DNA of 64,000 nucleotides from Actinomycetes bacterium (GTDB lineage Bacteria; Actinomycetota; Acidimicrobiia; Acidimicrobiales; Aldehydirespiratoraceae): positions 1 to 64,000 of the forward strand of contig JAJRXC010000035.1 in NCBI GenBank assembly GCA_024276495.1, given 5' to 3'. The notes beneath the pieces were generated by a model. That model was given only the letters and a program-made list of their open reading frames with translations. It was not told the DNA's origin and searched no databases. Below, in pieces: positions 1 to 64,000 of this stretch. Both the position numbers and the translations under genes were made by a program. Position 1 is the stretch's first letter. The number at the start of each line of letters is the position of its first letter.

Positions 1-708
1 CCGGCCCGGGCCGGCGTCTCCCAGGGCATCCGGGGCAGCCTTCTCATCGCCGCGATCGTGATGATGACGTTCCCCATCGGGATCGCCGGCGCGATCTATC
101 TCGAGGAGTACGCCGAGGACAACTGGCGGACCCGGCTCATCCAGGTGACCGTGCGCAACCTCGCCGGCGTGCCGTCGATCGTCTACGGACTGCTCGGTCT
201 GGCCGTGTTCGTCCAGGGGCTGCGCGGGATCACCGGAGGTTCGTCGGTCCTCGCCGCCGGGATCACGCTGGCGGTGTTGGTGTTGCCGGTGGTCGTCATC
301 ACCGCGGCCGAGGCGGTGCGAGCGGTCCCCGCGTCGCTGCGCGAAGGTGCCTACGGGCTCGGTGCCACCCAGTGGGAGGTGATCCGCTCGCAGGTCGTCC
401 CCGCCGCGCTTCCGGGGATCCTCACCGGCACCGTCCTGGCCGTCGCCCGGGCCATGGGCGAGGCGGCTCCGCTGTTGGTCATCGGAGCGGCCGGGTTCTA
501 CACGACGGGCAGCAACGACTTCCTCCACCAGTTCCAGGGCGCGTTCACCGCCCTGCCCATGAACATCGCCAACTTCGCCCGCCTGCCCGCCCAGACCTGG
601 CGTGGTCACGCCGCGGCCGCGAGTGTGGTGCTGCTCTTCCTCGTCTTCCTCGTCAATCTCGTGGCGATCATCGCCCGAGCCCGAATCTCGAAGAAACTCG
701 GACGCTGA
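1..708 (+). CDS. pstA: Phosphate ABC transporter permease PstA (5' truncated by window edge)
   Basis: Inner-membrane permease subunit of the PstSCAB phosphate importer. The frame is open from base 1, so the N-terminal helix or helices lie outside and 235 residues are visible. The stretch [15 protein letters not shown] followed by [15 protein letters not shown] is typical of PstA. The cytoplasmic EAA loop that docks on the ATPase is clear ([16 protein letters not shown]), as is [14 protein letters not shown]. About five hydrophobic segments remain, ending in a short basic tail. pstB starts five bases after the stop, so the two are co-transcribed. Family assignment is secure; the true start cannot be given. 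Confidence 0.93.
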
Positions 709-713
709 CACCC

Positions 714-1571
714 ATGACCGAAACCCCACCCCGCACCGGCGTGTCGATCGCGCTTCCCCGGAGCCAGGACCCCCCCGATGCCGACAGCTCGGCGGCGAAC
801 GTCTTCACCGTTCGGGACCTCAACGTGTACTACGCCGATCTCCGGGCCGTCTCCGATGTGAACCTCGATGTCCGCCAGCGGGAGATCACCGCGTTCATTG
901 GCCCGTCCGGCTGTGGCAAGTCCACCGTGTTGCGCTGTTTCAACCGCATGAACGACCTGATCGACATCGCCCGGGTCGAGGGCAGCGTGCGTTACCACGA
1001 CATCGATCTCTACGACCCCCGGGTCGACCCGGTCGCGGTGCGACGGAGAATCGGCATGGTGTTCCAGAAGCCGAATCCGTTCCCGAAGTCGATCCACGCG
1101 AATGTCGCGTACGGGCCGAAGGTCGCCGGGCAGAAAGGCAACCTCGACGAGGTCGTCGAGACGTCGCTGCGAAACGCCGGCCTATGGGACGAGGTCAAGG
1201 ATCGGCTCGACGATTCGGCCCTCGGCCTGTCGGGTGGTCAACAACAGCGACTCTGCATCGCCCGCGCGATCGCGGTGAACCCCGACGTGTTGTTGATGGA
1301 CGAGCCCTGCTCCGCGCTCGACCCCATCGCCACCGGCCGAATCGAGGAGCTGATGAAGGAGATCCAGAGCGACTACACGATCATCATCGTGACCCACAAC
1401 ATGCAGCAAGCGGCCCGGGTGAGCGATCGCACGGCCTTCTTCACCGCGGAGCTGGACGAGGACACCGGGCAGCGTCGGGGCAAACTGGTGGAGTTCGACG
1501 ACACCGGCGCGATCTTCTCCAACCCCTCCGACGAGCGGACCGAGGCGTACGTGACCGGCCGGTTCGGCTGA
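714..1571 (+). CDS. pstB: Phosphate ABC transporter ATP-binding protein PstB
   Basis: Cytoplasmic ATPase that powers phosphate import through PstA/PstC. The product is 285 residues, slightly longer than usual because of a proline-rich lead of about 35 residues. Walker A GPSGCGKS is at residues 63-70, the signature LSGGQQQR begins at residue 172, Walker B LLMDEP lies near 195 and the switch histidine is in [18 protein letters not shown] and [13 protein letters not shown] are PstB hallmarks. The ATG at 714 is chosen because it follows pstA by five bases; reading further upstream in this frame would overlap pstA. A PhoU-type gene follows 19 bases downstream, the normal pst order. Confidence 0.95.
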
Positions 1572-1590
1572 GCGTCGACAGGAGACTGAC

Positions 1591-3033
1591 GTGAACGACA
1601 TCCGTACCAACCTCGACGAGCGGCTCAACCTCATCGAGACGAGGCTTCTCGAGATGACCGAGCTGGTGGCCGAGCGGGTCGGTCTCGTGACCTCGGCGAT
1701 GCTGGAGGGCGACGTCGACGCCGCCGACGCGCTGGTGGCCGGCGACGACGACATCGATCTCCTGTCGATGCAGGTCGAAGAGGGATGCATCGACACCCTC
1801 GTCCGGGAGCAGCCGGTCGCGTCGGACCTCCGCTTCGTGGTGGCGGCGCTGCACATGAACAGCGATGTCGAGCGGTCCGGTGATCTGGTCACGAACATCG
1901 CCAAGGCGGTCGGTCGCCTGCAGGGGGCCCACCCCGACGATCGGGTTCGTGACCTCGTCGTGCGGATGTCGGTGCAGGCGCAGTTGCTCATGCGCCGCGG
2001 TGCCGAAGCCTTTCGATCTCGCGACGCCGAGCTCGCGGAGTCGATCGACGAGCTCGACGATGTCCTCGACGATCTCCACTATCGCTACATCCAACACGTG
2101 ATCACCGATGCCCGGCGGGGCGACCTCGACCCGCAGCAGTCGTTGCAACTCGCCCTCGTGGGGCGGTTCTACGAACGCATCGGCGACCATGCGGAGAACA
2201 TCGGTGAACGAGTCCGCTACATCGTCGACGGTTGGATGCCGGAGGCCCAGGCGGCGGAACGGGCCCGGGCCCGGGCGTCGGGGGTCGAACCGGATCGTCC
2301 GACGAGAGGACTCGCCGTCATCGATTCGATCGCCCAGGAGCGAAGGGTCGACGCGATCCGGCGTGACTTCGTCGCCAACGTCTCGCACGAGCTGAAGACC
2401 CCGGTGGGGGCCATGAGCCTCCTCGCCGAAACGCTGGCCGGCGATCAGGATGCGAGCGATCGGTCCCGCCTCACCGACATGTTGCAAAAGGAGGCGAAGC
2501 GGGTCGAGAACATCATCGACGATCTGTTGGAGCTCACCCGTCTCGAAGAGGCAGCCGACGCGCGAAGCGATGTACGCGTCGACGAGGTCGTCGAGCGGGC
2601 TGTCGAGGCCGTGCAGGCGTTCGCCGACACCCATGGGGTGGCGGTCGCGGTGGTGGGCCTGCCGACCGATGAGGTGATTCGCGGGGAGCGCCGCCAACTC
2701 GTTCGCGCGGTCGCCAACCTGTTGGACAACGGTGTGCGCTACTCCGATGCGGGGCAGACCATCACGGTCTCCGTCGAACCGATCGAGGACGGCGTCGCCG
2801 TCACCGTCAAGGACGAGGGTGTCGGTATCCCCCGGGCCGAGCTCGAGCGGGTGTTCGAGCGGTTCTATCGGGTCGACCGGGCCCGGAGTCGGGAGACCGG
2901 GGGGACCGGCCTGGGTCTGGCGATCGTCCGTCATGTGGCCCAGAACCACGGAGGACGGGTGCTGGTGGAGTCGAAACCGGGTGAGGGGTCGAGTTTCACG
3001 ATGCAGCTTCCGAGGAGCGGCGGGGAGTCGTGA
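1591..3033 (+). CDS. PhoU-histidine kinase fusion protein
   Basis: A 480-residue protein joining two functions normally encoded separately. Residues 1-215 are a PhoU double repeat with MEEG-type helices (LEGDVDAADALVAGDDDID, FYERIGDHAENIGERVRYI). After a charged linker, residues 255-320 form a HisKA dimerisation domain with phospho-acceptor His266 in VSHELKTP. Residues 365-478 form an HATPase_c domain with N box NLLDNGVRYSD, G1 DEGVGIP, F box FERFYRV and G2 GGTGLGLAIV. No membrane helix, HAMP or PAS domain is visible, unlike canonical PhoR/SenX3. A good ribosome site (AGGAG, 1580-1584) precedes the GTG start. The stop overlaps the next gene, a response regulator. Inference: PhoU senses Pst status and controls the kinase within one polypeptide. 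Confidence 0.93.
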   Translation: MNDIRTNLDERLNLIETRLLEMTELVAERVGLVTSAMLEGDVDAADALVAGDDDIDLLSMQVEEGCIDTLVREQPVASDLRFVVAALHMNSDVERSGDLVTNIAKAVGRLQGAHPDDRVRDLVVRMSVQAQLLMRRGAEAFRSRDAELAESIDELDDVLDDLHYRYIQHVITDARRGDLDPQQSLQLALVGRFYERIGDHAENIGERVRYIVDGWMPEAQAAERARARASGVEPDRPTRGLAVIDSIAQERRVDAIRRDFVANVSHELKTPVGAMSLLAETLAGDQDASDRSRLTDMLQKEAKRVENIIDDLLELTRLEEAADARSDVRVDEVVERAVEAVQAFADTHGVAVAVVGLPTDEVIRGERRQLVRAVANLLDNGVRYSDAGQTITVSVEPIEDGVAVTVKDEGVGIPRAELERVFERFYRVDRARSRETGGTGLGLAIVRHVAQNHGGRVLVESKPGEGSSFTMQLPRSGGES

Positions 3034-3728
3034 GCGCGGCCGTGAGCGTGCTGGTGGTCGACGACGAGCCGGCGTTCCGGGAGGGGTTGCGTCAGGCGTT
3101 GACCCGGGAAGGGTTCGTCGTTCATCTGGCCGCCGACGGCGAGGAGGCCCTCGAGGTGTGGCGGTCACGGCGACCGGATCTGGTCCTGCTCGACGTGATG
3201 CTGCCCCGCATGTCCGGCATCGACGTGTGTCGCGAGATCCGCGCGGTCGACGAGACACCGGTGATCATGGTTTCGGCTCGCAACGAGGAGATCGACGCGG
3301 TCGTCGCGCTCGAGGTCGGCGCCGACGACTATGTCGCGAAGCCCTACCGGGTCCGCGAGCTCGTCGCTCGAATGCGCACGGTTCTTCGCCGCGCGGCGTC
3401 GAGCGGCCTGTCGGTCGGGGCGATCGACGCCGTGCTGGAGGCGGCCGACCTGGTGCTCGACCGTGAACGGCACGAGGTCGTACGGTCGGGCGTGTTGGTG
3501 CCGATGCCGCTCAAGGAGTTCGACGTGCTCGCGTTGTTGATGGAGAACAAGGGGCTGGTGGTCACCCGTCAGACCCTCATCGATCGGGTGTGGGGCTACG
3601 ACTATGTCGGCGACACGAAGACGCTCGATGTGCACATCAAACGGCTCCGGGCCAAGGTCGAGCCCGACCCCGACGCGCCGACCCTGATCGTCACCGTTCG
3701 TGGCCTCGGCTACAAACTCGTCGACTGA
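3030..3728 (+). CDS. PhoB/RegX3-type response regulator (OmpR family)
   Basis: DNA-binding response regulator of 232 residues, the expected partner of the PhoU-kinase fusion. The receiver domain spans residues 5-120, with the acidic pair in VVDDEPAF, phospho-acceptor Asp55 in LLDVMLPRMSG and the conserved Lys in DDYVAKPYRVREL. The winged-helix domain of the OmpR/PhoB class spans about 135-230, with DVHIKRLRAKVEPDP and VRGLGYKLV. The GTG start overlaps the kinase stop (GTGA), indicating translational coupling. By position at the end of a pst operon it should control phosphate-starvation genes, but no Pho box can be assigned because the operon promoter lies outside the window. Confidence 0.93.
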   Translation: MSAAVSVLVVDDEPAFREGLRQALTREGFVVHLAADGEEALEVWRSRRPDLVLLDVMLPRMSGIDVCREIRAVDETPVIMVSARNEEIDAVVALEVGADDYVAKPYRVRELVARMRTVLRRAASSGLSVGAIDAVLEAADLVLDRERHEVVRSGVLVPMPLKEFDVLALLMENKGLVVTRQTLIDRVWGYDYVGDTKTLDVHIKRLRAKVEPDPDAPTLIVTVRGLGYKLVD

Positions 3729-3742
3729 CCCCCGGCTTCCCC

Positions 3743-3799
3743 CCGGCTTTTCTGACGCGTTGATCGCGCCATGCGCGAGCAACGCGTCAGAAAAGCCGG
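3743..3799. terminator. 20-bp perfect inverted repeat with inner 6-bp stem
   Basis: Left arm 3743-3762 is the exact reverse complement of 3780-3799. After one A/G mismatch a further 6-bp stem (3764-3769 with 3773-3778) closes on a three-base loop. It follows the response-regulator stop by 14 bases and precedes the next gene's promoter. The run of four T lies inside the left arm and its A complement inside the right arm, so there is no U tract after the stem on either strand. It is therefore a terminator-like or RNA-end-stabilising hairpin rather than a classic intrinsic terminator. Confidence 0.6.
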
Positions 3800-3846
3800 A
3801 AGAGAGGAAGAAGAGGGGGGCGACGGGGGGTGTCGTACCGGCTCGG

Positions 3847-3859
3847 TAGGGTGAGCCGA
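3847..3859 (+). promoter_or_regulatory. Start-proximal -10 element of the helicase gene
   Basis: TAGGGT lies 7 bases before the ATG, with no room for a ribosome-binding site, consistent with a leaderless transcript. Confidence 0.5.
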
Positions 3860-6082
3860 ATGTCCGACTCGCCTCTGCTCGACGGCCTGAATCCGGCCCA
3901 GTTCGACGCGGTCCTCCACCGAGGCGGGCCTCTGCTCGTCGTCGCCGGCGCGGGTTCGGGCAAGACCCGAGTGCTCACCCATCGCATCGCCCACCTGATC
4001 GAGGAGGGCATGTCGCCGTTCGAGATCCTGGCGATCACGTTCACCAACAAGGCGGCGGGGGAGATGAAGGAACGAGTCGGTGGGCTCGTGGGGCCGGTGG
4101 CCCAGAAGATGTGGGTGTCGACCTTTCACTCCGCCTGTGTGCGGATACTGCGCCGCGACGTCGATCGGCTCGGCTTTCCGTCGCGCTTCTCGATCTACGA
4201 CCAGTCCGATGCCATCCGTCTGGTCGGCTACGTGATCCGAGACCTGAACCTCGACCCGAAGCGGTTTCCACCCCGCTCGGTGCACGGCGCGATCTCCGCC
4301 GCGAAGAACGACAACATCGACGCGGTCGCCTATGCGGAACGAGCCGAACAGATCTTCGAACGCAAGATCTCCGACGTCTACTTCGAATACCAAAAGCGGC
4401 TCCTCACCTCGGGCGCGATGGACTTCGACGATCTCCTCATGCGCACCGTCGAACTGTTCCGGGCGCAACCCGACGTGCTCGATCACTGGCGTCGTCGCTT
4501 CGGTCACGTGCTCGTCGACGAGTATCAAGACACCAATCCCGTGCAGAACGACCTCGTTCTCATGTTGAGCGAGAACCATCGCCAGATCACCGTCGTCGGC
4601 GACAGCGACCAGTCGATCTATCGATTCCGGGGCGCCGACATCCGCAACATCCTCGAGTTCGAAGACGCCTTCCCCGACGCGACCGTCGTCGTGCTCGAAC
4701 AGAACTACCGGTCCACCCAATCGATTCTCGACGCGGCCAACGCCGTCATCGCGAAGAACGTGGGCCGAAAACCCAAGGATCTGTGGACCGATCAGGGTGC
4801 CGGCGAGAAGATCGTGCGCTACCACGCCGACGACGAGTCCGACGAGGCGCAATACGTCGCCAACGAGATCGCCCGCCTCCACGACCACGAGCACATGCGC
4901 TTCGACGAGATGGCGGTCTTCTACCGGGCCAACAGCCAGTCGCGGGTGCTCGAGGAGTTCCTGTTGAGGGTCGGCATTCCCTACAAGGTCGTCGGGGGAA
5001 CCCGGTTCTACGACCGCCGGGAGATCAAGGACGCCATCGCGTATCTGCGGGCCATCGTCAACCCCACCGACGAAGTCTCGGTGAAACGGGTGATCAACAC
5101 CCCCAAACGCGGGGTCGGCGACTCGTCGATCGGCAAGCTCGATGCTTGGGCGAGCGCAACCGGGGAATCGTTCGACCAGGCGGTGCTTCGATTCGACGAG
5201 GCCGGTGTCAGCGGCCGTGCCGCGACCGGCATCGAGAAGTTCCTCACCCTGACCGCCGAGATCAGGGCCCTCGATGCCGGTCCCGCCACCATCATCGAGG
5301 AGGCCCTCGAATGATCCGGCTATCTCGAAGAGCTCCAGACCGAGCGGTCGGTCGAGGCCGAAGGGCGTCTCGAGAACCTCTCGGAGCTGGTCGGAATGGC
5401 CCGCGACTACGAGACGGTCGACGACTTCCTCGAACAGATCAGTCTGGTGACCGACACCGACGACACCGACGACGAGGAATCGACCGTCACGCTCATGACG
5501 CTCCACTCGGCGAAGGGTCTCGAGTATCCGATCGTGTTCATCATCGGCATGGAAGACGGTGTCTTCCCTCACATCCGCTCGCTCGGTGAACCCCACGAGC
5601 TCGAGGAGGAGCGGCGGCTCGCCTATGTGGGGATCACCAGGGCCATGCAGCGCCTGCATCTCACGAGCGCCTGGAGCCGGATGCTCCACGGCACGACGCA
5701 GTACAACCCGCCGAGCCGGTTCCTCGACGAGATCCCGGCCGGACTGATCCACGAGGTCGGCGGTTCCCGCCGACTACGGAGCCGCGACACCCGGGGCACC
5801 GGTGGCTCGGCGACCTACGGCGGGGACCGCAAACGCATCGGGGGCGACACGAATCGTGACCGCATCGTCGACCAGGCGATCGCGGCGGGGGGTCGGCCCA
5901 CGACGACCGGGGCCGACACCATGGGTCTTCGCATCGGCGACGATGTGCGCCACTCGCAATGGGGCGAAGGCGTCATCGTCGACATCGACGGTGTCGGGGA
6001 CAAGGCCGAAGCCAGTGTGCACTTCCCGAGCGTCGGCGAGAAACGCCTCCTCCTCTCGTGGGCGCCGCTGGAGAAGATCTGA
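3860..6082 (+). pseudogene. pcrA: PcrA/UvrD-type superfamily 1 DNA helicase, interrupted by in-frame TGA
   Basis: 3'-5' ATP-dependent DNA helicase of the PcrA/UvrD family (repair and replication-conflict functions). Read through, it has 740 residues, close to family length. Before the stop: motif I GAGSGKT (residues 30-36), motif II DEYQ (220-223), GDSDQSIYRFRGAD (motif III) and EQNYRST (motif IV). Codon 485 is TGA (5312-5314). The same frame then continues without loss of homology through LENLSELVGMARDYE, motif V TLMTLHSAKGLE, motif VI YVGITRAM and the C-terminal tudor-like segment HSQWGEGVIVDID. The upstream product would lack motifs V and VI, so it should be inactive. No ribosome site precedes the next ATG (5396). 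This is a true nonsense mutation, a base-call error, or less likely readthrough. Confidence 0.85.
5312..5314 (+). other. Premature in-frame TGA within the helicase gene
   Basis: The codon sits between ...EEALE and SGYLEEL. Relatives commonly carry a basic residue just before SGY or TGY, so CGA(Arg)-to-TGA is the simplest origin. The flanking frame is identical on both sides. Confidence 0.85.
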
Positions 6083-6131
6083 CCATCGGCGGCTCGATCG
6101 ACGAGCAACCCCTACGGGCGGCGCGGCCCCG

Positions 6132-6707
6132 TCACGAGGGTGGACAGCCGAGATCGGGACCGGGCCTGGTCGTCGTGGGGGTCGTCTCGTCGTTGGCATT
6201 GGCCAGCGCAGCCGCGACCTCGTCGAAGTCCTCGTTGAGGAAGACGGTGACCTTTCCGTCGATCACCTCGACGGGGTAGCGGAACAGCCCGCAACCGAGC
6301 TCGGAGAACGTCACCTGGTCGCAGACCCTGTCGGTGCTCGACACGAGGTCGAAGACGCGGCGTTCGGGGTCCCACACCGCCGAGCAGTCGCGAGGGTCGC
6401 CGACCCGGCGAGCGGAGAACGCCAGCCACCCGACCTCGGGATCGTCACCGATGTGTTGAATGAACAGATCCCGCTGGCCCCCGCCGACGTCGCTGTAGAG
6501 AAGGGGTCCTCGCGCCGCGATCTCCTCGCTTTGTCGTCCGATGAACCCGGCATCGAAGAAGCGGTCGCCGAGGTTCAGCTCGACGGTGTCGCTGGAGTTG
6601 GTGACCCACAACACCATGGCGCCGAGGAGCAGCGCGATGATCACGCCGGTCAGACCGACGAGTACGGCGCTGCGGGCGTTGATCTGCGGTCCTCGGGCGA
6701 CGGGCAT
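6132..6707 (-). CDS. Membrane-anchored protein of unknown function
   Basis: A 191-residue protein with one N-terminal membrane helix (residues 14-36, VLVGLTGVIIALLLGAMVLW) and a soluble, presumably extracytoplasmic domain. The domain contains three cysteines spaced around beta-rich segments (RDCSAVWDPERRVFDL, DRVCDQVT, LGCGLFRYPVEV), vaguely reminiscent of a Rieske-like or small beta-barrel fold but without the CxH pairs of a true Rieske centre. The tail is threonine-rich. GAGG-type Shine-Dalgarno lies before the ATG. It is divergent from sucC and its stop is 49 bases beyond the helicase stop (convergent). Not recognised by name. Confidence 0.7.
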   Translation of the reverse strand: MPVARGPQINARSAVLVGLTGVIIALLLGAMVLWVTNSSDTVELNLGDRFFDAGFIGRQSEEIAARGPLLYSDVGGGQRDLFIQHIGDDPEVGWLAFSARRVGDPRDCSAVWDPERRVFDLVSSTDRVCDQVTFSELGCGLFRYPVEVIDGKVTVFLNEDFDEVAAALANANDETTPTTTRPGPDLGCPPS

Positions 6708-6747
6708 TGTTCCTCGGGTGGATGTGGGGAGGGTGAACGGGCCCGCC

Positions 6748-6753
6748 TAGTAT
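6748..6753 (+). promoter_or_regulatory. Possible -10 element for sucCD
   Basis: TAGTAT in the 138-base divergent gap upstream of sucC is the only TA-rich hexamer there. It would give a leader of roughly 85 nt. No convincing -35 element is seen. Confidence 0.3.
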
Positions 6754-6845
6754 CGCCTCTGTGCTGCCATCGAGCCGCCTCGGCCGGTTCGGCATCTTTC
6801 GCGCCACGACACACCGTCGTTGCCCCCACAGATCCGGAGGAACCG

Positions 6846-7985
6846 GTGGATCTATTCGAACATCAGGGCAAGGAGTTCTTCGCTCGCTACGGCATGCCGG
6901 TGTCACCGGGTGAAGCGGTGTTCAGCGTCGACGAGGCCGTCGCCGCGGCCGAGCGGCTGGGGACGCCCGTGATGGTCAAGGCCCAGATCCATGCCGGTGG
7001 GCGGGGAAAGGCCGGCGGAGTGAAGTACGCGGCCGACATCGACGCCGTTCGCGAACACGCCGGGAACATCTTCGGACTCGACATCAAGGGCCACATCGTG
7101 GAGCGAATCTGGATCGAGAAGGCATCCGACATCGCCGAGGAGTACTACGCGAGCTTCACGCTCGACCGTTCGGCGAAGATGCACCTCGGCATGTTGTCCA
7201 AGGAGGGCGGCATCGAGATCGAGACCGTCGCCGAGGAGAACCCCGACGCGATCGCCAAGACATGGATCGATCCGGTCGACGGTCTGACCGACGAGGCGTG
7301 CCGCGCATGGGTCGCTGCCGCGAATCTCCCCGAGGCGGCATTCGAGGGCACGGTCGAGATCATGAAGCTGCTCTACACCGCGTACGACGAGGGTGATGCC
7401 GATCTCGTGGAGATCAACCCGTTGATCCTCACCCCCGAGGGCAAGATGCATGTGCTCGACGCGAAGGTCACGCTCGACGCCAACAGTGTGTTCCGCCACG
7501 AGGACTACGCCCAGTACGACGCGACGCAGCCTCGTGACGAACGCGAACAGGCCGCCCACGCGAAGGGCCTGCAGTATGTCGGCCTGGAGGGGTCGGTCGG
7601 CGTCATCGCCAATGGCGCCGGACTCGCGATGAGCACCGTCGACGTCGTGAGCCAAGCGGGCGGCAACGCGGCGAACTTCCTCGACATCGGCGGCGGCGCC
7701 AACGCCGACGTCATGGCCGGCGCGCTCGAGGTCATCAACCACGATCCGTCGGTGAAGTCGATCTTCATCAACATCTTCGGCGGGATCACCCGGGGCGACG
7801 AGGTCGCCAACGGCATCATCGAGGCGATGCGTCGAGTGGCGATCGACTCGCCGATCGTGATCCGTCTCGACGGCACCAACGCCGAGGAGGGGCGGGTCAT
7901 TCTCGCCCCCAACCTCGACGAGAAGTTGATGATGGAACCCACCATGCTCGACGCGGCCCGCCGAGCTGTCGAGCTGGCGAGCTGA
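6846..7985 (+). CDS. sucC: Succinyl-CoA synthetase (ADP-forming), beta subunit
   Basis: Beta subunit of the TCA-cycle enzyme that converts succinyl-CoA to succinate with nucleotide phosphorylation. The product is 379 residues, the usual bacterial size. The ATP-grasp N-terminus begins DLFEHQGKEFFARYG, with the nucleotide-binding KAQIHAGGRGKAGGV; the C-terminal ligase domain carries NFLDIGGGA and NIFGGITRGDEVA. GTG 6846 is chosen because GGAGG (6836-6840) lies five bases upstream and the product then starts exactly where the family does. The frame is open about 1 kb further upstream only because of high GC. sucD follows 11 bases downstream. Confidence 0.95.
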   Translation: MDLFEHQGKEFFARYGMPVSPGEAVFSVDEAVAAAERLGTPVMVKAQIHAGGRGKAGGVKYAADIDAVREHAGNIFGLDIKGHIVERIWIEKASDIAEEYYASFTLDRSAKMHLGMLSKEGGIEIETVAEENPDAIAKTWIDPVDGLTDEACRAWVAAANLPEAAFEGTVEIMKLLYTAYDEGDADLVEINPLILTPEGKMHVLDAKVTLDANSVFRHEDYAQYDATQPRDEREQAAHAKGLQYVGLEGSVGVIANGAGLAMSTVDVVSQAGGNAANFLDIGGGANADVMAGALEVINHDPSVKSIFINIFGGITRGDEVANGIIEAMRRVAIDSPIVIRLDGTNAEEGRVILAPNLDEKLMMEPTMLDAARRAVELAS

Positions 7986-7996
7986 GGAGGCCCGAG

Positions 7997-8881
7997 ATGA
8001 GCATTTTCGTGGACGAGAACACATCGGTCATCTACCAGGGCCTGACCGGTTCGCAGGGCAGCTACTACGGACGCCTCAATGCCGAGTACGGCACCAGGAT
8101 CGTCGCGGGGACCCACCCCAAGAAAGCAGGTACCGAAGTCGACGGGGTACCGATCTACGCCAATGTCGGAGAGGCCGTCGAGGCGACCGGGGCGACGGCG
8201 AGCTGCATTTTCATTCCCGCGCCCGGTGTGCGGGGTGCGGTGATGGAATCGGCCGAGGGAGGCGTGGAGTTCATCGTCGCCATCACCGAGGGGGTGCCCG
8301 CGCACGACGAGGCGTACTTCTACAACGATCTGAAACGGAACTTCCCCGACGTTCGGCTGCTCGGTCCGAACTGCCCCGGAATCATCAGCCCCGGCAAGTG
8401 CAACATCGGCATCACGGCCGGTCACATCGCCAAGCCGGGCGGTCCCGTCGGCATCGTGAGCCGGTCGGGGACCTTGACCTACCAGGCGCTCTACGAGCTG
8501 AAGCAAAAGGACATCGGGGTGACGACCTGTGTCGGCATCGGTGGCGATCCCGTTCCGGGGACGTCGTTCATCGACTGCCTCGAAGCCTTCGAAGCCGACC
8601 CCGACACCCGGGCAGTGATGATGATCGGCGAGATCGGCGGGTCCGCCGAGGAGGAAGCGGCCGAGTTCATCAAGAACAACATGACCAAGCCGGTCTCGTG
8701 CTACATCGCGGGGGTCACCGCCCCTCCGGGAAAGAAGATGGGTCACGCGGGCGCCATCGTGTCGGGAGGCAAGGGCACGGCGGCCGCGAAGATGGAGGCG
8801 CTGGCCGATGCGGGAGCGCAGGTCGGCCAGAACCCCACGGAGGCCGGAGAGCTCATGGCCCGGATCGTCGCCGAGCTCTGA
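7997..8881 (+). CDS. sucD: Succinyl-CoA synthetase, alpha subunit
   Basis: Alpha subunit (294 residues) that carries the phospho-histidine and binds CoA. The N-terminal CoA-binding Rossmann domain begins with TSVIYQGLTGSQGSYYG. LLGPNCPGIISPGKCNIGI and the phospho-histidine loop GHAGAIVSGGKGTAAAK near residues 250-265 are all present. AGGAGG lies just before the ATG. It forms the alpha2beta2 or alpha-beta enzyme with the upstream sucC product and is the second gene of that operon. Confidence 0.95.
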   Translation: MSIFVDENTSVIYQGLTGSQGSYYGRLNAEYGTRIVAGTHPKKAGTEVDGVPIYANVGEAVEATGATASCIFIPAPGVRGAVMESAEGGVEFIVAITEGVPAHDEAYFYNDLKRNFPDVRLLGPNCPGIISPGKCNIGITAGHIAKPGGPVGIVSRSGTLTYQALYELKQKDIGVTTCVGIGGDPVPGTSFIDCLEAFEADPDTRAVMMIGEIGGSAEEEAAEFIKNNMTKPVSCYIAGVTAPPGKKMGHAGAIVSGGKGTAAAKMEALADAGAQVGQNPTEAGELMARIVAEL

Positions 8882-8890
8882 GCGGTTCCC

Positions 8891-8925
8891 CTCGCCCGAA
8901 AGAGTAGGGCGAGTGCCACCACTCG
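8891..8925 (+). terminator. Two overlapping, mutually exclusive small hairpins after sucD
   Basis: CTCGCCC (8891-8897) pairs with GGGCGAG (8907-8913), while CGAGTG (8910-8915) pairs with CACTCG (8920-8925). They share bases 8910-8913, so only one can form. No U tract follows. This may end the sucCD transcript; the alternative pairing could be coincidence in GC-rich DNA. Confidence 0.3.
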
Positions 8926-8952
8926 GGGGGTGAGCCCTGCAAGCGTGGAAGG

Positions 8953-10068
8953 ATGCGACCCCTCCCTGCCGTGGTCATTGTCCTCGCCCTGAGTGCGGCG
9001 GCGTGCGGTACCCGGTCGGTCGATGTCGCCGATCCGGCCGAACTGGTCGCCGCCCAGGTCGCCACGACCTCCTCCTCGGTCGTACCCAACACCCGGGCGG
9101 TGTCGACCACCGCGCCGTCGACATCCACCTCCACGTCGACCACGACCACGTCGACCACCACGACATCGACATCGACCAGCACGACCACGTCGACCACGAC
9201 CCCGTCGCCCACCTATCTTCTCGACGACCACGGTTCGTTGCGCAACGGACAGTCCGACGGCGTGCTCCGCACCGATACGGGGTGGATCGTGCCGGTCCTC
9301 GATGTCATCGCGGGCGGCTGGAACGTCTGGACCCCGTGCGGGCGGGTCGCCGAGGTGTCCCACGGCAGCTTCGTCGATCGCGTCGACTTCGTGATCGACC
9401 CCGGTCACGGCGGATCCGAACCGGGCGCCGTCGGGCCGGGCGGAACCCGCGAAGCCGACATCAACGTCCAGGTCGCTCGCCGGGTCGTCGCCGCGCTGGA
9501 AGAAGACGGTTATCGCGTCGTCATGACCCGCGACCGCGACGTGCGTCTGCCGATCGCGACCCGAGCCGAGATCGCGCTCGCGCTCGACCCGATCGCGTTC
9601 ATCTCGATCCACCACAACGCCGGAACCGAGGCGATCAGTGCCGAACCGGGAACGGAGATGTTCTTCCAGCTCGCGTCGGCCGACTCCAAGCGGCTCGCGG
9701 GGCTGCTCTACGAGGAGACCCGGGAGGTGCTCGATCCGCTCGGGTCGTCGTGGTTCGCGCTCAGCGACGCCGGCGCGATGTCACGAGCGAACCGTGAAGG
9801 CGGCGACTACTACGGCGTTCTCCGCCGACCGGCCGGAGTGACGAGCGTGATCGCGGAGTTCGCGTACATCACCAATCCGGTCGAGGAGGATCTGTTGAAC
9901 CGGGCCGACGTGCAGGACCGGCTCGCCGACGCGGTCCGTGCGGCCGTCGCCCGTTTCACCGCCACCGACGACCCGGGGTCGGGTTTCACGGAGAACCCGA
10001 TCTTTCGGGGCTACGGCCCATCCGGCGCAGGTGGCACGGGCAGCTGCACGGATCCGGCGCTGCAATAG
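8953..10068 (+). CDS. N-acetylmuramoyl-L-alanine amidase (Amidase_3), lipoprotein
   Basis: Zinc amidase that cleaves the glycan-peptide bond of peptidoglycan. Residues 1-18 are a lipoprotein signal with lipobox SAAACG. Residues ~50-90 form a Thr/Ser-rich flexible spacer. The catalytic domain (about 145-335) keeps all expected residues: His152 in DPGHGG, Glu167 in READIN, His220 in SIHHN and catalytic Glu302 in AEFAYITNP. The product is 371 residues, anchored on the outer face of the membrane and projecting into the wall. The next gene overlaps by one base (TAGTG) and encodes a degenerate relative. No clear ribosome site precedes the ATG, so the exact start is slightly uncertain. Confidence 0.9.
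   Translation: MRPLPAVVIVLALSAAACGTRSVDVADPAELVAAQVATTSSSVVPNTRAVSTTAPSTSTSTSTTTTSTTTTSTSTSTTTSTTTPSPTYLLDDHGSLRNGQSDGVLRTDTGWIVPVLDVIAGGWNVWTPCGRVAEVSHGSFVDRVDFVIDPGHGGSEPGAVGPGGTREADINVQVARRVVAALEEDGYRVVMTRDRDVRLPIATRAEIALALDPIAFISIHHNAGTEAISAEPGTEMFFQLASADSKRLAGLLYEETREVLDPLGSSWFALSDAGAMSRANREGGDYYGVLRRPAGVTSVIAEFAYITNPVEEDLLNRADVQDRLADAVRAAVARFTATDDPGSGFTENPIFRGYGPSGAGGTGSCTDPALQ
9101..9210 (+). repeat. Low-complexity ACGTCGACC-like tandem units coding a Thr/Ser spacer
   Basis: Imperfect 6- and 9-base units built from ACG, TCG and ACC codons encode about 37 Thr/Ser/Pro residues in the amidase linker. This is a candidate length-variable tract by slippage. Confidence 0.7.
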
Positions 10069-11084
10069 TGGCTCGGATGGGGCTGCCGAAGCGGTTGCTC
10101 GCCGTCGTGGTCCTGGCCGGCGCCTGCACCGGTGGCGCGCCGGACCGGGATTCCCTCGAGCCGATCACCGAGTCCGTCGACGGCACCGTCGCCGCGACGA
10201 CGACCGTCGACGGAACCGGCCCCCCGACGGCTTCCACGACGACGATCCCGGTTGCCGAGCGACTTCCCGCGCTCCCCACGGACATCGTGGGGGCGGTGCG
10301 GGCCGACGACGGAACCGCCCGCCCGATCACCGGGACCGACGGGGAGGTCTGGTTCATCCGAGGCGCGTGTGGGGCCGACGCCGTCGCGCCGGCGACCACC
10401 GCGGCGCTGATCGGCCCCCGTCACGTGGTGCTCGACCCGGGTGCAGGAGGTGCCGATCGTGGCAACGAGCTCGGTGGGCTGGTCGAGGCCGAGCTCAACC
10501 TCGACATCGCGGAGCGGACCGCTGCCCTGCTTCGGGCCCAGGGCGTGACGGTGGCCCTGACCCGCACGCGCGACACAGACCTCTCCGCGGGGGCCCGGGG
10601 CGCGCTCGGCCCCGCGCTGGGCGCACGGGCGTTGGTCTCGATCAATGTCGGCGCGCCCGTGGGAGCGACCGTCGCCGAGCCCCGCCCCGCGGTCTTCCAT
10701 CAGATCGGCGACGAGCAGAGCCGGCGGCTGGCCGGACTGGTGCACGAGGAGCTGGTGGCGGCGTTCGCCCGGTTCGACGGGCCATGGGCGGGGTTGGCCG
10801 AGCCCGGGGTGAAACCATTGCTCAACCAGCGAGGCGACGACTTCTTCGTCGTTCTCGACGCCGGTGCGGGCACCCCCGCGGTTCGAGTCGAGGTCGTCGC
10901 CGTCGGGGAGAACGAAGCGACCCTCCTCTCGACGGAGGAGGGTCGCGACGCAGAAGCCGAGGCATTGGCCGACGCGTTGGTGCGTTTCCTGGTCACCGAT
11001 GAGCAAGGTGACGGCTTCATCACCCCCACGGAGACCATGCGCACCGCCGCGACGTCGAACACGCCGGGCGGTTGCGGCGGCTAG
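10068..11084 (+). CDS. Degenerate amidase-fold lipoprotein (zinc ligands lost)
   Basis: A 338-residue paralogue of the upstream amidase: a lipoprotein-like N-terminus (VVVLAGACTGG), a Thr-rich spacer, then an Amidase_3-like fold. Aligned motif by motif it has lost the active site: DPGHGG is DPGAGG (Ala126 for the zinc His), SIHHN is SINVG (Asn193 for His), and the AEFAYI catalytic segment is VEVVAVG. Only the glutamate of the READIN position is kept (VEAELN, Glu140/142). The ALTRTRDTDLS turn and the spacing are preserved, so this is a folded domain rather than a decaying gene. GTG 10068 overlaps the upstream TAG, so it is coupled. It may be a wall-binding or regulatory pseudo-amidase. Confidence 0.8.
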   Translation: MARMGLPKRLLAVVVLAGACTGGAPDRDSLEPITESVDGTVAATTTVDGTGPPTASTTTIPVAERLPALPTDIVGAVRADDGTARPITGTDGEVWFIRGACGADAVAPATTAALIGPRHVVLDPGAGGADRGNELGGLVEAELNLDIAERTAALLRAQGVTVALTRTRDTDLSAGARGALGPALGARALVSINVGAPVGATVAEPRPAVFHQIGDEQSRRLAGLVHEELVAAFARFDGPWAGLAEPGVKPLLNQRGDDFFVVLDAGAGTPAVRVEVVAVGENEATLLSTEEGRDAEAEALADALVRFLVTDEQGDGFITPTETMRTAATSNTPGGCGG

Positions 11085-11087
11085 GAC

Positions 11088-11525
11088 TCAGAACTGGGTG
11101 GGAGGCGCGGCGCTCGCGCTGTCTCCGGCCTTCATGTCCATGACCGCGGCGGCGACGATGACGGCCGAGGCGACCCAACCGAGAAGCACGCCGATGGCCG
11201 CACCGGAACGGAACTGCAGGCCGAACGTGATCAGGAATGCCGCGAATCCGAGGGCGAGGTGGAGCTGGTTGTGGTCCATTCCGAGGATCCGGTCGGGGAG
11301 GCTGACGCCACCGAACTGGCGTGCGGCGACCCCACCGGCGATCGCCAGACCGATGACGGCGACGAGGATGCCTTGAATGCCGTTGGTCTCGGTGTTCCAA
11401 CCACTCGCTCCCACCGAGAAGTTCCCACTGCCGAAACTCAGCCAGTCGAGAAACGTCGAGATGAGCAGCACGGCCCCTCCGGCGATGAGCATGATCGTGC
11501 TGGGTTTGATGTCGTTGGTATCCAT
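11088..11525 (-). CDS. Small four-helix membrane protein, unknown function
   Basis: A 145-residue integral membrane protein with about four hydrophobic segments (residues 9-30, 50-68, 85-103, 108-128) and a short outside loop after helix 1 (WLSFGSGNFSVGASGWNTE). The charged MDMKAGDS follows the last helix. GGAGG precedes the ATG at a proper distance. The stop lies three bases from the stop of the convergent degenerate amidase. Proteins of this layout are common and unnamed in actinobacteria; no function can be given. Confidence 0.7.
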   Translation of the reverse strand: MDTNDIKPSTIMLIAGGAVLLISTFLDWLSFGSGNFSVGASGWNTETNGIQGILVAVIGLAIAGGVAARQFGGVSLPDRILGMDHNQLHLALGFAAFLITFGLQFRSGAAIGVLLGWVASAVIVAAAVMDMKAGDSASAAPPTQF

Positions 11526-11613
11526 GTGCCCTCCAGTGACTAAGCGTTACGACGCCGACAGTAACCGGCGGAGCGCCGCGATGCCGGGAACGGGGGTTCG
11601 AAGGCCGTTTTGG

Positions 11614-11627
11614 TAGGTTCGCCGGTG
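11614..11627 (+). promoter_or_regulatory. Start-proximal -10 element of purH
   Basis: TAGGTT lies 8 bases before ATG 11628, or 5 before an in-frame GTG at 11625. There is no Shine-Dalgarno sequence. Confidence 0.45.
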
Positions 11628-13163
11628 ATGCCAGACCAGTCCCCGCCCCAACGCCGCGCCCTGCTCTCGGTCTTCGACAAGACCGGAATCGTCGACTTCG
11701 CCGAGGGGCTCGTCGGGCTCGGTTGGGAGCTGATCTCCAGTGGGGGCACTGCCCGGGTGATCGCCGAGGCCGGCCTGCCGGTCACCGATGTGGCCGATCA
11801 CACGGGATCGCCGATCATGCTCGGCCATCGGGTGGTCACCCTGCATCCCCGGATCCACGGGGGCATCCTGGCCGACCGTGACGACCCGGGGCATCGGACC
11901 GATCTCGAGACCCACGGCATCGACCCGATCGACCTCGTCGTGGTGAACCTCTACCCGTTCGCGGCCGAACCGGGCATCGAGATGATCGACATCGGCGGCC
12001 CGACGATGGTGCGGGCCGCGGCCAAGAACCACGCCCACGTCGGTGTCGTGGTCGACCCCGTCGAGTACGGCGCCGTTCTCGAGGAGCTCGAGACGTCGGG
12101 CGCGTTGACCGCCGGCACCCGTCGCCGGCTGGCCCGAACCGCGTTCGCCCACACCGCGGCGTACGACGCGGCGATCGTCGGCTGGTTCGACGAGACCGAT
12201 GCCGACGCGTCGACGCTGCCACCGACGATCCATCTCGCGCTCGAACGCACCGACGTGTTGCGGTACGGGGAGAACCCGCATCAGTCCGGCGCCCGCTACC
12301 GAACGATCGGTGAGACGAGCATGTGGGACACCGTCGAGCAGCACTCCGGTGTGGCCCTGAGCTATCTCAACCTGTTCGACGCCGACGCGGCCTGGCGGCT
12401 GGCCCACGACCTCGGCGATCGGCCGACCGTCGCGATCATCAAGCACGCGAATCCGTGTGGCGTGGCGATCGCCGATCGTCTCGCCGACGCCTATCAACGT
12501 GCGTTCGACTGCGACGCCCGAAGCGCGTTCGGTGGCATCGTCGCCACGAACCGGATCATCGATGCCGACACGGTGGAAGCGATGGAGGCGGCGGCCCAGG
12601 CCGATGTGGTCATCGCCCCCGGCTACGGCGACAGGGTGGTCGAGCGGCTTGTCGCCAAGCGCAAGAACACCCGCTTGTTGACCGCGACCGCCCCCGCGCC
12701 CGCGGCGGGCCGCGAGCTCCGTCAGATCGGCGGTGGCTATCTGGTCCAGGACGCCCACCATTTCGCGGCAGCGCCCGACACATGGCGGGTCGTCACCCGG
12801 CGTCAGCCGACCCAGTCGGAGATGGCCGATGCCGCGTTCGCCTGGCGGGTCTGTGGCCATGTGACCTCGAACGCGATCGTGTTGGCCAAGGACGGCGTCG
12901 CGTGGGGGATCGGTGCCGGGCAGCAGAACCGGGTCGAGTCCGGCCAGATCGCGGCGGCCAAGGCCGACGGCCGTGCCAAGGACGGCGCCTGCGCGAGCGA
13001 CGCGTTCTACCCGTTCCCCGACGGGGTCGAGGAGGCAGCCGATGCCGGTGTCGCGGTCATCGTGCAACCGGGAGGATCCGTGAACGACGACAAGACGATC
13101 GAAGCGGCCGATCGACGAGGTGTGGCCATGGTGTTCACCGGCGAACGTCAGTTCCTTCACTGA
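11628..13163 (+). CDS. purH: Bifunctional AICAR transformylase / IMP cyclohydrolase
   Basis: Catalyses the last two steps of IMP synthesis. The product is 511 residues, normal for PurH. The N-terminal cyclohydrolase (MGS-like) domain begins RRALLSVFDKTGIVDFA and includes ISSGGTA and GHRVVTLHPRIHGGIL. The C-terminal transformylase has NPHQSG, LSYLNLFDADAAW, the catalytic IIKHANPCGVA and SDAFYPFPDGVE. ATG 11628 is used because a -10-like element sits just upstream and homology begins soon after. The stop overlaps the next start by one base (TGATG). Confidence 0.95.
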   Translation: MPDQSPPQRRALLSVFDKTGIVDFAEGLVGLGWELISSGGTARVIAEAGLPVTDVADHTGSPIMLGHRVVTLHPRIHGGILADRDDPGHRTDLETHGIDPIDLVVVNLYPFAAEPGIEMIDIGGPTMVRAAAKNHAHVGVVVDPVEYGAVLEELETSGALTAGTRRRLARTAFAHTAAYDAAIVGWFDETDADASTLPPTIHLALERTDVLRYGENPHQSGARYRTIGETSMWDTVEQHSGVALSYLNLFDADAAWRLAHDLGDRPTVAIIKHANPCGVAIADRLADAYQRAFDCDARSAFGGIVATNRIIDADTVEAMEAAAQADVVIAPGYGDRVVERLVAKRKNTRLLTATAPAPAAGRELRQIGGGYLVQDAHHFAAAPDTWRVVTRRQPTQSEMADAAFAWRVCGHVTSNAIVLAKDGVAWGIGAGQQNRVESGQIAAAKADGRAKDGACASDAFYPFPDGVEEAADAGVAVIVQPGGSVNDDKTIEAADRRGVAMVFTGERQFLH

Positions 13164-13879
13164 TGGGCGAGAACGGACCCCCGGCTTCGGGCGACGCGCC
13201 GGCGCGCGAAGCCAAGAGCCTCGAGTGGGCGGTGCGGGTCGGGCACCAGCGGTCATCGCTCGTCTTCTACCGGCTCGTACGGGGCTTCATCCGGATCGTG
13301 CTGTTCCGCTGGTTGCGGGTGCAGGTTCGGGGGGCCGAGCACCTGAACATCGAGGGGCCGGTGATCGTCGCGCCCGTCCACCGCTCGAATCTCGATGCGC
13401 CGCTGATCGCGGGGGCGGGGAACCGGCGCCTGCGGGCATTGGGCAAGCGGTCGCTGTTCGTCAACCCGGTCAGTGCCTGGGTGTGCGCCGCGCTCGGCGC
13501 GATTCCGTTGCGGCGCGGCGAGGCGGATCGTGACGCGATGCGCTCGGCTCGGACCATCCTCGACGACGGGGAGGTGATGATCGTGTTTCCGGAGGGCACC
13601 CGCCAGGTCGGTCCCCGCGTCGCCGGGGTGTTCGACGGGATGTCGTATCTCGCCTCGAAGACCCGGGCCCCGATCGTGCCCGTCGGGATCGCGGGAACCG
13701 AGAACGCGCTCCCGCCCGGCGCGAAGTTCATCCATCGCACCCACACGGCGATCGTCGTCGGGGAGCCGATCGTCGCCCCGGAGGGCCGGATGAGTCGCCC
13801 GGCCCTCACGGCGTTCAGCGAGGAAGTCGGGGCCCGTCTCCAGGCGGTGTTCGACGAGGCCAACGCGCTCCTCCGCTGA
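13163..13879 (+). CDS. 1-acyl-sn-glycerol-3-phosphate acyltransferase family protein (PlsC-like)
   Basis: Membrane-associated phospholipid acyltransferase of 238 residues. The catalytic HX4D motif is HRSNLD (near residue 72) and the substrate-binding FPEGTR lies near residue 145; IPLRRGEADRDAM and PIVPVGIAGT are further conserved blocks. A hydrophobic, basic segment (RLVRGFIRIVLFRWLRV) probably places it at the membrane. It starts inside the purH stop codon (TGATG), so it is translated from the purH message. Acyl substrate and acceptor cannot be decided from sequence; lysophosphatidate is the usual acceptor. Confidence 0.88.
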   Translation: MGENGPPASGDAPAREAKSLEWAVRVGHQRSSLVFYRLVRGFIRIVLFRWLRVQVRGAEHLNIEGPVIVAPVHRSNLDAPLIAGAGNRRLRALGKRSLFVNPVSAWVCAALGAIPLRRGEADRDAMRSARTILDDGEVMIVFPEGTRQVGPRVAGVFDGMSYLASKTRAPIVPVGIAGTENALPPGAKFIHRTHTAIVVGEPIVAPEGRMSRPALTAFSEEVGARLQAVFDEANALLR

Positions 13880-14000
13880 GTCCTGCCGGTGCTCGGTCCG
13901 CCGGTGCCGTGTGGCGGGACGGTTCCGCTTCGTGGAACACGACCGGTGCGGATTCGACGGATTGAGCCGCACGGCCCGGGAACTCTCGGCGCGGAGATCG

Positions 14001-14012
14001 TATCTTCGGGAC
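14001..14012 (+). promoter_or_regulatory. Start-proximal -10 element of metF
   Basis: TATCTT lies 6 bases before the ATG. The 133-base gap upstream holds no other recognisable element. Confidence 0.5.
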
Positions 14013-14864
14013 ATGACCGCGATTCGTGACCTCCTCGACCGGGGACCGACACTGTCGTTCGAGTTCTTCCCTCCCAAGACCACCGAAGGCCGGGCGAAGC
14101 TGCGGTCCACCGTCGACCGTCTCGAGAAGATCGATCCGGACTTCGTGTCGGTCACCTACGGAGCCGGGGGCTCCACGCGAGAGACCACCCGCGAGACCGT
14201 GCTCGACTTCTGCGAGCACCGGACCTTCCCCGCGATGCCCCATCTCACCTGTGTCGGCCACAGCCTCGCCGAGGTCCACGACCTGATCGACGACTACGCG
14301 GCCAACGGAGTGCGAAACATGTTGGCGCTCGCCGGCGACCCACCCGACGACGGCAGCCCGGCCCCGGGCGACTTTCGGTACGCGCTCGAGCTGGTCGAGG
14401 TGCTCAGGGACCGTTCCGAAATGTCCGTCGGCGTCGCCGCCTTTCCCGAGGTGCATCCCCGTTCGGCGAACCGCGACGCCGATCGCCGTCATCTCGCCGA
14501 GAAGCTGAACGCGTCCGATTTCGGGATCACCCAGTTCTTCTTCGATCCCGACCACTACTTCCGAATGATCGAGGAGCTCGACGCCCGGGGTTGCACCACC
14601 CCGGTCATCCCCGGGGTGGCACCGGTCACGAACCCCGACAGCATCCGCCGGTTCGCGGGGATCAACGGGTCGGCCCTCGACGAGGAGCTCTGGGCCCGCC
14701 TCGAGGCGACCGACGACATCGATGAGCGGTTGGAGATCGCGGTCGACGCCGCGGTCCGTCTGATCGGGCGACTCATCGACGGAGGCGCGCCCGGCATCCA
14801 CCTCTACACGCTGAATCAGGCCGCCGCGACCGTTCGCATCTGCGAGCGGATCGACATTCGCTGA
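14013..14864 (+). CDS. metF: 5,10-methylenetetrahydrofolate reductase
   Basis: FAD enzyme that reduces methylene-THF to methyl-THF for methionine synthesis. The product is 283 residues, typical of bacterial MetF. TLSFEFFPPKT carries the catalytic glutamate; DFVSVTYGAGGSTRE, NMLALAGDPP, AAFPEVHPRS and ITQFFFD follow in family order, with VIPGVAPVTN and GIHLYTLNQ near the end. The ATG at 14013 is preferred over upstream in-frame codons because homology starts there and a -10-like element lies just before it. Confidence 0.94.
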   Translation: MTAIRDLLDRGPTLSFEFFPPKTTEGRAKLRSTVDRLEKIDPDFVSVTYGAGGSTRETTRETVLDFCEHRTFPAMPHLTCVGHSLAEVHDLIDDYAANGVRNMLALAGDPPDDGSPAPGDFRYALELVEVLRDRSEMSVGVAAFPEVHPRSANRDADRRHLAEKLNASDFGITQFFFDPDHYFRMIEELDARGCTTPVIPGVAPVTNPDSIRRFAGINGSALDEELWARLEATDDIDERLEIAVDAAVRLIGRLIDGGAPGIHLYTLNQAAATVRICERIDIR

Positions 14865-14890
14865 CCACGCCGAACGGTCCGGCCGCGGGA

Positions 14891-14903
14891 TAAGGTCGCC
14901 CGC
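14891..14903 (+). promoter_or_regulatory. Start-proximal -10 element of icd
   Basis: TAAGGT lies 7 bases before the ATG. This implies a separate leaderless transcript despite only 39 bases to metF. Confidence 0.5.
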
Positions 14904-16100
14904 ATGGCTGACAAGATCACGATGCAGGACGACGGCACGCTGTCGGTTCCCGACAACCCCATCATTCCGTTCATCGAAGGCGACGGCACCGGTGTCGACA
15001 TCTGGCCGGCCGCGAAGCTCGTACTCGACGCGGCGGCGGGAAAGTACGGCCGGACCATCGAGTGGAAAGAGGTCCTGGCCGGCGAGAAGGCCTTCAACGA
15101 GACGGGCGACTGGTTGCCGCAGGAGACGATCGACGACTTCACCGAGTATCTCATCGGGATCAAGGGGCCCTTGACCACACCGATCGGTGGCGGCTTCCGG
15201 AGCCTGAACGTCGCGATTCGCCAGATCATGGACCTCTACGTCTGTCTGCGCCCGGTGCGTTGGTTCCAGGGCGTCCCCTCGCCGGTGAAGAAGCCCGAGC
15301 TCGTCGACATGGTGATCTTTCGCGAGAACACCGAGGACATCTACGCGGGCCTGGAGGTCGAAGAAGGCACTCCCGAAGCCAAGAAGATGATCGAGCTGCT
15401 CCACGACGCCTTCGGTTGGGAGATCCGGGAGGATTCCGGCATCGGCGTGAAACCGATCTCGAAGACGGGCTCCCAGCGGCTTCAGCGGGCGGCGATCCAG
15501 TATGCCGTTCGTCGCGGCCTGAAGCGGGTTCACTGGGTCCACAAGGGCAACATCATGAAGTTCACCGAGGGTGCCTTCCAGAAGTGGGGGTACGAGCTCG
15601 TGCGCGAGGAGTTCTCCGATGTCGCGGTCGGCTGGGACGACTGTGGCGGTGACCCCGGCGACAAGATCCTCGTCCAGGACGCGATTGCCGACATCGCGCT
15701 CCAGCAGGTCCTCACGCGTCCGGCCGAGTTCGACCTGATCGCGACGATGAACCTCAACGGCGACTACCTCTCCGACGCGCTGGCCGCGCAGGTCGGCGGG
15801 ATCGGAATCGCCCCTGGTGCCAACATCAACTACGTGACCGGCCATGGCGTGTTCGAGGCGACCCACGGAACCGCGCCGAAGTACGCCGGCCAGGACAAGG
15901 TCAACCCGTCGTCGGTGCTGCTCTCGGGCGTGATGATGTTCGAGCATCTCGGTTGGCAGGACGCGGCCGACGACATCGTCGCCGCGGTCGAGGCCACGAT
16001 CGGCGACAAGGTCGTCACGTACGACTTCGCCCGGCTGATGGACGGTGCCACCGAAGTGAAGTGCTCCGAGTTCGCCGGCGCCGTGGTCGACCGTCTCTGA
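14904..16100 (+). CDS. icd: Isocitrate dehydrogenase (NADP-type, homodimeric)
   Basis: Oxidative decarboxylase of the TCA cycle producing 2-oxoglutarate. The 398-residue product matches the E. coli-type family rather than the monomeric 80-kDa actinobacterial form. Isocitrate-binding serine and arginines lie in [13 protein letters not shown] and [48 protein letters not shown] and [14 protein letters not shown] are intact. In the last block the Lys-Tyr pair after GTAP is the determinant associated with NADP rather than NAD preference. The serine of GGGFRSLN corresponds to the E. coli phosphorylation site. Confidence 0.95.
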
Positions 16101-16169
16101 GCCCCGTTCCGCGCGGCCCGTACGGAAAATCGAGCGGGTCGGCGGCCGGGGCGCCGATTCCGTGGCGCC

Positions 16170-17945
16170 GTGAACGACCGCGAAGGGGCACGTCGGTCAC
16201 CCGACGATGAGGTGCACATCTGGCGTCGTGGTGCCCGGCTGATCGGGCGGTCGCTTCGCGCCCATCCAGGGCCGCACGCGGCTTCGATGTTCGGCGCGTT
16301 GTTGTTCGTGCTCGCTGCGGTCGGTGGCGCCTGGGTTCTGCGCGGCGTCACCGACGACCTCATCGTGCCCGCGTTCGGGGACGGACAGGTCGACGGTGGT
16401 GATGTCTGGATGGCGGTCGCGGCCCTGGTCGGTGTCTCCCTGCTGCGCGGTGTCAGCGTGGTCACCCGGCGGATGTTCCTGTCGATGGCCGAGTACCGAA
16501 CCCAACGCGACTGGCGGCGGCGGCTGCTCGGCCACTATCTCGACGTCCCGCTGCGGTTTCACCGATCGAAGCCGACCGGAGAGCTCCTCGCCCATGCCGA
16601 CACCGATCTGGTCCAGGCCACGATGGTGCTCAAGCCGCTCGCGTTCTCAGTGAGCGTCGTGCTGCTCGTCACGGTCGCGGTCGTCAGCATCCTCATGATC
16701 CACTGGATGCTGGCGCTGATCGCGGTGGTCTTGTTCCCTGCCCTCGTCGTTCTCAGCCAGGTCTACACGGCGAGGGTCGAGGCGCCGGCCGCGCTCGCCC
16801 AGCAGCGAGTCGGTGAGGTCTCTGCGGTGGCGCACGAGAGCTTCGACGGGGCCCTCGTGGTGAAGACGCTCGGGCGTGAGCGCGAGGAGCTCGAACGCAT
16901 GTGGGAGGCCTCCGATCGACTGCGTCAGGCCCGCATCCGGGTCGGCCGGCTCCGGGCCAACTTCGAGCCGGTGATCGAGGCGCTGCCGACGCTGGGCGTC
17001 GTGGTGTTGATCCTCATCGGGACATGGCTGATCTCGCGGGGTGAAGCAACGCCGGGGGACATCGTCCTCGCCGCGACCCTGTTCGGGTTGTTGACGACCC
17101 CGTTGCGGATCTTCGGGTTCTTCCTCGAGGAGATGCCCCGCTCCGTCGTGTCGCTCGAGCGCGTCGACCGGGTCATGGGCTACCCGGTCGAGCGCCGCGG
17201 GGGATCGGGATCGCTCGACGACGGACCCCTCGCCGTGCTCGTCGACGGCTTGACCGTTCGCCACGGCGACCACGACGTCCTCGTCGATGTGAGCTTCTTC
17301 GTGGCGGCCGGAGAGACCGTCGCGGTGGTCGGCGCGACCGGGTCGGGGAAATCGACGCTGGTCGAGTCGATCGCCGGGCTTCTCGATCCGGAGCGGGGCG
17401 AGGTTCGTGTCGGTGGAGTCGATGTCGTCGAGCTCGCGCCCGGAGATCTCGCGGCCGTGGCTGCGCTGGTGTTCCAGGAGGCGTTCCTGTTCGCCGACTC
17501 GATCGAGGAGAACGTGGGGATGGGCCTCGCCGACCCGGCCGACGTCACCGCCGCGCTCGAGATCGCGCACGCGGCCGGATTCGTCTCGGCGCTGCCCGAT
17601 GGGCGCCACACCGTGGTCGGGGAGCGAGGCCAGACCCTCTCGGGCGGCCAGCGGCAGCGGGTCGCGTTGGCCCGGGCCCTCGCCCGACACCCCCGCCTGC
17701 TCATCTTGGACGACGCGACGAGCGCCGTGGACCCGACGGTCGAGGCGGCCATCCTCGCCAACCTGCGGCGCGAGCTCGACACGACCCTCGTGGTCGTCGC
17801 GCACCGTGTCTCGACGATCCGACTGGCCGATCGGGTCGTCTATCTCGACGAGGGCCGCGTCGTCGCGGTCGGCACCCACGACGAGCTGCTCGAGCGGGGC
17901 GACTATCGATCCCTCGTCACCGCCTACGAGGCGGAGGGCGCGTGA
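16170..17945 (+). CDS. ABC exporter, fused membrane-ATPase half-transporter (first of pair)
   Basis: Type IV ABC exporter half of 591 residues. Six membrane helices lie in residues ~40-320, followed by a nucleotide-binding domain with Walker A GATGSGKST (near 390), Q-loop VFQEAFLF, signature LSGGQRQR, Walker B LLILDDATSAVD and H-loop VAHRVS. Its Walker B ends Asp-Asp, without the catalytic glutamate (DDATSA), while the partner has LLLLDEATSAVD. That asymmetry is typical of heterodimeric exporters with one degenerate site. The GTG start has no ribosome site. The stop overlaps the next gene by four bases. The exported substrate cannot be told. Confidence 0.9.
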   Translation: MNDREGARRSPDDEVHIWRRGARLIGRSLRAHPGPHAASMFGALLFVLAAVGGAWVLRGVTDDLIVPAFGDGQVDGGDVWMAVAALVGVSLLRGVSVVTRRMFLSMAEYRTQRDWRRRLLGHYLDVPLRFHRSKPTGELLAHADTDLVQATMVLKPLAFSVSVVLLVTVAVVSILMIHWMLALIAVVLFPALVVLSQVYTARVEAPAALAQQRVGEVSAVAHESFDGALVVKTLGREREELERMWEASDRLRQARIRVGRLRANFEPVIEALPTLGVVVLILIGTWLISRGEATPGDIVLAATLFGLLTTPLRIFGFFLEEMPRSVVSLERVDRVMGYPVERRGGSGSLDDGPLAVLVDGLTVRHGDHDVLVDVSFFVAAGETVAVVGATGSGKSTLVESIAGLLDPERGEVRVGGVDVVELAPGDLAAVAALVFQEAFLFADSIEENVGMGLADPADVTAALEIAHAAGFVSALPDGRHTVVGERGQTLSGGQRQRVALARALARHPRLLILDDATSAVDPTVEAAILANLRRELDTTLVVVAHRVSTIRLADRVVYLDEGRVVAVGTHDELLERGDYRSLVTAYEAEGA

Positions 17946-19765
17946 CCGACACCGCGGCCCCCGACGGAATCGGCCTGGCCGAATCCCTGCTCGACGACGA
18001 CTCCACCCCCGACGTCGGCGCGCTCCAGGTGCTGCGCCGGGGACTCGCGATCAGCCCGGAGCTGAAGGTGGGGATCCGAGTGACGATCGCGATGGCACTG
18101 GTGGCCGCGGTCGGTCGTCTCATCATCCCCATCACGATCCAGCAGGTGCTCGATCGGGGAGTGCTCGGTGACGACGGGTACCGGCCGGGGTTCGTGTGGG
18201 CGGTCACCGGCGGCGCGTTCGTGATCGTGCTCGTCGTCATGGCCGCCGCTCGCGAGGCCAGCTTCCGCCTCGTGGTCGCGGCCGAGGCGGTGCTGCTCGG
18301 GCTTCGGACGCGGGCGTTCGAACACATCCACCGGTTGAGCCTCGCCGACCACACGGAGAGCCGCCGGGGGGTGCTGGTCAGCCGGGTTACCTCCGATGTC
18401 GAGGCACTCGCCCAGTTCACCCAGTGGGGGGCGATCAGCTGGATCATCAACAGCGCGGTCATCACCGGCACGCTCGTCGTCATGGTGGCCTACAACTGGC
18501 AGCTGACGCTCATCGTGGCGGCCTGCCACGTTCCCCTCCTGCCCTTCCTGCGTTGGGTGCAGCGCCGCCAATTCGCGGCCTACAGCCTGGTTCGCACCCG
18601 GGTTGCCGAGACGTTGGGCGAGACCTCCGAGGCCGTCGCCGGCGCCCCGGTCATCCGGGCCTACGGCTACGCGGCGCCGGTGCGGGAACGGCTCGACACC
18701 GCGATCGACAATCAGTACCGCTCGCAGATCCGGTCGAGCATCTGGTTCGCGGGCATGCTGCCGGTCGTCGACTTCTTCTCCTCGCTGTCGCTCGCCGCCG
18801 CGGTGGGGGTCGGGGTCTGGTGGAGCGACGCGGTCGATGTCGGGGTCGGCGAGTTGATCGCGTTTCTCTTCCTCGTCAATCTGCTGCTCCAGCCGATCGC
18901 CGAGCTCGGCGAGGTGCTCGACCAGACGCAGACCGCCCTCGCCGGCTGGTGGAAGATCCTGCGAGTGCTCGATGTCCCGATCGAGGTGGAGGAACCGGAC
19001 GCGGGAGTGTCGCTGCCCGCCGGTCCGCTCTCCGTCGCCACGACCGGTGTCGGGTTCCGCTATCGAACGGGCGACGTGGTGTTGCACGACATCGAGGTGG
19101 ACATCCCGGCGGAGACCGCGGTTGCCGTCGTCGGGGAGACCGGCGGAGGCAAGACGACGTTCGCCCGCCTACTCGCCCGGCTCGCCGATCCCACCACCGG
19201 TGAGGTGCGCATCGGGGGCGTGGATCTTCGCCGGGTCGACCCGGCGTCGCGGCGGGCCGCCATCCGCATGGTGCCGCAGGACGGGTTCCTGTTCGACGCG
19301 ACGATCGAGGAGAACATCCGCTACGGCCGGCTGGGCGCGACGGCCGACGATGCCCGGCAATCGATCGAGCAGCTGGGTCTCGGCGGATGGCTGGCGAGCC
19401 TTCCGATGGGAATCGACACCGTGGTCGGTGAGCGGGGCAGCCGGCTCTCGGTCGGCGAGCGGCAACTCGTCGCGCTCGCCCGGGCCCAGGTGGCCGACCC
19501 GGGCCTGCTCCTGCTCGACGAGGCGACGTCCGCGGTGGATCCCGAGACCGAGGAGGTGCTCGCCGCCGCGCTCGCCCGACTCGCGGTCGGCCGAACGACG
19601 ATCTCGGTGGCACATCGACTCTCGACGGCCGAACGTGCCGACCTCGTGTTGGTGTTCGACGCCGGTCGCATCGTGCAACGCGGGCATCACTCAGCGCTGG
19701 TCGACGTTCCCGGGGTCTATCGGGATCTCCACCGCTCGTGGGTCGGCAACACCCGGCAGGGGTGA
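17942..19765 (+). CDS. ABC exporter, fused membrane-ATPase half-transporter (second of pair)
   Basis: Partner subunit of 607 residues with six helices (about residues 40-330) and an ATPase domain. Walker A is GETGGGKTT, Q-loop VPQDGFLFD, Walker B LLLLDEATSAVDPE with the catalytic glutamate, and H-loop SVAHRLS. The signature is altered to LSVGERQL (Gly-to-Val in LSGGQ). In the dimer this weakened signature would face the Walker sites of the partner that lacks the catalytic glutamate, so one composite ATP site is degenerate and the other canonical. GTGA overlap couples it to the first subunit. Its 3' end overlaps the convergent glycosyltransferase gene by 75 bases. Confidence 0.9.
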   Translation: MTDTAAPDGIGLAESLLDDDSTPDVGALQVLRRGLAISPELKVGIRVTIAMALVAAVGRLIIPITIQQVLDRGVLGDDGYRPGFVWAVTGGAFVIVLVVMAAAREASFRLVVAAEAVLLGLRTRAFEHIHRLSLADHTESRRGVLVSRVTSDVEALAQFTQWGAISWIINSAVITGTLVVMVAYNWQLTLIVAACHVPLLPFLRWVQRRQFAAYSLVRTRVAETLGETSEAVAGAPVIRAYGYAAPVRERLDTAIDNQYRSQIRSSIWFAGMLPVVDFFSSLSLAAAVGVGVWWSDAVDVGVGELIAFLFLVNLLLQPIAELGEVLDQTQTALAGWWKILRVLDVPIEVEEPDAGVSLPAGPLSVATTGVGFRYRTGDVVLHDIEVDIPAETAVAVVGETGGGKTTFARLLARLADPTTGEVRIGGVDLRRVDPASRRAAIRMVPQDGFLFDATIEENIRYGRLGATADDARQSIEQLGLGGWLASLPMGIDTVVGERGSRLSVGERQLVALARAQVADPGLLLLDEATSAVDPETEEVLAAALARLAVGRTTISVAHRLSTAERADLVLVFDAGRIVQRGHHSALVDVPGVYRDLHRSWVGNTRQG

Positions 19766-20563
19766 GACGCCGGGCCGCCCCGGCAGCGTCATCGCGACCG
19801 GTACATCGGGCGGTCGCGGCACCGATCGTTCGGAGAGGCGGTACCGGTCGGCTCGCAGATCGCGAGCGATTCGGGCCACGTCGGACAGCGTCTCGAGATA
19901 GGCGCCGGGCCGCACGCGGCTGTCGTCGACGTGGGCCCAGGCAACCGGGACCTCCAGCACGTGGTAGCCGAGACCGCGGGCGACGGCGAGCGCTTCGACA
20001 TCGAACGCCCAGCCGTCGACGCGACAGCGGGGGAAGATTTTGTCGGCGGCGTCGCCGGTGAAAACCTTGAAGCCTCGTTGGGAGTCGCCGATGCCGGGGA
20101 GGACCAGGTGCTGGATCACACGGTTGCCCACCTTCCCCAGCCGGCGACGGAGCCGCGACTGGGGACGTTCGACGAGCCGCGAACCCGAGGCGATGCTGCC
20201 GATGACGACCGCCGGCTCGATCGGTTCTTCGTGCGCGGCGGCGAGGAGCCGGTCGAGCTCGGCGATGTCCGTGCTGTTGTCGGCGTCGAGAAACAGTCGG
20301 TGACGGCCGTTCGCGGTGAGCATGCCCATGCGCACCGCCCGCCCCTTTCCGCCGTTGAATCCACACGGGACGATCTTCAGTCGGGCGAAGCTTCGGGCGT
20401 GGCTGCGGACGACATCGACGGTGGCGTCGGTCGACCCGTCGTCGACGACGATGACCTCGGCGTCTCGGTCGGTCCGGTCGAGATACGACGCGATCGAGCG
20501 CAGGGTCACGGAGATCCTCGCGGCCTCGTTGTAGGCGGGGACGATGACGGACAGGTCTCTCAT
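19691..20563 (-). CDS. Family 2 glycosyltransferase, dolichyl/polyprenyl-phosphate sugar synthase-like
   Basis: A 290-residue GT-A enzyme resembling ALG5/DPM-type synthases that move a sugar from a nucleotide onto polyprenyl phosphate. LSVIVPAYNEAARI, VIVVDDGSTDAT, NGGKGRAVRMGM, the metal-binding LFLDADNSTD and GDSQRGFKVFTG appear in order. Unlike many such proteins it has no C-terminal membrane helices. The ATG overlaps the stop of the GT87 gene (ATGA), so the two are coupled. That makes sense if this enzyme makes the lipid-linked donor used by the GT87 protein. The C-terminal 25 residues are encoded antisense to the ABC exporter's end. Confidence 0.88.
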   Translation of the reverse strand: MRDLSVIVPAYNEAARISVTLRSIASYLDRTDRDAEVIVVDDGSTDATVDVVRSHARSFARLKIVPCGFNGGKGRAVRMGMLTANGRHRLFLDADNSTDIAELDRLLAAAHEEPIEPAVVIGSIASGSRLVERPQSRLRRRLGKVGNRVIQHLVLPGIGDSQRGFKVFTGDAADKIFPRCRVDGWAFDVEALAVARGLGYHVLEVPVAWAHVDDSRVRPGAYLETLSDVARIARDLRADRYRLSERSVPRPPDVPVAMTLPGRPGVSPLPGVADPRAVEIPIDPGNVDQR

Positions 20564-21750
20564 GTCCCGACCGCGCGCAGTTCGTTCCGATGGGTGCGAT
20601 CGGACCCGGGCACGGTGCGCGTCCGAGCCACGACCAGGACGAAGAGCCCCATCACGACGAGCGCGAACGGTGTCGCATCGAGAATTCCCTTCGCGAGATG
20701 GAGCAGCGCCATACCCCAGACGACGGCGGCTGCCCGCCAGCCGAGAACACCGCGGTCGACGAGGACCAGCAGGGTCAACACGACGAGTCCGGCGTCGTAG
20801 AACATCGCGTGGGGACTGAGCAGCAACAGGCCGGTGGCCGTCGCCGCCATCCGCATCGACACGTCGGCCGTCCCTTTCCACCAGAGCCAGGCGAGGGTCG
20901 CGATCACCCCGAGTGTGGCGAGCCCACCGACGACGACGGCGATCGAGGAGTCGACGCCGAAAAGCGCCTGGAGGAAACCCACGGTCGAGACCGAGTTGGC
21001 CGCGTTCACCTCGGCGTCGGTCTCCAGGAACGGTCCGACGCGGTCCGTCCATTCCGAGACCCACGACCAGCCGAGGATCGCCACGTTCGCCACGAACGTC
21101 AGAACCGCGCCGACCGTCGCGATCAGCACCGCCCGATGATGACGACCGAGCAACAAGAGCCCGATCACCGGGATCGCGTACTGGGGGCGGAACAGGAGAA
21201 CCGCCGCGGCGACACCGGCGAGCTCCTCACGGTCGTCGTGGAGGGCTCGCCACACCCCGACCAACAGGAGAAGGGTGAGCGCGGTGTTCTGCCCACCGCC
21301 GATCGCCATGAACATCGGGTACGAGGTGACGGTCGCGGCCAGCACCAGGTTGAACCGACGATCGACGATCGCCACGAGGGGGCGGACCAGATGAAGGGCG
21401 AGGACGAGGGCCCCGACCATCGCCAGGGTGTGGGCCACATAGCTCGCCCGATACGGCAACGCGGCCAGCGGGGCGTAGGCGGCGGCGACGTGGGGGGCGT
21501 AGGCGAACGCGAGATAGCCGTCCTCCTCCCCGAGCAGCGTCTTCTGCACTTCCGCCTGGGCGGCCGGGTCGTAGAGCTCGTCGATCCGGCCGTCGTTCAC
21601 GAGGGTGCCCGCCGCGTAGAAGGCGGGATAGTCGCCTCCGACCCGTCCCGACGCCGTCGACGACCCGTCGCCGCTTGCGACGACGAACACGAACGCGCCG
21701 GCGATCGACAGCAACAACACGAGCGGGTACACGGAGAGGCGGCGCGACAT
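20560..21750 (-). CDS. GT87-like (DUF2029) integral membrane mannosyltransferase
   Basis: A 396-residue protein with about ten to twelve membrane helices. Family signs are an N-terminal helix followed by an exposed loop with GGDYPAFYAAGTLVNDG and ELYDPAAQ (the acidic motif typical of GT87/GT-C enzymes), LAFAYAPHVAA, and RPQYAIPVIGLLLL. GT87 enzymes transfer mannose from polyprenol-phosphate-mannose to cell-envelope glycolipids in actinobacteria; the acceptor here is unknown. It is the first gene of a two-gene minus-strand unit with the GT2 enzyme. Confidence 0.82.
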   Translation of the reverse strand: MSRRLSVYPLVLLLSIAGAFVFVVASGDGSSTASGRVGGDYPAFYAAGTLVNDGRIDELYDPAAQAEVQKTLLGEEDGYLAFAYAPHVAAAYAPLAALPYRASYVAHTLAMVGALVLALHLVRPLVAIVDRRFNLVLAATVTSYPMFMAIGGGQNTALTLLLLVGVWRALHDDREELAGVAAAVLLFRPQYAIPVIGLLLLGRHHRAVLIATVGAVLTFVANVAILGWSWVSEWTDRVGPFLETDAEVNAANSVSTVGFLQALFGVDSSIAVVVGGLATLGVIATLAWLWWKGTADVSMRMAATATGLLLLSPHAMFYDAGLVVLTLLVLVDRGVLGWRAAAVVWGMALLHLAKGILDATPFALVVMGLFVLVVARTRTVPGSDRTHRNELRAVGT

Positions 21751-21790
21751 GGGTAGATCCCAATCGGCGTTCGGGCTTCGGCGTTGAGGT

Positions 21791-23023
21791 TCAGCTGGTG
21801 ATTCGCGTCGTGACCGTTCGCGACCGCTTGACCTCGTACATCGCGTCGTCGGCGGTGGCGAGAAGCCGCGCCGCGGTCGGGTAGTCGCCGGTGGTCGCGC
21901 TGCCGATGCTGACCCCTACCTCGATGAGCTGGTCGCCGGCGAAGATCGGCTCGGCGAGCGAGGTCTTGATCCGATCGGACACCTCAGTGCGGATCTCCTT
22001 GTCGGCGCGGGGAAGGATCACGACGAACTCGTCGCCGCCCAGGCGCCCCACCAGGTCTCCCGGACGAAGCGACCGCTCCAGGCGCCGGGCCACCTCGATG
22101 AGAACCTGGTCGCCGGCCGCGTGACCGAGCCGGTCGTTGACCGCCTTGAACCCGTCGAGGTCGCAGAACAACACGACGATCTCGTGCTGGTACCCGTCAT
22201 CCACGCTCTCGTCGAGCTTCGAGAGCAGCGCCCGTCGGCTCAGGAGCCCGGTCAGACCGTCGTGGTCGGCCATGTGGCGCAACGCCTGCTGGGTCGTCTT
22301 GAGATCGGTGATGTCGGTCCCGCTGATCACGTAGCCGCCGACCAGCGGATCGGTGCGGAGATCGGTGATCGACATGTCCATCGCGACGATGCTGTTGTCG
22401 GGTCGGGTGAGCTTCGCTTCCAGTCGCTCGGTGTGCACCGACCCGCGGAGGGCCTCACGAACGAGTGCCCGGTCGCTTGGGTGGACGAACTCCTCGAACG
22501 GGACCCCGCCGAGCAACGCGACATCGTGGTGGAGCAGGCGCGACAGCTCACCGTTGGCGGTGAGGATCCGGCTGTCGGCATCGAGGGTGACGAGGAGCGC
22601 GGTCGCGTGATGCACGAGGGCCCGGAGCTGCTCGGTGTTGCCGCCGCCGAGCTCGAGCTTCTGACGATCCGCGATGTCGCGAAAGACGATGACGATGAAG
22701 TCCTCGTCGTGGGATCCGCCGGGGACCTGTCGACCGCGGATCTCCATCTGGCGCCAACGGCCTTCGCCGTCCATGACTCGCACATCGATCAACGAGCCGC
22801 GCTCATGGGACCCGACCGTCTCGAACGCGCTGAACGCCAGGGAGTGGTCGTCCTCGTGGAGAAGCTCGAACACCGACTGGCCGAGCCAGTCGGTCGGCTC
22901 GAGCCCGAGGAGATCGATCGCGGCCTGATTGACCCAGGTGATCTCGCCATCCGACTCCAAGATGACGAGGGCGTCGGGCAGCTCGCGCGCGACGTGACCG
23001 AGATCGGTCGTGAATCGGGTCAT
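21791..23023 (-). CDS. PAS-PAS-GGDEF diguanylate cyclase
   Basis: A 410-residue soluble diguanylate cyclase. PAS 1 spans about residues 10-130 ([19 protein letters not shown]) and PAS 2 about 140-255 (ITDLKTTQQ ending the second). The GGDEF domain at about 260-405 begins [14 protein letters not shown], keeps [10 protein letters not shown] and has an RPGD inhibition site five residues before GGDEF, implying product feedback. ATG 23023 is chosen: it leads straight into PAS 1, whereas the longer frame adds arginine-rich sequence that belongs to the mdh promoter region. No membrane helix, so the signal is intracellular. Confidence 0.9.
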
Positions 23024-23084
23024 GGTGTTCCGATCGGATGGAGTCGGCCGTTCCTCAATGGTTCGTACGGCCCAGTTCCGCTGG

Positions 23085-23090
23085 TACCGT
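23085..23090 (+). promoter_or_regulatory. Possible -10 element for mdh
   Basis: TACCGT lies 39 bases before the ATG. Unlike the leaderless genes, mdh has a good Shine-Dalgarno sequence (GGAG, 23119-23122), consistent with a short leader of about 33 nt. Confidence 0.35.
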
Positions 23091-23129
23091 CGTCGACGGT
23101 TTTCCAACCTCTTCCCTCGGAGCATCATC

Positions 23130-24116
23130 ATGAACGAGCCCGTTCGAGTCGCCGTCACCGGTGCCGCCGGTCAGATCGGCTACAGCCTTCTCTTCCGGAT
23201 CGCCAGCGGGTCCATGTTGGGACCGGACCAGCCGGTCATCCTCCAACTGCTGGAGATCCCACCCGCCATGGGGGCGCTCGAGGGCGTGGCCATGGAGCTC
23301 GAAGACGGAGCCTTCCCGTTGCTCGCCGGCGTCACCCAGAGCGACGATCCGAAGGCGGCGTTCGACGGCGCCAACATCGCCATGCTCGTCGGATCGCGGC
23401 CACGGTCGAAGGGCATGGAACGCAAGGACCTGCTCGAAGCCAATGGCGCCATCTTCACGGTGCAGGGCAAGGCGCTCAACGAGAGCGCGGCCGACGACAT
23501 CTTGGTGCTGGTGGTCGGTAACCCGGCCAACACCAACTCCCTGATCGCGATGAACAACGCCCCGGACATCCCCGATTCGCGCTTCACCGCGATGACCCGC
23601 CTCGACCACAACCGGGCCAAGGCCCAGCTCGCCCGCAAGCTCTCGGTGTCGGTCAACGACATCACCCACATGACCATCTGGGGAAACCACTCCGCGACGC
23701 AGTACCCCGACTTGTTCCACTGTGAGGTCAACGGTGAGAACGCGGCGGCGACGATCGACGATCAGGACTGGCTCGAGAACACGTTCATCCCCACGGTCCA
23801 GCAGCGCGGTGCTGCCATCATCGAGGCGCGAGGCCTGTCGTCGGCCGCGTCGGCTGCATCGGCTGCGGTCGATCACGTCCACGACTGGGTGCTCGGTTCG
23901 GCGCCCGGCGACTGGGTGTCGATGGCGGTTCCGTCCGACGGGAGCTACGGGGTGCCCGAAGGTCTGATGTCGTCGTTCCCGGTCACCTGCGCCGATGGTG
24001 AGTACTCGATCGTGCAGGGGCTCGAGATCGACGAGTTCTCGCGGGGCCGCATCGACGCCACCGTCGGCGAGCTGGGCGAAGAACGCGACACGGTCAAGGA
24101 GCTCGGGCTCATCTGA
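23130..24116 (+). CDS. mdh: Malate dehydrogenase (NAD-dependent)
   Basis: Oxidises malate to oxaloacetate in the TCA cycle. The product is 328 residues. The N-terminal dinucleotide fold is [19 protein letters not shown]; substrate arginines lie in [15 protein letters not shown] and [13 protein letters not shown]; the catalytic histidine is in [12 protein letters not shown]. The sequence belongs to the cytosolic-type (group 2) MDH class found in actinobacteria. ATG 23130 is used because GGAG lies seven bases upstream and homology begins immediately; the longer frame has no support. Confidence 0.95.
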
Positions 24117-24127
24117 GCGACCACCGG

Positions 24128-24139
24128 TAGTCTCGGCCC
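24128..24139 (+). promoter_or_regulatory. Start-proximal -10 element of the Fpg/Nei gene
   Basis: TAGTCT lies 6 bases before the ATG, only 12 bases after the mdh stop. It suggests independent leaderless expression. Confidence 0.45.
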
Positions 24140-24997
24140 ATGCCGGAGCTGCCGGAGATCAAGGCCCACGCCGAACGGCTGGCCGCACGCTGGGTGGGCG
24201 CCGAGCTGGCTGCGTTTCGTGTCCTTCATCTCAGCGCGCTCAAGACCTATGCGCCCCGGCCCGAGGCGGCCTACGGGCGCGCCCTCACCGGCACCGGCCA
24301 CCGTGGCAAGTACCTCTACCTGCACTTCGACGACCCGTCCGACGCCGGCGCGCCCCTCACCTTCGTCGTGCACCTCATGCAGGGTGGCCGTTTGCGCCCC
24401 GACGCGAAGAAGGCGAGGAAGCCCCGCGGAGGGATGGCCCGGTGGGAGTTCGCTGATGGCGCCGCCCTGTTGCTGACCGAGGCCGGGACCGAGCACAAGG
24501 CCGGTGTGTGGCTGGTGGCGGGCGATCCGGGCGGCGGGGAACCGGTCGACCATCTCGGACCGGACGCCGACACATTGACCCGAGACGAGCTGGTCCGGGC
24601 CCTCACGGCCGAGAACACCCGCGTCCACGGGTTTCTGCGTGACCAGCGTCGGCTCGCCGGTGTCGGTCGGCTGCTGGCCAACGAGATCCTGTTCGCGGCG
24701 AAGCTGTCGCCGTTCGCGATGACGACGAAGCTCGACGACGACGGGATCGATGCGCTCCTCGCGGCGATGGCAACGGTGATCGGCCGGCATCTCGAGTTCG
24801 AGCGAACCCTCGACGACATCGGGAAGTCGGCCGATCGGCCGAGCGACGTCCACCATCGCGTCGGTTTCCCCTGCCGGGTGTGTGACGACGAGATCCGCTC
24901 CGTCGAGTACCGGCGCTACACCGTCGCCTACTGCCCGACGTGTCAGACCAACGGGAAGCCGCTCGCCGACAACACCACCAGCAAGTTCCTCAAGTGA
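24140..24997 (+). CDS. Fpg/Nei family DNA glycosylase/AP lyase
   Basis: Base-excision repair enzyme of 285 residues. After the initiator Met, the catalytic Pro-Glu start is intact (PELPEI). A conserved lysine lies in GKYLYLHF, the helix-two-turn-helix contains AGVGRLLANEILFAAKLSPF, and the C-terminal zinc finger has two Cys pairs (CRVC and CPTC) around SVEYRRYTVAY. Activity on 8-oxoguanine versus oxidised pyrimidines is not decidable here. Its last eight bases overlap the convergent SCP2-like gene. Confidence 0.9.
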   Translation: MPELPEIKAHAERLAARWVGAELAAFRVLHLSALKTYAPRPEAAYGRALTGTGHRGKYLYLHFDDPSDAGAPLTFVVHLMQGGRLRPDAKKARKPRGGMARWEFADGAALLLTEAGTEHKAGVWLVAGDPGGGEPVDHLGPDADTLTRDELVRALTAENTRVHGFLRDQRRLAGVGRLLANEILFAAKLSPFAMTTKLDDDGIDALLAAMATVIGRHLEFERTLDDIGKSADRPSDVHHRVGFPCRVCDDEIRSVEYRRYTVAYCPTCQTNGKPLADNTTSKFLK

Positions 24998-25346
24998 GAC
25001 CGGCCAGGATGCGGGCCACCGCGTCAAGGGCCCGCCGGTTCTCGATCAGTTGGCCGATGTCGCCCCCGATGCGAAGGGCACCGTCGAGAAACGCACGTTG
25101 GGCCGGCAGCTCACCGGCGTGGATCGCTGCCGCGGTGGCGCGGTCGCTCGCCAGTCGGAGGACGGCATCGGGATTCTCGCCGGCCGCGACGACGATCCGG
25201 CCGTCGGCGATGGCCACATGCCAGGCCGCGGTCGGGGCATCCACGATGCGCTGTTCGACGGTGAGCTCCAGGGCGGGGTCGACGTCGGCCCGCGCGGCGC
25301 GAGCGGAGATCTCACGGATCCATTCGGGAGTCGCGAAGGCAGCCAC
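24990..25346 (-). CDS. SCP2 sterol-transfer-like domain protein
   Basis: A 118-residue single-domain protein. The pattern WHVAIADGRIVVAAGENPDAVLRLASDRATAAAIHAG followed by a short downstream helix (GGDIGQLIENRRAL) is typical of SCP2-like lipid-carrier or thiolase-associated folds. No catalytic residues are expected. The gene is divergent from the RDD gene and both starts have their own close -10-like hexamer. Role unknown; lipid or acyl-CoA binding is the family-level guess. Confidence 0.7.
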   Translation of the reverse strand: MAAFATPEWIREISARAARADVDPALELTVEQRIVDAPTAAWHVAIADGRIVVAAGENPDAVLRLASDRATAAAIHAGELPAQRAFLDGALRIGGDIGQLIENRRALDAVARILAGLT

Positions 25347-25358
25347 CTGGGCAGGTTA
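25347..25358 (-). promoter_or_regulatory. Start-proximal -10 element of the SCP2-like gene
   Basis: TAACCT (minus strand, 25358 to 25353) lies 6 bases before the GTG. Confidence 0.45.
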
Positions 25359-25371
25359 GGGCCTGGCCTCC

Positions 25372-25384
25372 TACCCTCGGAGCC
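25372..25384 (+). promoter_or_regulatory. Start-proximal -10 element of the RDD gene
   Basis: TACCCT (25372-25377) lies 7 bases before the GTG. The divergent SCP2-like promoter is only 13 bases away. Confidence 0.45.
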
Positions 25385-25867
25385 GTGGCGAGGATCGATG
25401 GGCCGGCCGGCCTCGGATGGCGCATCGGTGCCCGTACGATCGATGCCATCGCCGTCACGTGGCTCGTCGTGTTCGTCATGGTCGAGATCGACCAGCGACT
25501 TCTCGGCGGGGACCCGCTGGGTCGAGGGCCGGCCCGGGTCGTGTTCGACTCGGCTCGTTCGATCGTGCTGCTGCTCCTGCTCATCGTCGTCTACGAAGTC
25601 GTGCCGGTCGTCTTGTACGGCGCGACCCCGGGCAAGGCGCTGTTGGGTCTCCGGATCCGTCCGGTCACCGGGGGTGTGCCCGTCGTGCTCGCCGCGCTCG
25701 GCCGGGCCGCGATCCTCTACATTCCGGTTCTTTTCCTGGGCCCGCCGGGTGCGCTGATGCCGATCGTGCTCCTCGTGAGCATCGTGGCGGCGGCCGACGG
25801 CCGAGGACTCCACGACCACCTGCTCGGCACCGTGGTCGTGTCGCCGGCCCGGGAGGATGATCGATGA
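25385..25867 (+). CDS. RDD family membrane protein
   Basis: A 160-residue membrane protein with the N-terminal Arg and Asp-Asp-type signature (GWRIGARTIDAIAVTWL), two more hydrophobic helices (IVLLLLLIVVYEVVPVV; AAILYIPVLFLGPPG) and the GATPGKALLGLRI motif characteristic of RDD proteins, ending in DGRGLHDHLLGTVVV. Some RDD proteins act as ion exchangers; most are uncharacterised. It overlaps the next gene by four bases (ATGA), so it may assist the heme oxidoreductase's membrane delivery, though that is only positional inference. Confidence 0.82.
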   Translation: MARIDGPAGLGWRIGARTIDAIAVTWLVVFVMVEIDQRLLGGDPLGRGPARVVFDSARSIVLLLLLIVVYEVVPVVLYGATPGKALLGLRIRPVTGGVPVVLAALGRAAILYIPVLFLGPPGALMPIVLLVSIVAAADGRGLHDHLLGTVVVSPAREDDR

Positions 25868-27324
25868 CGCCGCGGGCCCTTCGGCTTCCCGCCCTGGTCC
25901 TCGGGCTCACCCTCGTCATCTTCGCCTGCGGAAACCGGGGCGACGAGCAGGGCATCGCCGATGTGGATCTCTCCGGCTTCGATGCCCCCACCCGACTGCT
26001 GCGCCCCGGCGGGATGACCACCGCGTTCGACGACTCCGAGCGGGCGTTCAGCCTCACTGCCCGCAACGTCAACCACTACGAGCGTCAGGTCTTCGCCGCC
26101 GGGAAGGCCATCTTCGAAGTGCTCTGGACCGCGAGGGAGTCGAGCGAGTTCACCGGACTCGGTCCCGATTTCGACGCCCCGGCGTGCGCGAGCTGTCACG
26201 CCGACGACGGCCGCTCGCCGGGACCTTCCGGCGACGGTCCGATGCCTCTCGGCATGGTCGTCAAGTTGTCGACCGACGATCCGTCGGTCATCGAGGCATA
26301 CGGCCCGGGGCTCACGTCGTCGACCACCGACGGTGAGCCGGAGGCCCGCATCGTGGTGTCGTTCGAGACGGTCTCGGGGGAGTTCGACGACGGCACCCCG
26401 TACGGGCTGCGGCGGCCCGTCTACTCCGTCGAGACGAGCCGTGGGCCCGAGATCCCCGACGACGCGGTGCTCCGGGTCCGTGTTGCCCCTCAGCTGCCCG
26501 GCCTCGGTCTGCTCGAGCTCATCTCGGTCGACGACCTCGAGAACCTCTCCGACCCCGACGACCGCGACGGCGACGGGATCTCCGGCCGGCTCGGGCGGGC
26601 CCGCGACGCGTTCCTCGACATCGATGTCGTCGGCCGGTTCGGCTGGAACGGCGATCAGCCCACGGTCGAACAACAGGCGGCGACGGCCTTCTTCAACGAG
26701 ATGGGTCTCACGTCGCGGTACTTCCCCGCGCCGGAGTGTGGACGGGGCGGCGACTGTGTCGTCACGGGTGGCCCGGTGACCTCCTACTACGAGCCGAGCG
26801 GGTTCGGTGGCGAGGTCGTCGGTGCGATCGACCCGGTCGAGGGCGAGGTCGGTGACGATCGCCTGTACCAACTCACGATCTACACCCAGGTGCTCGCGGT
26901 GCCCGGCCCCCGTGATCTCGACGACCCGGAGGTGCAACGGGGCTGGGAGTTGTTCAACTACGCGGGCTGCGCGGCCTGCCACGCCGGTCCCTATGTCACC
27001 GAACGAGGCCCGATCCAGGGGCTCAGCGGGCAGCAGATCCAGCCGTTCACCGACCTTCTCGTGCACGACCTCGGGATCGGGCTCAGCGATCAGACGGTCG
27101 GCGGCGAGCCGGTGCCCACCGAATGGCGGACCCCACCGCTATGGGGGATCGGCCTGCTCGACACGGTCGGCGGCCAGCTCAGCCTGCTGCACGACGGTCG
27201 GGCTCGTGGCTACGAAGAAGCGATCCTGTGGCACGACGGCGAAGCCGCGGCGAGCGCGGCCGCCTACCGGGCGATGTCGGCATCGGATCGCGACGCGGTG
27301 ATCCGCTTCCTCGAATCGCTGTGA
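25864..27324 (+). CDS. Diheme c-type oxidoreductase (DHOR, putative thiol oxidoreductase), lipoprotein
   Basis: Exported 486-residue protein. The lipoprotein-like signal ends FACG near residue 20. Two CXXCH heme-attachment motifs are present: CASCH (near residue 105) and CAACH (near 380). The DHOR family marks are NHYERQVFAAGKAIFEVLW, DPDDRDGDGISGR, GRFGWNGDQPTVEQQ, EWRTPPLWGIGLLDTV and LLHDGRARGYEEAILWHDGEA. DHOR proteins are extracytoplasmic and often linked to metal uptake, but the substrate is unproven. Its stop abuts the stop of the convergent beta-helix gene with no bases between (TGA/TCA). Confidence 0.88.
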   Translation: MTPRALRLPALVLGLTLVIFACGNRGDEQGIADVDLSGFDAPTRLLRPGGMTTAFDDSERAFSLTARNVNHYERQVFAAGKAIFEVLWTARESSEFTGLGPDFDAPACASCHADDGRSPGPSGDGPMPLGMVVKLSTDDPSVIEAYGPGLTSSTTDGEPEARIVVSFETVSGEFDDGTPYGLRRPVYSVETSRGPEIPDDAVLRVRVAPQLPGLGLLELISVDDLENLSDPDDRDGDGISGRLGRARDAFLDIDVVGRFGWNGDQPTVEQQAATAFFNEMGLTSRYFPAPECGRGGDCVVTGGPVTSYYEPSGFGGEVVGAIDPVEGEVGDDRLYQLTIYTQVLAVPGPRDLDDPEVQRGWELFNYAGCAACHAGPYVTERGPIQGLSGQQIQPFTDLLVHDLGIGLSDQTVGGEPVPTEWRTPPLWGIGLLDTVGGQLSLLHDGRARGYEEAILWHDGEAAASAAAYRAMSASDRDAVIRFLESL

Positions 27325-28764
27325 TCAGCGCGGTTCGGGGATCGTGATCGCGTCGAGGTCGATCTCCATCGGCATGTCGGTCGCCGGCATCGGTGCATCG
27401 GTGGCCGGGTCGCCGGGCATGTTCTCGAAGTTCAGATCGGGCGCCGGCACGTCCTTGTAGTCGACCGGCGTGAACGGCTCGAGGTTGAACTTCGCGATCA
27501 GGTCGACGAGCGACTGGAGCTCCGCGGTGTCGGCACCGCCGCAGGGCAGCACCGTTTCGGCGTCGATCGGGATGGATGCACCGAAGGTGTTGCCGCTGAA
27601 GCAGTTGCCCTGGGCGCCGGCGCTGATGTCGTCGAGGGCCACCATGATGTCGGCGTCGAGCCCCGACCCGGTGATGATGTTGTCGCGCACGATGTTGTCC
27701 ATCGCCAGATAGTCGGTCTCGCCGCCGAGGATCTCGGCGATCCAGTCGATGATGATGACCCCGGCCCGGTCGTTGTCGACGATCAGGTTGCGTTCCACGA
27801 TGTTGTCGGTGGTTCCCGCGAGGATCACGCCGGTGCCGAGGCCGGTCTGGAATCCCGTGTTGCGGCTCGGGACCATCCGGTTGTTGTTGTCGTGGATGTA
27901 GTTGCCGATGATCGTCGTGCCCGCGTTGGGCGCCAGTTCCTCGCCGTCCTGGCTGTTGGGAACGACGCCGATCATGTTGTCGTAGAACTCGGATGCGGCG
28001 ACCACGGTTCCGGTCGAGTTGGTGCCGGAGTAGCCGAGCTGGCTGTTGACGCCGACCACGTTGTAGAGCAGCGCGTTGCACGGATCGCACTGGCCGATGT
28101 AGTAGCTCGAGTCGTCGCTGGCCCCCGCGTAGGAGTTGTCGATCTGGCCGTTGATCGCGTTGAACGCGTAGATGCCGTAGACCCCGATGTTGTGCACCGT
28201 GACATAGGAGGCGCGGTATCCGTCGACGAAGATGTCGCTGCCGTAGTCGCCGGTCCAGAACAGGCCGTTGCCGGTGTAGTTGCGCACCGTGAGGTTCTCG
28301 ATCGCGACGCCGTCGGAGAACACGATGACGCCGTTCTCCATGTTCTCGCCGTGCTCCCCGTCGAGGATCACGGTGTTGCGTTCGACGCCACGGATCACGA
28401 TGTCGTCGGTTTGGACGACGACCGCCTCGTTGTAGACCCCGGCGTCGATCAGCACGAGGTCGCCCGGGTCGGCCGCGTCGACCGCGTCCTGGATCGACGG
28501 GTAGTCGGCCGGGACGCTGCGCACGGTGTAGCCCATGTCGTCCATCGGCTCGTCGTCGCCGAGTTCGTCGGCGATGTCCGGTGTGGTGTCGTTCGCGCCG
28601 TCATCGGCGTCCGCCGGTGTGTCGTCGGGGGCCGGGTCGGCCGTCTCGTCGGGTCCCGGGGAGGTGGCCCCCACGTCGTCGCCGGCGTCGTTGCCGCACG
28701 CCGCGGCGATCAGACCGAAGACGGCGAGGAGGGCGAGCACGTGAAACAGGGATCGACGCATCAT
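27325..28764 (-). CDS. Right-handed parallel beta-helix lipoprotein
   Basis: A 479-residue secreted lipoprotein (signal VFGLIAAACGN) with an acidic Asp/Pro/Thr spacer (residues 25-75) and then pectate-lyase-like coils from YPSIQDAVDAADPGDLVLIDAG. Repeated units such as GVAIENLTVRNYTGNG, TTIIGNYIHDNNN and DNIVERNLIVDNDRAGV mark a NosD/PbH1-type helix. Three late cysteines may form disulphides. It lies downstream of the cupredoxin on the same strand. NosD-like proteins assist copper-site maturation, so the cupredoxin neighbour is suggestive, but a surface polysaccharide-binding role is equally possible. Confidence 0.82.
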   Translation of the reverse strand: MMRRSLFHVLALLAVFGLIAAACGNDAGDDVGATSPGPDETADPAPDDTPADADDGANDTTPDIADELGDDEPMDDMGYTVRSVPADYPSIQDAVDAADPGDLVLIDAGVYNEAVVVQTDDIVIRGVERNTVILDGEHGENMENGVIVFSDGVAIENLTVRNYTGNGLFWTGDYGSDIFVDGYRASYVTVHNIGVYGIYAFNAINGQIDNSYAGASDDSSYYIGQCDPCNALLYNVVGVNSQLGYSGTNSTGTVVAASEFYDNMIGVVPNSQDGEELAPNAGTTIIGNYIHDNNNRMVPSRNTGFQTGLGTGVILAGTTDNIVERNLIVDNDRAGVIIIDWIAEILGGETDYLAMDNIVRDNIITGSGLDADIMVALDDISAGAQGNCFSGNTFGASIPIDAETVLPCGGADTAELQSLVDLIAKFNLEPFTPVDYKDVPAPDLNFENMPGDPATDAPMPATDMPMEIDLDAITIPEPR

Positions 28765-28778
28765 GGGCGCCGATGGTA
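28765..28778 (-). promoter_or_regulatory. Start-proximal -10 element of the beta-helix gene
   Basis: TACCAT (28778 to 28773, minus strand) lies 8 bases before the ATG. Confidence 0.4.
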
Positions 28779-28815
28779 GGGCGGTATCGCCACCGGGACC
28801 GATTCGGCCACCCGA

Positions 28816-29379
28816 TCAGTCGTCGCCCACGACGATGTAGCCGGTCTGGCCGCGGGTCGTCGTCCCGTGGATCGAGCAGTAGTAGGGATAGTTCCCCGGC
28901 ACCGAGAGGACCAGGGCCTGAGGAGCGTCGAGCAGGTCGGACTGGTCGATCACCGGGAAGGCGCCCTCGGCGGCCGGCACGACATTGTGCGGGTTGGCAC
29001 CGCGGTTGACGAACACGATCTCGGTGCACGGATCGACGCGAATCCAGCGGGGGTCGAACACGTTGTCGCGGATCTCGATCTCGACGCGGGCCTGGCCCCG
29101 CAGATCCACGATCTTGTCGTCGGGTCGGGCGATGTCGTCGAAGGGAGTCGGGGGGAACACGGCCGGGTCGGGGAGCGGGTCGCCGAGACAGTCCGGTTCG
29201 ACCTCGGTGCCGACGTTGCCGGGGTCGTCGGGCGTGTCGTCGGCCGGGAGGGTCGTGACGTCGACCGGCACCTTCTGGGTGACCGTGCCGGTCACGAGCG
29301 GGTCGTCGGGTGCGCAGCCGAGCAACGACAGGGCCAGGGCCGCGCTCGCGAAGATCTGGAGGACGGATCCGGGAGACAT
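28816..29379 (-). CDS. Cupredoxin-domain lipoprotein
   Basis: A 187-residue exported blue-copper-type protein. The signal ends SLLGC (lipobox), a low-complexity spacer follows, and the plastocyanin-like domain begins near residue 90 (VEIEIRDNVFDPRWIRV). Copper ligands visible are His in NPHNVVP, Cys168 and His171 in YYCSIHG. The site where CxxHGxxxxGM relatives carry an axial methionine is Gln178 here. The gene has its own close -10-like element and precedes the beta-helix gene. The diheme protein across the convergent stop may be a redox partner; that is inference. Confidence 0.84.
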   Translation of the reverse strand: MSPGSVLQIFASAALALSLLGCAPDDPLVTGTVTQKVPVDVTTLPADDTPDDPGNVGTEVEPDCLGDPLPDPAVFPPTPFDDIARPDDKIVDLRGQARVEIEIRDNVFDPRWIRVDPCTEIVFVNRGANPHNVVPAAEGAFPVIDQSDLLDAPQALVLSVPGNYPYYCSIHGTTTRGQTGYIVVGDD

Positions 29380-29392
29380 CGCGCCAACCCTA
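29380..29392 (-). promoter_or_regulatory. Start-proximal -10 element of the cupredoxin gene
   Basis: TAGGGT (29392 to 29387, minus strand) lies 7 bases before the ATG. Confidence 0.45.
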
Positions 29393-29400
29393 GGCAGCGG

Positions 29401-30231
29401 TCAGCGGGTGATGGCGAGCTGGCGCGACTGGGCCAGCAGCGTGCCGTCGACCCCCCACATGTGGCAGTCCTCCTCGGCGAATCCGTCGGCGACGTGACGG
29501 GTGGTGCACTCGGCGTAGACCCGGTCGTCGGCGGGCGGATCGACGAGTGGGAGCGTCGCCCGGATGTGCACGGTCAAGTCGACGGTCGGCATCGCGGTCG
29601 GCGTCGTCATCTTCGGGAACCCGGCCGGAGGAATCGCATCGCTGATGGCGACGAGCTCGATCGCGTCGAGGGGGCGGGGCGTCGCGGCTCGAATCCACTG
29701 GGCCACCCGGGGCGACCCCGCGCCACTGAAGAACGGGGCGTCGACGATCGGGTGACCGGTCCAGTTCCGAGCGACCGGCGGGATGTCACGGGCGGGGCCG
29801 CTTCCCTCGGGGTCGACCCCCGTCTCGTGCGCGTGGGCCGACATCGGCAGCCGCCACTCCTCGGTGGTCGTCCAGGGCACCGAGAAGGCGGCGAGCGACG
29901 AACAGACCACTCGGTCGCCCTGGCGCATGATCGCCTGAAGGCTGCTGAGTGAACGGCCGCGGCGCAAGACCTCGACGTCGACCACGACCTCGTCGAAGTG
30001 CGGACGGGCGAGGAAGTGCACGGTCAGTGATCGGAGGCCGCGGGCCGGATCGTCGACGGTCTCGGCCATCGCCCGGGCGATGATCGCCGCGAGATAGCCA
30101 CCGTTGGGGCCCGACACGATGTTCCAACGATCGAGCAGGACCGATGAGAAGCGCCGCTCGTCGAGCCGGGTGACCGCGGTGTCGGCATCGAAATCCGTGG
30201 TCGTCGGCTCGGCCCGGCTCGGCTCAGCCAT
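29401..30231 (-). CDS. Acyl-CoA thioesterase-like double hot-dog protein
   Basis: A 276-residue protein matching the TesB-like/thioesterase-superfamily double hot-dog layout: GPNGGYLAAIIARAM and LTVHFLARPHFDEVVVDVEVLRRGRSLSSLQAIMRQ in the first half, then AIPPAGFPKMTTPTAMPTVDLTVHIR and DGFAEEDCHMWGVDGTLLAQSRQLA in the second. The family hydrolyses acyl-CoA esters; chain length unknown. ATG 30231 is chosen because homology begins soon after; an upstream extension would run into the PopT gene. It overlaps that gene's end by eight bases and is probably co-transcribed with it. Confidence 0.8.
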   Translation of the reverse strand: MAEPSRAEPTTTDFDADTAVTRLDERRFSSVLLDRWNIVSGPNGGYLAAIIARAMAETVDDPARGLRSLTVHFLARPHFDEVVVDVEVLRRGRSLSSLQAIMRQGDRVVCSSLAAFSVPWTTTEEWRLPMSAHAHETGVDPEGSGPARDIPPVARNWTGHPIVDAPFFSGAGSPRVAQWIRAATPRPLDAIELVAISDAIPPAGFPKMTTPTAMPTVDLTVHIRATLPLVDPPADDRVYAECTTRHVADGFAEEDCHMWGVDGTLLAQSRQLAITR

Positions 30232-31144
30232 CGGCGTGATGGGTGTAGCGGGCGCCGATCCGGGCGATGACGAGCACGATGACCACGGCCCCCACGGCGA
30301 ACGCGGTCGGCGTGAACCACTCGTCGCCCGCCGGCCAGTCGACGCCGGTTCCGTCGATGACCTCGCTCTGGTCCTTCGCGATGACGCCGACCCCGTTGGG
30401 CCAGGGCCACAGCACACGAAGCGATCCGACCATGAGGCCGATCAACCCGGCCATGACCAGGTTGAAGGCCTGATCCATGATCCACCCGAGCACCGAGGAG
30501 AACAGGGCGAGGCCGACCACGATCCCGAGCAGGAGCAGGAGCACGTTGCCGATCTCGCGGTCGTTGATCGTCTGGATCACCGCGGCGTACATGCCGATCA
30601 TCAACAAGATGAACGAACCGGAGATGCCGGGAAGGATCATGGCGCAGATGGCCAGGGCGCCGGCGCCGAAGAACGCGACCGGAGACGGATCCGAGACCGG
30701 GCCCGACTGGAAGCCGAGAAGGACGAACACGGCGACCGAGACGACCGCCATGAGCGCATACACGAACGCGCCGCGCTCGGTGAGAAGCCCGAGCGCGATC
30801 AGTGCCGACGCGGTGACCAGACCGAAGAAGAGCCCGGCCATGTTCTCCGGGTTGTCCCGGAGCTGGGTTTCGATCACCGATGCCAACGCGCCGACCGCGA
30901 GCAGGATTCCAAGCCCCAGGGGCACGAGGAACAAGAAGTCGAGGGCGGTGACCCTGGACCAGAATCCCTTGAGGTCTCCCTTGGCGAGCGTGCCGAGGGC
31001 CCGGGCCGCGTCGCGGATCGCGTCGATCAGGTGCTGGTAGATGCCCAGCACGAGCGCGATCGTGCCGCCGGAGACGCCCGGAACGACATCGGCGGCCCCC
31101 ATCAGGAAACCTCGGACGACTTGGGCTGCTGCCTTTGGGATCAC
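30224..31144 (-). CDS. DUF368 polyprenyl-phosphate transporter (PopT-like)
   Basis: A 306-residue integral membrane protein with about eight helices. The family signature appears twice as an internal pseudo-repeat: RGFLMGAADVVPGVSGGTIALVLG near the N-terminus and LAICAMILPGISGSFILLMIG in the middle. DUF368 proteins have been identified as undecaprenyl-phosphate translocases that return the lipid carrier to the inner leaflet. GTG 31144 is chosen over more upstream starts because a -10-like hexamer is placed 8 bases before it and the longer version would be translated across the divergent promoter. Confidence 0.88.
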   Translation of the reverse strand: MIPKAAAQVVRGFLMGAADVVPGVSGGTIALVLGIYQHLIDAIRDAARALGTLAKGDLKGFWSRVTALDFLFLVPLGLGILLAVGALASVIETQLRDNPENMAGLFFGLVTASALIALGLLTERGAFVYALMAVVSVAVFVLLGFQSGPVSDPSPVAFFGAGALAICAMILPGISGSFILLMIGMYAAVIQTINDREIGNVLLLLLGIVVGLALFSSVLGWIMDQAFNLVMAGLIGLMVGSLRVLWPWPNGVGVIAKDQSEVIDGTGVDWPAGDEWFTPTAFAVGAVVIVLVIARIGARYTHHADG

Positions 31145-31170
31145 GGGGTGTGAGGGTACCGTCAGGCTCC
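31145..31170. promoter_or_regulatory. Symmetric bidirectional leaderless promoter
   Basis: Only 26 bases separate two divergent starts. Plus-strand TACCGT (31157-31162) lies 8 bases before ATG 31171; minus-strand TACCCT (31158 to 31153) lies 8 bases before GTG 31144. The two elements overlap on the palindrome GGTACC. Confidence 0.55.
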
Positions 31171-32052
31171 ATGCGCGACGCGGCAACCGACGCGGCACGC
31201 GGCGTGGCCGTTCCCGTGGGCGAGCTGTCGTTGTGGGCCGACCTGCAGGGTCCCGACGACGGCGACGTGGTCGTCCTGGTCGCCGGCGCCGACAGTCCGG
31301 GCTTTCGATGGACGCCGGCCCTCGTCGACCGCCTGTTGGCCGAGGGCCATCGGGTCCTGCGCTTCGATCATCGCGACTGTGGGCGATCCACCCGGTTCGG
31401 CGCCGACGACCCGTATCTCCTCGACGACCTGGCCGACGACCTCCTCGGTCTCCTCGACCACTTCGGCATCTCGGCGTCGCATCTGATCGGGCGCTCGATG
31501 GGGGCGATGGTCGGTCAGGTCGTCGCGCTCCGCGCGCCCGAGCGGGTCCGGTCGTTGACGATGTTCGGCTCGTCGCCCGCCCCGGGCGACGAGCGGCTCG
31601 GTGGACCCGACGAGGCGTTCGTCGAGAAGATGACGGCCCGCCTGTTCGCCGGCGCGCCGACCGACCCCGGGGCGCAGATCGACTGGCTGGTCGAGCTCGA
31701 CGAACTGCTCCACGGCCCGCTCTATCCGTTCGATCGCGAACGGCAACGGGCCCTCGCCGCGGCGGAGATCGCGACGGGCTGGGCGGTCGAGACCGGCCAC
31801 GGCGTGGCCGTTCACGCCAGTCCGGCGCGGCTCGACCGGCTGGCCGAGATCACCGCGCCGACCCTCGTGGTCCACGGAAGCGCCGATCCGGTGTTCCCCG
31901 TCGCCCATGGTCGGGCGCTGGCGACCGGGATCGACGGGGCGGTCCTCGTCGAGGTCGAAGGCCTCGGCCACGAGGTCCCCGATGAGCTGATCGAGGAGCT
32001 CTGGCTGGTCCTGGAGCTTCATCTGCGCGCCGCGGGATCATGGACCGACTGA
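31171..32052 (+). CDS. Alpha/beta hydrolase
   Basis: A 293-residue soluble hydrolase with an intact triad: nucleophile Ser in GRSMGAM (near residue 110), Asp in HGSADPVFP and His in GLGHEVP. The oxyanion region is VVLVAGADSPGFRW, followed by RFDHRDCGRSTRF. Relatives include aclacinomycin-methylesterase-like and haloperoxidase-like enzymes; the substrate cannot be assigned. The start is fixed by the close -10-like element. The stop overlaps the following membrane-protein gene by 13 bases. Confidence 0.85.
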   Translation: MRDAATDAARGVAVPVGELSLWADLQGPDDGDVVVLVAGADSPGFRWTPALVDRLLAEGHRVLRFDHRDCGRSTRFGADDPYLLDDLADDLLGLLDHFGISASHLIGRSMGAMVGQVVALRAPERVRSLTMFGSSPAPGDERLGGPDEAFVEKMTARLFAGAPTDPGAQIDWLVELDELLHGPLYPFDRERQRALAAAEIATGWAVETGHGVAVHASPARLDRLAEITAPTLVVHGSADPVFPVAHGRALATGIDGAVLVEVEGLGHEVPDELIEELWLVLELHLRAAGSWTD

Positions 32053-32564
32053 GGGCGTGGTTCCCCGACCTGCGGGCGCTGTTCGTGGTCGTGCCGCTGT
32101 CGGTCTACTCGGTCGGCGAGCCCGGACTGCTGCCCCTCACCTTTGGGCTTTTCGTGGCCTGGCTCGTGTTGTTCGTGCGGTGGTGGAAGCGGGCCGAAGC
32201 CCCCCGGCTTCGATCCGAACCGGCGTTGCTCATGTTGGCGGTCGTGGTCGGGTTCGGCAGCTTGATCTTCGCGGCGACGCCGTCGCTCGCGTTCCGTGCG
32301 AGCCGGGGGGCGATGCAGGCCGAGGCGGAAGCGATCCTGGCCGGAGAGTCCGCGGCCACCCAGGGTGCCCAGTTCGTGGGGGCGGTGCCGGTGTGGTCCA
32401 TCGACATCTCCTGTGGCGGCGCGGTGTTCTTCCGGACCTCGGGTTTCGGCTTCTTCTCGCAGGGTTACGCCTTCTCGGGCGCCGACGCGCGGCCGGAGGC
32501 GTCGAACTGCTCCTTCCTGACGATCGGCGACGGCTGGTACTGGACGACTCGCAACACCGGCTGA
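32040..32564 (+). CDS. Two-helix membrane protein, unknown function
   Basis: A 174-residue protein with two hydrophobic segments (residues about 13-46, probably one long or two short helices, and 62-80) and a C-terminal domain likely outside, with two cysteines (DISCGGAVF and SNCSFL) that could form a disulphide. Aromatic-rich tail (GDGWYWTTRN). It overlaps the hydrolase gene and is translated in a different frame. Not recognised. Confidence 0.6.
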   Translation: MDRLRAWFPDLRALFVVVPLSVYSVGEPGLLPLTFGLFVAWLVLFVRWWKRAEAPRLRSEPALLMLAVVVGFGSLIFAATPSLAFRASRGAMQAEAEAILAGESAATQGAQFVGAVPVWSIDISCGGAVFFRTSGFGFFSQGYAFSGADARPEASNCSFLTIGDGWYWTTRNTG

Positions 32565-32587
32565 GCGCGATCGGGCGGCGCAACGCA

Positions 32588-32619
32588 GACGAGGCGCCCC
32601 GGGGCGGGGACGCCTCGTC
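32588..32619. terminator. 9-bp stem hairpin downstream of the membrane-protein gene
   Basis: GACGAGGCG (32588-32596) pairs with CGCCTCGTC (32611-32619), with CCCC/GGGG able to extend inside the loop. It sits 24 bases after the stop. No U tract on either strand. Confidence 0.45.
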
Positions 32620-32892
32620 CGAAAAGGAGGTCCTCGCCACACCGCCGTGGTCGTGAGATCTTCTCTCTCGGGCGCTTCTCCGGGTGCCCTCGGTGGAGCA
32701 CATCGGGTGCGAGAAGCTCGTGGGAGTGATTCCGGCCTCTGACGGTGCGGGTTCGTGTGGCGTGTCCGGAGCACGGATTCCGTTGGCCGGATCGAGCCGT
32801 GCGGGTCGTCGCCGTCCTCCTTTCGGTCACCGGTTCAGGCGGCGTGTCGAGGCGAGTGCATCGAGCGGGTGACACCGCACAGAACCACTGGA

Positions 32893-32908
32893 TGTGACGT
32901 ACTTCACA
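32893..32908. promoter_or_regulatory. Perfect TGTGA-N6-TCACA palindrome (CRP/GlxR-type operator)
   Basis: Positions 32893-32897 TGTGA and 32904-32908 TCACA, with central TA in register with the actinobacterial GlxR/CRP consensus TGTGANNTANNTCACA. It lies 80 bases beyond the sdhB stop rather than upstream of a recognised gene. Confidence 0.55.
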
Positions 32909-32987
32909 ATCGCGCCGGGGGCAGGTCGCGTCAAGGGCGACCTCCCTGCGTGACCGCGACCCGTGGATGCCCGAGACGCCGGGCGGA

Positions 32988-33757
32988 TCAGCGTTGAGAG
33001 GCGAGGCTCCGGTTCTTGACCTTCGCCTTGACGTAGTCGCGGTTCATGAACGCGATGAAATCGAGCGAGATCTCCTTCGGGCAGGCCTCGTGACACTCTC
33101 CATGGTTGGTGCAGGTGCCGAAGTAGTCCTCCATCGTCTCGACCATGTTCTCGGTGCGCCGCCACCGCTCGGGCTGGCCTTGGGGCAACAGGTTGAGGTG
33201 CGCGAGCTTGGCCGACGTGAACAACTGAGCGGCCGAGTTCGGGCAGGCCGCCACGCAGGCCCCGCAGCCGATGCAGGCGGCCGCGTCCATCGCGAGATCG
33301 GCGACCTCCTTCGGCACCGGGATCTCGTTGGCATCGGGCGCCGTGCCCGTCGGAGCGGAGATGTAGCCACCCGCCTCCACGATCCGGTCGAAGGCGCGAC
33401 GGTCGACCATCAGATCCTTCAACACCGGGAAGGACTGCGCCTTCCACGGCTCGATGACGATCTCGTCGCCGTCGTCGAACTTACGCATGTGGAGCTGACA
33501 GACCGCGGTCGCCTTCTCCGGGCCGTGGGCCTGACCGTTGATCATCACGCCGCAGGTGCCGCAGATGCCTTCACGACAATCGTGGCCGAACGTGACGGGC
33601 TCGATGTCGTCGGCGATCAGGCGCTCGTTGACCACGTCGAGCATCTCGAGGAACGACGCGTCCTCGGGAATGCCGTCGGCGTCGATGTCGAGGAACGCCC
33701 CCTGCGAATGGGGCCCGTCCTGGCGCCAGATCCGCAGCTTCAGGTTCAGCATCTTGG

Positions 33758-33761
<4 letters not shown>
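32988..33761 (-). CDS. sdhB: Succinate dehydrogenase/fumarate reductase iron-sulfur subunit
   Basis: Electron-transfer subunit of complex II, 257 residues. The [2Fe-2S] cysteines are in [16 protein letters not shown] followed by CQLHM. The C-terminal [4Fe-4S]/[3Fe-4S] motifs are [13 protein letters not shown] and [16 protein letters not shown] 33761 is preferred to ATG 33752 because it overlaps the sdhA stop (GTGA) and has GAGGAG at a proper distance, whereas the ATG would be 16 bases away from it. Last gene of sdhCAB. Confidence 0.93.
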
Positions 33762-35680
<1,919 letters not shown>

Positions 35681-35681
35681 C

Positions 35682-36515
35682 TCACTCGCCTCCTTCGTTC
35701 GGGCTCGCGGCACGTTCGGTGTCGACCGTGCCCTGATCGATGATCAGGCCGCTCTCGTCGCGTCGGTTGTCCTCGTCGATCAGGCCGGTTTGCACGGCGA
35801 TCGGAAAGCTCAGGTTCCCGACGAGGATCAGCCCGGCGAGACCGCCGGCGAGACCGCGACGAAGGCCGTTGTACGCGGGGTTGTTGATGCCGAGGCTCTG
35901 GAACATCGACCACGCGCCGTGGAAGATGTGCACGGCGAGGGCGACGTTGGCGACGATGTAGATGACGGCGACGGGCAGGCTGCTCATCGACTGGCTGACG
36001 TTGTGGTAGACGTCGCCGCGGATGTAGTCGCTGCCGAGCCACCAGCCCCAGGTGAGGTCGGCGAGGTGGAACAGCAGGTAGAGCAGGACGATCGGTCCGG
36101 TCCAGCGCATGGTGCGGCTGGCGAAGTTCGCCGCGATGTAGTTGCGCGACCCGGCATAGGAGCTGTCGGCCCGGTGGCTCATCCGCGACAGCGACCAGGC
36201 GCTGTGGATGTGCAGGGCGAACATCGCGGTGAGGCCGACCCGCAGCAGCCACAGCACCAGCGTGCGGGGGGCGAGATCCCCACCGAGATCGCGCAGCGCC
36301 TCGCCGTACTCGTTGACCTGGGCCGGACCCTCGTAGAGGTGCAGGTTGCCGATCATGTGGGCGACGACGAAGCCGAGAAGACCGATTCCCGTCAGCGCCA
36401 TCGCGTATTTCTTGCCGACGGCGGTCTGATAGATGTTGAGCGGCCACGGGAGTGGCGCCGGGCGCCGGCGGACCGGCTCGACGTCGTGTCCCGGCGGCAT
36501 GGTTGCGTGTGCCAT
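35682..36515 (-). CDS. sdhC: Succinate dehydrogenase cytochrome b558 subunit
   Basis: A 277-residue membrane anchor with five helices that binds two hemes b and links complex II to the quinone pool. Candidate heme histidines lie in [38 protein letters not shown] and [13 protein letters not shown]. The C-terminal tail ([15 protein letters not shown]) is charged and cytoplasmic. The ATG is preceded by a purine-rich AGAAGG. The 114-base gap upstream must hold the operon promoter, but no clear -10 is visible. Confidence 0.92.
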
Positions 36516-36629
36516 GAACCGTGCACCTTCTTCTCATTCGAGTACCCCGGGCACGGTACTTGCCAGGCGGAGCTCCGGCCCACTCAGAGTCGATTCGGCG
36601 CCGACGGGCGCGTCTCGATGATGGCCGGC

Positions 36630-38735
36630 TCAGCGGACCGGGGCGTGGTAGCGGTTGGTGACCGAGAGCTCGACGCCGGTCAGCTCGAGGTCGAGCTCGA
36701 GTCGTGCGGCGGCGTCGGGAACGATCGTGGTGGCCCTTCCGACGAGAACGCAGTCGTCGGCCGCGATGTCTCCCGCCCATGTCCGTTCGGTCCGGGCGAC
36801 GACCGAGCCTTTCTCGTCGAGGGCGCGGATCGTGGCCCGGACCTGCATGTCCTCGATCATGTCCCGCCGGTCCGAGACGACGTGCACGGCGACGTCGACG
36901 AGGTCGCCCCGGCGCACGACGGTCGGCAACGGATCGGCGACGACGATGACCGGGCGGCACGAGTCGACCAGTGCCCGCCAGGCCGGCTTGGGACGTCGTT
37001 CGTGATCCAGGACCCCGAACCCGCCGGCCGGTGACGCGTCGGCGAGATAGAACTGGGCGAAGCCGCCGGTCGGCCGATACTTGAGCCGTCGGAGCAGTTC
37101 GATGCCGGTCTTGACGACCTCGGCCTGGGCGACGCGGGTCAGGTCGGCCCACGTGGCTCCCTCGCGGATCCCGTCGGTGGGGACGAGATGGCGAAACGAC
37201 GTCGCCCGGGCCCCGGTGCGGGCCCGGAGCTCGTCCCAGTCGATGGCCGGCCAGCGGGGATCGGCGAGGAGGGCGGCGTCGGGCGACACCGACGCCGCGC
37301 CGAAGGCGGTGACGAAACGAGCCATGCGGGGGATGCGAGCAGCGGCGGCGGCGAGGTCCGAGGCCCGACCCTCGTGCCAGCCGAACCACAGGTGACTCGT
37401 CGTGCCATCGAGGGTCGGAAGGTGTGGCGGTACCGCGGTGTGGGCGATGACGGGCCGGGACCCGTCGGTGCGGGTGATGACCCGGCGGACCGAGCGATCC
37501 AGAACGTCGCGGTTCCACGAGGGGGCCTGCTGGCCGACGACCGGCGGTGTGGCAGTGGCCGGGTCCGGTCGTCGGAACGGTTCGTCGTGGACGCACCAGA
37601 TCGCGATCGACGGATGGTGACCGAGCAGGTCGACGGCCTCGCGGGCCTGCCGGTTCGCCTGACCCCGCACTCCCCTCGCCATGAGGCCACGCAGCGGCAT
37701 GTCCTGCCAGATCAGCATGCCGAGCTCGTCGGCCGCGTGATACAGCTCGGGTCGGGCGATGTGGCTGATCAGACGGATCAGGTCGAGGCCGGCGTCGTGG
37801 GCGGCCCGCACGTCGCCGGTCACCTGTTGGGGGGTGGCATCCCCGGGTCGGGGTGTGGTCGGGAGCATTCCCGCGCCCTTGAGGAACAGCGGCTCGCCGT
37901 TCACCCGCAGCACCCAGTTGCGCAGGGCGACGGTGCGGAACCCGATCCGGACCTCACGATGATCGTGGACCTGCTCGCCGGTCGTGACCTCGCAGCGCAG
38001 GTCGTGGAGCGGCTGGGCCCCGAGGCTGTGGGGCCACCATAGGTCGGGGGCGGGAACGTCGAACGTCCATTCCACCCGGTTCTCGCCGACCGCGGCCGAA
38101 TGGACCTGTTCGTGGTCGTGGCCGGCCACCGTCGTGCGAAGGGTGACGGCGCCGCCGTCGGGCGCGTCGAAGACGCAGCGCAGCGCGAGGCGGGCCCGGG
38201 TGGGGTTGGCGTCGAGGCACACGGCCCGAAAGAAGCGGATCGCGATCGGCCCGGTCTCGTGGATGTGGACCGATCGCCAGATTCCTCCCGGGTTGGCGCC
38301 CGCCGTGCCGGACAGCTCGGGGTCCTGGAGGGCGCCCATCATCGACGTTCGGTTGTCCGGGTCGCCGAATCGGCCGCAGCTGACGTCGACCCCGAGCACG
38401 TGGTGGTCCCGGTCGGCGAGGAGATCGGTGACCTCGAAGCGGTGGGGGACGAAGTAGCCGTCGGTGTCGCCGACATAGGCACCGTTGAGCCACACGTCGC
38501 CTTGTTGGGCGATGCCGTCGAGGCACAACCAGCGACGACGGCCGTCGTCGGTCGCGGGGTGATCGAACGAGACGCGATGGAGCACGGAACGGGTCGCCTC
38601 GAAGCCCGGGATCGACGACCAGTGGCCCGGAACCTCGATCTCGGCCCATCCCCGATCGTCGAGCGCGGGCTCGTGGAAGGTCCGGCGGAGCTCTTCGGTG
38701 GCCGGGGTGGCACGCCATGAGCCGGACAGTTCCAT
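36630..38735 (-). CDS. GH2 beta-mannosidase-like protein lacking the nucleophile
   Basis: A 701-residue protein with the GH2 layout: jelly-roll domain (MELSGSWRATPAT, WLCLDGIAQQGDVWLNGAYVGDTDGYF), Ig-like domain, then a TIM barrel (FLKGAGMLPTTPRPG, DLIRLISHIARPELYHAADELGMLIWQDMPL). The acid/base glutamate is retained (Glu385 in IWCVHDEPF, aligned to the mannosidase SGNNE). At the nucleophile position, where relatives read SEFG or SEYG, this protein reads VTAFG with Ala477. QAEVVKTGIELLRRLK and the following FYLADAS block keep the fold. No signal peptide. It may be inactive or carbohydrate-binding, or the alignment at the nucleophile may be shifted. Confidence 0.78.
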   Translation of the reverse strand: MELSGSWRATPATEELRRTFHEPALDDRGWAEIEVPGHWSSIPGFEATRSVLHRVSFDHPATDDGRRRWLCLDGIAQQGDVWLNGAYVGDTDGYFVPHRFEVTDLLADRDHHVLGVDVSCGRFGDPDNRTSMMGALQDPELSGTAGANPGGIWRSVHIHETGPIAIRFFRAVCLDANPTRARLALRCVFDAPDGGAVTLRTTVAGHDHEQVHSAAVGENRVEWTFDVPAPDLWWPHSLGAQPLHDLRCEVTTGEQVHDHREVRIGFRTVALRNWVLRVNGEPLFLKGAGMLPTTPRPGDATPQQVTGDVRAAHDAGLDLIRLISHIARPELYHAADELGMLIWQDMPLRGLMARGVRGQANRQAREAVDLLGHHPSIAIWCVHDEPFRRPDPATATPPVVGQQAPSWNRDVLDRSVRRVITRTDGSRPVIAHTAVPPHLPTLDGTTSHLWFGWHEGRASDLAAAAARIPRMARFVTAFGAASVSPDAALLADPRWPAIDWDELRARTGARATSFRHLVPTDGIREGATWADLTRVAQAEVVKTGIELLRRLKYRPTGGFAQFYLADASPAGGFGVLDHERRPKPAWRALVDSCRPVIVVADPLPTVVRRGDLVDVAVHVVSDRRDMIEDMQVRATIRALDEKGSVVARTERTWAGDIAADDCVLVGRATTIVPDAAARLELDLELTGVELSVTNRYHAPVR

Positions 38736-38747
38736 CGGGCGAGGGTA
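38736..38747 (-). promoter_or_regulatory. Start-proximal -10 element of the GH2-like gene
   Basis: TACCCT (38747 to 38742, minus strand) lies 6 bases before the ATG. Confidence 0.45.
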
Positions 38748-38801
38748 CCCGCCGGGGGTTGGCGCCCGCGAGGCGCTTGTTCGCGGCCACCGGACCCCGT
38801 G

Positions 38802-38814
38802 TAGGGTCGCCGCC
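38802..38814 (+). promoter_or_regulatory. Start-proximal -10 element of the MoxR-type gene
   Basis: TAGGGT (38802-38807) lies 7 bases before the ATG, divergent from the GH2-like promoter. Confidence 0.5.
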
Positions 38815-40233
38815 ATGTCGAGACCAGAGACCCTTGGTGCCCTTCGGGAGAGCGGATGGGAGTCCATTCCGATCCGTCAGGAACTGCGTCGCAACGCCAT
38901 CGACCGGATTCGCTCGGGTGAGCCGTTGTTCCCCCGGGTCCTGGGCTACGAGAACACGGTCCTCCCCCAGTTGGAGAACGCCCTGATCGCCGGGCACGAC
39001 ATCATCTTCCTCGGCGAACGTGGGCAGGCGAAGACCCGGATCATCCGGGCCCTGACCGATCTGCTCGACGAGTGGATGCCCGTCGTCGCCGGCTCGGAGA
39101 TCAACGACGACCCGTACGCGCCGATCTCCCGTCACGCCCGCGACCTGATCGCCGCCGACGGCGACGAGACGCCGATCGTGTGGGTCCACCGCGACGATCG
39201 CTTCGGCGAGAAGCTGGCCACGCCCGACACCTCGATCGCCGATCTGATCGGCGAGGTCGATCCGATAAAGATCGCGGAAGGCCGGTATCTCTCCGACGAG
39301 CTCGTGTTGCACTACGGGCTGGTACCGCGGACCAACCGGGGCATCTTCGCGATGAACGAGCTCCCGGATCTCGCCGAGCGAATCCAGGTCGGTCTCCTCA
39401 ACGTGCTCGAGGAGCGCGACGTGCAGATCCGCGGTCACAAGGTGCGCCTGCCGCTCGACGTCATTCTCGTCGCGTCGGCCAACCCGGAGGACTACACGAA
39501 TCGGGGTCGGCTGATCACCCCGCTCAAGGACCGGTTCGGAAGCCAGATCCGCACCCACTATCCGCTCGACATCGACACCGAGGTCGCGATCATCGAGCAG
39601 GAAGCCGACCTCGCGACCGCGCGGGACTGCGAGGTCGCGGTTCCGTCGTTCATGACGGAGATCGTCGCCAACGTCACCTTCGCGGCGCGGGCCAGTCAGC
39701 ACATCAACCAGCGCTCCGGTGTGTCGGTTCGACTCTCGATCTCCAACACCGAGGTGATGGTGGCCAACGCGGTGCGCCGCAGTCTGCGATCCGGCGCGAC
39801 CCACGTCGTGCCCCGGGTGATCGATCTCGACGCCCTCCCGGCGTCGACGTCGGGCAAGATCGAGATCGAGACCCTCGACGAGGGGCGCGACGGTGAGATC
39901 CTCGAAGGGCTGGTCAAAGCCGCCGTGCTCGCCGTCTTCAAGGACCGGGTTCCGCCCGACTCCCATCGGGCGGTGATCGACGCGTTCGAGGAGGATGTCG
40001 TCATCGATGTCGGTGAGGACGTGACCGACGCGGCCTATGGCGCCATGCTCGAACGGATTCCCGCCCTCGCGGTGCCGGTGAAGGCGCTGCTCGCCGAGGA
40101 GGATCCCGCCGATGCCGAGTCGCCGTCGATGATCGCCAGTGCAGTCGAGCTGGTGCTCGAGGGTCTGCACCTCTCGAAGCGGTTGAACAAAGATGGCCGC
40201 GGCGGGCGGGCGCAGTTCCGGCGCCGCAACTGA
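38815..40233 (+). CDS. MoxR/magnesium-chelatase-like AAA+ ATPase
   Basis: A 472-residue AAA+ protein. Walker A is GERGQAKT (residues 67-74). The Walker B-like block is RGIFAMNELPDL, followed by LLNVLEERDVQIRGHKVRLPLDVILVASANPEDYTNRGRL and the sensor/arginine region LKDRFGSQIRTHYP. This subfamily normally works with a VWA-domain partner to remodel or insert cofactors into client complexes; that partner is the VWA gene about 2.8 kb downstream. The start is fixed by the -10-like element and by homology. The stop lies three bases from the convergent GH1-like stop. Confidence 0.88.
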   Translation: MSRPETLGALRESGWESIPIRQELRRNAIDRIRSGEPLFPRVLGYENTVLPQLENALIAGHDIIFLGERGQAKTRIIRALTDLLDEWMPVVAGSEINDDPYAPISRHARDLIAADGDETPIVWVHRDDRFGEKLATPDTSIADLIGEVDPIKIAEGRYLSDELVLHYGLVPRTNRGIFAMNELPDLAERIQVGLLNVLEERDVQIRGHKVRLPLDVILVASANPEDYTNRGRLITPLKDRFGSQIRTHYPLDIDTEVAIIEQEADLATARDCEVAVPSFMTEIVANVTFAARASQHINQRSGVSVRLSISNTEVMVANAVRRSLRSGATHVVPRVIDLDALPASTSGKIEIETLDEGRDGEILEGLVKAAVLAVFKDRVPPDSHRAVIDAFEEDVVIDVGEDVTDAAYGAMLERIPALAVPVKALLAEEDPADAESPSMIASAVELVLEGLHLSKRLNKDGRGGRAQFRRRN

Positions 40234-40236
40234 AGC

Positions 40237-41472
40237 TCAGGCGAGGGCCGCGGCGGCGAACGTCGCGGCGGCCGGCCGACGGGTCCGGTCGCGCCGGAGC
40301 AGCCCGCGTGGCGCGTGGAACCCCTTCTTCCATTCGTAGCCGTCGATCCCGGAGTCGTGGAAGTAGCCGGCGAGGCCGAGCTCGTTCGCCGCGTCGCGGA
40401 CGTGGTCGAGGCTGCGGGCGAGCAGGTGCTCCTGCCACGAGTCGTCGTCGGTCGGCACCCCGTGGCCGGCGACGACGAGTCGGTGGTCGGGGAGCGCGCC
40501 GTGGGCGCGGTGGAGCGCTTCGCCCAGCTCGTCGGGTTCGGGGACGAAACCGCCGGTGTCGCGGCGATCGCCGGGAGGCCAGGGACCGAGCTCACCCCGG
40601 AGATCGACCCCGAGGGGATGATCGTGGACGAGTCCGACGAAGTCGACCCCGTCGACGAAGCGTGGGACCTCCACGGCCGCCCGTCCCTCGATCTTGAGCA
40701 TGCCGTCGGCGTGGGCCCGAAGCCACGTGGTCCACAGCAGGTCGTCCCAGGATCGGGCGGCGAGGCGGGCTTCGGGCGGAATCCGACCGTCGTCGTCGGG
40801 CCGGGCATGGACCGGGTCGGCGCGCCACGCGGTCATGACGGGCTGGGTGCCGGAGGTGAGCAGGCGAACGGCGTCGTGGGTGGCCAGCACCGCGCCTTCG
40901 ACGGCTTCGCGCATCGCCACCGGATCCTGGCGCCCCGGCGGGCGCGACCCGAGCCCGTAGCCGCGAAGGGCCCAACCGATCGGGTCGTCGATCGGCACCC
41001 AGCCGTCGGCGAGCTCGTCGAGCGCCTCGGCGACCCGGTCGACGTGCCGGGCCCAGAAGCGGCTGCGGGCCGAGGCGTCGCGATGACCGCCTTCGTCGTC
41101 GTGGTACCAGCCGGGCAGCGTCGTGTGCTGCAGCGTCAGCCAGTTGCGCACGCCGCGGTCCCGGGCGTACGCCAGGATGTCGCGGTAGCGGTCGAGGGCG
41201 TCGTTGTCGACCCGTCCGGGTTCGGGTTCGATCCTCGCCCACTCGATCGTGATCCTCCAGTCGGTGCAGCCGAGATCGGCGAACTGGTCGAGGTCATCGC
41301 GATGGTCGGCGTGGAGGCCGTAGCCGTCGAGTGAGCGGGGCGCGACGCGGTCCCGTTCCCATGTGGACCAGTCGGCCGAAGGGGCGACGCCTTCGGCCGA
41401 GACCGATGACGACGTCACCCCCCACCGGAAGCGGTCGGCACCGGCCCGCGGGTCAGCGGGTGGTGAAGACAC
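40237..41472 (-). CDS. GH1-fold protein lacking both catalytic glutamates
   Basis: A roughly 411-residue protein with a clear beta-glucosidase-like TIM barrel: FRWGVTSSSVSAEG, GCTDWRITIEWARIEPEPGRVD, NWLTLQHTTLPGWY, GYGLGSRPPG and GYFHDSGIDGYEWKKGFHAPRGL. The acid/base motif NEP is DDP (Asp163) and the nucleophile motif TENG is AGHG (Gly336). Canonical hydrolysis is therefore unlikely. The start is uncertain: GTG 41472 overlaps the maoC-like gene by 20 bases, and no ribosome site is clear. It is last in a tetR-maoC-GH1 run. Confidence 0.75.
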   Translation of the reverse strand: MSSPPADPRAGADRFRWGVTSSSVSAEGVAPSADWSTWERDRVAPRSLDGYGLHADHRDDLDQFADLGCTDWRITIEWARIEPEPGRVDNDALDRYRDILAYARDRGVRNWLTLQHTTLPGWYHDDEGGHRDASARSRFWARHVDRVAEALDELADGWVPIDDPIGWALRGYGLGSRPPGRQDPVAMREAVEGAVLATHDAVRLLTSGTQPVMTAWRADPVHARPDDDGRIPPEARLAARSWDDLLWTTWLRAHADGMLKIEGRAAVEVPRFVDGVDFVGLVHDHPLGVDLRGELGPWPPGDRRDTGGFVPEPDELGEALHRAHGALPDHRLVVAGHGVPTDDDSWQEHLLARSLDHVRDAANELGLAGYFHDSGIDGYEWKKGFHAPRGLLRRDRTRRPAAATFAAAALA

Positions 41473-42292
41473 CGGCGTCGAAGACGACTCGGTCACCGAC
41501 GCGGGTCTGGAAAAGGGTGCGGTCGCCCTCGTCCCACATGTGGACGTCGAGCCGTTCACCGGGCATGACGGGCGACTTGAACCGTCCGCTCATCGAGCCG
41601 AACCGGGCCGGGTCGCTCTCGCAGCAGGCGTGGAGGAGGGCTCGGCCGGCGAAGCCGTAGGTGCACAGTCCGTGGAGGATGGGGCGGTCGAATCCGGCCA
41701 TCGCCGCGAACGACGGGTCGGAGTGCAACGGATTGCGGTCGCCGTTGAGCCGGTAGAGGAGGGCCTGATCGGGGCGGGTGTCGTAGCCGAGAACCCGGTC
41801 GGCGTCGCGTTCGGGCAACGCCCAGTCGTTGGCCGGGCCGCGGTCGCCGCCCCAGCCGCCCTCGCCGGAGATGAACAACCCTGATCGGCTGGTCCAGAGC
41901 GGATCTCCGGCCGTGTCGGTGACGGTGGTCTCCAACCGCACGAGGGCGGCCTTGCCCTTGTCGTGGATCGCCGCGACCCTGCCCTGCCCGATCGCGGTTC
42001 CCTCGGGCGGGAGCGTCTGATGGAGCTCGATCGCCTGTTCGGCGTGGAGCAGGGCGGCGAGGTTGAAGTCGCCGAAGTCGGGCATGCCGCCGGCCCCCAT
42101 CACCACCACTTGGGTGGGAAGGGCCTGTTGCGGGGTGTCCTTGGTGTTCTCGGTGGTGAACTCGAGCTCGAAACCGGTCGGGTCGGTGATCCCGGCACCG
42201 ACGCCGAGGGCGTAGAGCAGGCTGTCCTTGGAGGACCAGGTGATCTCGGCGCGTTCTCCGGTGTTTCCGACGGCGTCGGGGTTGATGGGCAT
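41453..42292 (-). CDS. MaoC-like (R)-specific enoyl-CoA hydratase, double hot-dog
   Basis: A 279-residue enzyme of the hydratase-2/MFE-2 dehydratase type, acting on 2-enoyl-CoA in beta-oxidation-like pathways. The catalytic Asp/His motif is intact: YRLNGDRNPLHSDPSFAAMAGF, followed by RPILHGLCTYGFAGRALL. The N-terminal half contains ALGVGAGITDP and LPTQVVVMGAGGMPDFGDFN. GGAG lies at a proper distance before ATG 42292. It follows the broken tetR gene by 26 bases, suggesting that repressor once controlled it. Confidence 0.9.
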   Translation of the reverse strand: MPINPDAVGNTGERAEITWSSKDSLLYALGVGAGITDPTGFELEFTTENTKDTPQQALPTQVVVMGAGGMPDFGDFNLAALLHAEQAIELHQTLPPEGTAIGQGRVAAIHDKGKAALVRLETTVTDTAGDPLWTSRSGLFISGEGGWGGDRGPANDWALPERDADRVLGYDTRPDQALLYRLNGDRNPLHSDPSFAAMAGFDRPILHGLCTYGFAGRALLHACCESDPARFGSMSGRFKSPVMPGERLDVHMWDEGDRTLFQTRVGDRVVFDAGVFTTR

Positions 42293-42318
42293 TTCGAAAC
42301 TCCTGTGAGGTGCGGGAT

Positions 42319-42927
42319 TCAGACGATGGGCGCCGCGAGGGTGGCCATCGCCATGGCGGTGATGCGGTCGAGGAGGTGGATGTCGTCGCCCGGCCGGGAG
42401 GTGGCGATCGTGGTGATCAACCCGATGGCGCCGCTCACGAGGATGGCGGCCTGCTCGGCGGACAACTCGGGTCGTGCGGCCCGCAGTTCGTCGGTCCACT
42501 CGTCGGACCATGCCCGCAGACGCTACGTCATGGGGGAGCGGCGGGCCGCGGAGAGGTGGCGGGCTTCACTCGTCCACACCGAGATGAGCGCGGAGCGGTC
42601 GATCGCGACGCGGGCGTAGGCCCGCACGTAGCCCTCGAGGACGGAGGTGGGGTCGGCCCCCTCGGCCCGGGCGTTCTGGTTGGCCTCGTGGACCTCGTCG
42701 GCGGCCAGCCGGATGGCGTCGAGGAGGATCTCCTCCTTGGCGGAGAAGTGCCGGTATATCGCCGGGCCGCTGACGTCGACCGCCTTGCCGATGTCGTCGA
42801 CGCCGGTCGCCGGATAGCCGCGCTCGTGGAACAGGTCGATCGCGGCTTCGAGAATGAGGTCGCGGCGGTTCGACGGTCGACGGGCCGGTTGGTCCGTCTC
42901 CAGGTCGCGCGCGGATGCCTCGGTCAT
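42319..42927 (-). pseudogene. TetR-family regulator interrupted by in-frame TAG
   Basis: Read through, this is a 202-residue TetR regulator. The N-terminal helix-turn-helix is intact (RDLILEAAIDLFHERGYPATGVDDIGKAVDVSGPAIYRHFSAKEE). Codon 135 is TAG. The same frame continues as RLRAWSDEWTDELRAARPEL and SGAIGLITTIATS to a TGA at 42321-42319, a sequence clearly belonging to the TetR ligand-binding half. The truncated 134-residue form would keep DNA binding but lose most of the dimer interface. The KstR/fatty-acid-type look fits control of the maoC gene. CAG-to-TAG is the simplest origin. Confidence 0.82.
42523..42525 (-). other. Premature in-frame TAG within the tetR gene
   Basis: The codon lies between ...RRSPMT and RLRAWSDEW. 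The reading frame is unchanged on either side, so no indel is involved. Confidence 0.82.
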
Positions 42928-42942
42928 GGTCCGCGCACGTTA
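42928..42942 (-). promoter_or_regulatory. Possible -10 element of the tetR gene
   Basis: TAACGT (42942 to 42937, minus strand) lies 9 bases before the ATG. It overlaps the small palindrome GTTAAC, which could also be part of an operator. Confidence 0.35.
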
Positions 42943-42976
42943 ACAAGACGATGGCCCGCGGGGCACCCCGGCGGGC

Positions 42977-42988
42977 TACGGTCCAGAG
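42977..42988 (+). promoter_or_regulatory. Start-proximal -10 element of the VWA gene
   Basis: TACGGT (42977-42982) lies 6 bases before the ATG. Confidence 0.5.
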
Positions 42989-45025
42989 ATGGTCCTTCGC
43001 CGTCGTCGTCGCCAACGTCGTCAGCCTCCTCACTTCTCGTACTCCCGGTGGGACGGCACCCAAACCGGTTTCGATGTCGACGCCGATCACCTCTTCGACG
43101 AGCTCGCCGACGACCTCCTCTACCACGGCGATGTCAACAACGCCCTGCGGCAGATGATGCAGGGCGGGATGATGGATCGTGACCGCCGGCGCATGGAGGG
43201 CATCCGCGACATGCTCGATCGGCTTCGCGAACGACGACGCGAGATCCTCGATCAACACGACCTCGGTGGTGTGTTCGACGACATCGCGGAGGCGCTGCGC
43301 GAGGTCGTCGAGGAGGAACGGCGGGCGCTCGCCGACATGGCTGAAGAGGCGGCGCGCTCGGGCGACGAGCGCCGCCGCGAGTTGGCGAGCGACTCGGCGG
43401 CGATGAAGAACATGGAGCTCGACATGTTGCCGCCGGATCTCGCCGGTCAGGTCAAGGGGTTGCAGGGCTACGAGTTCGAGAGCGGCGAGGCGCGTCGGAA
43501 GTTCGAGGACCTGATGGAGCAGCTGCGTGAGCAGATCATGCAGCGACAACTCGACCAGATGGCCGAGGGGGTCAACGACATGTCGGCGGAGGACCTTCAG
43601 CGCATGAAGGACATGCTCGCCGAGCTCAACCACATGTTGGAGCAGCGGGCCGCCGGCGAGGAGCCCGACTTCGACGGGTTCATGGAGAGGTTCGGCGACT
43701 TCTTCCCGGAGAACCCCCGGACCCTCGACGAGTTGCTCGAGGTGATGGCGAAGCGCATGGCCCAGGCCCAGCAGATGATGAACTCCATGACGCCCGAGCA
43801 GCGTCAACAGCTCCAGGAGCTCAGCGATCAGCTGATGGAGGACATGGACCTCCAATGGCAGATGAATCAGCTCGCCGACAATCTCCGCGAGCAGTTCCCC
43901 GGTATGGGGTGGGGACAGTCCTACGACTTCTCGGGCCAGGACCCGCTCGACATGTCCGAGGCGATGGACATGATGGGCGAGCTGGGCGACATCGACCAGC
44001 TCGACAACCTGCTCCGAGGCGCCACCAACCCGGGGGCGCTGGCCGAGGTCGACATCGACCGGGCCCGCGACCTGCTGGGCGAGGAGTCGGCCGAGAGCCT
44101 CGAACGGATGGCCGAGATCGCCCGCATGCTCGAGGAGGCGGGACTGATCGAGAACAAGGAGGGCCGCTACGAGTTGACGCCCCGGGCCATCCGCAAGATC
44201 GGCAGCGGCGCGCTCGAGGAGATCTTCAAGTCGATGTCGGCCGACATGATGGGCACGCACGAGCTCCACAAGGCGGGCCAGGGTCACGAACGGGAGTACG
44301 AGACCAAGGCCTACGAGTTCGGTGACCCGTTCAACCTCCACATCGAGCAGACGTTGCGGAACTCGATCGCCCGCACCGGTGGCGGCACCCCGGTGCAGCT
44401 CCATCCCGACGACTTCGAGATCGAGCGCACCGAGCAGCAGGTGCGTTCGGCCACCGTCTTGATGCTCGACATCTCGATGTCGATGGCGATGCGCGACAAC
44501 TTCCTGCCGGCCAAGAAGGTCACGATGGCGTTGCACTCGCTGATCTCGAGCCAGTACCCGCGAGACTTCCTCGGCATGGTGTCGTTCAGCGAGGTCGCCC
44601 GGGAGTTCAACGCGGCATCCCTGCCGGAGCTGTCGTGGGACTACGTCTACGGCACGAACATGCAACACAGCTTCCAGATCGCCCGCAAGATGCTCGGTCG
44701 GGAGACCGGGACGAAGCAGATCATCATGATCACCGATGGTGAACCGACCGCCCACATCACCCGGTCGGGTCAGCCCTACTTCAACTATCCGCCGTCGCAG
44801 GAGACCGTCGATCTGACGCTGGCCGAGGTCGCGAAGTGCACCCGTGAGGACATTCGGATCAACACCTTCGTGCTCGACGTCACCCACTATCTGCGCGATT
44901 TCGTCGAAACGATCTCCCGCATGAACGGCGGTCGGGCGTTCTTCACCACGAACGAGAACCTCGGCGACTATCTGCTCTACGATTTCGTCGATCACAAACG
45001 ATCCATGGTCCGAGGCAGGCGGTAG
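42989..45025 (+). CDS. VWA-domain protein, partner of the MoxR-type ATPase
   Basis: A 678-residue cytoplasmic protein. An Arg-rich start leads to FSYSRWDGTQTGFDVDADHLFDELADDLLYHGDVNNALR; residues ~60-400 are highly charged and helical, rich in Met and Gln with probable coiled coils (MQRQLDQMAEGVNDMSAED). The C-terminal VWA domain (about 485-670) has a full MIDAS: Asp494, Ser496 and Ser498 in LDISMSM, the threonine in YGTNMQ, and MITDGEPT. By analogy with MoxR-VWA pairs it acts with the AAA+ protein upstream. Two cysteines are absent from the coil region, so it is not a metalloprotein by sequence. Confidence 0.87.
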   Translation: MVLRRRRRQRRQPPHFSYSRWDGTQTGFDVDADHLFDELADDLLYHGDVNNALRQMMQGGMMDRDRRRMEGIRDMLDRLRERRREILDQHDLGGVFDDIAEALREVVEEERRALADMAEEAARSGDERRRELASDSAAMKNMELDMLPPDLAGQVKGLQGYEFESGEARRKFEDLMEQLREQIMQRQLDQMAEGVNDMSAEDLQRMKDMLAELNHMLEQRAAGEEPDFDGFMERFGDFFPENPRTLDELLEVMAKRMAQAQQMMNSMTPEQRQQLQELSDQLMEDMDLQWQMNQLADNLREQFPGMGWGQSYDFSGQDPLDMSEAMDMMGELGDIDQLDNLLRGATNPGALAEVDIDRARDLLGEESAESLERMAEIARMLEEAGLIENKEGRYELTPRAIRKIGSGALEEIFKSMSADMMGTHELHKAGQGHEREYETKAYEFGDPFNLHIEQTLRNSIARTGGGTPVQLHPDDFEIERTEQQVRSATVLMLDISMSMAMRDNFLPAKKVTMALHSLISSQYPRDFLGMVSFSEVAREFNAASLPELSWDYVYGTNMQHSFQIARKMLGRETGTKQIIMITDGEPTAHITRSGQPYFNYPPSQETVDLTLAEVAKCTREDIRINTFVLDVTHYLRDFVETISRMNGGRAFFTTNENLGDYLLYDFVDHKRSMVRGRR

Positions 45026-45074
45026 TTCCACGCAGGTTCCCCATCCTCAGCATCCGGAACGCTCCGCTCCCTCC

Positions 45075-48000
45075 GTGGAAGGGACGAGGGAGTGGAACCG
45101 GGCGGTCGGCGCGATGGTCCAGGACGCGCTGGTCCGACTCGCGGCGACCGATGTCGAGGGGTTCGACGAGGAGATCCGCGACATCTTCCGCTGCATGGGC
45201 ACCCTGCTCGGCGTCTTGGCCATGGGCGAGATCACCGACGACGACATCGGTGAGCGTTGGGTCGATCTCGATCGGATCTCGGTCGACGACGTCGAGGCCG
45301 ACGCGGCGGTGATGCGGGCGCTGGAGGGCGTGACCGGCCCGACGTCGGTCCGTCTGCCCGACGGTCGTGTCGGGGTGATTTCGCCGTGTGTTCCGGGCTC
45401 GTTCGCGAGGTCGACGGGTGTGATCTGTGTCGATGGTGAGGGGCTCGGCAACGACGGCGCCCGGGCGTTGGAGCTGCTGGCCTCGGTGGTGGCCTCGGCT
45501 CGCAGCCGCAATCGGGCCGAGGTGGAGTTGCGGGCCCGGATCGCCCAGTCGGAACTGCTCGGCGCGGTGTCCGAGAGAGCGGCCACCGATGTCGCCGACG
45601 AGCAGACCCTCCAGGCGATGCTCGAGCTCGCTCGAGATCGGCTCGGGCTCACCGCGGCGAGCACCTTGGTGCGTGACGGCGAGCAGCTTCTGTTGGTGGC
45701 CTCCACCGACCATCTGGGAACGAGGCCGGTCCCCACCGGAACGCGCTTCGATCTCGACTTCGCGGAGCTGCTCGAGATGAGCCACGCCGGTCACGTCGTT
45801 CGGGACGTCACCAGCTTCGAGTCGACGCCCGACGCGCTGGCTCGCACCGTCGGTGAGGTGCTCTGTGTGCCCCGCTACGGCCCGGACGGCCTGGTCGGCA
45901 TCGTGGTGTTCACCGATGTCGACGGCCGCGAGTGGAGCCCGGTCGAGATCGACACGGCGAAAGCCGTGGCCCGCAGCATCCAGACCCTCACGCTGCGTTC
46001 GGAGATGGAGAGAAAGGACCGGGCCCGGCGAGCGCTCGACCGTCTCGTGTCCGATGTCGCCGCGATCGCGGCCCGCGCGTCGATCGACATCATCGACGAG
46101 GTCGTGGGCGAGGCGTTGCGGCTGGCCGTCGACGCGTTCGGGATCCGGGCCGCGGGCGTCTGGGCCGTCCAGGACGACACGATCGTGCGGATGATGGCCC
46201 GCTGGGCCGACGGCAGGGTGAGCCGCGATCCGGTGACGGTCGAGATGGATGCCGACGCCCGGCGGGCCTTCGCCGACTGTGGTCATCGTTTCGTGTCGCT
46301 CGATCAGGTCGAGTCCGTCGGTCAGGTCGACGACAACGAGCGGTCGGCGCTCGTCGTGCCGATCGGGACCGAGCCGGTCGGCGCGGTGGTGCTCGTCGAT
46401 CCCGATCGCTGGTGGACCGACGATGACATCGCCGCGGCCCGGTCGCTCGCGAACCTGGCCGACCAGACCCGAACTCGGCTTCGGGCCGAAGCCGTCGTGC
46501 GTTCCCGGCTCCGCTCCGAGGAGCTGCTCTCGTCGGTCGCCGCGCTCGCCGTCGATGTCGTTCCGGAGAGCTCGACGGCCCGTCTCGACGAGATCCTGAC
46601 GCTCGTGGTCGAGCACTTCGGCGTGGCCGAGGCATCGATCTGGCGGCTCGATTCCGATGTGTTCCACTGCCGGTCCGCGATTCGTCGCGACGGCAGCCGG
46701 GTTGAGCGCAGCGAGACGCTCCCGGCCCGAGATCTCGATCTGTTGCGAACCCGGGGCTGGGCGCTGATGCGGGTCGGTGATGTGGAGCTCGAGATCCTCG
46801 AACGGACCGACCCGGGTGAGTCGAGGGTGCTGCTCACCGCCTACGGCGGGCCCGACGGGCTCCTGGGTGTGCTCGTGATGATCGATCCGACGTGGCGATG
46901 GTGGGACGACGAGAGCGTCGCGACCGCGCGGGCCGTGGCCGATCTGCTCGGTCAGGTGCGGTTGAGGATGCAGGTCGCCCGTCGGCTCGAGCGCCAGCTC
47001 GACGTCGACAAGATGCTGGCTCGGGCATCGGCCCGGTTCGTGCATTCGACGCTCGACGATGCCGACGAGGTCGTCGAGGCCGAGCTCGAGGTGTTGCGTG
47101 AGCAGCTCGGATTCGCGGCGGTCAGCCTGCTCGATCTCGATCATCGGGCGATGGAGTTGCGCTGTCCGTGGGAGATCACCGACGACGGGGCCGACCTGTT
47201 CCGTGGGCTGTTCCCGATGTGTCACGACCAGCCGATGGCGGCGCGAATGGTCGATTCCGGGGGCCCGACCGAGTGGGCGTTCGCGGACCTCGTGGGGGTG
47301 CCCGCGGACGGTGACCGGCGGTGCCTGGTCTCTCCGGCCCGCCAGGGGCGCGACCTGATCATCCTGATCGTGTCGAGGCGCGATGGGTCGGGCTTCGACC
47401 CCGACGAGATCGCCACGGTCGGGTCGATGACCGCCCTGCTCGCCCAACTCCGTCAACGATTGGTGCTCGAGACGCGGGCCCGGCGCCGGGCCCGGGCCGA
47501 TCAGCTCGTCGGGTCGATCGCGGAGTCGTTCGTCGAGCAGCCACCCTACGATCACGAAAAGGCGGTGGAGGCCGCGCTCGCCCGGATCGGGGAGTTCTTC
47601 GATCTGCGGGCGATCAGTCGGTGGGACATCCGGCCCGATGGATCGGTTCATCGCTCCTACGGGTGGCGTCATGCCGAGTTCGATCACGCCGGGATCGACC
47701 GGGTCGTCTCGTTCGCGGCCGACGATCCGGTGGTCGAGTTGCTCCGGTCGCGTGGCAACGGCACGCCGGTCGAGATCGGCACGGCGGTGCCGGTGGCCGA
47801 GCTCGCCGGCGGAACGATCATGGCGCACCGGCTCGGGCGAGGCGGTGTCGTGGCCGGGGGGATCGTCGCGTTGTCGGCGAAACCGAAGGATCAGATCGTC
47901 GACCTCGAACTGCAACAGGAGGTGCTGGAGAGCGTTGCCCGGCTCATCGAGCAACTGTGGCGCCGGGCCGATGCCGACCTGGCCGTTGCCCGCCAGCTCC

Positions 48001-50177
48001 GCAACGAGGATCAGCTACGCCGGTTCGCGACACGACTGGTGACGCTCGACGCGGATGCCACCGATGAGCTCGAGCGGTCGTTTCGTGAGCTGCTCGCCTC
48101 GGTGTCGGTCGATCTCGCCACCGTCTGGTTGCTGCGACCCACCGGCGACGGGTTCGAGGGTGAGGTGGTCCTGCGGGTCGCGGGCGACGACTTCGAGCCG
48201 TTGGCACCGGAGAACCGGTCGTGTCGCCTGCCACCGGATGTCACCGACGCGGTCCGGGCGCCGCACTTCTCCGAGCCGGCGACCACCTGGCGTCGTGAGG
48301 AGGCACCGCCGAGCCTGCGCCGGGCGATCGATTCGGTCGCCCCACCCGGGCCCCGTCGCATCGCGTTCTTGCCGGCGCCGACCTCGGACCCCGCCGATGT
48401 TCGGAACTTTCTCACCCTGTCTCGGGCCGGGGACGAGGATTTTCGACCCGATGAGCTCGAGTTCTTCCGTTCCGCTCATTCCATCTTGATCCAGCACCAG
48501 GCCCGGGTGACCGCGCAGAAGTGGTTCGGCGCGGCGTTCAACTCCGCGCCCATCGGCATCTCGTTGCGGGAGGCCGACATGCGTTTGATCCACTGCAACC
48601 AGGCCTATTGCGATCTCGTGGGTCGTTCGGTCGGCGATCTCGTCGGAACGACGCTGTTCGAGGTCGTCCGCCCGGATCTGGCCGAGGTGTACACCGGGCT
48701 GTTCGACGACGGCTACGACGGGATGCGGCAGTTCGAGAGCTGCTTCGTGCGTCCCGGGGGGTCGATCCGGTGGGCGTCGGTTCGCACCACGCCCGTGTCG
48801 CTTCCGGGGCACAAGGAGCCGCTGCTGTTGACCTATGCCGAGGACATCACGGAGGCCCGCCGGAACCGCGAGATGCTCGAGTACCAGGCGACCCATGATG
48901 AGCTCACGGGTCTGCCCAATCGTCGCTCGCTGGTGGCCGAGGTCACCGATGAGCTCGAGCGGTCGGGCGCCTGTGCGGTGTTGGTGCTCGATCTCGATCG
49001 TTTCAAGGTCGTCAACGACTCCCTGGGGCACAGCGTCGGTGATCAGTTGCTCGTGACCTGCGCGGACCGGATCCGGTTCTCGCTTCGCCCCGGCGACTCG
49101 GTGTGTCGGCTCGGCGGCGACGAGTTCGCGATCTTGTTGCGGTCCCCGGCCGACACCCACGCGGCCGGGGTGGTCGCCGATCGGCTCCTGACCCTTTTGC
49201 GTGAACCGGTCACCGTCGGTGACGACGAGGTGTTCCCGAGCGCGTCGATCGGTGTCGCGTTGTCGCGCGACGGCGACACCGTCGAGGATCTCCTGCGTCA
49301 TGCCGATGCCGCGATGTACCAGGCGAAGGGGCAGGGTCGTGACCGGTGGGAGCCGTTCGACGGTTCGATGCGCAAAGCCGTGTTCGATCGGGTGCGGACG
49401 GAGACCGATCTCCGCCGGGCCGTCGAGAAGGGGCAGCTCGAGGTCCACTACCAGCCGGAGTTCCTGCTCGAGTCCGGAGAGATCGTCGGAACCGAGGCGC
49501 TCGTGCGATGGCGTCATCCGGAACGCGGGTTGCTCACGGCGGGCTCGTTCATCGGTCTGGCCGAGGAGACCGGCCTGGTGGTCGATCTCGGACGTTGGGT
49601 GCTGGCCCAGGCGACGGCTCAGGCCGCCCGGTGGGTGGCCGACGGGCACGACATCGTCACCCGTGTGAACATCTCGGCCCGTCAACTCCGGGGTGCGATC
49701 GTTGCCGAGGTGGAGGACGCGCTGGCGACCTCGGGTCTTCGGGCCGACCGGCTGTGTCTCGAGTTGACCGAGACCGCGATCATGAACGACGTCGCCGAAT
49801 CGACCCGGATCCTCTCGCGTTTCCGGGATCTCGGTGTGCAGATGGCGATCGACGACTTCGGCACCGGCTTTTCGTCTCTCGCCTACCTCAAGCGGTTCCC
49901 GGTCGACATCTTGAAGATCGACCGGACGTTCGTCGACGCGGTCGGTGCCGACCCCGACGACACCGCGATCGTGCGGTCGGTGATCGGGTTGGCGCGCACG
50001 CTGCGACTCGATGTCGTGGCGGAGGGAATCGAGAACGGGGCACAGGTCGAGGAGTTGATCCGGCTCGGCTGTCGGCGTGGTCAGGGCTTCTTCTTGGCCC
50101 GCCCGGCCCCGGTCGAGGAGATCTCGTTGCTCCTGGGGCCCGGGCCCACGGTGTCGCCGGATCGGTCCGATGAGTGA
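45075..50177 (+). CDS. Giant multi-GAF, PAS, GGDEF-EAL cyclic-di-GMP protein
   Basis: A 1700-residue soluble signalling protein with no membrane helix. Residues 1-150 are unassigned. Six GAF-like repeats follow at roughly 170-320, 335-480, 485-645, 655-810, 820-970 and 985-1145, each separated by a short Arg/Glu-rich helix (e.g. LTLRSEMERKDRARRALDRL). PAS lies at about 1150-1265 (WFGAAFNSAPIGISLREAD). GGDEF is intact (RLGGDEFAIL, Gly1347) with an RPGD inhibition site, and EAL is intact (Glu1474 in TEALVRWRHP, with DDFGTGFSSLAYL and AEGIE). The GTG start lacks a ribosome site; ATG 45114 is the next option. Confidence 0.9.
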   Translation: MEGTREWNRAVGAMVQDALVRLAATDVEGFDEEIRDIFRCMGTLLGVLAMGEITDDDIGERWVDLDRISVDDVEADAAVMRALEGVTGPTSVRLPDGRVGVISPCVPGSFARSTGVICVDGEGLGNDGARALELLASVVASARSRNRAEVELRARIAQSELLGAVSERAATDVADEQTLQAMLELARDRLGLTAASTLVRDGEQLLLVASTDHLGTRPVPTGTRFDLDFAELLEMSHAGHVVRDVTSFESTPDALARTVGEVLCVPRYGPDGLVGIVVFTDVDGREWSPVEIDTAKAVARSIQTLTLRSEMERKDRARRALDRLVSDVAAIAARASIDIIDEVVGEALRLAVDAFGIRAAGVWAVQDDTIVRMMARWADGRVSRDPVTVEMDADARRAFADCGHRFVSLDQVESVGQVDDNERSALVVPIGTEPVGAVVLVDPDRWWTDDDIAAARSLANLADQTRTRLRAEAVVRSRLRSEELLSSVAALAVDVVPESSTARLDEILTLVVEHFGVAEASIWRLDSDVFHCRSAIRRDGSRVERSETLPARDLDLLRTRGWALMRVGDVELEILERTDPGESRVLLTAYGGPDGLLGVLVMIDPTWRWWDDESVATARAVADLLGQVRLRMQVARRLERQLDVDKMLARASARFVHSTLDDADEVVEAELEVLREQLGFAAVSLLDLDHRAMELRCPWEITDDGADLFRGLFPMCHDQPMAARMVDSGGPTEWAFADLVGVPADGDRRCLVSPARQGRDLIILIVSRRDGSGFDPDEIATVGSMTALLAQLRQRLVLETRARRRARADQLVGSIAESFVEQPPYDHEKAVEAALARIGEFFDLRAISRWDIRPDGSVHRSYGWRHAEFDHAGIDRVVSFAADDPVVELLRSRGNGTPVEIGTAVPVAELAGGTIMAHRLGRGGVVAGGIVALSAKPKDQIVDLELQQEVLESVARLIEQLWRRADADLAVARQLRNEDQLRRFATRLVTLDADATDELERSFRELLASVSVDLATVWLLRPTGDGFEGEVVLRVAGDDFEPLAPENRSCRLPPDVTDAVRAPHFSEPATTWRREEAPPSLRRAIDSVAPPGPRRIAFLPAPTSDPADVRNFLTLSRAGDEDFRPDELEFFRSAHSILIQHQARVTAQKWFGAAFNSAPIGISLREADMRLIHCNQAYCDLVGRSVGDLVGTTLFEVVRPDLAEVYTGLFDDGYDGMRQFESCFVRPGGSIRWASVRTTPVSLPGHKEPLLLTYAEDITEARRNREMLEYQATHDELTGLPNRRSLVAEVTDELERSGACAVLVLDLDRFKVVNDSLGHSVGDQLLVTCADRIRFSLRPGDSVCRLGGDEFAILLRSPADTHAAGVVADRLLTLLREPVTVGDDEVFPSASIGVALSRDGDTVEDLLRHADAAMYQAKGQGRDRWEPFDGSMRKAVFDRVRTETDLRRAVEKGQLEVHYQPEFLLESGEIVGTEALVRWRHPERGLLTAGSFIGLAEETGLVVDLGRWVLAQATAQAARWVADGHDIVTRVNISARQLRGAIVAEVEDALATSGLRADRLCLELTETAIMNDVAESTRILSRFRDLGVQMAIDDFGTGFSSLAYLKRFPVDILKIDRTFVDAVGADPDDTAIVRSVIGLARTLRLDVVAEGIENGAQVEELIRLGCRRGQGFFLARPAPVEEISLLLGPGPTVSPDRSDE

Positions 50178-50194
50178 AAAAGCTGTGCTCGGCC

Positions 50195-50226
50195 TTTACA
50201 ACCGGGGAAACACAGTGGTGTAATTA
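50195..50226 (+). promoter_or_regulatory. Promoter-like AT-rich element with palindrome upstream of whiB
   Basis: TTTACA (50195-50200) and TGTAAT (50219-50224), spaced 18 bases, look like a vegetative promoter. The second hexamer is part of the perfect palindrome TGTAATTACA (50219-50228), possibly an operator. It gives a leader of about 60 nt. Confidence 0.45.
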
Positions 50227-50289
50227 CATCCGTGGCAGCAGGTGGGGTGGAATCCACGTCGGATTCCTGCGAGCGCCACGGAGGACCTC

Positions 50290-50583
50290 ATGGCACTGCA
50301 TTCCGAAACAGAGACCGAAGAGAAGGCGTGGCAGGACTACGCGAACTGCCTGGGTGTCGATCCCGATCTTTTCTTTCCCGAGCGGGGCGCGTCGACCCGT
50401 GAGGCGAAGGAAGTCTGCCGCGGCTGTGTCGTGCGGGAGGACTGCTTGGAGTTCGCCCTGCAAAACGGTGAGAAGTTCGGCATCTGGGGAGGAATGAGCG
50501 AGCGGGAGCGGCGGCGGATCCGTCGCCAGCGGGCGTTGGCCCGCGCCGCGGCCGCGGCCCAGTCGTCGAGCGTCACCGCCTGA
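50290..50583 (+). CDS. WhiB-family iron-sulfur transcription regulator
   Basis: A 97-residue Wbl protein, found only in actinobacteria and their phages. The four cluster cysteines are Cys20, Cys43, Cys46 and Cys52 (C-x22-C-x2-C-x5-C), followed by the turn GIWGG (64-68) and a basic tail SERERRRIRRQRALARAA that contacts DNA. ATG 50290 is chosen because GGAGG lies five bases upstream. Wbl proteins typically bind the vegetative sigma factor's region 4. The subclass cannot be fixed by eye. Confidence 0.92.
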   Translation: MALHSETETEEKAWQDYANCLGVDPDLFFPERGASTREAKEVCRGCVVREDCLEFALQNGEKFGIWGGMSERERRRIRRQRALARAAAAAQSSSVTA

Positions 50584-50638
50584 TCCGACGGTGCCGGTTG
50601 CCCACGACCCCCTCACACCTTCTTCATGTCCGGGCCGG

Positions 50639-50650
50639 TAGCCTGAGTCC
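50639..50650 (+). promoter_or_regulatory. Start-proximal -10 element of tatA
   Basis: TAGCCT (50639-50644) lies 6 bases before the ATG. Confidence 0.45.
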
Positions 50651-50827
50651 ATGAACCTCGGTAGTTCTGAACTGCTCATCGTCCTCTTGATCGCGTTGCT
50701 GATTTTCGGCGGCGCGAAGCTGCCGAAGTTGGCGCGCTCGATCGGTCAGGCCCAAAAGGAATTCAAGCAGGGTTTGGCCGAAGGAGCCGCCGAGACAGCA
50801 GAGGACGACGAGTCCCCCTCCAAGTGA
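50651..50827 (+). CDS. tatA: Sec-independent protein translocase protein TatA
   Basis: A 58-residue protein with the TatA layout: one N-terminal membrane helix (SSELLIVLLIALLIFGG), the FGG hinge with AKLPKLARSIGQA, an amphipathic helix (QKEFKQGL) and an acidic tail (AEDDESPSK). TatA oligomers form the conduit for folded proteins. The phenylalanine-glycine hinge and short tail favour TatA over TatB. The following sigma-factor gene starts 10 bases after the stop, resembling the sigE/tat neighbourhood of other actinobacteria. Confidence 0.88.
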   Translation: MNLGSSELLIVLLIALLIFGGAKLPKLARSIGQAQKEFKQGLAEGAAETAEDDESPSK

Positions 50828-50837
50828 ACGCAGCTCA

Positions 50838-51356
50838 TTGAGCGAACCTGACCCCTCTTCGCCGGGGTCGGTCCCTTCCTGGGAGGAGGTCGCCCGCGAC
50901 CACTCCCGGTTCATGTACTCCGTCGCGTATCGCCTCGCCGGGAACGAATCCGATGCCGAGGACGTTGTTCAGGAGTCGTTGCTCCGGGTCAAACGGGGCC
51001 TCGTCAACTACACCCCCGGATCTCTGCAAGGTTGGCTCGCCCGCATCGTGACGAATGTGTTCCTCGACGAGACGCGGCGCCGGAAACGGCGACCGCAGAC
51101 GGCGCTTCCCGACGACCCCGACCGGGTCATCGCGGGTGGCCCCGGCGCCGACGAGGAGCTCGCGATGCGGTCGTTGCCCGACCACATCCAGCTCGCCCTG
51201 GCCGGCTTGCAAGAGGAGTTCCGGGTGGCGGTCGTGCTCTGCGACGTCGCCGGGCTCAGCTACGGAGAGATCGCGGACCACACGGGGGTGCCGGTCGGTA
51301 CCGTCCGTTCGAGGGTCCATCGCGGCCGGTCACGGCTTCGGGAGGTGCTGCGATGA
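50838..51356 (+). CDS. ECF RNA polymerase sigma factor (SigE-like)
   Basis: A 172-residue group 4 sigma factor. Region 2 (about residues 18-85) contains YRLAGNESDAEDVVQESLLRV and YTPGSLQGWLARIVTNVFLDETRRRKRR. Region 4 (about 110-170) contains LPDHIQLALAGLQEEFRVAVVLCDVAGLSYGEIADHTGVPVGTVRSRVHRGRSRL in full helix-turn-helix form. The TTG start is inferred because no ATG or GTG in frame precedes region 2. The ATGA overlap at the end couples it to a putative anti-sigma factor. Probably envelope or oxidative stress control, by gene context only. Confidence 0.88.
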   Translation: MSEPDPSSPGSVPSWEEVARDHSRFMYSVAYRLAGNESDAEDVVQESLLRVKRGLVNYTPGSLQGWLARIVTNVFLDETRRRKRRPQTALPDDPDRVIAGGPGADEELAMRSLPDHIQLALAGLQEEFRVAVVLCDVAGLSYGEIADHTGVPVGTVRSRVHRGRSRLREVLR

Positions 51357-52198
51357 ACGAGGAATGGCTCTCGGCCCATCTCGACGGGGAGCTCTCCGAC
51401 GCGCAGGCCGTGGAGCTCGAAGCGGCGCTCGCCGCCGACCCCGAACTGGCCGCGACCTACGCCGACCTGGGCCGGGTGCGTTCGGTGCTGCGACACGCGA
51501 CCGTCGATCCGCCGGTGGGGTCCATCGAACGAATCGTCGCTCGTGTCGACGACGCCGACCGGCGTGTCGTCGGCGAATCCGGGCCCGCGCCGGTGGTGGC
51601 GTTGGCCTCGCGCCGTCGGGTTCCGACCTTCGCCGCGGTGGCCGCTGTCCTCGCGATCATCGCCGGTGTCGTCGGCGGGTTCGCGCCGGGCGAGTCGTTG
51701 CCCGCGCTGGGTGATCTCGTCGCCCAGCATCAGGCGGCGGCCGCAGTGGTCAGCGGGGAGCCGATGCCGGCCGAGATGGACAAGATGATCATGGACGAGA
51801 TCCCTATGGAGGATGCCGGCGTCGGACTGGCGATGCCCGAGGGCTACTCGATGCAACATGCCTTCGCGAACGACTCGACGGTGCAGCTCGTGTACATGTC
51901 GGCGGCCGGTGAGCCGGTGTCGGTCTTTCGCCACGAGGGCGAAGCCGACTTCTCCGATCTCGGCGCCGGTTCGGTGTCGACGGCGGGCGACGATCCGATG
52001 TGGTCGTCGCAACGCCTCGGCACGAATGTGGTCGTGGTCGACGGCACCGGCTACGTCTGGGTCGTCATCAGTGATCAGGCCGACGACGGGGCGCTGATCG
52101 ACATGATGACCGATCTGCCGACCCATTCACCGTCGTTCGGAGAACGGTTGCGTCAAACGGCCGACCGGGTGATCGAACCGTTCCGGTTCTGGGGCTGA
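51353..52198 (+). CDS. Putative membrane-bound anti-sigma factor
   Basis: A 281-residue protein coupled to the sigma gene. The N-terminal ~50 residues (EWLSAHLDGELSDAQAVELEAALAADPELAATYADLGRVRS) match the anti-sigma domain of RseA/RsgI-like proteins. However, the zinc HxxxCxxC motif is absent, so redox sensing by that route is unlikely. One membrane helix lies at about residues 85-107 (FAAVAAVLAIIAGVVGGFA). An extracytoplasmic domain of about 170 residues follows (MPEGYSMQHAF, DGTGYVWVVISD) with similarity to MucB/RseB-like sensors at most by layout. Confidence 0.78.
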   Translation: MNEEWLSAHLDGELSDAQAVELEAALAADPELAATYADLGRVRSVLRHATVDPPVGSIERIVARVDDADRRVVGESGPAPVVALASRRRVPTFAAVAAVLAIIAGVVGGFAPGESLPALGDLVAQHQAAAAVVSGEPMPAEMDKMIMDEIPMEDAGVGLAMPEGYSMQHAFANDSTVQLVYMSAAGEPVSVFRHEGEADFSDLGAGSVSTAGDDPMWSSQRLGTNVVVVDGTGYVWVVISDQADDGALIDMMTDLPTHSPSFGERLRQTADRVIEPFRFWG

Positions 52199-52209
52199 GC
52201 TCGCCGGGT

Positions 52210-52455
52210 TCAGCCCGCGAGCGCGCTCACCGCCTGGCGGCGTGCCTTGAGGATGCGTCGGCGTTGCCGTTCGCTGGCGCCGCCCCACACGCCATGGTCG
52301 ACGCGGTTGCGCAACGCGTACTCGAGGCAGCGTTCCTGGACGGGGCATCCTTCGCAGATGCGACGGGCGATCTCCACACCGACGCCGTCGGAAGGAAAGA
52401 AGGTGTCCGGGGGGTGGGTGGCACAGTTGCCTGTGGCCATCCAACTGGTGTCCAT
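52210..52455 (-). CDS. WhiB-family iron-sulfur transcription regulator (second copy)
   Basis: An 81-residue Wbl protein. Cluster cysteines are Cys11, Cys34, Cys37 and Cys43, followed by GVWGG and a basic SERQRRRILKARRQ tail. AGGAG lies six bases before the ATG. A second Met at residue 6 is an alternative start. It is convergent with the anti-sigma gene, with 11 bases between stops. Together with the other whiB it brackets the tatA-sigma-anti-sigma unit. Confidence 0.92.
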   Translation of the reverse strand: MDTSWMATGNCATHPPDTFFPSDGVGVEIARRICEGCPVQERCLEYALRNRVDHGVWGGASERQRRRILKARRQAVSALAG

Positions 52456-52672
52456 TCTGATCTCCTTGCGTCAGGCCCGCGTGCCCGATGCTTCTCTCGG
52501 TCCATGTACTACGCCCAGATCGCGGGGAAAGTTCCCATAAAGGGCTATTCGACGCGATTTCACCACTGTCTGTAGTCGATTCACCGCGCAATGCGCCGGA
52601 ATGGGCCCGTGCGGGGCCGGCGAGAGTGCGAGACAGGCCCGGTAGACTGTTCAGTTCAGAGTCGTAGGAGCC
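52456..52672. promoter_or_regulatory. 217-base divergent regulatory gap with palindrome
   Basis: Located between the second whiB and the next plus-strand gene, with locally lower GC around 52530-52575. GGGAA-AG-TTCCC (52525-52536) is an imperfect palindrome that could serve as an operator. No definite -10/-35 pair is assigned. Confidence 0.35.
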
Positions 52673-52957
52673 ATGATGACCGATACCGCAGAAGTCGAGA
52701 CCGAAGAACCGCCGATCGGCCAGGCGACCATCGTGTACCTCGGCCCGACGGCCCCTCACTGGGAGATTCGGGCCGTGTACGGCGAACGCGAGGTGATGGA
52801 CGCCTTTCGCGACCGGGTCAACGCCCGACTCCTGTTGCTCCCGCCCCACGACCCCCAGTTCCGACGAAATCGTGAACGGGTCAACCGCGACGGCGAACGC
52901 GAACGAATCGTCGTGGAATGGGATCTGGGCTATCCGGAGGACGAGGCCTCGTCGTGA
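52673..52957 (+). CDS. Small conserved-looking protein of unknown function
   Basis: A 94-residue acidic protein (ATIVYLGPTAPHWEIRAVYGEREVMDAFRDRVNARLLLLPPHDPQFRR), rich in charged residues at the C-terminus and without membrane or signal sequences. A GGAG site precedes two adjacent ATG codons. It ends 25 bases before the ROK kinase start and is likely co-transcribed with it. No family recognised. Confidence 0.65.
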   Translation: MMTDTAEVETEEPPIGQATIVYLGPTAPHWEIRAVYGEREVMDAFRDRVNARLLLLPPHDPQFRRNRERVNRDGERERIVVEWDLGYPEDEASS

Positions 52958-52982
52958 GTCGAGCGCCGGAGTCGACACGCGG

Positions 52983-53918
52983 ATGACCGCGATCGGTATC
53001 GATCTCGGCGGCACGAAGATCATGGCGGCGCTCGTCGACGACGGGCGGGTCGTCGACAAGGCCAAGAAGTCGACGCCGCGCACCGGCGGGCCCGACGACG
53101 TCCTCGATGCCATCGCCGCCGTGGTGGCCAAGGTCGACCCCGACGGGCTCGCCGACTCGATCGGGGTCGGCGTACCCGGCCCGGTCCCTCCCGGCTCCGG
53201 CGTGTTGCCGGTGGCCGCCAACCTGCCGGGATGGACCCACGACGTCGATGTCGCGGCCGGGCTCCGTCGACGCTGCGGCGATCGACCGGTGGTGGTCGAC
53301 AACGACGTGAACGTCGGAACGCTCGCCGAGCATCGGCTCGGAGCCGGACGCGGCGTCGACAACCTCATCGGTGTCTTCATGGGCACCGGCGTCGGTGCCG
53401 GTGTCGTTCTCGACGGCCGGCTCCGGCGCGGACCCCGCGGCCTCGCCGGCGAGCTGGGTCACACCTATGTGAACTTCCGTGAGTTCGCCGACACGGGGGT
53501 CGGGCGGGGAGAGCTCGAGGACTACGCCGGCCGGCGCATGATGGAGACGCGGGCCCGGGCCCGCCACTCCGCCGGCGAGGAGACCGCCCTCGTCGACCTG
53601 GTCGGTGCCGGTCGGATGAAGTCCAGCACCTGGCAGACCGCCTCGGAGATGGCCGATCCGGTGGCCCGCTCGATTCTCGACGACGCCGCCGACGCGCTGG
53701 CGGCGGCCCTGGCCAGCGCGATCGCCCTCGTCGACATCGAGCTGATCGTGCTCGGAGGCGGCATGGCCGGACGACTCGGTGAACCGTTCCGGGCCGATCT
53801 CGAGTCGCGTCTCGACGAGCGCGTCTTCGCCGACACCACCGCACCGGTCCGAGCCGCCGCGCTGGGAGAGATGGCCGGTGCCATCGGCGCCTCGCTGCTC
53901 GTGGAGGACGCGACATGA
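52983..53918 (+). CDS. ROK-family sugar kinase without the zinc cysteines
   Basis: A 311-residue kinase of the glucokinase-like ROK family. The phosphate-binding loop is GIDLGGTKIMAALVD, the catalytic aspartate is in VDNDVNVGTLAEHRLG, MGTGVGAGVVLDG follows, and the C-terminal LIVLGGGMAGRLGEP is typical. The GELGH motif is kept, but the adjacent CxCGxxGC zinc finger is replaced by DTGVGRGELEDYAG, so the structural zinc is lost. Polyphosphate-using glucokinases of actinobacteria are also ROK proteins without those cysteines. Its stop overlaps the start of ppk1 (ATGA), making polyphosphate an attractive but unproven phosphate donor. Confidence 0.85.
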   Translation: MTAIGIDLGGTKIMAALVDDGRVVDKAKKSTPRTGGPDDVLDAIAAVVAKVDPDGLADSIGVGVPGPVPPGSGVLPVAANLPGWTHDVDVAAGLRRRCGDRPVVVDNDVNVGTLAEHRLGAGRGVDNLIGVFMGTGVGAGVVLDGRLRRGPRGLAGELGHTYVNFREFADTGVGRGELEDYAGRRMMETRARARHSAGEETALVDLVGAGRMKSSTWQTASEMADPVARSILDDAADALAAALASAIALVDIELIVLGGGMAGRLGEPFRADLESRLDERVFADTTAPVRAAALGEMAGAIGASLLVEDAT

Positions 53919-55990
53919 GCGAGCCGACGGTCGGCGGCTGGGACGACACCGATGCCGACGTGTTGAACCGCGAGCTGAGCTGGCTCGCGTTCAACGCCCG
54001 GGTGCTGGCGCTCTCCCTCGACGCCGACTTCCCGCTGCTCGAACGCCTCGGCTTTCTCGCCATCTTCGCCGGCAACCTCGACGAGTTCTTCCAGGTGAGG
54101 GTCTCGGGCCTCCACGACCAGATCGCGGCCGGGGTGCACACGCTGTCGCCCGACGGGCGAACCCCACGCCAGCAGGTCGACGAGATCCGACGCGTGGTGA
54201 CCGAGCTCTGTGCGCGCCACGAACAGATCCTGGCCAAGGAGATGGTGCCGGCGCTGCGCGATGCCGGCATCGACCTCCTCGATCACGACGACCTCACCGA
54301 CGCCGAACGTGAAGAGGCCAAGGCCCGATTCGACAGCCGGATCTTCCCGGTCCTCACCCCGCTCGCGGTCGACCCGGGGCACCCCTTCCCGTACATCTCC
54401 GACTTGTCGTTGAACCTCGCCGTCCTCGTTCGCGACCGCACCGACGGGCGCGAACGCTTCGCCCGGGTGAAGGTGCCGAACACACTCGATCGATGGATGA
54501 AGCTGGGCACCGGCGCCCGGTTCGTCTCGCTCGAGTCGGTCATCGCCGCCCATCTCGAACAGCTGTTCCCCGGAATGGAGATCGTCGAGTCCCATGCGTT
54601 CCGGGTCACCCGCAACGCCGACCTCACCCTCGAAGACGAAGATGCCGAGGACCTGCTCGCCGCCGTCGAGCTCGAGCTCCGGCGGCGGAGGTTCGGGCGG
54701 GCGATCCGACTCGAGGTGTCCGCGACCATGTCGGCTGCGGTGCTCGATCTCTTGATCAGGGAGCTCGATCTCGACGCCAACGACGTCTACGCCACGGCGG
54801 CGCCGCTCGACGCCCGGGCCCTGTCGGAGATCGTCGGGTTGGATCGTCCGGAGCTCAAGTGGCCGGCCGGGCGGGGGGTCGTCGAACCGGAGCTGCAAAG
54901 CGACGGCGAACCCGCCGAGTTCTTCGCGGCCCTGCGCCGCGGCGACGTGTTGATGCACCACCCCTACTCGTCGTTCAGCGCATCGGTGGTGGAGTTCATC
55001 CGCCAAGCGGCCGTGGATCCCGACGTTCTCGCGATCAAGCTCTCCCTTTACCGAACCTCCGGCGACAGCCCGATCATCGACGCGCTGATCCGGGCCTCCG
55101 AACGGGGCAAGCAGGTGGCCGTCCTCGTCGAGCTGAAGGCCCGCTTCGACGAGGAGGCCAACATCGGATGGGCCCGACGACTCGAACAGGCCGGCGTTCA
55201 CGTCGCCTACGGCCTCGTCGGGCTCAAGATCCACGCCAAGATCTGCATGGTCGTCCGGGAGGAACGCACGCAGATCCGCCGCTACTGCCATGTCGGCACC
55301 GGCAACTACAACCACCGCACCGCGCGGACCTACGAGGACTTCGGGATCCTGACCGCCGATCCCGAGGTCGGCGAGGACCTCGCCGACCTGTTCAACGGCC
55401 TCACCGGTTACAGCCACGCGCCCCGCTACAAGCGCCTGCTGGTCGCCCCCGAACGACTCCGCGCCGACCTGCGCGACCTGATCGACCGCGAGATCGCGTC
55501 GGGGCGGGGCCGGATGATCCTCAAGATGAACAGCCTGGCCGACGCGGAGATGATCGAGAAGCTCTACGAAGCGTCGTCGGGGGGTGTGGAGATCGACCTG
55601 ATCGTGCGGGGAATCTGCTGCCTGCGTCCGGGCCTGCCGGGCAAGTCCGAACGAATCCGGGTGCGCTCGATCGTCGGGCGGTACCTCGAGCACTCGCGGA
55701 TCTTCCACTTCGCCAACGGGGCCGGTCCCGGTGAGCCGCTCACCTACATCGGCAGCGCCGACCTGATGGGGCGGAACCTCGACCGTCGAGTGGAGGCCAT
55801 GCTCGAGGTGCGCGACCCGGTCGCCCTCGGGCGGCTGCGGGAGGCACTCGAGGTCAACCTCACCGACGACCGCCTCGCCTGGACCCTCGACGCCTCCGGA
55901 GTGTGGCGCCGTCGCAAGGGGACGGTCGGCATCGATGCCCACGAGCGTTTTCGTCAACTCGCGCGAGCCCGGTCCGCGGCCCATGGGTGA
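53915..55990 (+). CDS. ppk1: Polyphosphate kinase 1
   Basis: A 691-residue enzyme polymerising ATP gamma-phosphate into polyphosphate, reversibly. The N-terminal domain contains NRELSWLAFNARVLALSLD and NLDEFFQVRVSGL; the catalytic core has HHPYSSFSASVVEFI, AIKLSLYRTSGDSPIIDAL, the autophosphorylated histidine in LKIHAKICMVVR and the second active histidine in HVGTGNYNHRTARTYEDFG. SADLMGRNLDRRVEAM closes the core. It is translationally coupled upstream to the ROK kinase and overlaps a Nudix gene by eight bases. Confidence 0.95.
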   Translation: MSEPTVGGWDDTDADVLNRELSWLAFNARVLALSLDADFPLLERLGFLAIFAGNLDEFFQVRVSGLHDQIAAGVHTLSPDGRTPRQQVDEIRRVVTELCARHEQILAKEMVPALRDAGIDLLDHDDLTDAEREEAKARFDSRIFPVLTPLAVDPGHPFPYISDLSLNLAVLVRDRTDGRERFARVKVPNTLDRWMKLGTGARFVSLESVIAAHLEQLFPGMEIVESHAFRVTRNADLTLEDEDAEDLLAAVELELRRRRFGRAIRLEVSATMSAAVLDLLIRELDLDANDVYATAAPLDARALSEIVGLDRPELKWPAGRGVVEPELQSDGEPAEFFAALRRGDVLMHHPYSSFSASVVEFIRQAAVDPDVLAIKLSLYRTSGDSPIIDALIRASERGKQVAVLVELKARFDEEANIGWARRLEQAGVHVAYGLVGLKIHAKICMVVREERTQIRRYCHVGTGNYNHRTARTYEDFGILTADPEVGEDLADLFNGLTGYSHAPRYKRLLVAPERLRADLRDLIDREIASGRGRMILKMNSLADAEMIEKLYEASSGGVEIDLIVRGICCLRPGLPGKSERIRVRSIVGRYLEHSRIFHFANGAGPGEPLTYIGSADLMGRNLDRRVEAMLEVRDPVALGRLREALEVNLTDDRLAWTLDASGVWRRRKGTVGIDAHERFRQLARARSAAHG

Positions 55991-56438
55991 CCTCCGGTCC
56001 CGGCTCGCCCGTGATCATCCCGAAGTGACCGTGTGGGCCGCCGGCGGGATCGTCGTGCGGTCCGGCCATGGCGACGACGAGGTGCTGTTGATCCACCGTC
56101 CCCACCGGGGCGACTGGTCGTTTCCGAAGGGGAAGCTCGACGAGGGCGAGACCCTCGGACGGGCCGCCGAGCGAGAGGTCGAGGAGGAGACCGGTCTTCG
56201 TTGTCGTCGTCTCGCCCGTCTCCCGGTGGTGCGCTATCGCGACCAGAAGGATCGTGAGAAGCTCGTGGTCTACTGGACGATGGAAGTTCTGGAGGGATCC
56301 TTCGTGCCGAACGGTGAGGTCGATGCCATCGGTTGGTTCGATCCCTCGTCGGCGGCCCTGGTGTTGAGCTACGAACGAGACGTCGATCTCCTCTGGGCGG
56401 TCATGGCCCCGACGCCCGACCGGAGACTACGGGCGTGA
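55983..56438 (+). CDS. Nudix hydrolase (MutT1-like)
   Basis: A 151-residue Nudix protein. The Nudix box is complete: GKLDEGETLGRAAEREVEEETGL (written in two halves, GKLDEGETLG then RAAEREVEEETGL). The upstream HRGDWSFPKG is typical of diadenosine-polyphosphate or MutT1-type enzymes. The actinobacterial MutT1 often has a C-terminal phosphatase domain; this short form lacks it. ATG 55983 overlaps the ppk1 end by eight bases, so it belongs to the same message. Likely role is hydrolysis of (di)nucleotide polyphosphates. Confidence 0.87.
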   Translation: MGDLRSRLARDHPEVTVWAAGGIVVRSGHGDDEVLLIHRPHRGDWSFPKGKLDEGETLGRAAEREVEEETGLRCRRLARLPVVRYRDQKDREKLVVYWTMEVLEGSFVPNGEVDAIGWFDPSSAALVLSYERDVDLLWAVMAPTPDRRLRA

Positions 56439-57997
56439 ACGACAAGGGTTGGCGCCCTCTCGGACGGTCCCAGCCGGAACGGCGGGGGGCGGAAGGATTC
56501 ATCGTCACGCCCTTCGTTCGCCTGGCCCGGGTCCATGCGCTGTCGGCGGCGGCCGATGGCGCGATCACCGCCGCGCTGGCCGGTTCGATCTTCTTTTCGA
56601 TCAGCCCCGACGAGTCGCGGGGTCGTGTCGCGCTCGCCTTGTTGCTCACGATGGCCCCGTTCGCGGTGGTGACGCCCTTGATCGGCCCGGCCATCGACCG
56701 GGTTCGTGGAGGACGCCGGGTGATGATCATGGCGACCCTGGTCGGCCGGTCGGTGGTCGCGTTCTTGATGATTCGCCACTTCGACACCCTGCTCTTGTTC
56801 CCCGAGGCGTTCGGCATCCTCGTGCTCCAGAAGGGCTATGCCGTCGCGAAGAGCGCGGTGGTCCCTCAGTTCGTGAAGAGCGAACAGGACTTCGTCGGCG
56901 CCAACAGCCGACTGGCGTTGATCAGTTCGATCGCGGGCCCTTTGGGCGCCGGCGTGGCCGGCCTCTTCTCGATCGTCGGGGGGCCGGCGATCTCGGCCGC
57001 CATCGCGATGGTCGGCTTCATCGTCGCGACGATCCTGGCCGTCCAGCTGCCGCCGATCGTCGTCGCCGCCCGGCCCGTCGAGGCGGCCGAGCGGGCCGAG
57101 CTGCGCGACGCCAAGATCCTGCTCGCCGCCACGTCGATGATGGTGATCCGCGGTGTCGTCGGCTTCGTGACGATGATGCTGATGTTCGAGCTCCGGGGAG
57201 GAAAGGACGGCCTCGACGTGAGCCTCGACGGCGCCGCGTTCGGTGCGGCGACCGCGACCGCGCGAGGCCAGACCGGCTGGGTCGGCGACCCCCGGTCCCC
57301 GCTGTGGCACTTCGGTCTGGTCGGCTTGTTCGCGGTCACCGGCTCGCTGTCGGGCGCCCGGCTCGCGCCGGTCATCCGCCAACGGGTCACCGAAGAGCGC
57401 ATGCTCGCGTCGGCGCTCGGGTTCCTCACCGCGATCGCGGTGTTCGCGGGGCTCAACGGCGCCATCCTCGGCAGTGCCCTGCTCGGATTCGCGGTGTCGT
57501 TCGCCACCGTCACCGGCAAGCTGGCCTTCGACGCGCTCGTGCAACGCGACGCCCCCGACGCCAACTACGGCCGGTCGTTCGCCCGATTCGAGGCCCGGTT
57601 CCAGCTGGCGTTCTCCGTCGGCGCCTTCATCCCGGTCATGGTCCGGCTGGGGGTGCAGGTCGGGGCCTGGTTCGTCGCGCTCGCCACGGCCACCACCCTC
57701 GTCTCCTACATCGCCGGGGGTCCGGGCCGGGGTGGCTTCTCCCGGCGGCTGAAACGACCGGAGACGGAACCGGTGAAGGAACCCGAACCCGACCCACCCG
57801 TCGACGAGACGGTCGAGCTCAGCGTCGACGACATCCGACCGTCGCAACCGGCCCCGCCGGCCGCGGCGATCGAATGGTCTCCCCCCGACGCGTGGGACGA
57901 GACGACGCCCTACGTGTCGTCGATCGACGGGGTGGAAGTGGATCCGTCACCGCCACCGCCCGACGAGGAGCGCGACGGCGACGACGCCGTGCGCTGA
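56435..57997 (+). CDS. Major-facilitator-type membrane transporter
   Basis: A 520-residue membrane protein with ten to twelve helices. FVRLARVHALSAAADGAITAALAGSIFF and the loop IDRVRGGRRVMIMATLVGRS (the MFS motif A position between helices 2 and 3) support the family, as does the QFVKSEQDFVGANSRLALISSIAGPLGAGVAG block seen in macrolide-efflux-like MFS proteins. A cytoplasmic C-terminal tail of about 90 acidic and proline-rich residues is unusual. GTG 56435 overlaps the Nudix stop (GTGA). Substrate unknown. Confidence 0.82.
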   Translation: MNDKGWRPLGRSQPERRGAEGFIVTPFVRLARVHALSAAADGAITAALAGSIFFSISPDESRGRVALALLLTMAPFAVVTPLIGPAIDRVRGGRRVMIMATLVGRSVVAFLMIRHFDTLLLFPEAFGILVLQKGYAVAKSAVVPQFVKSEQDFVGANSRLALISSIAGPLGAGVAGLFSIVGGPAISAAIAMVGFIVATILAVQLPPIVVAARPVEAAERAELRDAKILLAATSMMVIRGVVGFVTMMLMFELRGGKDGLDVSLDGAAFGAATATARGQTGWVGDPRSPLWHFGLVGLFAVTGSLSGARLAPVIRQRVTEERMLASALGFLTAIAVFAGLNGAILGSALLGFAVSFATVTGKLAFDALVQRDAPDANYGRSFARFEARFQLAFSVGAFIPVMVRLGVQVGAWFVALATATTLVSYIAGGPGRGGFSRRLKRPETEPVKEPEPDPPVDETVELSVDDIRPSQPAPPAAAIEWSPPDAWDETTPYVSSIDGVEVDPSPPPPDEERDGDDAVR

Positions 57998-58015
57998 TCG
58001 GCGAACCGCAGAGGG

Positions 58016-59203
58016 TCAGTCGGGAAGATCGATGCGCGCCAGCCACAGGCCCGGCGCGTCGACCTCGGCCGGGGTCGGGAGGTTGGCCGCGTCGCTGAGT
58101 AGACGGCCGAGCCCTTCGTCGCCGGCTCGTTCGACGATGCCGGCAACGAACGCCGCGCCTCGGTCGTACTGGGCCCGATCGAGCTCGAGCCCCAGGATCC
58201 GCTCCACGAACCGGTCGCTCGCGGTCGCCTCGACCCGCCGGCGCCGCAGCGCCTCGGTCAGCCGGTCGTAGGAGCCGATCAGGGATCCACCCGTGCGATC
58301 CATGATGTGGTCGACATAGCCGGTGATCGCGGCGACGAGGGCGGTCAGCTCGGGCTGGAGCGCCTCCTGGGCGGGAGAGCGGACCGCGCCGAGCAGGGCA
58401 TCGGGGTCCCCGAGGGTGTTCTGGAGCTCAGCCAGGGCTTCCGGTCCGGCCGAGAGGTCGAAGTCGCCGAGCGCCTCACCGATCCCGCGCGGGTCGCGTT
58501 CGAATCCGGCGGCGTGACGTTCGAGCAGCGTGGTGAGGCGCCGGCGGATGTGGGGCACGGCGAGGACGGCGTGATGGGCGACCTCGTGGAGGCAGATCCA
58601 GAGTCGGAGGTCGGCCCGGTCGAGCGACCACTCGTCGCCGAAGCGGTCGACGTTGGCGAGCAGCACCAGAATCGGCGCGTCGACCGGACGGGGAACCGGA
58701 AGCGAGTAGCCGCCGAGGGACGTGCGGGCGAGATTGCCCACCATGGAGCCGGTGGTCATGCCGAGCATCATCGGTGCCATCATCTCGCTCAGGCCGGCCA
58801 TCATCTCGGCCATCGGGTCGTCGGCCGGAACGTCGTCGGGGGTCTCCATCGTGGCGGCCATCGACGCGGCGAGGGTCTCGAACAGCGGCCGGTAGTCGTC
58901 GATCGTCTGATCCGCCCATTGCGAACGATTGGCGACGGTGACGCGCAGGGGGCCGTGATGGGCCACGGCCAGGCCGGTCGCCCCCTGCACCTGGAGCTCG
59001 GCGACGCGGACGAGCTCCTCGACCGCGATTCGGTCGGCCGGATCGATGTTGGCCTCGGACCGGCCGTCGTTGGCGATGGACCGGGCGAGCTGGCGGGCGG
59101 CGTCGGAACCGCCGCCGACCTGACCCTGGAGCATCTTCATCAGCTCACCCAGGAAGGGGATACCACCGAATGGGTCGCTCTCGGGTGGCGGATCGTCGCT
59201 CAT
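58016..59203 (-). CDS. Zinc-dependent metallopeptidase-like protein (zincin_2/DUF2342 type)
   Basis: A 395-residue protein typical of actinobacteria. FLGELMKMLQGQVGGGSDAARQLA opens it, a Met-rich segment MAEMMAGLSEMMAPMMLGMTTGSMVGNLA follows, and the zinc motif HEVAHH is in LRLWICLHEVAHHAVLAVPHIR. The C-terminal LVAAITGYVDHIMDRTGGSLIGSYDRLTEALRRRR matches the family, which is sometimes annotated as F420-biosynthesis-associated without proof. No signal peptide. ATG 59203 is fixed by a -10-like hexamer six bases upstream. Confidence 0.85.
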   Translation of the reverse strand: MSDDPPPESDPFGGIPFLGELMKMLQGQVGGGSDAARQLARSIANDGRSEANIDPADRIAVEELVRVAELQVQGATGLAVAHHGPLRVTVANRSQWADQTIDDYRPLFETLAASMAATMETPDDVPADDPMAEMMAGLSEMMAPMMLGMTTGSMVGNLARTSLGGYSLPVPRPVDAPILVLLANVDRFGDEWSLDRADLRLWICLHEVAHHAVLAVPHIRRRLTTLLERHAAGFERDPRGIGEALGDFDLSAGPEALAELQNTLGDPDALLGAVRSPAQEALQPELTALVAAITGYVDHIMDRTGGSLIGSYDRLTEALRRRRVEATASDRFVERILGLELDRAQYDRGAAFVAGIVERAGDEGLGRLLSDAANLPTPAEVDAPGLWLARIDLPD

Positions 59204-59215
59204 GACGGCATCGTA
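59204..59215 (-). promoter_or_regulatory. Start-proximal -10 element of the zincin gene
   Basis: TACGAT (59215 to 59210, minus strand) lies 6 bases before the ATG. Confidence 0.45.
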
Positions 59216-59279
59216 GGTGGGTGCCCGCGTCATTACTCCACGCCCCCCGTCGGAGGGGCCTCGTGCTCGGCCCCCGCCG

Positions 59280-60341
59280 TTGACCAGGGTCGTGGTCACC
59301 GGTGCGGCCGGTGCCATCGGATCGAGGGTCGTGCGCCGGCTCGCCGATGCCGACGACGTGCTCGAGGTGCTCGCCGTCGATCGGGTCGGCACCACGGTCG
59401 CCCCCGATGTCGAATCGAAACGGGTCGATCTCGCGGCGGGGCCGTTGGGATCGATCTTCGCGGGGGCCGATGTCGTGGTCCACCTGGCCTCGGCGAGCAC
59501 CCCCGGTCACCCGGAGCCGGCCGCCGAAGAGCTCGATCTCGCGATCACCCGGAGAGTACTCGATGCCGCGAGCGAATCCGGGGTTCGCCAGGTGGTGGTG
59601 CTGTCGACCGCGATGGTCTACGGGGCCTGGGCGGCCAATCCGGTGCCGATCACCGAGGACGCGCCGATCCGGCCCAACCCCGACTTCAGCTGGGCGATGG
59701 CCCGCGCCGACGTCGAACGTCTGGCGGCGGAGTGGGGCGCACGTCACCCCGAGGCGGCGGTGGCCATCCTCCGACCCACCGCGATCGTGACCGACGACGA
59801 TCTCGGCGGCCTGGCCCGCGTCCTGCACTCGGCCCGGGTCGGGGTCGCCGCCGACGGCGACCCGCCCGTGCAGTACCTCCACATCGACGACCTCGCGTCG
59901 GCCGTGGTCGTCGCCGTCTCGGCCCGGCTCGACGGTGTCGTCAACGTCGCCCCCGACGGGTGGATCTCACCCGACGCTCTCCACGACCTCGAAGGCCCGA
60001 CCCCCCGACTCCGGGTGCCGTCCTGGGCGGCCCGGGCGCTCGCCGCGTTCCGGTGGCGAGCCGGGTTCGCGCCGGTGCCCCCCGGCGTCGTCCCCTACAC
60101 CTCGCACAGCTGGGTCGTGTCGAACGATCGGCTCCGGGCGCTGGGCTGGCGGGCCGAGCACTCGAACGAAGAGGCGTGGGTCGTCTCCCACGAGCCGGGG
60201 CCGCTCGACCGGATGCCCGCTCGCCGCCGCCAGGAGCTCGCCCTCGTCGTGGCCGTCGTCGCCGTGGTCGGGGGGCTCGTCGGTGTCGTGGCGTTGATCC
60301 GTCGACTCCGGGGAGGTTCAGGCCGTCGTCTCGGACTGTGA
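59280..60341 (+). CDS. Membrane-anchored extended SDR/epimerase-like protein with altered active site
   Basis: A 353-residue Rossmann-fold protein. The cofactor loop is VVVTGAAGAIGSRVVRRLAD and VVHLASAS follows. STAMVYGAWAANPVPITEDAPIRPNPDF aligns with NAD-dependent epimerases, but the catalytic YxxxK is WxxxR (FSWAMARADVE). A single C-terminal membrane helix (ELALVVAVVAVVGGLVGVVALI) with a basic tail tethers it. The TTG start at 59280 is inferred from the position of the Rossmann strand; no ribosome site is visible. Its last 24 bases overlap the convergent HtrA-like gene. Epimerase activity is doubtful. Confidence 0.78.
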   Translation: MTRVVVTGAAGAIGSRVVRRLADADDVLEVLAVDRVGTTVAPDVESKRVDLAAGPLGSIFAGADVVVHLASASTPGHPEPAAEELDLAITRRVLDAASESGVRQVVVLSTAMVYGAWAANPVPITEDAPIRPNPDFSWAMARADVERLAAEWGARHPEAAVAILRPTAIVTDDDLGGLARVLHSARVGVAADGDPPVQYLHIDDLASAVVVAVSARLDGVVNVAPDGWISPDALHDLEGPTPRLRVPSWAARALAAFRWRAGFAPVPPGVVPYTSHSWVVSNDRLRALGWRAEHSNEEAWVVSHEPGPLDRMPARRRQELALVVAVVAVVGGLVGVVALIRRLRGGSGRRLGL

Positions 60342-61529
60342 GCCGAGCTCGACCGGACAGTCGACGGGTTCGCCGGCCCGCAGCACGACGACGGTGACTG
60401 CGTCTCCCGGTTCGTGGGATCGCAGCGTGGCGACCATCTTCTCCATCGAATCGATCGGTTCGCCGCCGATCTCGATGATCAGGTCGCCGACCTCGACCCC
60501 GCCGAGGGCGGCCGGCCCGTCGGCGGTCACCTTCGTGACGAGCGATCCGGGCGCGCCGACCTCGTCGGTCTCCCCCGGGTTGCGGGCCGTGACCCCGAGG
60601 AGGGGGTGGGTGGCCACGCCGTCTTCGATGATCTGGTCGGCGACGCCCCGGACGAGGTCGATCGGGACGACGGCAGCCGGCGCGTCGTCGGCGGTCTCGG
60701 TGATCATGCCGACCAGAGCGCCGTCCGCGTCGAAGGCCGGCCCTCCGGGTGGGACCGCGCCGAGCGTGCCATCGAGCTCGACGATGCCGATGACCGGCTC
60801 GCCGTCGACCCGAGCCGAGGTCGACGCCGCGTCGACGACGGTGTGCACGCTCTTCGGGGCGTCGGGGCCGGCAAGGGTCACGACATCGCCGGCAGCGACC
60901 TCGGCATCGACGCCGACCGTTCGCGGTGAGTCGCCGTCGAGGCGGATCACGGAGACGTCGGTGACCGCGTCGTAGCCGATGACCACGCCGGTCTCCGTGC
61001 GTGATCCCCAGGTGAGCACGACTTCCTCGGCCCCGTCGAGGGCGAGACCGCTCGTGATCGCGAACCCCTCACGAACCATCACCGCGCCGGCCAGCGCCTC
61101 GGTGTCGGCGCGGAGACGAACGGTGAGGTTCTCGGGCCGGGGTGCCGCGTCGGATGGCGGCGTGGCGGGGAGGCTCGCCGCGGCCAGGCTCGGTTCGGGA
61201 GGAAACGAGATCGGGCTGAGGCTCGGTTCGGGGGAGGCGGCGGCGCCGAGCGGGCGGGCGCCGATGGCGCCCACCGCGATCGGGTCGGTCGTGATCGACG
61301 TGTCGGCCGACTCGGCCTGGGCGATCCACAACAGACCGGCGGTGGCGACGACGCCCCCCAGAACGGTCACCGACGTCCGGCGCCGGTGGGTCCGGCGCCG
61401 CGCCGCGGCCTGTCGTTGCTCCATCGCCACTTCGGCGGGGTGACGCCACACGCGGTCCTCGGGGGGCAGAGGGGCGCGTCGGATCGGCTCCTCGGCCGCA
61501 CCTTCGGTGTCCGTGTCCCCGTCTCCCAC
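60318..61529 (-). CDS. HtrA-like PDZ protein without catalytic His and Ser
   Basis: A 403-residue membrane-anchored protein. The cytoplasmic lead (LPPEDRVWRHPAEV) is followed by a membrane helix at about residues 50-72 (VLGGVVATAGLLWIAQ), a Pro/Ser-rich spacer and a trypsin-like beta-barrel. The Asp of the triad is present (YDAVTDVSVIRL), but the TNxHVV position is TSGLAL (Gly161) and GNSGGP is VPPGGP (Pro261). A PDZ domain lies at about 305-395 (LVTKVTADGPAALGGVEVGDLIIEIGGEPID). GTG 61529 gives the standard N-terminus. Likely a non-proteolytic PDZ scaffold or sensor. Confidence 0.8.
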   Translation of the reverse strand: MGDGDTDTEGAAEEPIRRAPLPPEDRVWRHPAEVAMEQRQAAARRRTHRRRTSVTVLGGVVATAGLLWIAQAESADTSITTDPIAVGAIGARPLGAAASPEPSLSPISFPPEPSLAAASLPATPPSDAAPRPENLTVRLRADTEALAGAVMVREGFAITSGLALDGAEEVVLTWGSRTETGVVIGYDAVTDVSVIRLDGDSPRTVGVDAEVAAGDVVTLAGPDAPKSVHTVVDAASTSARVDGEPVIGIVELDGTLGAVPPGGPAFDADGALVGMITETADDAPAAVVPIDLVRGVADQIIEDGVATHPLLGVTARNPGETDEVGAPGSLVTKVTADGPAALGGVEVGDLIIEIGGEPIDSMEKMVATLRSHEPGDAVTVVVLRAGEPVDCPVELGSQSETTA

Positions 61530-61607
61530 GACCCGCGAGGCTACCGATGCCGTCGGGTCTGGTGGGCGCGCCCCCGGGCGACGGGTTGGCCTGCCCCACC
61601 CCACCCC

Positions 61608-61619
61608 TACCATTGACAG
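61608..61619 (+). promoter_or_regulatory. Start-proximal -10 element of moaE
   Basis: TACCAT (61608-61613) lies 6 bases before the GTG. Confidence 0.45.
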
Positions 61620-62093
61620 GTGCTTCAGCCTCCCGACTCCGCCGACGACTGGCTCGGACTCAGCGACGCCGAGCTCCCGGTCGGGGTCGCCGCCGACTGG
61701 GCGGTTCGTCCCGACTGTGGTGCGGTCGTGCTCTTCAGCGGGACGGCGCGCGATCATGCCCCGGGTCGGGTCGGGGTCGAGCGGCTCGAGTACGAGGCCT
61801 ACGAGGAACACGTCGTCCCCCGTCTCGCGGAGATCGCGGCCGGCATGCGGCAGTCGTGGCCCACGCTCGGCCGGATCGTCCTGCTCCACCGGACGGGGGT
61901 CGTGCCTGTGGGCGAATCCTCGGTGGTGGTCGTGGCGTCGTCACCGCACCGCGACGAGGCGTTCGCGGCGGCCCGGTTCGGCATCGACACGTTGAAGGCG
62001 ACGGTGCCGATCTGGAAACGTGAGACCTGGCGCGACGGGGAGTCGTGGGGGCTCGAGGCGCAGCACATCACCGATGTGGACGGCCGGTCATGA
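61620..62093 (+). CDS. moaE: Molybdopterin synthase catalytic subunit MoaE
   Basis: Large subunit of molybdopterin synthase, which with thiocarboxylated MoaD adds the dithiolene sulfurs to precursor Z (cPMP). The 157-residue product has GAVVLFSGTARDHAPG, LEYEAYEEHVVPRL, IVLLHRTGVVPVGESSVVVVASSPHRDEAF and the catalytic lysine region IDTLKATVPIWKRE. No moaD or other molybdenum gene is nearby. GTG start with a close -10-like element. The stop overlaps the next gene (ATGA). Confidence 0.92.
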   Translation: MLQPPDSADDWLGLSDAELPVGVAADWAVRPDCGAVVLFSGTARDHAPGRVGVERLEYEAYEEHVVPRLAEIAAGMRQSWPTLGRIVLLHRTGVVPVGESSVVVVASSPHRDEAFAAARFGIDTLKATVPIWKRETWRDGESWGLEAQHITDVDGRS

Positions 62094-62299
62094 GCACCGC
62101 GGCGATCTTTCTCATCGTTTCCTTGGTCGCGGCCGTGATCGGATCGTTGGTCCTCTATGCCGGTCATCGGATCCGTCGGCCCCGTCCGCTGGACTTCCAC
62201 GAGCAACTCCGCGCCCTCGCCCCGCCCGACTCGAACCGGACGACGGAGCAGCCGAGCGGTATCGTGCAGCTTGACCCCGGGGCCGACGAGGAGCGCTGA
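62090..62299 (+). CDS. Small single-helix membrane protein
   Basis: A 69-residue protein with one N-terminal membrane helix (AAIFLIVSLVAAVIGSLVLYAG) and a short charged cytoplasmic tail (RIRRPRPLDFHEQLRALAPPD). It is translationally coupled to moaE and ends three bases before mreB. Given the neighbour, a link to envelope growth is possible, but nothing in the sequence shows it. Confidence 0.65.
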   Translation: MSTAAIFLIVSLVAAVIGSLVLYAGHRIRRPRPLDFHEQLRALAPPDSNRTTEQPSGIVQLDPGADEER

Positions 62300-62302
62300 A
62301 TC

Positions 62303-63313
62303 CTGGCAAGAGACCTGGCAATCGATCTGGGTACGGCGAACACACTCGTCTACGCCAGGGGGGAGGGCATCGTTCTCAACGAGCCCTCGGTCATCGCGCT
62401 CAACAGCCGTAACGGCGAAGTGCTGGCCATGGGCCACGAGGCGTGGCAGATGATCGGCCGCACACCGAGCTACATCGTCGCGGTCCGGCCGCTGCGCAAG
62501 GGTGCGATCACCGACTTCGACGTCACCCAGCGCATGATCCGCCTGCTGTTGCAACGGGTCGGTGTCAGTCGGCTCAATCGTCCCCGCGTCGTGATCTGTG
62601 TTCCCTCGGCCATCACCGCGGTCGAACGACGGGCGGTGACCGAAGCGGCCAAGCGGGCCGGCGCCGCCGACGCCCGACTGATCGAACAGCCGGTCGCGGC
62701 CGCGATCGGCGCCGACCTCCCGATCAACGAGCCGATCGGCAACATGGTCATCGACATCGGCGGAGGAACGACCGAGACCGCCCTGATCTCGTTGGGTGGC
62801 GTCGTTGCCCTCGAGGCGGTCCGGGTCGGGTCGTTCGACATCGACAACTCGATCCAGGGCTACGTCCGGCGCGAGTACGGGATCGCGGTCGGTGAGCGCA
62901 CCGCGGAGGAGATCAAGATAGTGATCGGTTCGGCGGCCCCGACCGCCGACGAGGTCAACGCGGAGGTGCGCGGCCGCGAGTTGATGAGCGGCCTCCCGAA
63001 GACCGTCGTGCTCACCCCGGCGGAGATTCGCACCGCGATCGACGAGCCCGTCACCGCGATGGTCGATTCGGTGCTGTCGTGCCTGGCCCAGGCCCCGCCG
63101 GAGCTGGCCCAGGACCTCATCGTACAGGGCATCCATCTCGTCGGCGGCGGCGGGATGCTCAAGGGAATGGACATCCGTCTCAGCCGTGAGACCGAGGTCG
63201 AGGTCCGACTCGTCGACGCGCCGCTCGAGGCGGTGGCCAACGGCGCCGGCCGGGTGATCGAGCACTACGAGTCGGTGCAGGCGATGTTCATGGAGGGCGG
63301 GAGCCGCCGCTGA
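62303..63313 (+). CDS. mreB: Rod-shape-determining actin homologue MreB, non-canonical start codon
   Basis: Bacterial actin that organises wall synthesis along the cell cylinder. The product is 336 residues, matching the family. Phosphate 1 is DLAIDLGTANTLVY at the very N-terminus, RGEGIVLNEPSV follows, phosphate 2 is VIDIGGGTTETALISLGG and the adenosine motif is LVGGGGMLKGMD. An in-frame TGA (62297-62299) is followed directly by ATC CTG GCA AGA GAC, so translation must begin at CTG 62303 or ATC 62300; the first ATG (62420) would delete phosphate 1. GAGGAG (62288-62293) lies nine bases before CTG. No mreC or mreD follows. Confidence 0.9.
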   Translation: MARDLAIDLGTANTLVYARGEGIVLNEPSVIALNSRNGEVLAMGHEAWQMIGRTPSYIVAVRPLRKGAITDFDVTQRMIRLLLQRVGVSRLNRPRVVICVPSAITAVERRAVTEAAKRAGAADARLIEQPVAAAIGADLPINEPIGNMVIDIGGGTTETALISLGGVVALEAVRVGSFDIDNSIQGYVRREYGIAVGERTAEEIKIVIGSAAPTADEVNAEVRGRELMSGLPKTVVLTPAEIRTAIDEPVTAMVDSVLSCLAQAPPELAQDLIVQGIHLVGGGGMLKGMDIRLSRETEVEVRLVDAPLEAVANGAGRVIEHYESVQAMFMEGGSRR

Positions 63314-63326
63314 AGCGGGCGGCTCG

Positions 63327-63938
63327 TCAATCGGGTTCGACGACCGGGCCGAGGAGCTCCTCGACGGCGTCGCGAACCTGACGGTCGCGGTCGGTGCGGG
63401 CCCGCTCCCACGCGGCATCGACCTCGGGTCCTTCGAACGAGACGAGCGCGATGACGGCGCGACGACGGACCGCCGGCTTGTCACGGGTCGCCGTCAGGAT
63501 CGCGGCGAGTCCCCGTTCGTCGCCGATCGCCCCCAGCGCGGCCACTGCGGACTCGCGAACCAGCGGATCGGTGTGGGTCTCGGCCACGAGGCCGAGCCGG
63601 TCGATCACGGCCGGGTCGGCCTCGGGGCGTTCGCCGAGGGCCCATGCCGTGGCCTCGACCACCATCGGGTCGTCGTCGTCGAGGAGCGCCTCGATCGGCG
63701 GTGTCGGCCGCGGGGCCGCCAGCTCGAGGGCCGCGATGCGCACCGTCGGTGCCGGATCGTGCAGTGCGGTGCCCAGCTGTTCGTCGGTCAGGGCGTCGAG
63801 GCGGGCCAAGGACCGCAGGGCGGCGATTCGAACGGTCGGGTGCGGGTCGTAGAGGGCGTGCCGGGCCGTGCTCGTGTCGCCCCGGTGGCCGGCTCGCGCC
63901 GCCGCCCGGCGGCGCACGGAGTTGTCATCGGCGACCAC
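63327..63938 (-). CDS. HEAT/Armadillo-repeat protein
   Basis: A 203-residue helical-repeat protein. Units of about 30 residues recur: DPHPTVRIAALRSLARLDAL, DPAPTVRIAALELAA, DDDPMVVEATAWALGERPE, TDPLVRESAVAALGAIGD, KPAVRRRAVIALVSFEG. These match PBS-lyase/HEAT_2-type repeats that mediate protein contacts. No membrane or signal sequence. It is convergent with mreB, with 13 bases between stops. Partner unknown. Confidence 0.8.
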   Translation of the reverse strand: MVADDNSVRRRAAARAGHRGDTSTARHALYDPHPTVRIAALRSLARLDALTDEQLGTALHDPAPTVRIAALELAAPRPTPPIEALLDDDDPMVVEATAWALGERPEADPAVIDRLGLVAETHTDPLVRESAVAALGAIGDERGLAAILTATRDKPAVRRRAVIALVSFEGPEVDAAWERARTDRDRQVRDAVEELLGPVVEPD

Positions 63939-63950
63939 CCGCTGACCCTA
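63939..63950 (-). promoter_or_regulatory. Start-proximal -10 element of the HEAT-repeat gene
   Basis: TAGGGT (63950 to 63945, minus strand) lies 6 bases before the GTG. Confidence 0.45.
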
Positions 63951-64000
63951 GCGACTCACCGGGCCACCGGACCCAGGACTCCGTGGGTCGTATACCTCAA

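What the first reader, a model, noticed from the sequence alone, without database searches (positions are those of the whole stretch)
1591..3033. PhoU fused to a histidine kinase in place of a membrane/PAS sensor
Seen: one 480-residue frame carries a full PhoU double repeat, then HisKA (His266) and HATPase domains, with no membrane helix, HAMP or PAS. Known: in E. coli and mycobacteria PhoU is separate and signals Pst status to PhoR/SenX3, whose PAS domain contacts PhoU. Inference: here the PhoU-kinase contact is covalent, giving a soluble one-piece phosphate-status kinase docked on PstB/PstA. This is a natural stripped-down version of a long-debated signalling step.
Basis: partly seen in the sequence, partly recalled or inferred. 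Interest (0 to 1): 0.78.

Follow-up and report, generated by a model that had tools for sequence, protein, structure and literature searches.

The report
Phosphate sensor fused to its kinase
In some little-known actinobacteria the phosphate-signalling protein PhoU is fused to the kinase it normally controls, replacing that kinase's membrane anchor and sensor domain, and some lineages keep the fusion although the phosphate transporter long thought to drive the signal was not found in their genomes.

Summary
Window 1591-3033 is one uninterrupted 480-residue gene: two PhoU repeats, then HisKA (His266) and HATPase, with no TM helix, PAS or HAMP. It follows pstA-pstB and overlaps an OmpR-type regulator gene. 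The fusion was read in 20 genomes, one a single 4.48-Mb contig, so it is no assembly error. Named examples are Acidimicrobiia. In the same family, 27 unfused loci have pst genes then a separate phoU; in 25 a separate kinase with a hydrophobic, often PAS-bearing N-terminal part follows, the part the fusion lacks. No separate PhoR was found in 19 fused genomes searched. PHO boxes (GTTCAC repeats, 11-bp spacing) tie the operon to phosphate control.

'Docked on PstB/PstA' is not supported as a general rule. In five of 20 fused genomes (three losses on the kinase tree) PstC was not detected; they keep an intact fusion and regulator, divergent from nptA across a PHO-like box. I favour a soluble kinase/phosphatase gated by its own PhoU module reading cytosolic phosphate, with Pst contact optional. 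This fits recent M. smegmatis work on PhoU/SenX3, but sensing is untested here. New variant of a known kind.

The parts
1591..3033 (+). PhoU-histidine kinase fusion gene, 480 aa
   Evidence: ribosome-binding site
1645..1911 (+). PhoU repeat 1 (motif VERSGDLVTNI, residues 93-103)
1960..2214 (+). PhoU repeat 2 (motif RFYERIGDHAENI, residues 192-204)
2233..2358 (+). Linker (residues 215-256): GWMPEAQAAERAR helix, low-confidence stretch, then RGLAVIDSIAQERR, which resembles the end of the PAS part of unfused relatives
2359..2550 (+). HisKA/DHp with phospho-acceptor His266 (HELKTP)
2686..3015 (+). HATPase_c (NLLDN, DEGVGI, GGTGLGL)
3030..3728 (+). OmpR/PhoB-type response regulator, overlaps the fusion by GTGA
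714..1571 (+). pstB
   Evidence: TIGR00972 382.8 bits, cut-off 343.2
1..708 (+). pstA, 5' end cut by the contig start
   Evidence: TIGR00974 230.1 bits, cut-off 193.45

Best explanation
This is most likely the phosphate-regulon sensor kinase of its genome: a cytosolic PhoR/SenX3-type kinase whose membrane and PAS part has been replaced by PhoU. SHOWN by sequence comparison: the architecture, conserved catalytic and PhoU motifs, the operon, a PHO box, no other PhoR-like kinase found, and the fusion kept in genomes where PstC was not detected. INFERRED: when phosphate is ample the PhoU module (second-repeat motif RFYERIGDH) takes a bound state and holds the attached kinase pair in phosphatase mode, so the regulator is dephosphorylated. 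When phosphate falls, kinase mode wins and the phosphorylated regulator binds the GTTCACC repeats and switches on pst, nptA and the fusion's own operon. The PhoU module reads cytosolic phosphate (or metal-phosphate) itself; contact with PstB, where Pst exists, is an optional input.
For: Domains and motifs. The second-repeat motif is kept in 20 of 20 fused rows (RFYERIGDHA 18, RFFERIGDHA 1, RFYERLGDHA 1), including the five without PstC, all five of which also pass the Pfam cut-offs for PhoU, HisKA and HATPase. pst-fusion-regulator order conserved to families f20 and f42. Unfused relatives have separate phoU and kinase genes in the same place. PHO box: own genome C101:28696, one of 3 exact sites in 4.33 Mb against 1 for the reversed control pattern; 0 in 200 shuffles of the locus; PHO-like boxes before the fusion in 5 of 5 genomes without PstC, in three of which the first unit is GTTCAG. 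No other PhoR. Fusion kept without PstC. PMC12301784 (abstract, introduction and two sections seen): in M. smegmatis SenX3 needs its PAS but not its membrane anchor, and PhoU1 plus Pi shifts it to phosphatase without Pst.
Against: No biochemistry was found for any member. In M. smegmatis, SenX3 lacking both TM and PAS no longer responded to Pi, so the fusion must supply a different PhoU-kinase contact; the AlphaFold model has a low-confidence linker (223-278) and pTM 0.49, so no interface is defined. The second-repeat motif is just as conserved in unfused PhoU (27 of 27), so its conservation does not by itself argue for sensing in the fusion. pstB sits directly before the fusion in 15 of 20 fused genomes, even in G781/G782 whose pstC/pstA matches lie on another contig, which favours a PstB link there. 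The PhoU half looks faster-evolving than the kinase half in some comparisons of genomes without PstC. Most genomes are drafts, so absence of Pst is not proven for any one of them.
Confidence: 0.55

Rival explanations
1. Pst-docked one-piece kinase: the PhoU half binds PstB/PstA and passes transporter state to the attached kinase.
For: pstB directly upstream in 15 of 20 fused genomes. E. coli PhoU interacts with PstB and PhoR (PMC4423584, passages). G781/G782 keep PHO box-pstB-fusion-regulator although the pstC/pstA matches lie on another contig.
Against: In 5 of 20 fused genomes, three losses on the kinase tree, PstC was not detected and the fusion is kept.
Confidence: 0.25
2. Transporter-docked through the Na/Pi cotransporter: the fusion takes its signal from NptA and its separate PhoU-like partner (phoU2), encoded next door.
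For: nptA lies divergent to the pst/fusion operon in the own genome, G777, G774, G789, G750 and G771, and directly divergent to the fusion in all five genomes without PstC. In S. aureus the PhoU domain of NptA affects PhoPR (PMC13170248, passages).
Against: No NptA was seen in the stretches read around the fusion in G781, G782, G004 and G139 (12-20 kb), nor in the roughly 10-kb stretches of G563, G629 and G788; phoU2 is a separate protein that could serve NptA itself.
Confidence: 0.13
3. The PhoU half is only a dimerisation or localisation handle; the kinase is regulated otherwise or constitutive.
For: Low-confidence linker; PhoU half faster-evolving in some comparisons.
Against: Both PhoU repeats pass the Pfam cut-off in this protein and in the five Pst-less members, and the second-repeat motif is kept in 20 of 20.
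Confidence: 0.06
4. Assembly or frameshift artefact joining phoU and phoR.
For: None found.
Against: 20 fused genomes including a single-contig one, shared linker, and the N-terminal part of the kinase is missing rather than out of frame.
Confidence: 0.01

Closest known systems
PhoR/SenX3/PnpS phosphate sensor kinases (TIGR02966, NF046044)
   Same: Kinase core (241-253 bits over the C-terminal part of the models), OmpR-type partner, PHO box, operon with pst
   Different: No TM helix and no PAS; PhoU is covalent; whole-protein score under the curated cut-offs
PhoU (TIGR02135; solved homologues 1t72, 1xwm, 4q25)
   Same: Two repeats, both motifs, score over cut-off
   Different: Continued at the C-terminus into a histidine kinase; no chain listed from the PDB copy covers both halves
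Other PhoU-containing fusions: NptA with a C-terminal PhoU domain (PMC13170248, passages) and the PhoU/TrkA_C protein on contig C59 of this genome
   Same: PhoU used as a built-in regulatory module
   Different: PhoU is attached to a transporter or to TrkA_C domains, not to the kinase that PhoU controls

Membership tests
PhoU | Curated full-length model TIGR02135 over cut-off | tested here: met
   160.4 bits against 130.25, residues 7-214
PhoU | ExxxD-type motif in both repeats (motif recalled) | tested here: met
   VERSGD and YERIGDH in this protein; the first is changed in L113, L114 and L138 and not matched in 18 of 27 unfused PhoU rows
PhoR/SenX3 sensor kinase | HisKA and HATPase with catalytic motifs | tested here: met
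PhoR/SenX3 sensor kinase | N-terminal transmembrane anchor | tested here: not met
   Maximum hydropathy 1.26 against 1.74-3.30 in the parts before the core of 25 unfused relatives
PhoR/SenX3 sensor kinase | Cytosolic PAS domain that contacts PhoU | tested here: not met
   No PAS match. Of 6 unfused kinases scanned, 3 have PAS over the Pfam cut-off, 1 just under it, 2 none listed
PhoR/SenX3 sensor kinase | Curated whole-protein cut-off of PhoR or PnpS model | tested here: not met
   241.2 of 334.2 and 252.5 of 400 bits
PHO-regulon two-component system | PHO box of two 11-nt direct repeats at the target operon | tested here: met
   GTTCACCTGCTGTTCACC at C101:28696; S. coelicolor motif GTTCACC in PMC4415409 (passages)
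PHO-regulon two-component system | Phosphate-dependent output through the cognate regulator | not testable with these tools
   needs biochemistry or genetics
Pst-PhoU-PhoR signalling complex | Pst transporter present wherever the kinase is | tested here: not met
   PstC not detected in 5 of 20 fused genomes; drafts, so by genome comparison only

The most novel reading that the evidence does not exclude
PhoU itself is the phosphate sensor. In these bacteria a one-piece PhoU-kinase works with no transporter in the signalling step, and lineages that lost Pst but kept the fusion, its regulator and its PHO-like box are natural experiments that separate PhoU signalling from Pst, against the E. coli-based model.
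Probability: 0.42. Interest if true: 0.82.

Novelty: new variant of a known kind. Interest (0 to 1): 0.64.

Why it matters
How PhoU informs PhoR, and whether Pst transport state or cytosolic phosphate is the signal, is disputed: E. coli work points to a Pst-PhoU-PhoR complex (PMC4423584, passages), recent M. smegmatis work to Pst-independent sensing by PhoU (PMC12301784, sections). A natural protein holding PhoU and kinase in one chain, kept in genomes with and without detectable Pst, lets this be tested with one purified protein and its adjacent regulator.

Tried and rejected
Separate fusion events in each genus: rejected for family f1 plus the L058 genome plus f20, which form one clade in the kinase tree (97/97 with 71 rows; 99/96.8 with 53 rows) and in the PhoU tree (100/99, 54 rows). 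The PhoU tree carries a warning that the long branch of the f20 member may join falsely. G139 (f42) is unresolved; one origin for all 20 is not rejected (p-AU 0.293). L098 and L117 were left out of the kinase tree because their core matches were weak or partial; L107 and L135 have no kinase in the stretch read.

PAS-remnant test: an 8-residue profile from 48 unfused kinases gave fused scores of -5.5 to 4.5, above 96-99.96% of 9,136 background 8-mers but far below the unfused rows themselves (mean 19.1, lowest 10.8, not held out). Four unfused rows (L035, L098, L115, L122) were dropped for want of my H-box expression. It is supportive, not conclusive.

PAS in unfused relatives: over the Pfam cut-off in 3 of 6 scanned (L097, L105, L126), just under in L010 (21.6 against 21.8), none listed in L115 and L099.

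Faster PhoU evolution after Pst loss: 10 comparisons with a Pst-less row gave Fisher p of 0.0004-0.43 (4 under 0.05); 5 controls gave 0.07-1.0. The outgroups were my choice and comparisons overlap: exploratory.

First-repeat motif as the Pst site: weakened, because 18 of 27 unfused PhoU rows, all beside pst genes, also fail my expression for it.

Fusions outside Acidimicrobiia: pattern scan of 84,980 species, 14 stretches, 8 real, 6 rejected on translation. The pattern finds 12 of the 20 known fused loci, so other taxa are not excluded. 396 genomes of the phylum at E <= 1e-75, at most 4 candidates scored per genome: only the own gene. Plasmids: 0 of 3,414 matching records have one place covering 80% of the query. 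A partly overlapping hit in G054 (query 95-475) proved on reading to be an unfused kinase with a hydrophobic N-terminus.

PHO box inside the window, one mismatch allowed: 0; the box lies on contig C101. A guess that G777 is the cultivated strain Hal317 was dropped (4,081,508 bp in PMC12263773, passages, against 4,481,363).

Papers on a PhoU-kinase fusion: the searches listed none whose title or shown abstract start reports one. Only open-licence papers are held and most listed papers were not opened.

Full report
OBSERVATION. The frame at 1591-3033 (+) is open for 480 codons, has AGGAG before its GTG and overlaps the next gene by GTGA. Pfam finds two PhoU stretches, HisKA 257-320 and HATPase_c 366-475 plus weak overlapping HATPase families. 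NCBIfam gives full PhoU over its cut-off and PhoR/PnpS over the C-terminal part only. The phospho-acceptor is His266 in HELKTP. The predicted structure (8-row alignment, mean pLDDT 74.2, pTM 0.49) has a mostly confident helical PhoU part, a low-confidence stretch at 230-278 (and 223-225), and a kinase core; the 50 listed structural matches are to histidine kinases such as HK853, and no PhoU entry is among those 50. By sequence the two halves match solved PhoU proteins and solved kinases separately; no listed PDB chain covers both.

SURROUNDINGS. pstA (cut by the contig start) and pstB precede the fusion and an OmpR-type regulator follows. The rest of the operon lies at the end of contig C101: pstS and pstC, with a Na/Pi cotransporter gene (nptA; PF02690, 132.6 bits) and a separate PhoU gene (53.0 bits) running the other way. 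In G777, a single-contig genome of the same genus, these stand in one row: phoU2-nptA, then divergently pstS-pstC-pstA-pstB-fusion-regulator.

DISTRIBUTION. With the whole protein as query, full-length matches occur in 3 of 198 genomes of the class (88 of 198 passed 1e-60, mostly by the kinase half) and in 6 of 395 (1e-78; overlapping draws), and only the own gene among 396 genomes of the phylum (1e-75). At most 8, 4 and 4 candidates were scored per genome. A DNA pattern spanning PhoU and HisKA, run over 84,980 species, gave 14 stretches of which 8 translate as the fusion. Seven of the 8 are titled Acidimicrobiia, Acidimicrobiales or Acidimicrobiaceae; the eighth, titled Actinomycetes, has the contig length of G782:C84 of the own family. 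Of 51 genomes of the own family (own included), 45 loci were read: 16 fused, 27 unfused, 2 cut at a contig end. The own locus was read apart; five genomes (G768, G776, G785, G787, G790) had no or only weak or fragmentary matches and were not read. With the own genome, G004, G139 and the genome of L058 this makes 20 fused genomes.

ORIGIN. All 27 unfused loci have pstB beside a separate phoU; 25 have a kinase gene next to it (L135 runs into the contig end, L107 shows none). In those 25, counted from the preceding stop, 151-217 residues (358 in L117, whose core match is partial) precede the kinase core, with a hydrophobic peak of 1.74-3.30, over 2.0 in 24 of 25. Of six unfused kinases scanned, five from the family and one from the class, three have a PAS fold over the Pfam cut-off, one just under, two none; where found, PAS_4 runs to residues 162-183, that is to just before HisKA. 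The fused proteins lack this part. Just before RRDFVANVSHE most keep (R)GLAVIDSIAEERRIDAI or the like, resembling the end of the corresponding part in unfused kinases, such as GALAVIEDISERRRLEAV of L010. That neighbouring phoU and phoR genes fused, with loss of the membrane and most of the PAS part, is inference from this. Kinase and PhoU trees each unite the fused proteins of family f1, the L058 genome and f20; the long-branched f42 member is unresolved and a single origin is not rejected. G778, assigned to the own genus, carries an unfused set that groups with genus g2 in both trees.

NO SEPARATE PhoR. A full-length unfused PhoR (from G778) was searched in 23 genomes. Unfused G075, G766 and G760 give 464, 274 and 275 bits over nearly the whole query. 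In 19 of 19 fused genomes the best match is the kinase half of the fusion (216-242 bits) and the next kinase in any of them is 135 bits or less. In the own genome the PnpS model gives 253 bits for the fusion and 191 for the next of 15 kinases.

PHOSPHATE CONTROL. The divergent nptA/pstS region of the own genome holds GTTCACCTGCTGTTCACC, two 11-base direct repeats, plus a further GTTCAC. GTTCACC is the most conserved PHO-box motif of Streptomyces coelicolor (PMC4415409, passages). The exact double repeat GTTCAYNNNNNGTTCAY occurs three times in 4.33 Mb, against one for the reversed control pattern, and in none of 200 shuffles of the locus. It also occurs before pst or the fusion in many, not all, of the related loci.

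LOSS OF Pst. PstC is found in 15 of 20 fused genomes and not, at E <= 1e-15, in G775, G770, G780, G783 and G784 (93, 98, 94, 94 and 86% complete). Of these five only G783 has a PstB over the cut-off, near phoU2. In all five the fusion and regulator stand directly divergent from nptA with a PHO-like double repeat between them (GTTCAC first unit in G775 and G770, GTTCAG in the other three), and no pst gene was seen in the 16-20 kb read except G783's pstB. On the kinase tree these are three separate losses if regain is excluded. All five pass the Pfam cut-offs for PhoU, HisKA and HATPase. The first-repeat motif is altered in G780, G783 and G784, but it also fails to match in 18 of 27 unfused PhoU rows that lie beside pst genes, so no conclusion is drawn. 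The PhoU half looks faster-evolving than the kinase half in some comparisons (exploratory). In G781 and G782 the pstC and pstA matches lie on another contig while PHO box-pstB-fusion-regulator stand together. All 27 unfused loci lie beside pst genes, but this sample was not built to test Pst loss in unfused genomes.

HOW IT PROBABLY WORKS. In Salmonella, PhoU contacts both the PAS and the kinase domain of PhoR (PMC9239213, abstract). In M. smegmatis, SenX3 without its membrane part still senses phosphate, without PAS as well it does not, and PhoU1 with Pi pushes it to phosphatase in vitro; the RXXERXXDR/H motif of the last PhoU helix is proposed as the Pi site (PMC12301784). Here PAS and membrane part are gone, PhoU is attached, and that motif is kept with and without detectable Pst. 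The simplest account is a built-in PhoU phosphate sensor that biases its own kinase. Direct evidence of phosphate binding or kinase control is lacking, so confidence is moderate; Pst-docking and NptA-docking remain live rivals.

CHANGES ON CHECKING. 

Noticed in passing
G000 contig C79:63513 (L163, about 1501): A second exact PHO-box-like double repeat lies between two divergent genes with glutamine synthetase domains, suggesting phosphate-nitrogen cross-talk. The third site, on C91, lies within or beside ordinary coding frames and may be chance.
   Followed up: partly
L036 2730-3989 (-), G000 contig C59: A 419-residue protein with two PhoU and two TrkA_C stretches next to a membrane protein that looks MgtE-like by eye; PhoU as a module in another setting.
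   Followed up: partly
L037 4825-6649 (-), G000 contig C101: Na/Pi cotransporter gene with a separate PhoU gene (phoU2), divergent from pstS. nptA is beside the fusion in all five genomes without PstC; phoU2 follows it in four, and in G770 the contig ends within nptA.
   Followed up: partly
L113, L114, L138 (first PhoU repeat): In the g395/g396 members without PstC the first-repeat motif ERSGD reads GRSAD or ERSAA while the second is intact; the motif also fails to match in 18 of 27 unfused PhoU rows, so its meaning is unclear.
   Followed up: partly
L166 10744-11604 (-), G783: pstB over the family cut-off in a genome where PstC was not detected.
   Followed up: no
L174 and L175 (G781, G782): PHO box, pstB, fusion and regulator stand together although the pstC and pstA matches lie on a different contig and score differently from those of the other members.
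   Followed up: partly
G778 (L115): A genome assigned to the window's own genus carries unfused phoU and kinase genes that group with genus g2 in both trees: replacement by transfer or a classification problem.
   Followed up: no
G785, G787, G790, G768: Genomes of genera that have the fusion, with neither PstC nor a full PhoU match, as if the whole module was lost or not assembled.
   Followed up: no
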